27,817 nucleotides of DNA from a virus: the IMG/VR virus record IMGVR_UViG_3300035034_000354, positions 1-27,817 of that record. One strand, 5' to 3'. The number at the start of each line of letters is the position of its first letter. The stretch's first letter is position 1. Under the pieces are notes generated by a model. It made no database searches. It was not told where the DNA came from and worked only from the letters and a program-made list of their open reading frames with translations. Both the position numbers and the translations under genes were made by a program. Positions 1-27,817 of the stretch are shown here, piece after piece.

Positions 1-324
1 ACTTCTACTACACCACCACCCGAAACTACCCCACCACCTCCGGGAGGAAGCACTACGACAACCTGTATTCCATGCTACCCACCAGTCCCAACGACACCAT
101 CGAAACCACCCACAATAGAGCCTCCAACGACTATTCCGGGAAATGTGATAGGTATAACCACCGAACGACCTGATTTTATATCACCTCTAAGTGTAAGTAT
201 AGTCACATCAACGACACCAATAGCACAACCAACTACTAATACTACATCTACAGTAACACCAATTGTAACATCAAAACCATTCATTAAATGTGTGGATGAT
301 ATTTGCAAAAAACTAAACTTCTGA
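1..324 (+). CDS. Thr/Pro-rich mucin-like protein, copy 1 (5' end missing)
   Basis: Frame 1 is open from the window edge to a TGA at 322-324, so only the last 107 residues are present. The visible part is low-complexity Thr/Pro/Ser sequence with a CxxC (TCIPCYPP), then a Pro-rich linker, and it ends in a short Cys-containing tail, KCVDDICKKLNF. The next gene downstream ends in almost the same tail (PCFDNTCKKLNF) and shares a near-identical stretch (bases 1-56 here, 740-795 there), so the two are tandem paralogues 4 nt apart. Composition resembles an extended, heavily substituted mucin-like stalk. A virion surface or fibre-associated role is inference from this and from the glycosyltransferase two genes downstream. 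No enzymatic motif is visible. Confidence 0.75.
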   Translation, partial: TSTTPPPETTPPPPGGSTTTTCIPCYPPVPTTPSKPPTIEPPTTIPGNVIGITTERPDFISPLSVSIVTSTTPIAQPTTNTTSTVTPIVTSKPFIKCVDDICKKLNF

Positions 325-328
325 TAAT

Positions 329-1060
329 ATGTCTTGTTGCCCAAACATCACCACATATAATATTACCAATCTCGTCGTAGATGGTAACCCTGCTGCTGAC
401 ACTACAGTTACTGGGAGTTTGGATAGTGGAGATTTTACTGGTGTTTGGGGGGATTATAATGAATTGATTCATCTCTACTGGTATGACAATTCTTGGATTC
501 TGGATGTTGAAAGCGGCCCACTTATAGGCGAATCATATTCAATAAATGGTGTTAGTAGATGTGATCCAAGAGATGATTATTATGGAAATATTGTACCAGA
601 GATCTACGCAACTATAACTGGAGACGTATCTGAGGTATGTACTTCTACTACTACTACTACTACTTCTACTACACCTACCCCAACTACTACTTCTACTACT
701 ACTTCTACTTCTACTTCTACTACACCTACCCCAACTACTACTTCTACTACCCCACCACCCGAAACTACCCCACCACCTCCGGGAGGAAGCACTACCGACT
801 GCCCCTGCATGTGGCCGGTACCCACCACACCATCAGAACCACCCAAAATCCAACCACCAACCACAATATTATCAGAATTACCCCCAATAAGCACCCAAAA
901 ACCATTACCATTATTCCCCCTAACTGTTAATATCATCACAACCATTCCACCAACCACTAAACCACCACACACACCCAGCACGACATCACCACCAACCCCA
1001 GACATTGGTATGACTTTTAAACCATGCTTCGACAACACTTGCAAAAAGTTAAACTTTTGA
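329..1060 (+). CDS. Thr/Ser/Pro-rich mucin-like protein, copy 2
   Basis: 243 residues. Residues 1-104 form a compact-looking N-terminal domain with Cys at 3, 4, 78 and 104 and many aromatic residues. Residues 105 to about 150 are almost entirely Thr, Ser and Pro, encoded by a slippage-prone ACT/TCT codon array. A CPC motif follows near 158-160, then a Pro/Thr linker to about 228, and finally the tail PCFDNTCKKLNF, shared with the preceding gene. No signal peptide or catalytic motif is seen. The ATG at 329 lies 4 nt after the previous stop, and a glycosyltransferase starts 12 nt downstream, so all three are probably co-transcribed. The likely role is an O-glycosylated virion surface protein. 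Function is inferred, and I recognise no family. Confidence 0.8.
   Translation: MSCCPNITTYNITNLVVDGNPAADTTVTGSLDSGDFTGVWGDYNELIHLYWYDNSWILDVESGPLIGESYSINGVSRCDPRDDYYGNIVPEIYATITGDVSEVCTSTTTTTTSTTPTPTTTSTTTSTSTSTTPTPTTTSTTPPPETTPPPPGGSTTDCPCMWPVPTTPSEPPKIQPPTTILSELPPISTQKPLPLFPLTVNIITTIPPTTKPPHTPSTTSPPTPDIGMTFKPCFDNTCKKLNF
662..750 (+). repeat. Thr-codon array with a 38-nt direct repeat
   Basis: The segment 662-699 is repeated exactly at 713-750, a period of 51 nt (17 codons), so the repeat keeps the reading frame. It is embedded in runs of ACT and TCT codons. This is the DNA basis of the mucin-like Thr/Ser block and is a likely site of in-frame expansion or contraction. Confidence 0.9.
740..795 (+). 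repeat. Copy of the segment at bases 1-56 (paralogue repeat)
   Basis: Bases 740-795 match bases 1-56 at 55 of 56 positions by eye; the one difference is at the twelfth base. They encode the TTPPPPGGSTT segment in both tandem paralogues. The near-identity is much higher than that of the flanking coding sequence, which suggests recent duplication or gene conversion between copies. Confidence 0.9.
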
Positions 1061-1072
1061 TAATTATATTAT

Positions 1073-1903
1073 ATGAGAAAACTCACAATAGGGATGGCAA
1101 CACATGACGACTATGATGGTGTATTTTTTACACTACAAAGCATTAGAATGTTTCATAAAGAGGTTCTAGATGAAGTTGAATTCATAGTTATCGATAATAA
1201 TCCATCAAGTGTTCACGGTAAAGCTGTTCGGGAGCTTTTAGATAATATAAAAGAGCCTACACAATACCTACCATTTACGAATTATGAGTCTTCGACCATC
1301 AAAAATAAAGTTTTTGACCTTTCAGATACGCCATATGTCATGTGTATCGACTGTCACGTTCTATTAGAACCCGGATCTATTAGAAAACTAATAGATTACT
1401 ATGATTCTAGAAGTGATTGTGGGAATCTTCTACATGGACCATTGGTATATGATGATTTGGGAAATATAAGCACACACTTTGACCTATCTAAGTGGGGTTC
1501 CCACATGTGGGGTCAATGGGCTACCGATGATCGTGGTAAATTACCAGACAATCCCCCATTTGAAATTGAAGCACAAGGTATGGGTCTTTTCACCTGTAGA
1601 AAGGACTCATGGTTAGGTTTTAATAAACAGTTCAGAGGTTTTGGGGGAGAAGAGGGATACATTCATGAAAAATACCGAAAAATGGGTAGAAAAGTCATAT
1701 GTTTACCATTTTTAAGATGGCTACATAGGTTCAATCGTCCAAATGGTGCTAAATATTCCAATAAACTGGAAGATAGGTTTAGAAATTACTATATCGGGTT
1801 CCAAGAACTTGGATTGAACATTGAAAAACTCAAAGACGAGTTTAAGGGTGTTATTTCAGAACAATATATTCTAAAACTTAATGAGGAATTAAATATTACC
1901 TAA
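1073..1903 (+). CDS. GT-A glycosyltransferase with DxH motif, GT2/GT27-like
   Basis: 276 residues. The N-terminus (MRKLTIGMATHDDYDG, then FIVIDNNPS at 37-45) is the nucleotide-sugar-binding half of a GT-A fold. The metal-binding motif is D93-C-H95 in CIDCHVLLEPG, where most GT2 enzymes have DxD. GMGLFTCRKDSW (169-180) and GFGGEEGYIHEKYR (189-202) give the acceptor-side acidic motif, and W216-L-H218 could supply a third metal ligand. DxH plus GGE plus a later His is the layout known from polypeptide GalNAc-transferases (GT27), which act on Thr/Ser in mucins. The enzyme follows two mucin-like genes by 12 nt, so they are plausible acceptors; this is inference. It could instead build cell-wall or other glycans. 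Its 3' end overlaps the convergent gene by 15 nt. Confidence 0.8.
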   Translation: MRKLTIGMATHDDYDGVFFTLQSIRMFHKEVLDEVEFIVIDNNPSSVHGKAVRELLDNIKEPTQYLPFTNYESSTIKNKVFDLSDTPYVMCIDCHVLLEPGSIRKLIDYYDSRSDCGNLLHGPLVYDDLGNISTHFDLSKWGSHMWGQWATDDRGKLPDNPPFEIEAQGMGLFTCRKDSWLGFNKQFRGFGGEEGYIHEKYRKMGRKVICLPFLRWLHRFNRPNGAKYSNKLEDRFRNYYIGFQELGLNIEKLKDEFKGVISEQYILKLNEELNIT

Positions 1904-2125
1904 AATAGCCTCACATTCAACGTCGTGACGCATACTTGGATATCTTTCCCTGATATATTCCCCGATAGCTAAGGGTTTCTTCTTCAAATCCATCATCCTC
2001 ATACCCATTTCTTTAGCCTTTGTCTCTATTGTGATCAAAGCTTCCGCCAAGCACATCCATCTTGAAAATTCGTCTATTGGCATGTTCTCAATGCTACCAT
2101 CATGTTTCTTAATTTCGATCATCAT
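1889..2125 (-). CDS. Small protein of unknown function
   Basis: 78 residues, beginning MMIEIKKHDGSIENMPIDEF and continuing as a mostly helical charged protein with several Met. No motif is recognised. It is the last gene of a short minus-strand group with the two genes to its right, and its 3' end overlaps the convergent glycosyltransferase gene by 15 nt. The start could be either of the two adjacent ATG codons. Confidence 0.6.
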   Translation of the reverse strand: MMIEIKKHDGSIENMPIDEFSRWMCLAEALITIETKAKEMGMRMMDLKKKPLAIGEYIRERYPSMRHDVECEAILGNI

Positions 2126-2151
2126 AAGCCTAGAGTGTAATCGGGTTTTAA

Positions 2152-2622
2152 TTAGGGTGTTATATTACCTACAAGCTTATCGAAGGTTTCGTTTAAGTCC
2201 ATAGGTTCCGATATTAGAATAGAATCATATGAGACATTAACCTTATATTTACATTTACACTTCTCACATTCTACCTCGTTCTCGGTTTTTGGGGAAAACA
2301 GTCCCTTAAAGGTGTTACCTCCACAGACGCAAGGGAGTTCTACTAGTTGAGAATCGAAAATCTTCTCATATTCTTCAATCACCTCAACCTGTTCTGCAAT
2401 TTCGGCGGCATGTAATTCAATAATATCATCTAAAACCTTACTCTGATCTTCTTTTTTGGTGCTTAATGCTCGATAAGCAACAAATCCAATCATCTCTGCG
2501 GCAGTTAGAACTGCAAATGTTCTCCCAAATTCGAATAAATCGGCAGCACCATACGCCAACACTGCATTTCCAACCAATAATAGTAAAATCTCTAGATAAT
2601 ATTTCTCTAAAACTTGTTTCAT
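2152..2622 (-). CDS. Membrane protein with coiled coil and zinc ribbon
   Basis: 156 residues from the ATG at 2622; a TTG eight codons earlier is less likely. Two hydrophobic segments (about 9-28 and 33-52) are followed by a charged, probably coiled-coil stretch (about 57-92). A small C-terminal Cys module has CVC at 98-100 and CEKCKC at 119-124, which looks like a zinc ribbon. The segments and Cys pairs are seen directly; zinc binding and membrane location are inferred. It lies between two unknown genes on the same strand. I do not recognise a family; membrane anchoring of a regulator or a host-takeover role is possible. Confidence 0.65.
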   Translation of the reverse strand: MKQVLEKYYLEILLLLVGNAVLAYGAADLFEFGRTFAVLTAAEMIGFVAYRALSTKKEDQSKVLDDIIELHAAEIAEQVEVIEEYEKIFDSQLVELPCVCGGNTFKGLFSPKTENEVECEKCKCKYKVNVSYDSILISEPMDLNETFDKLVGNITP

Positions 2623-2656
2623 AGATGAATTATAGACTCTTTTCAAGGATTGTCAA

Positions 2657-3040
2657 TTACAAATCGTCGTAATCTTCATCTTCATCGTCCCGATGATGCG
2701 CTCCAATTGTGAATTTCTCTAAAGTCATATCGACTGTCTGTAAAAGATATACTACCATCTTCTCAGTATTCTGCTTAAGCTTAAATAGTTCCTTCTTATG
2801 TTCAACATCTTTAGTCTTTAGAACACCTTCAATAGCTTTACATGCTTGTATTCCATTATCCACCATAGCCCCGAAGTAATCAGGTAAAGATCCCATCTCA
2901 TATGGTAGAGTGTTCGGACCAGTGTGGGTTTCTTTCTCTTCTCTCTTAAAATTACGCATCTGTGTAGTGGGATCTAGATCGTGATCTATCTCGCTAGACA
3001 TGAATTTTGTAGAGTATGGATTTTGTCCTTTGTTCGCCAT
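2657..3040 (-). CDS. Hypothetical protein with acidic tail
   Basis: 127 residues starting MANKGQNPYSTKFMSSEIDH. The frame stays open upstream to 3271, but that extension is antisense to the 3078 gene and has Ser/Arg-rich composition typical of a shadow frame, so the ATG at 3040 is chosen. The middle is amphipathic helix with many Lys and Glu, and the C-terminus is strongly acidic (DDEDEDYDDL). It is divergent from the gene starting at 3078, with 37 bp between the two starts. No family is recognised. Confidence 0.65.
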   Translation of the reverse strand: MANKGQNPYSTKFMSSEIDHDLDPTTQMRNFKREEKETHTGPNTLPYEMGSLPDYFGAMVDNGIQACKAIEGVLKTKDVEHKKELFKLKQNTEKMVVYLLQTVDMTLEKFTIGAHHRDDEDEDYDDL

Positions 3041-3061
3041 ATAGATATTTAACGCTTTGAG

Positions 3062-3069
3062 ACTAAATA
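3062..3069 (+). promoter_or_regulatory. Late-promoter-like box ACTAAATA
   Basis: ACTAAATA resembles the T4 late promoter -10 element TATAAATA recognised by gp55-containing polymerase. It ends 8 nt before the ATG at 3078. The same TAAATA core precedes the genes starting at 3654 and 13664. Transcription would begin almost at the start codon. Confidence 0.5.
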
Positions 3070-3077
3070 TATGTTGT

Positions 3078-3575
3078 ATGAATAAATATGCAAAAACTTT
3101 CATTAAAGTCCTTAGAGAAGATGATGCTCTTGAGCGCAAAGCTATGGAACAGACCCTTGATGATGGTATCGATCCTATGGATTTTGATACCGATATGGAA
3201 ATGAGTCCAGAAGAAGCACAAGCTACTGATGACGTAGCAGATGCTATGTCTCGTAGAAACGAGCAAATCATAGGAGAGCTTCAATCATGGATCGATAGAG
3301 TTGACGAGTTCCTAAACTTCCTAAACTCCGAAGATCCAAACAGTGTTCAATCACGTTTGGCTGCTGCTGAACCTGATACTGTCATGGATAAGATGAAGCA
3401 ATCACAGCAAACAAAGATTAGTCGTGTTGCGTCTGACCTTGCAAGCTTGCATCAGAACTTCTTAGGGTTCATGGCGCAGACAAGTAATGCAAGATTTAAA
3501 TATGTACTCGCCCCGTTCGCATTTGGTATGAGTTTACTAAGCATGGCTGGACAGATCGGGTCATATTTCAGTTAA
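3078..3575 (+). CDS. Putative internal head protein with capsid-targeting-like N-terminus
   Basis: 165 residues from the ATG at 3078; a TTG at 3057 is also in frame but would place the late-promoter-like box inside the gene. The N-terminus MNKYAKTFIKVLREDD has the pattern of T4 capsid-targeting sequences (for example MKTYQEFIAE in internal proteins), followed by L-R-E, a candidate gp21 prohead-protease site. The rest is acidic and helical: a DDGIDPMDFDTDMEMS stretch near 30-45, a Gln/Ser-rich helical middle, and a hydrophobic C-terminus (YVLAPFAFGMSLLSMAG). A strong intrinsic terminator follows 28 nt after the stop, so this is probably a monocistronic late unit. Head location is inferred; no homologue is recognised. 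Confidence 0.6.
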   Translation: MNKYAKTFIKVLREDDALERKAMEQTLDDGIDPMDFDTDMEMSPEEAQATDDVADAMSRRNEQIIGELQSWIDRVDEFLNFLNSEDPNSVQSRLAAAEPDTVMDKMKQSQQTKISRVASDLASLHQNFLGFMAQTSNARFKYVLAPFAFGMSLLSMAGQIGSYFS

Positions 3576-3602
3576 CATTTCACCCAATTAAAAAATAATT
3601 CT

Positions 3603-3631
3603 AAAATCCAGTAAGAAATTACTGGATTTTT
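3603..3631 (+). terminator. Intrinsic terminator with GAAA tetraloop
   Basis: The arm AAAATCCAGTAA (3603-3614) pairs perfectly over 12 bp with TTACTGGATTTT (3619-3630) around a GAAA loop, a stable GNRA type, and ends in TTTTT (3627-3631). It lies 28 nt after the stop of the 3078 gene and just before the next late-promoter-like box, so it separates two plus-strand transcription units. Confidence 0.9.
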
Positions 3632-3640
3632 GCGTTCGGC

Positions 3641-3648
3641 ACTAAATA
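3641..3648 (+). promoter_or_regulatory. Late-promoter-like box ACTAAATA
   Basis: ACTAAATA is identical to the box at 3062-3069. It ends 5 nt before the ATG at 3654 and starts 9 nt after the terminator T-run, the expected place for a new promoter. It implies a nearly leaderless transcript. Confidence 0.5.
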
Positions 3649-3653
3649 GTAAT

Positions 3654-4658
3654 ATGCGCTACAATTATGACGTAATCTGGAGAACTAAACTACCTAAACT
3701 AAAAGGGAAAGAAGAAGAAATACTCAATCTACATCTAAACGACAAGATACCAGTTCTACAGCTATCTAAGATGTATGGATGTGATAGGAAACCCATTCAG
3801 AATATAGTTAAAAAGAATGGTCATTCAACTAGACCATCGACAAGTCCCGAATTAGAAGGTAGGGAGGGTGATATACTTAAGATGTATCTCGTAGACATGT
3901 TGACGATCCAAACAATCTGTAAAGATGTTGGTGTCACCTTCAACACAATCAAGGGGTTCCTAAAACGTAATAATGTTCGAATTAGAACTGCTGAAGAGAG
4001 TAGAAATACTGAAGATGGTAAAGTTAAAGGAACTACACAGAAACTCACAGACCCTAAAGACCTACAAGATGCTATAAAAATGTATGAGGGTGGTGAAGTT
4101 TTAGAAAAAATAGGAGAACTATATAACATTTCTCCAGTTGGTCTTAGAATTAAATTCTTGAAACTTGGGATCGTTTTGAGAACCTTAACCGAATCTGCAA
4201 ACCTACCGACAACCTACGAAAGAAAGAAGGTTTCCTATCAAGAGAAATATGGAGTCGATAACCCTATGCAAGATCCAAAGATTAATGAAAAATCCAGTAT
4301 TAGTAGATATAAATTTAAAGCCGTTGATATTTATGGACGAAAATTTAGCCACCTCCAAGGATTTGAACCACAAGGTATAAAATATATGGTAGATCAGATG
4401 GGGGTTGATATCAATGAGATAGATTCTGGTAGAAAAGTTCCAACAGTTGGTTATAAATTCGAAGGAAAGAATAAAATATACTTCGCAGATATGTATGTGA
4501 AGTCAAAAAACTTATTAGTTGAAGTTAAATGCGATTATACCTATCAGGCAAATCTAGAAAAGAATAAAACTAAGAGAGATGCTGCAATTAAAGCTGGTTA
4601 CGACTACAAAACTATAATCTTCGACAATAGAGGTAAGAGTGTGGTAGAAATATTCTAA
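3654..4658 (+). CDS. Homing-endonuclease-like protein: three HTH repeats plus PD-(D/E)XK nuclease
   Basis: 334 residues from the ATG at 3654; an in-frame TTG at 3630 lies inside the terminator tail and is rejected. Three tandem repeats of about 40 residues (about 21-60, 73-112, 140-178) each read as helix, turn, recognition helix, for example LQLSKMYGCDRKPIQNIVKK. Next comes EKYGVDNPMQDP (197-208), a segment typical of free-standing phage homing endonucleases. The C-terminus has YFADMYVKSKNLLVEVKCDY, giving catalytic D279, E290 and K292 of a PD-(D/E)XK/Vsr-like nuclease. It probably cleaves a related phage genome lacking the gene and spreads by recombination. The late-type box is unusual for such a gene. 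Family assignment is good; target unknown. Confidence 0.7.
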   Translation: MRYNYDVIWRTKLPKLKGKEEEILNLHLNDKIPVLQLSKMYGCDRKPIQNIVKKNGHSTRPSTSPELEGREGDILKMYLVDMLTIQTICKDVGVTFNTIKGFLKRNNVRIRTAEESRNTEDGKVKGTTQKLTDPKDLQDAIKMYEGGEVLEKIGELYNISPVGLRIKFLKLGIVLRTLTESANLPTTYERKKVSYQEKYGVDNPMQDPKINEKSSISRYKFKAVDIYGRKFSHLQGFEPQGIKYMVDQMGVDINEIDSGRKVPTVGYKFEGKNKIYFADMYVKSKNLLVEVKCDYTYQANLEKNKTKRDAAIKAGYDYKTIIFDNRGKSVVEIF

Positions 4659-4673
4659 AAAAAAGGGATTTAT

Positions 4674-4681
4674 ATTAAATA
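4674..4681 (+). promoter_or_regulatory. Possible late-promoter-like box ATTAAATA
   Basis: ATTAAATA lies in the 29-nt gap before the 82-residue gene and ends 6 nt before its ATG at 4688, the same geometry as the other boxes. The A/T-rich context makes a chance match possible. Confidence 0.3.
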
Positions 4682-4687
4682 ATCATT

Positions 4688-4936
4688 ATGAAGAAAAAAG
4701 ACCAAGAAGCTATCGCCAAGTTATATACTGAAAATAATGCAGCTACGATGTCAATCGAGGAAATTGTTGGGTCGAATATAAGTGTAGCATTGGATCAGCT
4801 ATATTCACCAGAATATAATGGACATTCACTCACATCCCATATTAAAAATATATTTGATACTTTGGATGAGAATGGTATACAATATGACCCATTCCAAATT
4901 GAGCCTCTAGTAATTGATTTCATTAAATCAAATTAA
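4688..4936 (+). CDS. Small acidic protein of unknown function
   Basis: 82 residues starting MKKKDQEAIAKLYTENN. It is mostly helical and acidic, with no Cys and no recognised motif. It follows the endonuclease-like gene by 29 nt, preceded by a possible late box. It ends 4 nt from the stop codon of the convergent primase gene, with no obvious terminator hairpin in between. Confidence 0.6.
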   Translation: MKKKDQEAIAKLYTENNAATMSIEEIVGSNISVALDQLYSPEYNGHSLTSHIKNIFDTLDENGIQYDPFQIEPLVIDFIKSN

Positions 4937-4940
4937 TCAT

Positions 4941-6035
4941 TCACAAATTCCCAAATAAAATTTTAAATTTTAGAATAGCAGATTTACCACACTGACTATT
5001 ATTCTTGATAAAAGTCGGGGATATCTGATCCAAACCCTTGGAAACGCAAATCTCATTGAAATCTTTATACTCCATATAGTGTTTAGGCCAAATGAACACA
5101 CATTCTCCCATACCTAGGAGAACTTCGGTCTTTTCCCTAGCGGTCTTATCGATCCACTGGTTATCAAGCACCCAAATCTTCTTAAAGAGTCTCAATTCCT
5201 CTAATTGATCCTGTTGAACCTTGGTATACTTGTTATACCCCTTGTTTATGCCAGCTAATCCTAATCCGTTCTTAACAAAGAATGAATCAATTGGACCTTC
5301 AAAGAGAAATACAGAGTCCATAGAAGAATCTACATGATCAATGCCGTAGATTGACTTATCCGCCCCCTGTTTTGATATATATGATGGTTTTTCATCAAAT
5401 TCAAACATCTTTCTGGATTGATAGAAGATGATCTTACCATTACCATCCTTAAATGGTATAATTAACCTATTTTTATGAACTACATCAGTCAATGACACAT
5501 ATAATGCGTCTGGTTTATTGATGGCAGTATCCAATCTTCGATTTCTTATAATCCTAAGAGCAGTTTTAACCACATCATTGTTCTTATAGAACTCAACCTG
5601 TGTCTTATCGAAGAGATTTATTGAATCCTCTGGAAGTGATGGAGGGGCTACTACAGCCTTAGTGGTCGTTTCTGGACTTAGATCCTTAATATCTGGTGAA
5701 AACGCCTCATAATCGATCCTAAGCTCATCATCAGTCATACCAGACACTTCTCGTATCCAATTATATGGCTTTTGACTACTACCACAGTTATGACAATAGA
5801 TATTGTCATTATCAGATATGTAAAAACATCTCTGCTTCTTCCCCCAAGACTTTCCCTCTTTACATATCGGACAACATGATCGATATGTCTTCTCATATGG
5901 GTTATATGATACTTTGTAACCCAGTTCATAGAACTTAGCCACTACATAATCAACATCCAAGTCATAGTTTACCTTTGTTGTCGTTAAACTTTGCTTTAAC
6001 CGTTCTTTTAACTTGTCTTGGAACCCTTTCAACAT
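4941..6035 (-). CDS. 61: DNA primase, T4 gp61-like
   Basis: 364 residues (T4 gp61 is about 342). The N-terminal zinc-binding domain has CPIC at 55-58, Cys at 70 and CHNC at 81-84, followed by a linker. The TOPRIM catalytic domain has FEGPID (245-250, with E246 and D250) and WVLDNQ (D291). It synthesises RNA primers for lagging-strand replication with the gp41 helicase, encoded in the same minus-strand block. The first ATG lies 74 bases inside the 3' end of the upstream gene. There is no later Met before the zinc domain, so this overlap appears real unless a non-ATG start is used. Confidence 0.9.
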   Translation of the reverse strand: MLKGFQDKLKERLKQSLTTTKVNYDLDVDYVVAKFYELGYKVSYNPYEKTYRSCCPICKEGKSWGKKQRCFYISDNDNIYCHNCGSSQKPYNWIREVSGMTDDELRIDYEAFSPDIKDLSPETTTKAVVAPPSLPEDSINLFDKTQVEFYKNNDVVKTALRIIRNRRLDTAINKPDALYVSLTDVVHKNRLIIPFKDGNGKIIFYQSRKMFEFDEKPSYISKQGADKSIYGIDHVDSSMDSVFLFEGPIDSFFVKNGLGLAGINKGYNKYTKVQQDQLEELRLFKKIWVLDNQWIDKTAREKTEVLLGMGECVFIWPKHYMEYKDFNEICVSKGLDQISPTFIKNNSQCGKSAILKFKILFGNL

Positions 6036-6225
6036 ACTCTATAATACCTTCTGTTACACCTAAGTCAAATTTATCGATTGGAACCCAAAGATTCTCCATT
6101 GTCGGGGAAGTTAGGAACCCATATTCAGATTTATTGGAGTCGATGAAGATTAGAATCTTACCAGCATGAACACCAGTGAGACATGCATATGAATCGCCAA
6201 GGGATATTTTCTTTTTAAAGAACAT
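5962..6225 (-). CDS. Small protein upstream of primase, unknown
   Basis: 87 residues from the ATG at 6225, immediately after the upstream stop (6228-6230). A GTG at 6231 is also possible. The sequence MFFKKKISLGDSYACLTG, then GKILIFID and LWVPIDKFDLG, suggests a small beta-rich protein; the GDSYACLTGVHAGK segment vaguely resembles KOW-type loops, but I do not assign that domain. Its 3' end overlaps the primase start by 74 bases, so the two are translationally linked. Confidence 0.65.
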   Translation of the reverse strand: MFFKKKISLGDSYACLTGVHAGKILIFIDSNKSEYGFLTSPTMENLWVPIDKFDLGVTEGIIEYVERVPRQVKRTVKAKFNDNKGKL

Positions 6226-6227
6226 GA

Positions 6228-6512
6228 TCACATTCTATTATTCATAAAACCACCAATATTTTCCATAAACAGATTATCTAGGGCGGCTTTTTGGACTTTC
6301 TCCTTATATATTGTCATATTGACAGGGTTTCCATCGTAGTCATACCCCATAACTTTCCAACATGTTAGAAATTCACCCATAGTATTAATTAATGCTTGGT
6401 TTAATTGATTTTTACGGGGAACCTTACGCTTATCCTCTAGTTTAGATTTTAAAGCTTCCCTAAGAATAGCTTCGATCTCTTCATCTTTGAACTCTTCAAA
6501 CTCATCGTCCAT
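6228..6512 (-). CDS. Hypothetical protein, acidic N-terminus
   Basis: 94 residues. It begins MDDEFEEFKDEEIEAILREA, strongly acidic and helical, then a basic patch (KLEDKRKVPRKNQ) and a more hydrophobic C-terminus. No family is recognised. It lies 8 nt downstream of the 112-residue gene, with a perfect TATAAATA on the coding strand overlapping that gap. Small acidic proteins in this position could be transcription cofactors, but nothing in the sequence proves it. Confidence 0.65.
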   Translation of the reverse strand: MDDEFEEFKDEEIEAILREALKSKLEDKRKVPRKNQLNQALINTMGEFLTCWKVMGYDYDGNPVNMTIYKEKVQKAALDNLFMENIGGFMNNRM

Positions 6513-6517
6513 GTATA

Positions 6518-6525
6518 TATTTATA
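6518..6525 (-). promoter_or_regulatory. Perfect TATAAATA on the minus strand
   Basis: Read on the minus strand the sequence is TATAAATA followed by 5 nt and the ATG at 6512, the same spacing as the plus-strand boxes at 3641 and 13651. It contains the TAA stop of the preceding gene (6521-6523), so it may be a chance match in A/T-rich sequence. Confidence 0.35.
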
Positions 6526-6859
6526 CATTCTTGATGAAATTACTATCTTCTTGTTTTTGTTGGATACCACGTTCGATTAATGCGGTTATAATAATCTCCA
6601 TCGATTGTGTCTTGATGTTATAGTTCTTAGGGAATTTATTTCCCCCATCGTTAAACTCAAATAACACATCCCCTAGATTATCCTTATTTTGATAACAGGT
6701 TATAATAACAGAACTCCCAGATGGATCAACCATAATTGTCCACTTCCTAGGATCTGCATCTGAGTAATCTTTAAATAGTCGAATTGCGATAAATCCACTA
6801 TCTCTTAATCTGGATAGAAAATATCCGCCAGTCGTAACTTTATTAATTTTTTTGTTCAT
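6521..6859 (-). CDS. Hypothetical protein downstream of sliding clamp
   Basis: 112 residues. It looks like a compact alpha/beta protein: GGYFLSRLRDSGFIAIRLFK, then DPRKWTIMVDPSGSSVIITC, and FEFNDGGNKFPKNYNIKT. I recall similar conserved hypotheticals in marine T4-like phages but assign no function. It starts 3 nt after the gp45 gene on the same strand, so it is probably co-expressed with the replisome genes. Confidence 0.7.
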   Translation of the reverse strand: MNKKINKVTTGGYFLSRLRDSGFIAIRLFKDYSDADPRKWTIMVDPSGSSVIITCYQNKDNLGDVLFEFNDGGNKFPKNYNIKTQSMEIIITALIERGIQQKQEDSNFIKNV

Positions 6860-6862
6860 GAT

Positions 6863-7588
6863 CTATTTTGTAAGGCTGCTCAATATATAATTCAATTCTA
6901 CATTACCATTCTTAACCGTAGCTTTACCTATTCCCATTTTATTGATATGTAGGGTCATCATAGGCGAGTCCCCGAAGTTTAGTAGTCTAACATTATCCAA
7001 GTTTAGGATAAATTCATCCATTTCAAAATCTACATCTTCTCCGATAATAGTTAGAACATCAGTATTCGTTTGAGTCCTATCCCCCAACGACCAAACTAGC
7101 TTACCATCTTCTGTGAAAATGTATAATTTATTGGTATCGCTGAATATGGAACTGTTTTTTAACAGATCTTTTAGAAATGTCTTAGAGAACTCAATCTCAT
7201 GATCGTAAGTCAGAGACTTAATCTTAGCGATTGTGATCTTTGGAGCTACTAATGTCCCATCCTCATATAGATGATACTTGAACTTAATATTAGTTCCCTT
7301 GTAGTCTAAATTATTCGTGTTAACTTTAAAATCAACATCATTTGAAGATATCAACCCTAGAGACTTGGACAACTTCTTCAAGGATGGTAGATTCAAGGTC
7401 GCACTAAAATCAAAATCAGATTCCAGAGACGACCATAAAAAAAGACTTCGATCCTCCGAAGAAGAGATAGCATACATTTCATCATTCTCAATATTTAATA
7501 TTGCAGTATCACTAACCTTAGATAGTCCATCTAGGAAATTCTGAAAATCCTCTTTAGGTAGTTTAAGATGATTTTGGTTGTGGGACAT
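6863..7588 (-). CDS. 45: Sliding clamp, T4 gp45-like
   Basis: 241 residues (T4 gp45 is 228). It shows the clamp pattern of two similar halves of alternating strands and helices. The first half has LPKEDFQNFLDGLSKV and FSATLNLPSLKKLSKSLGLI; the second has HEIEFSKTFLKDLLKNS and MDEFILNLDNVRLL. The lengths and positions of the NL..L/FL..L helices match gp45. As a trimeric ring it would tether gp43 to DNA and act as the mobile activator of late transcription with gp55. It is placed between gp32 and primase rather than beside gp44/62 and gp43 as in T4. Its start overlaps the preceding gene by 26 bases. Confidence 0.75.
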   Translation of the reverse strand: MSHNQNHLKLPKEDFQNFLDGLSKVSDTAILNIENDEMYAISSSEDRSLFLWSSLESDFDFSATLNLPSLKKLSKSLGLISSNDVDFKVNTNNLDYKGTNIKFKYHLYEDGTLVAPKITIAKIKSLTYDHEIEFSKTFLKDLLKNSSIFSDTNKLYIFTEDGKLVWSLGDRTQTNTDVLTIIGEDVDFEMDEFILNLDNVRLLNFGDSPMMTLHINKMGIGKATVKNGNVELNYILSSLTK

Positions 7589-8123
7589 GCGGAGGCTTTT
7601 TTGGCGATTGTTCTTTCACTTTAACTTCTTCTGGTGTATTAATATCCAGAAATTTAATAATCTTAGTCAACTTAGTGGAAATCTCTTTTAGTAGATCGTT
7701 TGTAACTTGTTGTTCTTTTATATCGAAAGAAAACTCAAGTTGATTATTATCTGGTGGGTAATATTGAGTATGTTTTTCCATAAGTGGAACTCCCGGTGAT
7801 ATAGGATTGAATTGTTGAGGTATGTATAGTGGAGCCTCTATGTCTGGAACATGCCCAAATGGTTGTTGGACATGTTGTATTTCCTGAACGAATTCAGGTG
7901 GAACATATTGTGAAGGTGGGGGTATTCTAGCTCTAACATCTTGTTGTGCTTGTTCAAGCGCATTTTTAATCTTAAAGCTCCCATCCTCCATATGACCACC
8001 AACAACAGTATTGTCGCCTGTCATCTTCTCGATAGTCCTAGATTCCCCGAATAGGGGTCCCGCTAGACTAACTAAAGTGTCAAGGTCTGCTTGAGACATT
8101 GGTGGTAAATCATATGATTCCAT
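7563..8123 (-). CDS. Pro/Gln-rich protein between gp32 and gp45, unknown
   Basis: 186 residues. The N-terminus is MESYDLPPMSQADLDTLVSL. Residues about 75-140 are Pro/Gln/His-rich and probably disordered. A helical, possibly coiled-coil segment follows (NDLLKEISTKLTKIIKFL), then a Lys/Pro tail (SPKKPPHVPQPKSS). No catalytic motif is seen. It lies 7 nt downstream of gp32 and overlaps gp45 by 26 bases, so it may be a replisome accessory or adaptor, though that is inferred only from position. Confidence 0.65.
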   Translation of the reverse strand: MESYDLPPMSQADLDTLVSLAGPLFGESRTIEKMTGDNTVVGGHMEDGSFKIKNALEQAQQDVRARIPPPSQYVPPEFVQEIQHVQQPFGHVPDIEAPLYIPQQFNPISPGVPLMEKHTQYYPPDNNQLEFSFDIKEQQVTNDLLKEISTKLTKIIKFLDINTPEEVKVKEQSPKKPPHVPQPKSS

Positions 8124-8130
8124 ATTTGTA

Positions 8131-9036
8131 TTAGTCTAGGTCAAGACCCTCAAGTAGTTCATCTACATCATCTTTAACTACTTCCTTCTTAGAAGCTTTA
8201 GCTTTGGGTTTTTCCTTAGCTTCAAACACCATAGGGATATCATCATCTTCGTCACGTAGTTCATCTTTCTTAGGAAGTGCCTTACGCTCTGGTTGTGCTA
8301 CATCCTTTGAAGCAGCACCACCACAAAAGTAATGATCGTTTAGAAGGGTTTCAAGTTCCTCATATGTCTTGACTTGATATATTTGATTCAAGTCATGTGC
8401 ATTTTCATAGACTTCATCCAATTCATCTTCCGTAATGACCTTTGTGGTCTTGGAAGTAAAGAATGACTTCTTAAAGGTTGTATAAATGCCTTGCTTCTCT
8501 GCAACGATCTTAAGGTCGAATCCTGCGGTTGGGTTGAAAACATCCCAACCGAATTCATCAGCCCTTTCCCCTTCGGTAGCCATATCAATAATCTCTTTGA
8601 TTTGTGGTCCAAATCTAAAGATCTTAACCGTTCCATTTTCCTCGGGATTTGCAGGGTTGTCGATAACAAGAACATTGACTAACCACTGTTCTTTTTCAGT
8701 AATGTCACCATTATAGTCCTTGTTGTCTGCCTTTGGATTTGCATCCTTCCAAGCCTTCCACTGTTTCCAACGGAGATTTCCGATTGGATCTTTTTCATTG
8801 AACGTTCTAAGGCTCAATGCACTTGTGTAGGTTCCTGTTGCCTTGGATTCCCACGAATTTACATAGTGGTGGAATAGAGGTTCTTTACCTTCTTCCATTG
8901 TAGGTAGAAAACGAATAACATATGTATGTCCCGCTGGGAACTTCATAATGTTATCAAATTGACCGCTACCGCTACCAGTATCTTTACTCAACGCACCCTT
9001 GATGCGTTCGAACATGCTTTTATCGAATTTACTCAT
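8131..9036 (-). CDS. 32: Single-stranded DNA-binding protein, T4 gp32-like
   Basis: 301 residues, the same length as T4 gp32. The basic N-terminal region (about 1-20) for cooperativity is followed by an OB-fold core with YVIRFLPTMEEG (39-50), WLVNVLVIDNPANPEENG (118-135) and IFRFGPQIKEII (139-150). The acidic tail ends DDVDELLEGLDLD, like the DDLLNDL tail of T4. The T4 zinc ligands (His and three Cys between about 64 and 90) are absent; the only Cys is C238. It coats ssDNA and organises helicase loading and recombination. The start ATG abuts the preceding stop at 9037, with no Shine-Dalgarno sequence. Confidence 0.9.
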   Translation of the reverse strand: MSKFDKSMFERIKGALSKDTGSGSGQFDNIMKFPAGHTYVIRFLPTMEEGKEPLFHHYVNSWESKATGTYTSALSLRTFNEKDPIGNLRWKQWKAWKDANPKADNKDYNGDITEKEQWLVNVLVIDNPANPEENGTVKIFRFGPQIKEIIDMATEGERADEFGWDVFNPTAGFDLKIVAEKQGIYTTFKKSFFTSKTTKVITEDELDEVYENAHDLNQIYQVKTYEELETLLNDHYFCGGAASKDVAQPERKALPKKDELRDEDDDIPMVFEAKEKPKAKASKKEVVKDDVDELLEGLDLD

Positions 9037-9675
9037 TTAGTTTATTTTTAGTTTTGTTGTTATTTTTTGCTTTGCTTGTTTCGAGAACTCTCTCATCTTT
9101 TTAGAAGCAAAGAACTTATTTTTCGTTTTCTGAAACGTTCCATAGAAGTCTGAGAAGATGAAATCTAATATCCTTGAGTCTAATTTAGGATTTGAGAAAG
9201 TCAATGCGTGAAGTGTATAATAATTGATTTTATGATTTTTCAAATGCGATACAAACCTCGGAACTGACTCTTCCATATTTAGCTCATAGTCCTCTAAATT
9301 CAAACGATTTTCTTTACAAAAATCATAGACAAATTTTAAGCTTTTTTGAAGTCGTTCAAGGGACTCTTTTGAGTCAGGATCTTGAATCTCCAATTGCTTC
9401 ATGTGGAGAGTATAGCACTTCACTGCGGGTTGTCTAGTGTAAAAATCCAAAGAATAATTATCTTTCTCTGGATATACCATATGGGGGGATATGAAAAAAT
9501 CATCCTGATTAACTTGGGGATGATTTTTAAAGAATCTGGAAAGTTTTTGAAGGGATACTAGTTTTTCATCGTCTAGTTTTGAGAAGTCCTTGCGTAGCTT
9601 GAACGGTTCCCCTTTAATTTTTCTCGACACTACGAGATGATTGTTATATATCTGTTTTTCGAAATCAGTTATCAT
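9037..9675 (-). CDS. Possible helicase loader, gp59-like
   Basis: 212 residues (T4 gp59 is 217), all-helical and basic, with the C-terminal tail KKMREFSKQAKQKITTKLKI. It sits directly upstream of gp32, the position of gene 59 in T4. In memory-based comparison only one weak match stands out: a segment around LKNHKINYYTLHAL resembles LLQSNIISFETFILLD of T4 gp59. Loading of gp41 onto gp32-coated forks would fit the neighbourhood. A structural or unrelated DNA-binding protein remains possible. The 3' end is one base from the gp32 start, and the 5' end overlaps the preceding gene by 11 bases. Confidence 0.55.
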   Translation of the reverse strand: MITDFEKQIYNNHLVVSRKIKGEPFKLRKDFSKLDDEKLVSLQKLSRFFKNHPQVNQDDFFISPHMVYPEKDNYSLDFYTRQPAVKCYTLHMKQLEIQDPDSKESLERLQKSLKFVYDFCKENRLNLEDYELNMEESVPRFVSHLKNHKINYYTLHALTFSNPKLDSRILDFIFSDFYGTFQKTKNKFFASKKMREFSKQAKQKITTKLKIN

Positions 9676-10207
9676 TCCATTTAACTATAAATGTTGTATT
9701 ATCATCCCGAATAGGCTCATAATATAGAGTCATCTCGGAATGGTCGTTCAGTCTTTTCAATGTGTCTTGTGTTCTAACAAAAAAATCATATGATGGATAC
9801 TGTGCCATTAATCTCTGCCACATTTTAGTAGCAGATATAGATAGCATGTTATCACTCTCAATTACTTTAAATTTTGGAATGATGTATTCTGCAAATATTT
9901 TACGAAAAGACCCACTATATTTCGGATTATTCCAAGCCATTTTAGTTTGAATGGGTTGTCCAACTCTAACCACAAATGAATAGAAAGCTACAAGCTCAAC
10001 ATCATTTGTAAAATACATCTCTACGGTATTATCGTGTTCATTTTCAAATATAGAATACTCTTTGAATTTTCCAGTCGGGGTATATGATGTAATCTCTTCA
10101 AAATTTATAGCTAACATCCTATCATCTAGATTGTTGGATACACTTGGATATACCCAAGGGGACTCTTTTAAGAATTGTTCCCACATTATTTCGTTATCTT
10201 TCTTCAC
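9665..10207 (-). CDS. Unknown protein, YIIP family member B
   Basis: 180 residues from a GTG that overlaps the upstream stop as GTGA; an ATG eight codons in is an alternative. It is paralogous to the protein from 25490 to 24912: both have EYIIP or SYIIP, a following S-x-x-M-Q/L-S stretch and a W-x-R motif (MWQRLM here, FWERVV there), preceded by a YSF/YASY strand. The N-terminus contains FLKESPW. The family looks like a small alpha/beta fold; I recall it as a recurrent hypothetical in large phages. Possible explanations are a host-interaction or internal virion protein. No catalytic residues are evident. Confidence 0.65.
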   Translation of the reverse strand: MKKDNEIMWEQFLKESPWVYPSVSNNLDDRMLAINFEEITSYTPTGKFKEYSIFENEHDNTVEMYFTNDVELVAFYSFVVRVGQPIQTKMAWNNPKYSGSFRKIFAEYIIPKFKVIESDNMLSISATKMWQRLMAQYPSYDFFVRTQDTLKRLNDHSEMTLYYEPIRDDNTTFIVKWNDN

Positions 10208-10473
10208 TTCTTACTATTGATATATTTCGTCACATATTTGCTTTTAGCGATGCTAGGGTCGAACTCTAGGAACACCTTAACCAATTCATAATCAGTGTCT
10301 AAGTTTAGAATTTCTTTCATAATACCCATAAGCTTCTCCGATTGGAGAACTTGGACAAATACATTCTGAACTGAGAGCTTCTTACCCTTCAAGTTCATTA
10401 CAAATGTGCAGAATGATAGGAATAAATGTTCTGACTCATCAGAAATTAGGTTTGCAGAGGGATCTTGGTTCAT
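10204..10473 (-). CDS. Small helical protein, unknown
   Basis: 89 residues, predicted almost entirely helical: EHLFLSFCTFVMNLKGKK, then VQVLQSEKLMGIMKEILN. It has a basic C-terminus and no recognised motif. It overlaps the upstream DHH-type gene by 4 nt (ATGA) and the downstream gene by 4 nt (GTGA), so the three are translationally coupled. In T4 the late co-activator gp33 lies near gp59 and gp32, but I see no gp33-like clamp-binding tail here. Confidence 0.65.
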   Translation of the reverse strand: MNQDPSANLISDESEHLFLSFCTFVMNLKGKKLSVQNVFVQVLQSEKLMGIMKEILNLDTDYELVKVFLEFDPSIAKSKYVTKYINSKK

Positions 10474-11342
10474 TCTTCTATAAGTTGAGTTGTAAAATCT
10501 AAGAACTTCTGGGTCATACTACCGCCAGATGCCCACTCACCCCCACCACCAGAACACAAGTTCTCGGCCATGAAGGTGATATCTGCCTTGGAACCAACTG
10601 GTTTTCGGAAAGATACAAACTTCGTATCGGGATTGACCACGATAATGACATCGGAATCGAAATTGTCAATCAACTTTTTGGATATTTCGTTCACTGAGAG
10701 CTTGGAGAACGTCGCAATCACAGACCATCCCTTAAATTCTCCCCTATATAAGGATAATTTAGAAAACTCTTCATCAATTTCTCTAAAAAACGTTTCTGCT
10801 AGGTTGATTTCTAAATCAGATAGACCTTCATAACCATTCCAGAACGTTTCGACAAACCTTGTAAACCTATTATATCCCATTTTTCGATAAATGGCATTTA
10901 AATACTCAGATTCCTTATATTTTAGGTCATATTTGTTATAATCGTTCACATAAACGACTAATTTCTTTAAATTGTCGGTAAAATCTACCTTTTCCTTAAA
11001 TCTTTTATAAATTAGCTTACAACATGAAGAATATTCCTCAGTTATTAGGGTAGAATCGAATACATTGAGCTTTTCGTTCCTATCGGAGATGAATACCACC
11101 TTATGATCGTCTAATTTATTGATTAGGGACTGATCTAGAACCATTCCTACGACAAAAACCTTATCATAGTTATCAATACTGTCTTTTACCCAATTGGTAT
11201 ATTGGTTTTCGAAGTCCCCAAAGAACACTGAACGATATTCAATGTCTGGAAATATGTTCCCAAGTAGAATAGTGCTACATGCACCATCTAGGTCAGAGTT
11301 CGCCCATACAAATATTTTAGACATTATAGAATAATTACTCAT
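10470..11342 (-). CDS. DHH-family phosphoesterase-like protein with degenerate motifs
   Basis: 290 residues, or 284 from the ATG at 11324, which gives an N-terminus more usual for the family. Motif I is NSDLDGACS (DxD at 17 and 19), motif II has D70 in MVLDQS, motif III is SDRN (86-89) where the family has DHH, and motif IV is VNDYNKYD (132-139). The C-terminal DHHA1-like glycine motif is GGGGEWASGG (265-274), where the family usually has GGGHxxAxG. The domain order matches NrnA/NrnB/RecJ-type enzymes that cleave short oligonucleotides or DNA 5' ends. Loss of the histidines suggests altered or lost catalysis. It lies 3 nt downstream of gp41, consistent with a replication or nucleotide-recycling job. 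Confidence 0.75.
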   Translation of the reverse strand: MSNYSIMSKIFVWANSDLDGACSTILLGNIFPDIEYRSVFFGDFENQYTNWVKDSIDNYDKVFVVGMVLDQSLINKLDDHKVVFISDRNEKLNVFDSTLITEEYSSCCKLIYKRFKEKVDFTDNLKKLVVYVNDYNKYDLKYKESEYLNAIYRKMGYNRFTRFVETFWNGYEGLSDLEINLAETFFREIDEEFSKLSLYRGEFKGWSVIATFSKLSVNEISKKLIDNFDSDVIIVVNPDTKFVSFRKPVGSKADITFMAENLCSGGGGEWASGGSMTQKFLDFTTQLIEE

Positions 11343-11345
11343 ATG

Positions 11346-12668
11346 TTATGAATTTGCAAGCTTTTCTAGGAATGATAGGTCTTCATCCCCCATAACTTCA
11401 GATTCTTCGTCAGATTGCACTATAGACAGGGTTTCATAGATGATTTTCATGGCTTGAACCATACCTCTTGGTCCAAATCGGTTCTTCATCATACCTAATT
11501 TAATAATACCCATCTCCATATCTTCTTCTGTTTGGAATATGGACATGATAACGTCGGCGGTTGCGGCAACTCCTATAGCCCCTGCAATTCCTTCCATTCC
11601 GGGGTTATCTTTATTAAAATTTTCCCGATTTAGCTGTATCGCGGAAATAATGGGACACTTAAAGATGTAAGACATAGCCCTCACCTTCTCACATATATCC
11701 GTTATTCTCTCATTTGAGTTTCCAACCCTATCACTATGTAAAAGAGAGAGGTAATCGATCACAATGGCATCTATATGCTCCCCAGAGTCTTGTAATTTCT
11801 TAATGAATGACGTTAACTGGTTGGTTGTGATGGTAGATGGGGGAAATTCCTTGATGAAGATCTTAGATTTGGGTAATTTTCTATGTTCTTCCCCCAATGC
11901 ATACTTTAAGGTATGTGTATCCGTCTTAAAGTTCTTCATTGGGATCTTAGTGACATTAGATGCTATTCTTTTAGCATATAACATCTCAGACATCTCCAAA
12001 GATATCACCAAAACGGTCTTATCTAGCTTTGCAATGTTCGCAGCTACGTTTCCTAGGAAAATACTCTTACCAATGTTAGCCTGACCCGCAAACATATACA
12101 ATGCTTTGCCATCTTCTCGATATCCACCATCTAAAGCTTCATTTAACCAGTCCCAACCAGTAGGTATACATGCTTCATCGTTGAGAATGTCATCAATAAG
12201 CTTGTCAGAATCTCTAAAAAGCTCAATACCAGTCTCAACATCAAGGCATATCTTACATATATCGTCAAAAGCCTCTAGAACCTCTGATGGATTCTTAACT
12301 TTCTTCTCTAAATTCTCTGCAATTTCATGGATATTAACCCATGTAGCCCGTTCTTTGAGGAATCTTTCGGTATTAGCATATAGTTCAGCATCATCTAGGC
12401 TCTTTTCAATGTCCCTAAAGCTCTCTATAAGGGATTTGAAGTTATTTTTAAGGGTATCTGTCGTTAGATACGTCTTAATCTCCGTTAAATTCGGTAATGT
12501 GTTCCTCTTATTGTAGAACTCCTTAACAATAGTGAAATATTGTGCAATATTCTGGTTCTCAAAGTATTCAGGTTTGACATAATCCGAGATTGCATTGAGA
12601 TAAGTTGAGTCCGTTATAGCTTTATAGGCTATAATCTTCTCGTAAGCTGTGAGGTCGATCTGTATCAT
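11346..12668 (-). CDS. 41: Replicative DNA helicase, T4 gp41 (DnaB-like)
   Basis: 440 residues (T4 gp41 is 475). An N-terminal helical domain with YFENQNIAQYFTIVKEFYNK is followed by a RecA-type motor. Walker A is AGQANIGKS (194-202), the catalytic Glu lies in SLEMSEM (E225), Walker B is VIDYLSL (303-309), and the H3-type motif is SAIQLNRE (342-349). A late basic stretch (MMKNRFGPRG) supplies the arginine finger region. The hexamer unwinds the fork 5' to 3' and activates the gp61 primase. It overlaps the upstream 78-residue gene by 4 nt. Length and motifs are complete. Confidence 0.95.
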   Translation of the reverse strand: MIQIDLTAYEKIIAYKAITDSTYLNAISDYVKPEYFENQNIAQYFTIVKEFYNKRNTLPNLTEIKTYLTTDTLKNNFKSLIESFRDIEKSLDDAELYANTERFLKERATWVNIHEIAENLEKKVKNPSEVLEAFDDICKICLDVETGIELFRDSDKLIDDILNDEACIPTGWDWLNEALDGGYREDGKALYMFAGQANIGKSIFLGNVAANIAKLDKTVLVISLEMSEMLYAKRIASNVTKIPMKNFKTDTHTLKYALGEEHRKLPKSKIFIKEFPPSTITTNQLTSFIKKLQDSGEHIDAIVIDYLSLLHSDRVGNSNERITDICEKVRAMSYIFKCPIISAIQLNRENFNKDNPGMEGIAGAIGVAATADVIMSIFQTEEDMEMGIIKLGMMKNRFGPRGMVQAMKIIYETLSIVQSDEESEVMGDEDLSFLEKLANS

Positions 12669-12901
12669 TCAATATTATATCTATTTTTTCTAATTATCGT
12701 AACTAAACCCTGAATATCCTCTGGTAAATCTCTCATTGGTGTCATTAATGGATTTATTAGATCATGCAATTCCTTATTTGTAATTTCTCTATATTCTCGA
12801 CCATTAGACTCTTTCTTAGTTCTTAATAGTAATATTAAAATGTATTGTGTTAGGGCTATATGTTCAGCCAATTTGGTATCTTTGTCGTAATTATTGTCCA
12901 T
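12665..12901 (-). CDS. Small protein upstream of gp41, unknown
   Basis: 78 residues, MDNNYDKDTKLAEHIALTQY, with an aliphatic helix (ILILLLRTKK) and a charged C-terminal half (NPLMTPMRDLPEDIQGL). It overlaps gp41 by 4 nt downstream and the glycosyltransferase by 11 nt upstream, so it is clearly part of the operon. No family is recognised. Confidence 0.65.
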   Translation of the reverse strand: MDNNYDKDTKLAEHIALTQYILILLLRTKKESNGREYREITNKELHDLINPLMTPMRDLPEDIQGLVTIIRKNRYNIE

Positions 12902-13613
12902 ATCTCTTTAAAAAATAGTTTTCTCCGCTTTTCCACTCGTCTGTGAAGGATCTAAGACCCGGAGACTCATGTGTTATTAGAATATCACCGACACCAACCT
13001 TATATCTAGCTAGATATGCATCTAAACTAAAAATACAATCGTAAAAATGGAAGGCTGATGGGCATTTTTCATCAAATCTAACACCACTTTCCATCATTTT
13101 TCTCGATAGTGCCATAAAAACACCATCGATCATTATAACTCTATGTGGATATGCTCCAAAATTGGTTGATTGCTTGCTAATCTCCCAATCAGCACCCCCA
13201 TATCCCATTCTACCATCCTTCTCTTCTACCATATGGTTTACTTTGCCATGTAGATGACCACCCTCAAACCCACCACCCATCAAATGCCATAACGCAGGAC
13301 TCTTAATCTCTGCTTTGGAACATCCAGCAACACCGACAAGATCATATTCATCAAATAACTTCTCAAGTTTCGGGATAGGGTCTTCTTCTAAGATAACGTC
13401 ATCGTGAACTAGTATCAAACAGTCGGAATTATAAGTATTCAATGCCATTTCTATAGCCCTATTATAGACTACAGCCAGTGGTGATGTGTTACTTTCGAAA
13501 ATGTGCCAATCTGTATCGCAATCTTCCAATTTTTGACGTTCACCCCAAATAGTGGTCGTTCTCAAATCTAATTTTGTAGTTGCTGAACATATCAGGGGCT
13601 TTTTAATCTCCAT
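12891..13613 (-). CDS. GT-A glycosyltransferase, family 2-like (StrF type)
   Basis: 240 residues. The N-terminus MEIKKPLICSATTKLDLR is followed by NTSPLAVVYNRAIEMAL (42-58) and the metal-binding LVHDDVILEED (68-78). A later GVFMALSRKMMES and a HFYDCIFSLDAYLARYKVGVG region with a downstream His match GT2-like enzymes of the StrF/glycosyltransferase-domain type. Substrates are unknown; virion or host-surface glycans are the plausible targets. It is divergent from the 13664 gene with a very short intergenic region, and it heads the minus-strand block that contains gp41, so its promoter must overlap the neighbouring coding sequence. Confidence 0.8.
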   Translation of the reverse strand: MEIKKPLICSATTKLDLRTTTIWGERQKLEDCDTDWHIFESNTSPLAVVYNRAIEMALNTYNSDCLILVHDDVILEEDPIPKLEKLFDEYDLVGVAGCSKAEIKSPALWHLMGGGFEGGHLHGKVNHMVEEKDGRMGYGGADWEISKQSTNFGAYPHRVIMIDGVFMALSRKMMESGVRFDEKCPSAFHFYDCIFSLDAYLARYKVGVGDILITHESPGLRSFTDEWKSGENYFLKRYGQ

Positions 13614-13650
13614 GTGCCGAGCATATCATGGAAAAACCTACAGTCAATTG

Positions 13651-13658
13651 GATAAATA
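13651..13658 (+). promoter_or_regulatory. Late-promoter-like box GATAAATA
   Basis: GATAAATA ends 5 nt before the ATG at 13664, matching the spacing of the box at 3641-3648. It also argues for a start at 13664 rather than at the ATG at 13628, which would place the box inside the gene. Confidence 0.45.
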
Positions 13659-13663
13659 TGAAT

Positions 13664-15310
13664 ATGTCTAAATTTGGTTTCGATTATTGTGTTCAGAGAG
13701 GTGTTGTTTTGTCGGAAATGGCTAGACCCAGCCCTCTAATGGCGTTAGATGGTGGTGCTGAGTTCAAATCTCTATTTGATAAAATGGGAAAAATATTATT
13801 CTCCGGTAAAGATCTCGATGGAAAACAACTATTAGATTCCGAAGGAAATCCAATTCCCGGTCTTCCTAAAAAGGATCGTCAATTGAAGTATGCGTTTCTA
13901 TGTCTATTGGATTCTGAAAATATCGATTTTGATTATACTCATCCTAAAGATGCGTCAGCAGTAGAAGGTGAGAAAGCATTTAACAATAAACTAACTGGTT
14001 TAGCTTCTAAAATTATATACAATAAAGAAGGTGATGAGGGTTTGAAATATCTGAAAACCGTAGATGCAAGACTTAGAAAAGCCACTGAACTATTAATAAA
14101 AAACCATCCCGATTATGTTAAGTCGGAAGAGTTTGCGTCTGATATGCTGAATATACAGGATATTTCAAATTTCATGGTAAGAAAATACACCGAAGATAGC
14201 CAATATTCTATTAATCGTGCGGCTGAGAAGGAAGAACTACATGGTATGCCATACAAAGATGTATTGATGGCACAGACTGAAGGATCTGATCTAGTTAAAA
14301 AAATCAATCTTGCAATGCGTGATAAACAACTGAGAAAGACCCCATCTTCTGGAGAGTCGGGGTCTAAGCCTAGAAATAATGAAAATAATAATTTCAAAGA
14401 AAATATTAACAACATCCTAGACTCTATCTCCCAGTGGAAAACCATTAAGTCGGCGTTAGATAAACTCACTAACTATAAAATGGATCTGGGTGTGGATGAA
14501 ATTTCAGCCACTATGAAAAAGATTGAATATTTCAATCAAAATGTTCTTGGCGGTGGTTTGGACGAAACATATATAGCATCTCTAGCTATGTTAGAAACAG
14601 ATAGAACTGGAAATACGATACTAGACGATTTATATGAACAGTTTGAAGAACTGCAAGACGTTGGTATAACAGTAGAAGACTTTGAGCAGGAAATGGAGGA
14701 TCTCAAATCGTTTACACCAGAACCAATACATCCAACATTGGATTTAATTGTAAACGATGTTGTGCAAGCACCTCAAGACCAAGATTCAAATGAATTTCCC
14801 GGTTTTGATCAAGACGTATTGGAAAAATTCATAAAAACACCAGAGGATCATGATATTTTTAAAAGATATCACACATGGTTGAAAAATAAAATACGTGGGG
14901 CTTTGGAAAAATTAAAAGAGAGACAACTTGCGGCTAAAGCCGAGCGTAGGTATTCGTCTGAGCCGGGAGAACTGACAAAACTTAGAGTTGATTATGCAAA
15001 TTTCCTTAAGAAATATAATGAAATAAATAAACAACGATCAAAAGATTATGCTAATAGTCTTAGGGTTGACGATGACGATGATTCTATGGAAAAATTCAAC
15101 GTATCATCAGATGATGTTGATGATGATTATATGGCAAATAGGATTAAATCGGCTAAAGAGAAACAATCAAATTCACACAATGAATCATATGTCATGGACT
15201 ACATGACAGAGCAGGTATCTAAAGACAGGTTCACCCAAAAAGGTGAGTTTAAGGATCGTGGATTTAAAAAAGCTACCAATTACGCTCATTGGTTGATGAT
15301 TAACGAATAA
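13664..15310 (+). CDS. Putative internal head protein with EMARP N-terminus, long paralogue
   Basis: 548 residues from the ATG at 13664 (560 if the ATG at 13628 is used). The N-terminus MSKFGFDYCVQRGVVLSEMARP aligns with MQSFEDFYKSLVLEMARP of the next gene and has the pattern of T4 capsid-targeting sequences. L-S-E before M is a candidate prohead-protease site. The two paralogues also share a following region: a D-hydrophobic-(D/N)GK-x-L-(L/Y)-D segment and DRxLKYxFL/DRKLRYFLF. The rest is helical and charged, with an Asn-rich stretch near 245-260, a long acidic middle, and an Asp cluster (DDDDD-like) near 480-500. No enzymatic motif is seen. It is probably carried inside the head; that is inferred. 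Confidence 0.65.
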   Translation: MSKFGFDYCVQRGVVLSEMARPSPLMALDGGAEFKSLFDKMGKILFSGKDLDGKQLLDSEGNPIPGLPKKDRQLKYAFLCLLDSENIDFDYTHPKDASAVEGEKAFNNKLTGLASKIIYNKEGDEGLKYLKTVDARLRKATELLIKNHPDYVKSEEFASDMLNIQDISNFMVRKYTEDSQYSINRAAEKEELHGMPYKDVLMAQTEGSDLVKKINLAMRDKQLRKTPSSGESGSKPRNNENNNFKENINNILDSISQWKTIKSALDKLTNYKMDLGVDEISATMKKIEYFNQNVLGGGLDETYIASLAMLETDRTGNTILDDLYEQFEELQDVGITVEDFEQEMEDLKSFTPEPIHPTLDLIVNDVVQAPQDQDSNEFPGFDQDVLEKFIKTPEDHDIFKRYHTWLKNKIRGALEKLKERQLAAKAERRYSSEPGELTKLRVDYANFLKKYNEINKQRSKDYANSLRVDDDDDSMEKFNVSSDDVDDDYMANRIKSAKEKQSNSHNESYVMDYMTEQVSKDRFTQKGEFKDRGFKKATNYAHWLMINE

Positions 15311-15311
15311 T

Positions 15312-15980
15312 ATGCAATCTTTTGAAGATTTTTACAAATCTCTAGTTTTAGAGATGGCAAGACCTAACACAGTTATTCCAAATATAATTGGCGATGCATT
15401 GTTTCATAGATATATTAGACTTTTAAATCAAGTCACTAAATGTTTAAAGTATGGAGTCGATGTCAATGGTAAACCACTATATGATAAAAATGGGATAGAA
15501 GCCGTAGGGTTGGATGATTCTGTTATCCAAGATAGAAAATTGAGATATTTTCTATTTATTTTAAATGGATTCTATCATACCCTCGACGTAAAAGATCCAA
15601 ACCTTGAATTAAATTTTAAAAAAGCAATTGTCAATTCACACGACCACTTTATTTACATTTTAAAGCTGAATAATCAGTGGAAAAACTCAACTACAACTAA
15701 ATTAACCACCGCTGTTGCTCTTTCAATTAAGGAGAATGAAAAATTTTTCACATCCCAAGATTTTCAAGATGCCCTATTAAATCCAACTATCTTATCTAAC
15801 TATTTAAATATTTTTAGAGTGAAAAATGGATTCACTTCCGAGAAAGCAGCTACCCAAAGAGAAAAACAATTTGGAACAGATGTTCATACCATCGATAATA
15901 TTATGTCTAAAACTAGAGATATGAGAAAACGAGAAAATTTAGATATTCGTGATGCTAAAAGGAGAAAAGTTAATCTTTAA
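15312..15980 (+). CDS. Putative internal head protein with EMARP N-terminus, short paralogue
   Basis: 222 residues, starting 1 nt after the previous stop (TAATATG). N-terminus MQSFEDFYKSLVLEMARP resembles T4 internal-protein targeting peptides (MKTYQEFIAE) and shares EMARP with the upstream paralogue. The shared core covers about residues 12-100, including VDVNGKPLYDKNGIEAVGL and DRKLRYFLF. The C-terminus is basic (MRKRENLDIRDAKRRKVNL), as expected for a protein packaged with DNA. The 3' end overlaps the convergent methyltransferase by 11 nt. The paralogy is directly visible; the head location is inferred. Confidence 0.65.
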   Translation: MQSFEDFYKSLVLEMARPNTVIPNIIGDALFHRYIRLLNQVTKCLKYGVDVNGKPLYDKNGIEAVGLDDSVIQDRKLRYFLFILNGFYHTLDVKDPNLELNFKKAIVNSHDHFIYILKLNNQWKNSTTTKLTTAVALSIKENEKFFTSQDFQDALLNPTILSNYLNIFRVKNGFTSEKAATQREKQFGTDVHTIDNIMSKTRDMRKRENLDIRDAKRRKVNL

Positions 15981-16719
15981 TATTGTTTAGAACCCTCTCT
16001 TTACCAAGCTCGTAGTATACTTCGTCCTTCTCAATACCAATAAACTTTCTATTGGTGTTTTTACAAGCTACGCCACAAGATGCCGATCCATAACACACAT
16101 CTAAAACAGTATCACCCACTTTAGTATACGTTTTAACTAGATATTCCATCAGTGTAACTGGTTTTTGGGTTGGGTGGTATCTAATATTACCCCGATTAGC
16201 CTCAAAACATCCAGTAATGATGCTGGTTGGGTTTTTCTCAGTGTATGTGAATACTTTTGAGGCATTATCCTTATACTCACCAGTTCCCCCCTTACTATTT
16301 TTAGTAATATTGTAGCTTTTCACTACTTTATCTCTGGGAACCATTATAGGATAATGGTTATGCTTATAATTTTTGGAAAAAACAACAATATTCTCATGTT
16401 TTCTCATGGGTTGTTGTTTAGCTCTATGCATACCCTTTGGGATTTGCTTATCCCAAATCCATTCATACCTGAACCAGTCCCGATTTGAGTTGACTAGATC
16501 AGATGTGAAGGGTTGTTGTCCGGTTAGAACAATAACTCCATCATCCTTAATAACACGCTCCATTTCAGGCCAAAGCTTCGACAGATCTATATTTTTATCC
16601 CAATCAAAACGGTAATTTGTATCATAGGGTAGATCTGAAATAATACAATCAACGGAACTGTCTAGAAGTTTTGGTAATTCTTCTAGACAATCACCATTAA
16701 TGAATGTGAAATCAGACAT
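15970..16719 (-). CDS. DNA methyltransferase, beta-class N6-adenine/N4-cytosine type
   Basis: 249 residues. Motif IV DLPY (29-32) comes before the AdoMet-binding motif I LDVCYGSASCG (206-216), followed by IGIEKDEVYYELG. This order defines the beta class. The segment HPTQKPVTLMEYLVKTY (182-198) is the usual motif X region just before motif I, and a central variable region (about 95-180) would hold target recognition. No restriction enzyme gene is adjacent, so it is probably an orphan methylase that protects or marks phage DNA. Whether the base is adenine or cytosine cannot be told from DLPY alone. It starts 1 nt after uvsX ends, in the same operon. Confidence 0.9.
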   Translation of the reverse strand: MSDFTFINGDCLEELPKLLDSSVDCIISDLPYDTNYRFDWDKNIDLSKLWPEMERVIKDDGVIVLTGQQPFTSDLVNSNRDWFRYEWIWDKQIPKGMHRAKQQPMRKHENIVVFSKNYKHNHYPIMVPRDKVVKSYNITKNSKGGTGEYKDNASKVFTYTEKNPTSIITGCFEANRGNIRYHPTQKPVTLMEYLVKTYTKVGDTVLDVCYGSASCGVACKNTNRKFIGIEKDEVYYELGKERVLNNIKD

Positions 16720-16720
16720 A

Positions 16721-17935
16721 TTACTCTTCCGGTGGAAGATCTTCTTCCTCTATATCGTCAAGTTTCTTAGATACCTTCTTCTTCATCGTCTTAAGTTTCT
16801 CTAGGGGTGTCTCTTCAACTTCCTCTACATCATCCTCATAGCTCTCTACGGGTAGTTCAGCACCAGCCGCAAGGTTGCCATATGACCATTCTTCCTTAAT
16901 ACGCTTCTCATACTCTGGAATGAGCCTCTTTTCCCAAAGATCTACATCTTTTCGGAAAGTTTTAGCAAAACCAAGCTTATTGCCCTCCCAATCAGTATAT
17001 GTAGCTCCTGTATTTTCAACAATACCAAGACTCTTCATAATTTCTAGAAGACCATAATACTTATCAAGACCGGATGAGTGGGAAAGATACATATCTCCTT
17101 CCAAATACTGCTTAATGAACCTATTCTTAACTGTCAATGCTCGGATAACAACACCAGAGTATGATTTTTGAGATGCAGCAAGCGTTGTGTCTGCCGTTTT
17201 GACCTCATCGTTCTTAACCAGCTTCCTAGCTAGTTGGATATTCACAGATGGTAGATATTTTGGTGTCTTTCCACCGGGAAAGTCTTTCTCCAATGATGGA
17301 AACATCTTAGATGGATCATCATATACATGATTTGTGAAGATAATAGGTGTATTAGTAGCTGCTGCCATGTTTGTGCAAACTTTTAACAGACTCTTAATAG
17401 CCTTGGCATAGGAACCCATGTCTGAAGATGTATTATCTTTGGACATTCTCTTAAGTTCCATCTCAGACATCATATTTGCAATGGAATCCATTACAATTAG
17501 ATATTTACCAGTAGCACCAGCCTCTCTAACCTTCATTAAGAAGGTATAGATGATATTTCTGATCTTTTCGATGGATGTTGAATCGCAACTCTTAACTTTA
17601 GTCGGATCTACCCCAAATTTAATAGCACCTTCGGGTGTATATGCGTTCTCTACATCAAAAAGTAGAACAGACATGCCTTGAGCTTGTGCATTTGCAATGA
17701 TTTGCAGCATAAAGCCCGTTTTAAAGGTCTGACTCTCTCCTAGAAACTGAACCAACCTACCCTTGGGGATTCCTCGGAACACAGAACCAGAAATTAATGA
17801 GTTTAATACATAACTTCCAGTATCGATCCAATCATCTACCGTAGATAGTGCATATTCATCGAGATACCTAGCGTAGGGATCGATTTCATTTAGGGATTCG
17901 AACAAATCATCCCTCGCTTGTTTGGTTTTTGCCAT
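16721..17935 (-). CDS. uvsX: RecA-like recombinase UvsX
   Basis: 404 residues (T4 UvsX is 391). Walker A is GESQTFKT (66-73), the catalytic Glu is E96 in FDVENAYT, and Walker B is YLIVMDS (145-151). A KSYSGVVIRALTVKNRF segment lies near the DNA-binding loop region. The C-terminus is strongly acidic (EEVEETPLEKLKT, then DDIEEEDLPPEE), as in other RecA proteins. It catalyses strand exchange for recombination-dependent replication together with gp32, gp41, gp46/47 and UvsW, all in this window. The gene follows the Sm-like gene by 5 nt and precedes the methyltransferase. Confidence 0.95.
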   Translation of the reverse strand: MAKTKQARDDLFESLNEIDPYARYLDEYALSTVDDWIDTGSYVLNSLISGSVFRGIPKGRLVQFLGESQTFKTGFMLQIIANAQAQGMSVLLFDVENAYTPEGAIKFGVDPTKVKSCDSTSIEKIRNIIYTFLMKVREAGATGKYLIVMDSIANMMSEMELKRMSKDNTSSDMGSYAKAIKSLLKVCTNMAAATNTPIIFTNHVYDDPSKMFPSLEKDFPGGKTPKYLPSVNIQLARKLVKNDEVKTADTTLAASQKSYSGVVIRALTVKNRFIKQYLEGDMYLSHSSGLDKYYGLLEIMKSLGIVENTGATYTDWEGNKLGFAKTFRKDVDLWEKRLIPEYEKRIKEEWSYGNLAAGAELPVESYEDDVEEVEETPLEKLKTMKKKVSKKLDDIEEEDLPPEE

Positions 17936-17940
17936 ATAAA

Positions 17941-18291
17941 TTAAATGTCGTCGATGCTAATAACTTTAGGGTTGTCATCCACTACAACTTCGGTCTTTGG
18001 AGTATTCATCACAGCATATTGCTTGATGATATCAGGATTGAGTTTAACATTTGATACAACGATGTTACTTCTCTGATATGTCCAAGAGTTATCTTGGCGA
18101 TGCTCCTTATCTACCAATTCAAAGAAGAAGAGGGGGATGGTTTGAACCTCAAGCTTACCATTTTGATGTGGTTCGCAATGAAGGATCACTGGATTATCGA
18201 TTGTTAGAGTGGTAGAATCAGGATCGCTGACTTGTTTACCAATGATTGTGCGACCGATATGGTCGATTATAACTACGTGTTCTTCTTGCAT
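17941..18291 (-). CDS. Small beta-rich protein, possibly Sm-like
   Basis: 116 residues. Strand-forming segments VVIIDHIGRTIIGKQV, STTLTIDNPVILHCEP and LEVQTIPLFFFELV read like a five-stranded Sm/LSM barrel with an internal insertion. An extended C-terminus, VVVDDNPKVISIDDI, is acidic. Similar proteins beside uvsX and gp43 in cyanophages have, as I recall, been described as Sm-fold, but I cannot run that comparison. It might bind RNA or act as a ring-shaped adaptor. The gene lies 5 nt from both neighbours in the gp43-uvsX operon. Confidence 0.65.
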   Translation of the reverse strand: MQEEHVVIIDHIGRTIIGKQVSDPDSTTLTIDNPVILHCEPHQNGKLEVQTIPLFFFELVDKEHRQDNSWTYQRSNIVVSNVKLNPDIIKQYAVMNTPKTEVVVDDNPKVISIDDI

Positions 18292-18296
18292 ATGTT

Positions 18297-18689
18297 TTAA
18301 TTTAACAGGTCTTCTTCGGAAGTCAACATTTTAATGTTATTATCCAATATTTTTTTATAGGATTTACCAACATTACTACCACCCTTTGATATATCTCGAA
18401 ACTTTTGCATCAATTCTTCAAAGATTTTAAATGCAACCTTCACATCATCCGGTAATTCTGAAGTCTTATACTTCTTACCTTTCAGTATGTTGAGTATAAT
18501 TTCGTTGTGCTTATTATAATCTACCAAAGAGGTCGTCTTCGGAGTTTTTAAAAAAGATAATCTAAGTTGTTCTAATCTTGGATTCGGTAATCTATCGGAA
18601 TCTATACCATTCATAGCACTTTCAAATGCTTTCGCGGTTCTCGTTTCGGAATCATCTAATCCTGTATTATATGCTTGCTGTGCGTTCAT
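18297..18689 (-). CDS. Helical protein of unknown function downstream of gp43
   Basis: 130 residues, MNAQQAYNTGLDDSETRTAK, followed by charged helices and a short acidic end (MLTSEEDLLN). No motif is recognised. It overlaps the upstream 68-residue gene by 4 nt (ATGA) and precedes the possible Sm-like gene by 5 nt. It could be a regulator or virion protein; nothing decides between them. Confidence 0.65.
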   Translation of the reverse strand: MNAQQAYNTGLDDSETRTAKAFESAMNGIDSDRLPNPRLEQLRLSFLKTPKTTSLVDYNKHNEIILNILKGKKYKTSELPDDVKVAFKIFEELMQKFRDISKGGSNVGKSYKKILDNNIKMLTSEEDLLN

Positions 18690-18892
18690 AATTGTTTGTC
18701 TCTTGAGAAATTGGTATATCGATTATACTGTGGTTCTGTCATCAATACTATGTATCTTCCAGAGTCTCCATACTCTCCGGTGTGGTGATCACCATTACAT
18801 AACTTTTCCAGATACCATCGATAAAAGTTATGTAATGGTTTACGCCACCATAGATTCCAGCGTAATTTTTGAATGAAGTGTTGTATATTCAT
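18686..18892 (-). CDS. Small aromatic-rich protein carrying an inverted repeat
   Basis: 68 residues. The N-terminal half is rich in Trp, Tyr and Phe (LRWNLWWRKPLHNFYRWYLE), and the C-terminal half (GEYGDSGRYIVLMTEPQYNR) looks like normal folded sequence. A perfect 17-bp inverted repeat at 18791-18839 lies within the coding sequence, so the peptide around PLHNFYRWYLEKLCNGD is constrained by it. It starts 4 nt after gp43 ends and is coupled to the next gene by ATGA. The Trp-rich amphipathic segment may bind membranes. Real coding is likely but not certain. Confidence 0.55.
   Translation of the reverse strand: MNIQHFIQKLRWNLWWRKPLHNFYRWYLEKLCNGDHHTGEYGDSGRYIVLMTEPQYNRYTNFSRDKQL
18784..18839. 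repeat. 17-bp perfect inverted repeat beside a 10-bp palindrome
   Basis: ACCATTACATAACTTTT (18791-18807) is the exact reverse complement of AAAAGTTATGTAATGGT (18823-18839), with a 15-nt spacer. GGTGATCACC (18784-18793) is a perfect palindrome touching the left arm. The hairpin would form in the mRNA just after gp43 and inside the 68-residue gene. It has no T-run, so it is not a classical terminator. It could be an RNA processing or stability element, or a protein-binding site. Confidence 0.85.
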
Positions 18893-18896
18893 AATT

Positions 18897-21485
18897 TTAA
18901 TCTTCCCCGAAGAAATCCTCCAGTTCTATTTTTACATTCTCGTTTGGTTTCCTCAATTTCCAATTAACGGATTTAAAGAACGTCTCGATTGCGTTATATA
19001 GTAGTTTACCAAACATCTTCTCATAGTCAATATCAAAAATTTCAGAGAACTCTTTGGGATATGTGGATTTAAACCCGATAACATCTATGCCATATCTATT
19101 TGGGGTTTTAACATATACCTTTTTAACCTTATCCCCGGATTTAAACTTTTCGTATTTCCCAGCTAATCCCAATTCATCCAACATTACATTATGTAGGTAT
19201 GCAGCCTTTACATGGTTTGGAACCGATGGTTTACCTTTAGGGACTGTGAAACCCGAACATCTGGTAGCATGTTTATCATAATCTGTCATGGTGCAGTTCT
19301 GGTATATCGACTCTACCCCAAGTCCCTTGAAAATTTCATAAGCCTTTAGAAATTTCTCGTTAGTCTGCGCCATAGACTTAGTTAGGATCATGGTTTCAAT
19401 AATCTCCTTAACGTATGGTTTTAGAACTTTGGGCATCGTGGTCTTAACAACTGACACTCCCTTATATTTGAATTTATCCACTGGAATACCTTCATCATCT
19501 AAAACATGAAACACATAGTTCTTACCACTAACAAAAATAACAGTATCACAGATATTCTCACGTTTGAATACAATTCTAGGGTCATTGCTTAACATTTCCT
19601 TAGATACCCACTTACGCATAGCCACATTTAAGTAGTCTTCAAATTCGTCACAAATATCATAAAACTTTTTGGTTATACTCCCGTCTTTAGTTTTAAGATA
19701 AATACCTAGTTTCTCAAACAATTTCAAAGAAAGCATTTGAGAATCCGTATCTCCATAGATCATTGATAATGAACGAGTTGCGTCGATTAGATCTGGATAT
19801 TTATCATCGACAAATAATTCAAAAAAATCACTACTCTTCTTGATGATTGCCTGTCCCGTCAATGTAACAGAAGCCCCAATATCATCATCCCCAAGTGGTG
19901 CATACTTATTGGCACAATACCCATAAGTGGAGTTCAATGTGATCTTGTATGCATTCTGGAAGGTGTCATACTTCTTGATATCGGATTTGATTTTTGAAAT
20001 TTCATCATCTGAGAGATCGGTATTATTCAATAATAGCTTGGATTTCACCATCAAACCTTTCATCTCTTTACGTTTGGTATATAGGAAATCTAAGAACTCT
20101 GGCATAATACCCATCTTCTTCTGAGAAAACATGAATTTATGTTTTGTTATACATGCCTTTTCATCTTTAATATATTTTGCAAAGTTCTCCTTTGTCAATT
20201 CAAAGGTTCTACCCGAAACGTGATAGATATTATACATATCCCCAATCTTCTCAACCCTACCAATCTTGGTTTCAGGGGAAAGATTTAGAGATATCATAAC
20301 ACTTGGATACAGAGAGTTTGCATCGAAACTGACCACGTTCTCGGAAAATCCAAGTTTTGGTTTTGCGACATATCCACCGGGAATCTTACCCTCCTTGATC
20401 GCTCTTATAAACGTCGGGATCTTTTCCCCCCTATGCCTTGCACGGATCGCTACAGCCCCGTTGATGACTGGTAGGGTGTTCACAGCATGTTCCATGTCAC
20501 ACAGCCCCAGATATGCTATAAAACGTAAGAGATCGAGGTATTTTAACTCTTCATCAAGTCTAACGATAAGCTCAACGTCTTTTATGTTATACTCACAATA
20601 AGTATTCCAATCATTTTTGGCTAAGTCCCATAATGATCCTTCATATGAAATCTTATTCTCTCCAAGTTCCTCTTCTGCAATGTAATCGAGCTTGTATGTC
20701 TCTCTAGGGGACATACAGAACTTCTTATAGAGAACTAGGTAATCGACCGACGAAATGCCTTGAATGACGTATTCCTTAGTTGGCATACCAAACTTTCCGG
20801 TCTTATTAATCTTCTCGTAGATCCTCAACATTGGGGAGAGTTCATCTGCCCATTCCTTTCCAAGTTGGAAGGTTATTCTATTAACTAGATATGGAATATC
20901 AAAACCACTGGTGTTCCAACCACATAGAACATCTGGAAAATCAGAAGATATATGACCTATCACTTTCCTAAGTAGGTCTTCTTCGGACTTACAATGATGG
21001 TATTTCACATCACTACGTTTTGGAGTATATGCCTTAAGACCAAATACTGTATAAATTTTAGTTATAGAATCATGACAAGTGATCAAATTAATCACTTCTT
21101 CTGCAAATTCTGGTTCAGGAAATCCTCGATCTGGTGGACTTGGACACTCAATGTCAAGTGTCATAACCTTTAGAGGATGTGCTGCAAAGCCATCATCTTC
21201 ATTACAATGATAGTAATTATCAATTAAGAATTGTTGATATGGGGGAAGGTTCTCAAATATTCTTTTAATACCTGACTCTTTTACGAACTTATTTCTATCC
21301 CACAGAGTTTGAAACTCCCTACGCTTAACAGATGTTCCATAGATTGATGTATCCTTACCATCCTTCGACTCTAGGTAAAGGTATGGTAGGTAATCAAGCT
21401 CTTGCTTGACCCTGTGACCAGAAGCGTTCCATGTAAATAGGTGAATCTTTTTTTCTCTTGGGCTATAGACGCAATTACGATACAT
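18897..21485 (-). CDS. 43: DNA polymerase, family B, T4 gp43-like
   Basis: 862 residues (T4 gp43 is 898). The 3'-5' exonuclease motifs are all present: Exo I DIE (111-113), Exo II NTSGFD (191-196) and Exo III YNIKD (299-303). Polymerase motif A is FDANSLYPS (387-395), motif B is NSTYGY (518-523), and motif C is YGDTDS (577-582, with D579 and D581). The C-terminal end LEDFFGED probably serves as the clamp-binding peptide, like the T4 gp43 tail. All catalytic residues are intact, so it is a proofreading replicative polymerase. It starts 24 nt after the 103-residue gene and is followed at 4 nt by the 68-residue gene. Confidence 0.97.
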   Translation of the reverse strand: MYRNCVYSPREKKIHLFTWNASGHRVKQELDYLPYLYLESKDGKDTSIYGTSVKRREFQTLWDRNKFVKESGIKRIFENLPPYQQFLIDNYYHCNEDDGFAAHPLKVMTLDIECPSPPDRGFPEPEFAEEVINLITCHDSITKIYTVFGLKAYTPKRSDVKYHHCKSEEDLLRKVIGHISSDFPDVLCGWNTSGFDIPYLVNRITFQLGKEWADELSPMLRIYEKINKTGKFGMPTKEYVIQGISSVDYLVLYKKFCMSPRETYKLDYIAEEELGENKISYEGSLWDLAKNDWNTYCEYNIKDVELIVRLDEELKYLDLLRFIAYLGLCDMEHAVNTLPVINGAVAIRARHRGEKIPTFIRAIKEGKIPGGYVAKPKLGFSENVVSFDANSLYPSVMISLNLSPETKIGRVEKIGDMYNIYHVSGRTFELTKENFAKYIKDEKACITKHKFMFSQKKMGIMPEFLDFLYTKRKEMKGLMVKSKLLLNNTDLSDDEISKIKSDIKKYDTFQNAYKITLNSTYGYCANKYAPLGDDDIGASVTLTGQAIIKKSSDFFELFVDDKYPDLIDATRSLSMIYGDTDSQMLSLKLFEKLGIYLKTKDGSITKKFYDICDEFEDYLNVAMRKWVSKEMLSNDPRIVFKRENICDTVIFVSGKNYVFHVLDDEGIPVDKFKYKGVSVVKTTMPKVLKPYVKEIIETMILTKSMAQTNEKFLKAYEIFKGLGVESIYQNCTMTDYDKHATRCSGFTVPKGKPSVPNHVKAAYLHNVMLDELGLAGKYEKFKSGDKVKKVYVKTPNRYGIDVIGFKSTYPKEFSEIFDIDYEKMFGKLLYNAIETFFKSVNWKLRKPNENVKIELEDFFGED

Positions 21486-21509
21486 TTTATAATATTAATG
21501 GTTAACAAT

Positions 21510-21821
21510 TTATCCACGAATGACAGAACCGTGGGGTAGCACAGCCCACCACTCAACATTACACCACTCTCTGTGTTTATCTTGCCAAGACTTAGCACCA
21601 CCATTTCTATATACAATCTCTAAGCTAAGGTAGTCTTTCTGATCTGGATCGGACAATACCATATTCGATTCAACTAATCGTCTCACCGCACCATATACAG
21701 TTGACATTTCTGGTGGGGATAACTCAGATGCGTTAAACCAACGTAGTGTGCTTTGCAGTATTTTAAATGTTTCATCCTGCATCACTGGAATATCTTTAGA
21801 CCCGCTGAATATATCTTTCAT
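21510..21821 (-). CDS. Hypothetical protein upstream of gp43
   Basis: 103 residues. The first half is helical (DETFKILQSTLRWFNASEL), followed by STVYGAVRRLVESNMVLSDP, which resembles the second half of a winged-helix fold. The C-terminus is Trp-rich (REWCNVEWWAVLPHGSV). The winged-helix reading is tentative. It takes the slot upstream of gp43 where T4 has regA and clamp-loader genes, but it does not resemble RegA. Flanking gaps are 36 and 24 nt. Confidence 0.6.
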   Translation of the reverse strand: MKDIFSGSKDIPVMQDETFKILQSTLRWFNASELSPPEMSTVYGAVRRLVESNMVLSDPDQKDYLSLEIVYRNGGAKSWQDKHREWCNVEWWAVLPHGSVIRG

Positions 21822-21857
21822 ATTTGAAGAATATCACATACGCCAGCTAAGTCAACA

Positions 21858-23075
21858 TCAATTCCATTTTTTGAGGTATTGTCTCTTGGGATCACCATAT
21901 GGTGTGTCCAGAAGCTCAAGAAAGCACCCAATATTCTGAGGAAGCTCTAGAATCCTACTCAAACCAACCTTACGAAGCTCTGGAACCAGACTGTAATACT
22001 TAGAACGTCTCTTCCAATTCAGAAGTAGATCGATCTTTTCTTCCAACTCTGCCGCATCTTTAAATTTCAAGAAATCTGGTGCGCCCTCATATGTAACCAT
22101 ATCCTGACATAGACAAGGAATACCAAGTTGTGCAGCTTCAATAAATTTAATGTCTGATTTAGATCTATTAAATGCATTATCTTGTAGAGGGGCGATGAAT
22201 AGTTGTGCATTTAGAGATGCGATGAACGTTGGATATTCCAAAAGGTTCTTCCAAGGGTGAAACTCAATCTCCCTAGAAACAACATACTGTTTTAGGGGTG
22301 GTGGATACGCTCCAATAAATACGAATTGATACTTATGTCTATTATCAATGATGAACTTAAGGACATGTGTAAAATCGTCCTGTTGTCCATTCTGATTCTT
22401 CATATCAAAGTGCGCTCCAGACCCAGCATATACAATCCTAGGCTTCTTTTTATTTTTATCATACTCTGATATGATTTTTTTGTAATCATATTGATATCCG
22501 ATCCAAGAATATGGCATGAAGTTTGGAACGACTGTTATTTTTTTCTGATCTGTCTTCTCAATATACAGATCCCTCATATACTTACAGGTAACACTAACCT
22601 CATCGGCCATATTGATCATATCAATACAGTTTTGTCTAATCTCATCAGAATCGAATCCGTGTTTTGATGCATTATAATCTGGAATCTCTTCTCGAAATAC
22701 CACATCATCGACTTCGTAGATGATTCTAAACCCACAATCTTTCTGAATTGACTTCAAGAACATTAGAAAGTCTTTTTGATGCCCTGCTGCCTGTCTCTGA
22801 ACGGTGATCGTGTTAATTCCCATGTAGAAATTCTTCTCTCCAATCATTTTAGTAAACGTTGCAGAGTCTCCATGTCCTGTCATGTTGATATAATTCTCAA
22901 CAAAACCTCTACGATATGCAAAGCAACCATCTCTTCCGGCTGCATAGTTCAGATAACGCTTAGTTGTGTCGGGAGAATCCCCACCTTCTTCGGGGGTTGT
23001 GGTAGTTCTTTTCGAAAATGGATTGGATTTTACAAATGGACTTACATGGGGATTTACAAATGGACGAACGATCAT
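21858..23075 (-). CDS. GT-B glycosyltransferase, GT4-like
   Basis: 405 residues. The N-terminal half has IIYEVDDVVFREEIPDY (118-134) and SVTCKYMRDLY. The C-terminal Rossmann domain has PRIVYAGSGAHFDMKN (212-227), FVFIGAYPP, and the nucleotide-sugar-binding NRSKSDIKFIEAAQLG (303-318) with E313. This is the GT4/glycosyl-transferase-1 pattern. The first 40 residues are Pro/Thr-rich and probably disordered (PFVNPHVSPFVKSNPF). In T4, a GT-B enzyme of similar size (alpha-glucosyltransferase, about 400 residues) that modifies phage DNA lies near gp47 and gp55, so DNA glycosylation is one possibility. Glycan or virion modification is the other. Confidence 0.85.
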   Translation of the reverse strand: MIVRPFVNPHVSPFVKSNPFSKRTTTTPEEGGDSPDTTKRYLNYAAGRDGCFAYRRGFVENYINMTGHGDSATFTKMIGEKNFYMGINTITVQRQAAGHQKDFLMFLKSIQKDCGFRIIYEVDDVVFREEIPDYNASKHGFDSDEIRQNCIDMINMADEVSVTCKYMRDLYIEKTDQKKITVVPNFMPYSWIGYQYDYKKIISEYDKNKKKPRIVYAGSGAHFDMKNQNGQQDDFTHVLKFIIDNRHKYQFVFIGAYPPPLKQYVVSREIEFHPWKNLLEYPTFIASLNAQLFIAPLQDNAFNRSKSDIKFIEAAQLGIPCLCQDMVTYEGAPDFLKFKDAAELEEKIDLLLNWKRRSKYYSLVPELRKVGLSRILELPQNIGCFLELLDTPYGDPKRQYLKKWN

Positions 23076-23103
23076 ACATTAATTATGTTTTTCGTATGAT
23101 ATG

Positions 23104-24915
23104 TCAATCCTTAACTCGTCTGGTGATTCCATTTTCTTTTTCAAGATTTAGGGTTTCTCCAGTGATATGTTTCAATGTTTCCTTCCGATGGGAGATTGCA
23201 TAGATTGATAAATCATTTTTTTCTATCCGATCTTTCAAAACTTCGATCAATAGATCCAAACCCCTCTCGTCAAACGCTGAATCAAAAATCTCATCTAAAA
23301 ATTCTACGTTAGATGATATACCTGATATCTTTTTCTTAATATCTTTAAACGCCCAAGACGTTGCAAGGTCAACTGTTCTTCTCTCCCCACCTGAAAAGTT
23401 CCAATATGATATACTCTTACCCTTATCATTGGTAATCTGTTCGTCAAAATACTCGTCAAACTTACATCTCATGGTCATACCCAAACGATTTATATAATTT
23501 TGTATGGATGAGTTCAACATTGTGAGTAATCTCTTAATGATGAAGGACTTAACGCCCTCTTCACCTAGGATAAACTTACAAATCTCCAAATCTCCAGCTA
23601 GTTGTTCTAGGTTTTCGTGATTTTCCTGTTCTTCCTGTAGTCTAGCTTCTGTATTTAAAATAGAATACTCGAAAGAACTTAAGGATTCACCCGTAGTATC
23701 TAGGTCATTATCAATTTCAGCTAAGGATGTTGTGTATTCATCTAAAGATCTCTCTAAAGACTCTTTTTTGATTTGATTTGACTCGTTTATACGCTGATCT
23801 ACTCGCGACTTTACAAGTTTTCCGTCGATTTTTGATATCTTAGAATCAATATCCTTACAACTTATGTAAATTTCTGCCAACTTTTTCTCAAGTTGCATCT
23901 CCGTTTTTTCAATAACTTCACGTTTTTCGTCCAAAGCCTCTTTATGAGTGTGTGGTATATCTTGAAAACACTTATCACACTGTAAAAGACCACCAACACC
24001 ATCCAGTTTTAGACGTTCTGTGACATTACTCGATAGTTGAGTTTTATATTTTAATTTCTCGTCATTCAGTTCCGACTTCTTTTCCTCTAATAGTGTTGCT
24101 GCCCGATTTAATTTGTGAATCACTTCACAGAATTTATCACTATCCACAACAACCAATTCATTTATCTTAACTTTAGTGTCGTCTATCTTGGATTGTATAT
24201 CATCCTTACGTTTTTGTAAAATTTGTTCCCTCTCTGCTATTTGTTTTTGAAGTAAAGCCTTCTGATTTGTCAAAGATTGGATAGAATTGGCAATTTCTGA
24301 AAGTTTTGTAGACGAAATACTCAAGTTTGACTTATTTTCCTTAATTTCTTCCTTTAAATCCTTCAACATTTTTCCGAAAACTGCCAAATCGAAGATATCT
24401 TCGATGAATTTGCGTTTCTCTTCGGGCTTTTTCGCCATAAATGGTGTATTATCGCTCAAAGATAGGATATCACAACTCTTTGATAGGGTTGCATTAGATC
24501 CAATCAGATCATTTATGTATTTGTTGGTGTTTGCGATGGAGTCTTTCGATATATCCTCTTCAGTTTCACCAAGTTTCCATAATTCAACCTTAGATGGCTT
24601 AAGTTGACGAACAATCTTATAGGATGTAGTCTCTGTATCGGTCTTAACATCAAATACAAGCTCAATATTACCAGCACCCTTCGTAACATTGTTGATTACA
24701 AACTCTTTCTTAATCTCTCTGATAGTAGTTCCATATAATGCATAGAAGTATGCCTCAATGATTGCAGATTTACCTACAGCATTCTTACGCTCAGGGTTGT
24801 CGATATTACTACCTGTGATTAGATTTAGTCCATTTTGGAAATCGATTTCAATCTCGTCGTTTCCAATGCTTAGGAAGTTCTGAACCTTAAGAGTTTTATA
24901 CTTTATCTGTCTCAT
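23104..24915 (-). CDS. 46: Recombination endonuclease subunit gp46, Rad50-like ATPase
   Basis: 603 residues (T4 gp46 is 560). Walker A lies in ITGSNIDNPERKNAVGKS (33-50). Two long coiled-coil arms (about 185-305 and 325-445) flank the zinc hook CDKC (313-316). The ABC signature is FSGGER (507-512), Walker B is FLDEIFD (539-545), and the switch His is H576 in AISHRKE. With gp47 it resects DNA ends for recombination-dependent replication and host DNA breakdown. Its ATG overlaps the stop of the preceding gene as ATGA, so it is translationally coupled. Confidence 0.95.
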   Translation of the reverse strand: MRQIKYKTLKVQNFLSIGNDEIEIDFQNGLNLITGSNIDNPERKNAVGKSAIIEAYFYALYGTTIREIKKEFVINNVTKGAGNIELVFDVKTDTETTSYKIVRQLKPSKVELWKLGETEEDISKDSIANTNKYINDLIGSNATLSKSCDILSLSDNTPFMAKKPEEKRKFIEDIFDLAVFGKMLKDLKEEIKENKSNLSISSTKLSEIANSIQSLTNQKALLQKQIAEREQILQKRKDDIQSKIDDTKVKINELVVVDSDKFCEVIHKLNRAATLLEEKKSELNDEKLKYKTQLSSNVTERLKLDGVGGLLQCDKCFQDIPHTHKEALDEKREVIEKTEMQLEKKLAEIYISCKDIDSKISKIDGKLVKSRVDQRINESNQIKKESLERSLDEYTTSLAEIDNDLDTTGESLSSFEYSILNTEARLQEEQENHENLEQLAGDLEICKFILGEEGVKSFIIKRLLTMLNSSIQNYINRLGMTMRCKFDEYFDEQITNDKGKSISYWNFSGGERRTVDLATSWAFKDIKKKISGISSNVEFLDEIFDSAFDERGLDLLIEVLKDRIEKNDLSIYAISHRKETLKHITGETLNLEKENGITRRVKD

Positions 24916-25490
24916 TTACTAATTTTAATTCTAAATTTTTCATATTCGTCAGTATTTCCATAGTATTTCGATAAATCTTGCACATCTTTAACAGTTTCAA
25001 CCAAAAAGTCCGTTTCGAAATTCCAAATTTCAACTTTACGCTTGCCAAGATTAGACATAACAACCCTCTCCCAGAATCCCCTACCATCTTTAGATTGCAT
25101 CGAGTGACACATAACATAATTATAGGTCGGTATAATGTAAGAATTATATACTAATTTAGCTAATCCCATATAAAGTGGGCGATTATATACAGAAGTCATT
25201 TCAACACCACCATCTCCCCTAAGTTCGTATGATGCATATCCATGAATAAAGTCATCATTTTCGGGAACGAAATATAAAATTACATCATTACCATCTTTAT
25301 ATTCCATAAGATATACACGATTCTTATCAAAACATGTATGAACTAGTTTATATTGATCTGGATTGTTTAGAATCTCTTCATATTGAGATTGTGCTATTGC
25401 AGTGTCTGAAAACTCACTCTCAAACTCTCCAGTATTTCTAGGACTCTCTAGAAGAGTTTTATAGTAAAATTTATTGAATGTTTCTCGCAT
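24912..25490 (-). CDS. Unknown protein, YIIP family member A
   Basis: 192 residues from the ATG at 25490, which overlaps the end of gp47 by 20 nt; the frame is open to an ATG at 25553. It is paralogous to the protein at 9665-10207: YNSYIIPTYNYVMCHSMQSK here and AEYIIPKFKVIESDNMLS there, then FWERVV versus MWQRLM. The preceding EYKDGNDVILYFVPENDDF also matches the other copy in pattern. The N-terminus MRETFNKFYYKTLLESP ends in L-L-E-S, a possible prohead-protease type site. Function is unknown. It lies between gp47 and gp46 and is coupled to gp46 by ATGA. Confidence 0.65.
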   Translation of the reverse strand: MRETFNKFYYKTLLESPRNTGEFESEFSDTAIAQSQYEEILNNPDQYKLVHTCFDKNRVYLMEYKDGNDVILYFVPENDDFIHGYASYELRGDGGVEMTSVYNRPLYMGLAKLVYNSYIIPTYNYVMCHSMQSKDGRGFWERVVMSNLGKRKVEIWNFETDFLVETVKDVQDLSKYYGNTDEYEKFRIKISK

Positions 25491-26496
25491 ATAGTTCTTT
25501 AATCTTAACTTCAATCCTACTTTGTTTATCATCTTCCAGTTTAAGTTGTTCAATATACTCTCCGAACTGATCCATTAAGTCAATAGAGTCGATTTCCTCC
25601 ACATCATCAACCATCTTAGACACCGTATTGAACTCTGTGTTGAATTGCCACGGTTTAAACTTGGCTATGTATGTTTGAAACTTTTCGACCTGCTTATCGG
25701 TCATCTCAATATCTACAATCAGTTTGATTATGTTATTTTCGAAGTCTTCCTTCTTATATTCCTTAATCTTAGATGCTGTAATCTTCTTAAATTTTGGAGA
25801 AACTGGATTCTCAACGAATTTCAGATCCCCGTCCTCTAGATCCAGTATATGATACCCCTTGAGATTGTCAACGTCTGCAAAGTCCATTGGAAAGGTGTTC
25901 CCGATGTAATGGATAGCACCTTCGTTGTATTTCTTGGTGTTCCTATGGTGGAAATGTCCTGAAAACACCGTATCTGTCTTACTCGCTAGGAAGTCCATAG
26001 ATGACATTCCATGATCACAGACCTTATAGTTGTTCATTTTGAAGTTCTGAATCTCGAAATGTCCAAATATGTAGTCGAATCGACCTTCTGGTAGTTCATT
26101 GTTCCAAGGAACGAACAATAATTTCTTACCATAGGCATCCAATTCCAGATTATCAGAGACTACAGTGATATTTTTATGCCCCTCCATCAAACCTAGGCTA
26201 TGAATGTCAGATCTGTTCTTATAGTATGCATCATGGTTCCCCACAATCATGATAATGTTGAAATCTGATAGTTTGGCCAATATTTGTGTGGCTACTGACA
26301 TGGTTTGGACAGATATCTCAGATCTATTGTGGAAAAAGTCCCCAAGAAAGAATATATCCTTGATTTTGTTGGATTTTAGATCCTTAACGATCCAATCAGC
26401 CCAATCTAAGGCGATTTCATGCCACTTCTCAGAATTACCATAGATACCTAGGTGTAAATCTGAAAATAATGCGCTTTTTGGTTTAGATATTTTCAT
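25471..26496 (-). CDS. 47: Recombination nuclease subunit gp47, Mre11-like
   Basis: 341 residues (T4 gp47 is 339). The calcineurin-type metallophosphoesterase motifs are complete: D13-L-H15 in FSDLHLG, GDFFH (52-56), GNHD (86-89), GHFE (145-148) and GHFH (180-183). Together they bind two metal ions. It forms the nuclease partner of the gp46 ATPase for end resection. The start ATG overlaps the stop of the 51-residue membrane peptide as ATGA. No residue of the catalytic set is missing. Confidence 0.95.
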   Translation of the reverse strand: MKISKPKSALFSDLHLGIYGNSEKWHEIALDWADWIVKDLKSNKIKDIFFLGDFFHNRSEISVQTMSVATQILAKLSDFNIIMIVGNHDAYYKNRSDIHSLGLMEGHKNITVVSDNLELDAYGKKLLFVPWNNELPEGRFDYIFGHFEIQNFKMNNYKVCDHGMSSMDFLASKTDTVFSGHFHHRNTKKYNEGAIHYIGNTFPMDFADVDNLKGYHILDLEDGDLKFVENPVSPKFKKITASKIKEYKKEDFENNIIKLIVDIEMTDKQVEKFQTYIAKFKPWQFNTEFNTVSKMVDDVEEIDSIDLMDQFGEYIEQLKLEDDKQSRIEVKIKELYARNIQ

Positions 26497-26648
26497 ATTT
26501 TCTTAGATGCCATCATCAGACCAAGGTTTGCTATAGAATAAGCAAACCAAACCATTGCCCATGAGTATTGGTGTTTCATTAGATAAGTTACTGCTACCGA
26601 GAAGTATAAAACACCCGATAATGATATTGCAATTCCTTCAAAGTTCAT
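26493..26648 (-). CDS. 51-residue membrane peptide between gp55 and gp47
   Basis: The frame runs from the ATG at 26646-26648 to a TGA at 26493-26495. It starts MNFEGIAISLSGVLYFSVAV and has two hydrophobic segments (about 5-23 and 29-47), joined by the short polar turn MKHQYS and ending in MASKKI. Its start overlaps the gp55 stop as ATGA, and its stop overlaps the gp47 start as ATGA, which strongly supports translation. I recall small membrane proteins at this spot in T4-like marine phages, but function is unknown. Possible roles are membrane anchoring of replication factors or modulating host envelope functions. Confidence 0.8.
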   Translation of the reverse strand: MNFEGIAISLSGVLYFSVAVTYLMKHQYSWAMVWFAYSIANLGLMMASKKI

Positions 26649-27097
26649 TCACATCCTCCATCTTCGTGATCTGCTTCCAACATAGGTTTGACATATACGC
26701 AACCATTCGATGAATCAGTCATACCATCCTCATACATCATCTGTTTGTAGTTCTCCAAACCTTCATGTTGTTTCTTCTCCTTCTTAATTCTATTGGAAAA
26801 GGCATGCCATGCAATCTGATTGAAGTATGAGAACGGGTTGAACTCCGACTCTAGTCTAAATTTCTTAGATTCCAATGCAGAATACATCTTAACAATCGCA
26901 TCGCCAACCATGTCTTCTTTCCAAGACTTTGTATAGTTAAGGAAACGCCAGTTATAACTAAGCCCTTCCGCAATCTTGACGATGTTGGTAGCCAGTTCGT
27001 CTGTCATTTCATCATCTGCATAATATTTTGTTAGCTGTTCTCGAAATAGCTTCGAGCTTACATAATAAATTTCTTTAATTTCCTTAGCGGTTTTCAT
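26645..27097 (-). CDS. 55: Late transcription sigma factor, gp55-like, short C-terminus
   Basis: 150 residues (T4 gp55 is 185). The sigma region-2-like core is clear: VKIAEGLSYNWRFLNYTKSW, EDMVGDAIVKMYSAL and FSYFNQIAWHAFSNRIKKEK, matching T4 IAEGLS, YTQSWKQEM and AFVQRIKKER segments. It directs host RNA polymerase to late promoters of the TATAAATA type. The C-terminus ends VYVKPMLEADHEDGGCE and lacks the hydrophobic SLDFLYE-type clamp-binding motif of T4 gp55. Its start overlaps the preceding small gene by 14 nt, and its stop overlaps the membrane peptide as ATGA. Confidence 0.85.
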   Translation of the reverse strand: MKTAKEIKEIYYVSSKLFREQLTKYYADDEMTDELATNIVKIAEGLSYNWRFLNYTKSWKEDMVGDAIVKMYSALESKKFRLESEFNPFSYFNQIAWHAFSNRIKKEKKQHEGLENYKQMMYEDGMTDSSNGCVYVKPMLEADHEDGGCE

Positions 27098-27266
27098 ATA
27101 TTTGATTTTTGTCTATGAGTTTTGAAACTACACCAGTTTCCTGATAAATTTTTAACATTTTGTCTAAAATGGGTTTTGTAATTTTATCCAATTCTTGTTG
27201 AGATCTGTAAATGTCTGGATGTGTTGCCGAGAGATGTGGTATCTCACTATATATGGGGTATTTCAT
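27084..27266 (-). CDS. Small protein between UvsW and gp55
   Basis: 60 residues: MKYPIYSEIPHLSATHPDIY, followed by a single amphipathic helix (LDKITKPILDKMLKIYQE) and a polar end. It overlaps uvsW by 4 nt upstream and gp55 by 14 nt downstream, so it is coupled to both. No family is recognised; it might be a regulator of gp55, but only its position suggests this. Confidence 0.65.
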   Translation of the reverse strand: MKYPIYSEIPHLSATHPDIYRSQQELDKITKPILDKMLKIYQETGVVSKLIDKNQIYENR

Positions 27267-27817
27267 AATTGTATTTCTATTTCGGTAAATGGTATTTCCT
27301 CTTCGTCGTAAAACGCCTGACGTTCTAACGCATGAGAGTAAGAGTATTTTAGATCGTCATATATGTCAAAAATTATAAGTTGCTCCTTATTTTCATGCAA
27401 CCTAAGACCACGACCAATCGACTGAACAGTTCTGATGAAGCTTTTACCCCCATCCACGAACATGATGAATGGAAGGTTCTTAATGTTGATACCTGTTGAG
27501 AATATAGAAGACATTGCTATAACAACCTGATTATCAGTCTCTTCCATCAATTTAATTATCTTTGTTCTGTCTTCAACTTTAGTTTCTCCAGATACAAACC
27601 AACATCTAGTCACATCGGCTACCGGATGTTCCCCATCATAATAATACTCCCGAAGATTGGTTCCATGATCTAACCTATTGACCAATATTAGAACGTTTTT
27701 ATCTAACTTGGATACCAACTTCATGATCATCTTGTTACGACTCTCGGAATTGTGTAGGCATTCAAGTTCTGAAACATAATTCATTTTCTTACATTTCGGG
27801 TGTATCAATTTAATGCA
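27263..27817 (-). CDS. uvsW: UvsW-like SF2 helicase, C-terminal part
   Basis: The frame is open to the window edge, so the gene continues to the right; about 184 residues are visible and the N-terminal ATPase domain is outside. The visible part is the second RecA-like helicase domain: KNVLILVNRLDHG (motif IV region), TRCWFVSGET, VVIAMSSIFSTGINIKNL (motif V region) and QSIGRGLRLHENK (motif VI with arginine fingers). UvsW unwinds R-loops and branched DNA and drives the switch from origin-dependent to recombination-dependent replication. It is followed by a 4-nt overlap with the small gene before gp55, consistent with the conserved uvsW-55-47-46 order in T4-like phages. Confidence 0.9.
   Translation of the reverse strand, partial: CIKLIHPKCKKMNYVSELECLHNSESRNKMIMKLVSKLDKNVLILVNRLDHGTNLREYYYDGEHPVADVTRCWFVSGETKVEDRTKIIKLMEETDNQVVIAMSSIFSTGINIKNLPFIMFVDGGKSFIRTVQSIGRGLRLHENKEQLIIFDIYDDLKYSYSHALERQAFYDEEEIPFTEIEIQL

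Follow-up and report, generated by a model that had tools for sequence, protein, structure and literature searches.

The glycosyltransferase encoded near the start of this virus DNA probably O-glycosylates the phage's own Thr-rich tail proteins during infection, giving them mucin-like stalks. This reading draws on sequence comparison and modelling; the gene architecture, the predicted fold of the enzyme, the invariant residues of its DxH, GGEE and His motifs, its adjacency to Thr-rich genes and its co-occurrence with them were all obtained by computation. The whole stretch analysed (the window) is a virus record of 27.8 kb (27,817 nucleotides). T4-type replication genes were read from its open reading frames (ORFs), and its DNA polymerase is about 30% identical to those of cultured phages, eg Synechococcus and Pelagibacter phages. 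An ORF at 15970-16719 (-) resembles by eye a DNA methyltransferase, with the motif DLPYDTNYRF. Among the INPHARED phages no close annotated relative was found when the window glycosyltransferase, a clade-2 glycosyltransferase or a bacterial glycosyltransferase was used as the query. The features on which the argument depends are as follows.

1..324 (+): Thr/Pro/Ser-rich protein 1 (ORF1), 107 amino acids seen, 5' end cut by the window edge
286..321 (+): C-terminal tag of protein 1, KCVDDICKKLNF, matching C.{1,6}C..L.[FY]$
329..1060 (+): Thr/Ser/Pro-rich protein 2 (ORF2), 243 amino acids, putative glycosylation substrate
641..796 (+): part of protein 2 densest in Thr/Ser/Pro, TSTTTTTTSTTPTPTTT...GGSTT; as many as 26 of 40 residues are Thr
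1022..1057 (+): C-terminal tag of protein 2, PCFDNTCKKLNF, same tag pattern
1073..1903 (+): DxH GT-A glycosyltransferase of GT27-like predicted fold, putative polypeptide O-glycosyltransferase, 276 amino acids (PF00535, AlphaFold2 model, fold matches)
1349..1357 (+): metal motif D93-C-H95 (DxH), whose D and H are shared by all 35 phage and bacterial relatives compared
1637..1654 (+): GFGGEE (residues 189-194), counterpart of the GT27 WGGEN loop in a weak profile alignment; E193 and E194 invariant in the same 35
1724..1726 (+): H218, putative third metal ligand (C-His), invariant in the same 35

The Thr-rich proteins and their C-terminal tag

Two tandem Thr/Ser/Pro-rich ORFs, followed after 12 nt by a glycosyltransferase gene, had been described in the sequence-only reading, and these coordinates and spacings are correct. 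ORF1 contains 24% Thr, 8% Ser and 21% Pro, and ORF2 23%, 9% and 16%, respectively; the glycosyltransferase contains only 4% Thr. A Thr-rich test applied to the window, requiring at least 60% T/S/P and at least 14 Thr in 40 amino acids, was passed by one of the 102 stop-free frames of 60 amino acids or more, namely ORF2. The truncated ORF1, in which no stretch of 40 residues has more than 12 Thr, fell below the cut. Each ORF draws on all four Thr codons, with ACT dominant in ORF2, and therefore the Thr tracts are not one simple DNA repeat. Protein 2 comprises an N-terminal part of about 104 amino acids that contains Cys, the Thr tract, a Cys pair, a Pro/Thr module and the C-terminal tag. Its architecture is resembled by proteins of the IMG/VR loci, and the C-terminal module and tag of protein 1 are common to other tagged proteins. 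No Pfam or PHROG family matched protein 2 at a useful E-value, and PHROGs gave nothing useful for the glycosyltransferase or its Thr-rich partners.

Both ORFs end in the same tag, ..C-x4-C-K-K-L-N-F, and both have a second Cys pair in the middle of the protein (CIPC in ORF1, CPC in ORF2), features that were absent from the sequence-only reading. Across the viral loci the tag consensus is C-x(1-9)-C-xx-L-x-[F/Y]. Of 3296 frames in the first 28 sequences, 25 matched the pattern C.{1,6}C..L.[FY]$, each lying at the glycosyltransferase or in tandem just upstream. A role for the tag as a signal recognised by the glycosyltransferase is weakened by record G031, which has two tagged proteins (47508-51317, ie L396 7508-11317, and 21929-23128) and no detected glycosyltransferase. 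One of the two adjoins genes that were read as baseplate genes and that gave no Pfam match. Because tagged proteins occur in G031 without the enzyme, we infer that the tag is a docking or assembly signal of the virion, independent of glycosylation, rather than a signal for the glycosyltransferase.

Motifs and predicted fold of the glycosyltransferase

The sole Pfam family of the enzyme is PF00535 (E 4.5e-5, 23.9 bits against a curated cut-off of 23.3). Two alignments were used, one of 22 phage glycosyltransferases (A1) and one of 35 phage and bacterial relatives (A2), and all 35 members of A2 matched PF00535 at E ≤ 0.01. D93-C-H95, GFGGEE and a later His, on which the sequence-only reading had relied, are present in the sequence, the His being H218. 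Invariant across the 35 relatives are D93, H95, E193, E194, H218, R219, F220 and R222; residue 94 is variable, with S and C the most frequent, and about 88% have G at residue 192. Set against WGGEN in the same weak profile alignment, the loop GFG[GA]EE keeps GGE, with Trp changed to Phe and Asn to Glu. A profile of the C-terminal half had GalNAc-T7 as its best PDB match, in a register that pairs GGEE with GGEN and H218 with GH, at a weak E of 0.22. No significant sequence homology to GT27 was found, the best profile matches to GalNAc-T7 having E values of 0.18 and 0.22, and a PDB sequence search with the single protein returned only noise. Pfam gave no match to a ricin-type lectin domain; the 276 amino acids make up a catalytic domain only. 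DxH in place of DxD has been noted for GT27 and GT60, both of them polypeptide Ser/Thr glycosyltransferases, and in GT27 the metal is also bound by the C-terminal His (PMC7185993). Toxoplasma GalNAc-T3 also has DxH (PMC11074326).

The AlphaFold2 model, made from A1, had a pLDDT of 86.8 and a pTM of 0.87. The best 50 matches of a Foldseek search of the PDB were all GT27 ppGalNAc-transferases, the best with an E of 5e-14. By VIA-align, 29 GT27 entries gave Z scores of 20.1-23.2, with an rmsd of about 2.9 Å over about 255 of the 276 residues, followed by RmlT (19.9, rmsd 5.3), K4CP (19.4), WrtF (18.8) and B4GALNT1 (18.4). The margin of GT27 over the others is real, not large, because all the matches are GT-A folds. 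The expectation of the sequence-only reading that the structure would group with GT27 rather than with cell-wall GT2 enzymes agrees with the model, which is closest to the ppGalNAc-transferases, with the teichoic-acid and polymer GT2 enzymes RmlT and K4CP close behind. On predicted fold and motif the enzyme is GT27-like; it is not named GT27 because its sequence places it only in PF00535, short of formal GT27 membership.

The alpha- and beta-glucosyltransferases of T-even phages are GT-B folds, and a DNA-modifying role for the window enzyme, a GT-A fold, is disfavoured on that ground. Membership of GT60 has no support from Pfam: PF11397, which we take to be the Pfam model of GT60, was matched by no member of A1 at E ≤ 0.1 and by no member of A2 at E ≤ 0.01. 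Nor was there a GT60 structure among the fold matches. What the enzyme has in common with GT60, the polypeptide alpha-GlcNAc-transferases of protists and some prokaryotes, is the DxH and, putatively, Ser/Thr polypeptide acceptors (PMC7185993).

Association with Thr-rich proteins in viruses and bacteria

Twenty-seven relatives were found at first in IMG/VR; a broader profile gave 562 viral loci, of which 80 were kept. Clustering of the viral glycosyltransferases at 95% identity left 58 distinct enzymes, for 55 of which the upstream DNA was long enough to judge. In 44 of these 55 the enzyme is directly preceded by a gene for a Thr-rich and/or tagged protein, usually across a gap of 10-18 nt, and a Thr-rich or tagged protein lies elsewhere in the locus in six. 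Five have none in the locus (L023, L024, L025, L194 and L203). In L023-L025 the glycosyltransferase sits among replication genes with no Thr-rich neighbour; the record of L024 (G010) holds exactly one Thr-rich protein, about 58 kb from the enzyme. In G020, L194 and L203 the glycosyltransferase is present and no Thr-rich protein was found. Among loci of the first group that have upstream sequence, the gene 10-13 nt before the glycosyltransferase ends in the tag or a near-tag, and nearly all such genes are Thr-rich. A second group (glycosyltransferase identity 58-62%) has giant partners of 757-2062 amino acids, found in L175-L200, that end in a tag of the same type and contain a Thr-rich tract. 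In L146, L179, L189 and L191 the neighbours are Thr-rich and have no tag. In L120 (5588-6878) the glycosyltransferase is inverted, tail-to-tail and overlapping with its Thr-rich partner, whose C-terminus is CVVWSGPLNF and not the usual tag.

Loci were also fetched by a neutral marker, an unrelated gene about 2 kb off (window 3078-3575), and nearly all of them carry both the glycosyltransferase and a Thr-rich gene; L145, from this set, has neither. In four records of 155-212 kb that have the enzyme, each with 1000-2000 frames, Thr-rich or tagged frames were found only beside the glycosyltransferase or within about 6 kb of it. Relatives without the enzyme were picked via UvsX and the lectin-like gene; searches from the lectin-like protein of L145 and a tagged protein of G031 yielded few loci. 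In whole records a Thr-rich protein was present in 6 of 7 with the glycosyltransferase and in 0 of 12 without it (Fisher p 2.6e-4), and runs of eight Thr codons in 20 of 28 and 2 of 14, respectively (p 5.8e-4), p-values that are only guides and overstate independence, because the records are related and incomplete. An 11-Thr run shared by G024 (37212) and G025 (16426), one protein in records that lack this glycosyltransferase family, is a partial counterexample. Proteins in the same place could be compared directly. With the glycosyltransferase, L146 has a long poly-Thr tract in a lectin-like protein and L147 a tract of 15 Thr; L145, without it, has none. G031, also without it, has in the same place a tagged beta-helix protein in which the tag is kept and a Glu/Pro/Asp-rich spacer replaces Thr, and its gene order (RRGT/Mtd_N-like, lectin-like, tagged protein, marker gene) is that of loci with the enzyme.

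The Thr-rich genes end the host-recognition cassette, with the glycosyltransferase last, so that the enzyme adjoins virion structural genes. Upstream in relatives are a Gp10 C-terminal (baseplate) domain (Gp10_C, 5e-19), two proteins with an Mtd_N (major tropism determinant N-terminal) match just below the Pfam cut-off, and a protein that in its model (pLDDT 70) is similar to legume-type lectins (Z about 14). The last, L007 6756-7580 and its homologues (A8), is a conserved protein of the cassette with a predicted legume-lectin-like jelly roll, and it might bind a glycan, even the O-glycan proposed here. Two further glycosyltransferase-like genes lie in the window, at 12891-13613 (-) with PF13712 and at 21858-23075 (-) with a PF13692-like match and phrog_7162; their products could extend or cap glycans.

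At least 105 relatives of the glycosyltransferase were found in GTDB genomes, and 80 were kept, 41-54% identical. Thr-rich ORFs numbered 37 within 3.5 kb of the bacterial enzyme and three farther off, in about equal amounts of DNA (p 6e-9). They are spread across the bacterial glycosyltransferase tree and many phyla, and more than half of the bacterial loci have no Thr-rich neighbour within 3.5 kb. Many of the partners are small, with a Tat-like signal, W-x-K-P, PAHA and then a Thr-rich end (examples among the GTDB loci L029-L108 are L083 6657-10304 from Bradyrhizobium, L084 5657-9320 and L088 1467-4935). This pattern was found in 31 loci, one of them spurious, always within 3 kb of the glycosyltransferase; reversed sequence gave five matches. 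The neighbours or fused domains of the bacterial enzymes include PqqD, HprK_rel_A and NTP_transf_5, and GT25-like domains are also carried by bacterial relatives. The set of glycosyltransferase, leader-bearing Thr-rich protein, PqqD (RRE), HprK_rel_A and NTP_transf_5 is a candidate RRE-guided system for O-glycosylation of Thr. A PqqD-like start on the Thr-rich protein itself was a clear Pfam match in L038 (9593-10486) and a weak one in L105 (6810-7694) and L058 (1787-2719); such proteins may possibly combine RRE and acceptor in one chain. RRE-guided peptide systems with an HprK-like kinase and an NTP transferase are known as paeninodin/lpp-type RiPPs (PMC13381572), WxxP agrees with one of the recognition classes described for RREs, and fusions of RREs to PF00535 glycosyltransferases have been noted (PMC12710340). 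With PqqD, WxxP and Thr-rich proteins as the bacterial setting, a Thr acceptor in a peptide or protein becomes the natural reading for the whole glycosyltransferase family.

Proposed mechanism, rival readings and significance

The three genes would form the end of the baseplate/tail-fibre (receptor-binding) cassette of an uncultured T4-superfamily phage. Both Thr/Ser/Pro-rich proteins would be tail components of the virion, each made up of an N-terminal part that varies, a stalk resembling mucin and, at the C-terminus, the conserved Cys tag, here taken to serve in docking or assembly. With its GT27-like fold, the metal-dependent DxH GT-A enzyme would glycosylate clustered Thr/Ser in the infected cell, and the virion would end up with densely O-glycosylated stalks. 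Catalysis, Thr as the acceptor, location in the virion and the role of the tag are what we infer. The link of enzyme and substrate, offered in the sequence-only reading as an inference, now has comparative support in the conserved adjacency, the co-occurrence in whole records and the recurrence in bacteria.

The main rival is that the glycosyltransferase modifies another target, such as a host surface polysaccharide, teichoic acid or a glycan made by the phage's other glycosyltransferases, and shares with the Thr-rich genes only the tail-fibre/host-recognition cassette. Surface-modifying glycosyltransferases are common in phages, PF00535 is the only family match, RmlT and K4CP score close behind GT27, some of the viral enzymes lie away from Thr-rich genes, and two more glycosyltransferase-like genes are in the window. 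We nevertheless consider this rival unlikely, given that the partner is kept despite a changing neighbourhood (the inverted L120, the tagless L146, L179 and L191, the giant partners of L175-L200 and the unrelated bacterial operons) and that Thr-rich proteins are missing from records without the enzyme, including two that do have the tail cassette (L145 and G031). It is very unlikely that the Thr tracts are low-complexity linkers, arising by repeat slippage in variable fibre genes, and that co-occurrence with the glycosyltransferase reflects phylogenetic inertia. The Thr codons are mixed, T/S/P composition is conserved despite divergence in sequence, the pairing of tract and enzyme recurs across the bacterial glycosyltransferase tree in many phyla, and relatives without the enzyme have no tract, including the protein in the same place; these points are set against the proneness of simple ACT/ACA repeats to slippage, the rapid change of tract length and sequence, and the close relatedness of many loci, which the p-values disregard.

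The enzyme might also, instead of adding the first sugar, extend or cap a glycan that a different enzyme has placed on the Thr-rich proteins. The other glycosyltransferase genes, at 12891-13613 and 21858-23075 in the window and beside the enzyme in L147, would fit such a division of labour, as would the GT25-like domains in bacterial relatives. Against this, the window family is the one conserved partner adjoining the Thr-rich gene in most loci, and its nearest solved folds are initiating polypeptide glycosyltransferases; we regard it as quite improbable, a judgement that overlaps with our confidence in glycosylation of the Thr-rich proteins by the phage enzyme, because extension or capping is a sub-case of it.

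The O-glycosylation of clustered Thr/Ser that GT27 enzymes carry out is generally presented as particular to eukaryotes. The phage enzyme resembles GT27, which carries out mucin-type O-glycosylation in animals and Apicomplexa, in its predicted GT-A fold, its DxH and C-His, the GGE of its loop as placed by the weak profile alignment, and its pairing here with Thr/Ser/Pro-rich, mucin-like putative acceptors. It differs in having no significant sequence match, GGEE instead of GGEN, no ricin-type lectin domain and no Golgi anchor, and in its phage or cytoplasmic bacterial setting. O-glycosylation of mycobacteriophage virions is already known (Freeman 2023, as cited in PMC11652166 and PMC12619734), and there too the proposed targets of a phage-encoded glycosyltransferase are structural proteins of the same phage. 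As those citing papers present it, the sites modified in mycobacteriophages are at the C-termini of capsid and tail-tube subunits, whereas a dedicated Thr-rich, mucin-like tail protein is proposed here, with a glycosyltransferase that is DxH/GT27-like. Like RRE (PqqD) systems, the bacterial relatives have PqqD, HprK_rel_A and NTP_transf_5 with short WxxP-bearing precursors; unlike them, the phage locus has no recognised PqqD, leader or kinase gene beside the glycosyltransferase, and the bacterial precursors are Thr-rich with Tat-like signals, with no lasso cyclase gene among the neighbours examined. Searches of largely open-access literature turned up no GT27-like enzyme native to bacteria or phages that has Thr-rich partners, and, as far as the literature searched goes, the pairing of a dedicated mucin-like tail protein with a GT27-like enzyme in a phage is undescribed.

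There may, as a tentative proposal with somewhat less than an even chance, be a class of mucin-type O-glycosylation across prokaryotes and phages, in which one DxH glycosyltransferase family, structurally akin to GT27, acts on dedicated Thr-rich acceptors, Tat-exported and RRE-guided with a WxxP leader and PqqD in bacteria, and tagged tail proteins in T4-like phages. If true, mucin-type initiation would occur outside the eukaryotes, including a phage branch that builds mucin-like tails, and GT27-type chemistry would occur in the bacterial cytoplasm. Human GalNAc-T2 is currently used to make mucin-like glycoproteins in E. coli (PMC13345888), and the family would then provide soluble enzymes for such production. 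The conserved C-terminal Cys tag, present in phages with and without the glycosyltransferase, offers a testable signal of virion assembly. For the phage itself, glycosylation could provide an extended protease-resistant stalk, shielding or adhesion, and the surface chemistry of the virion would possibly govern its stability, its adhesion to the host and its shielding.
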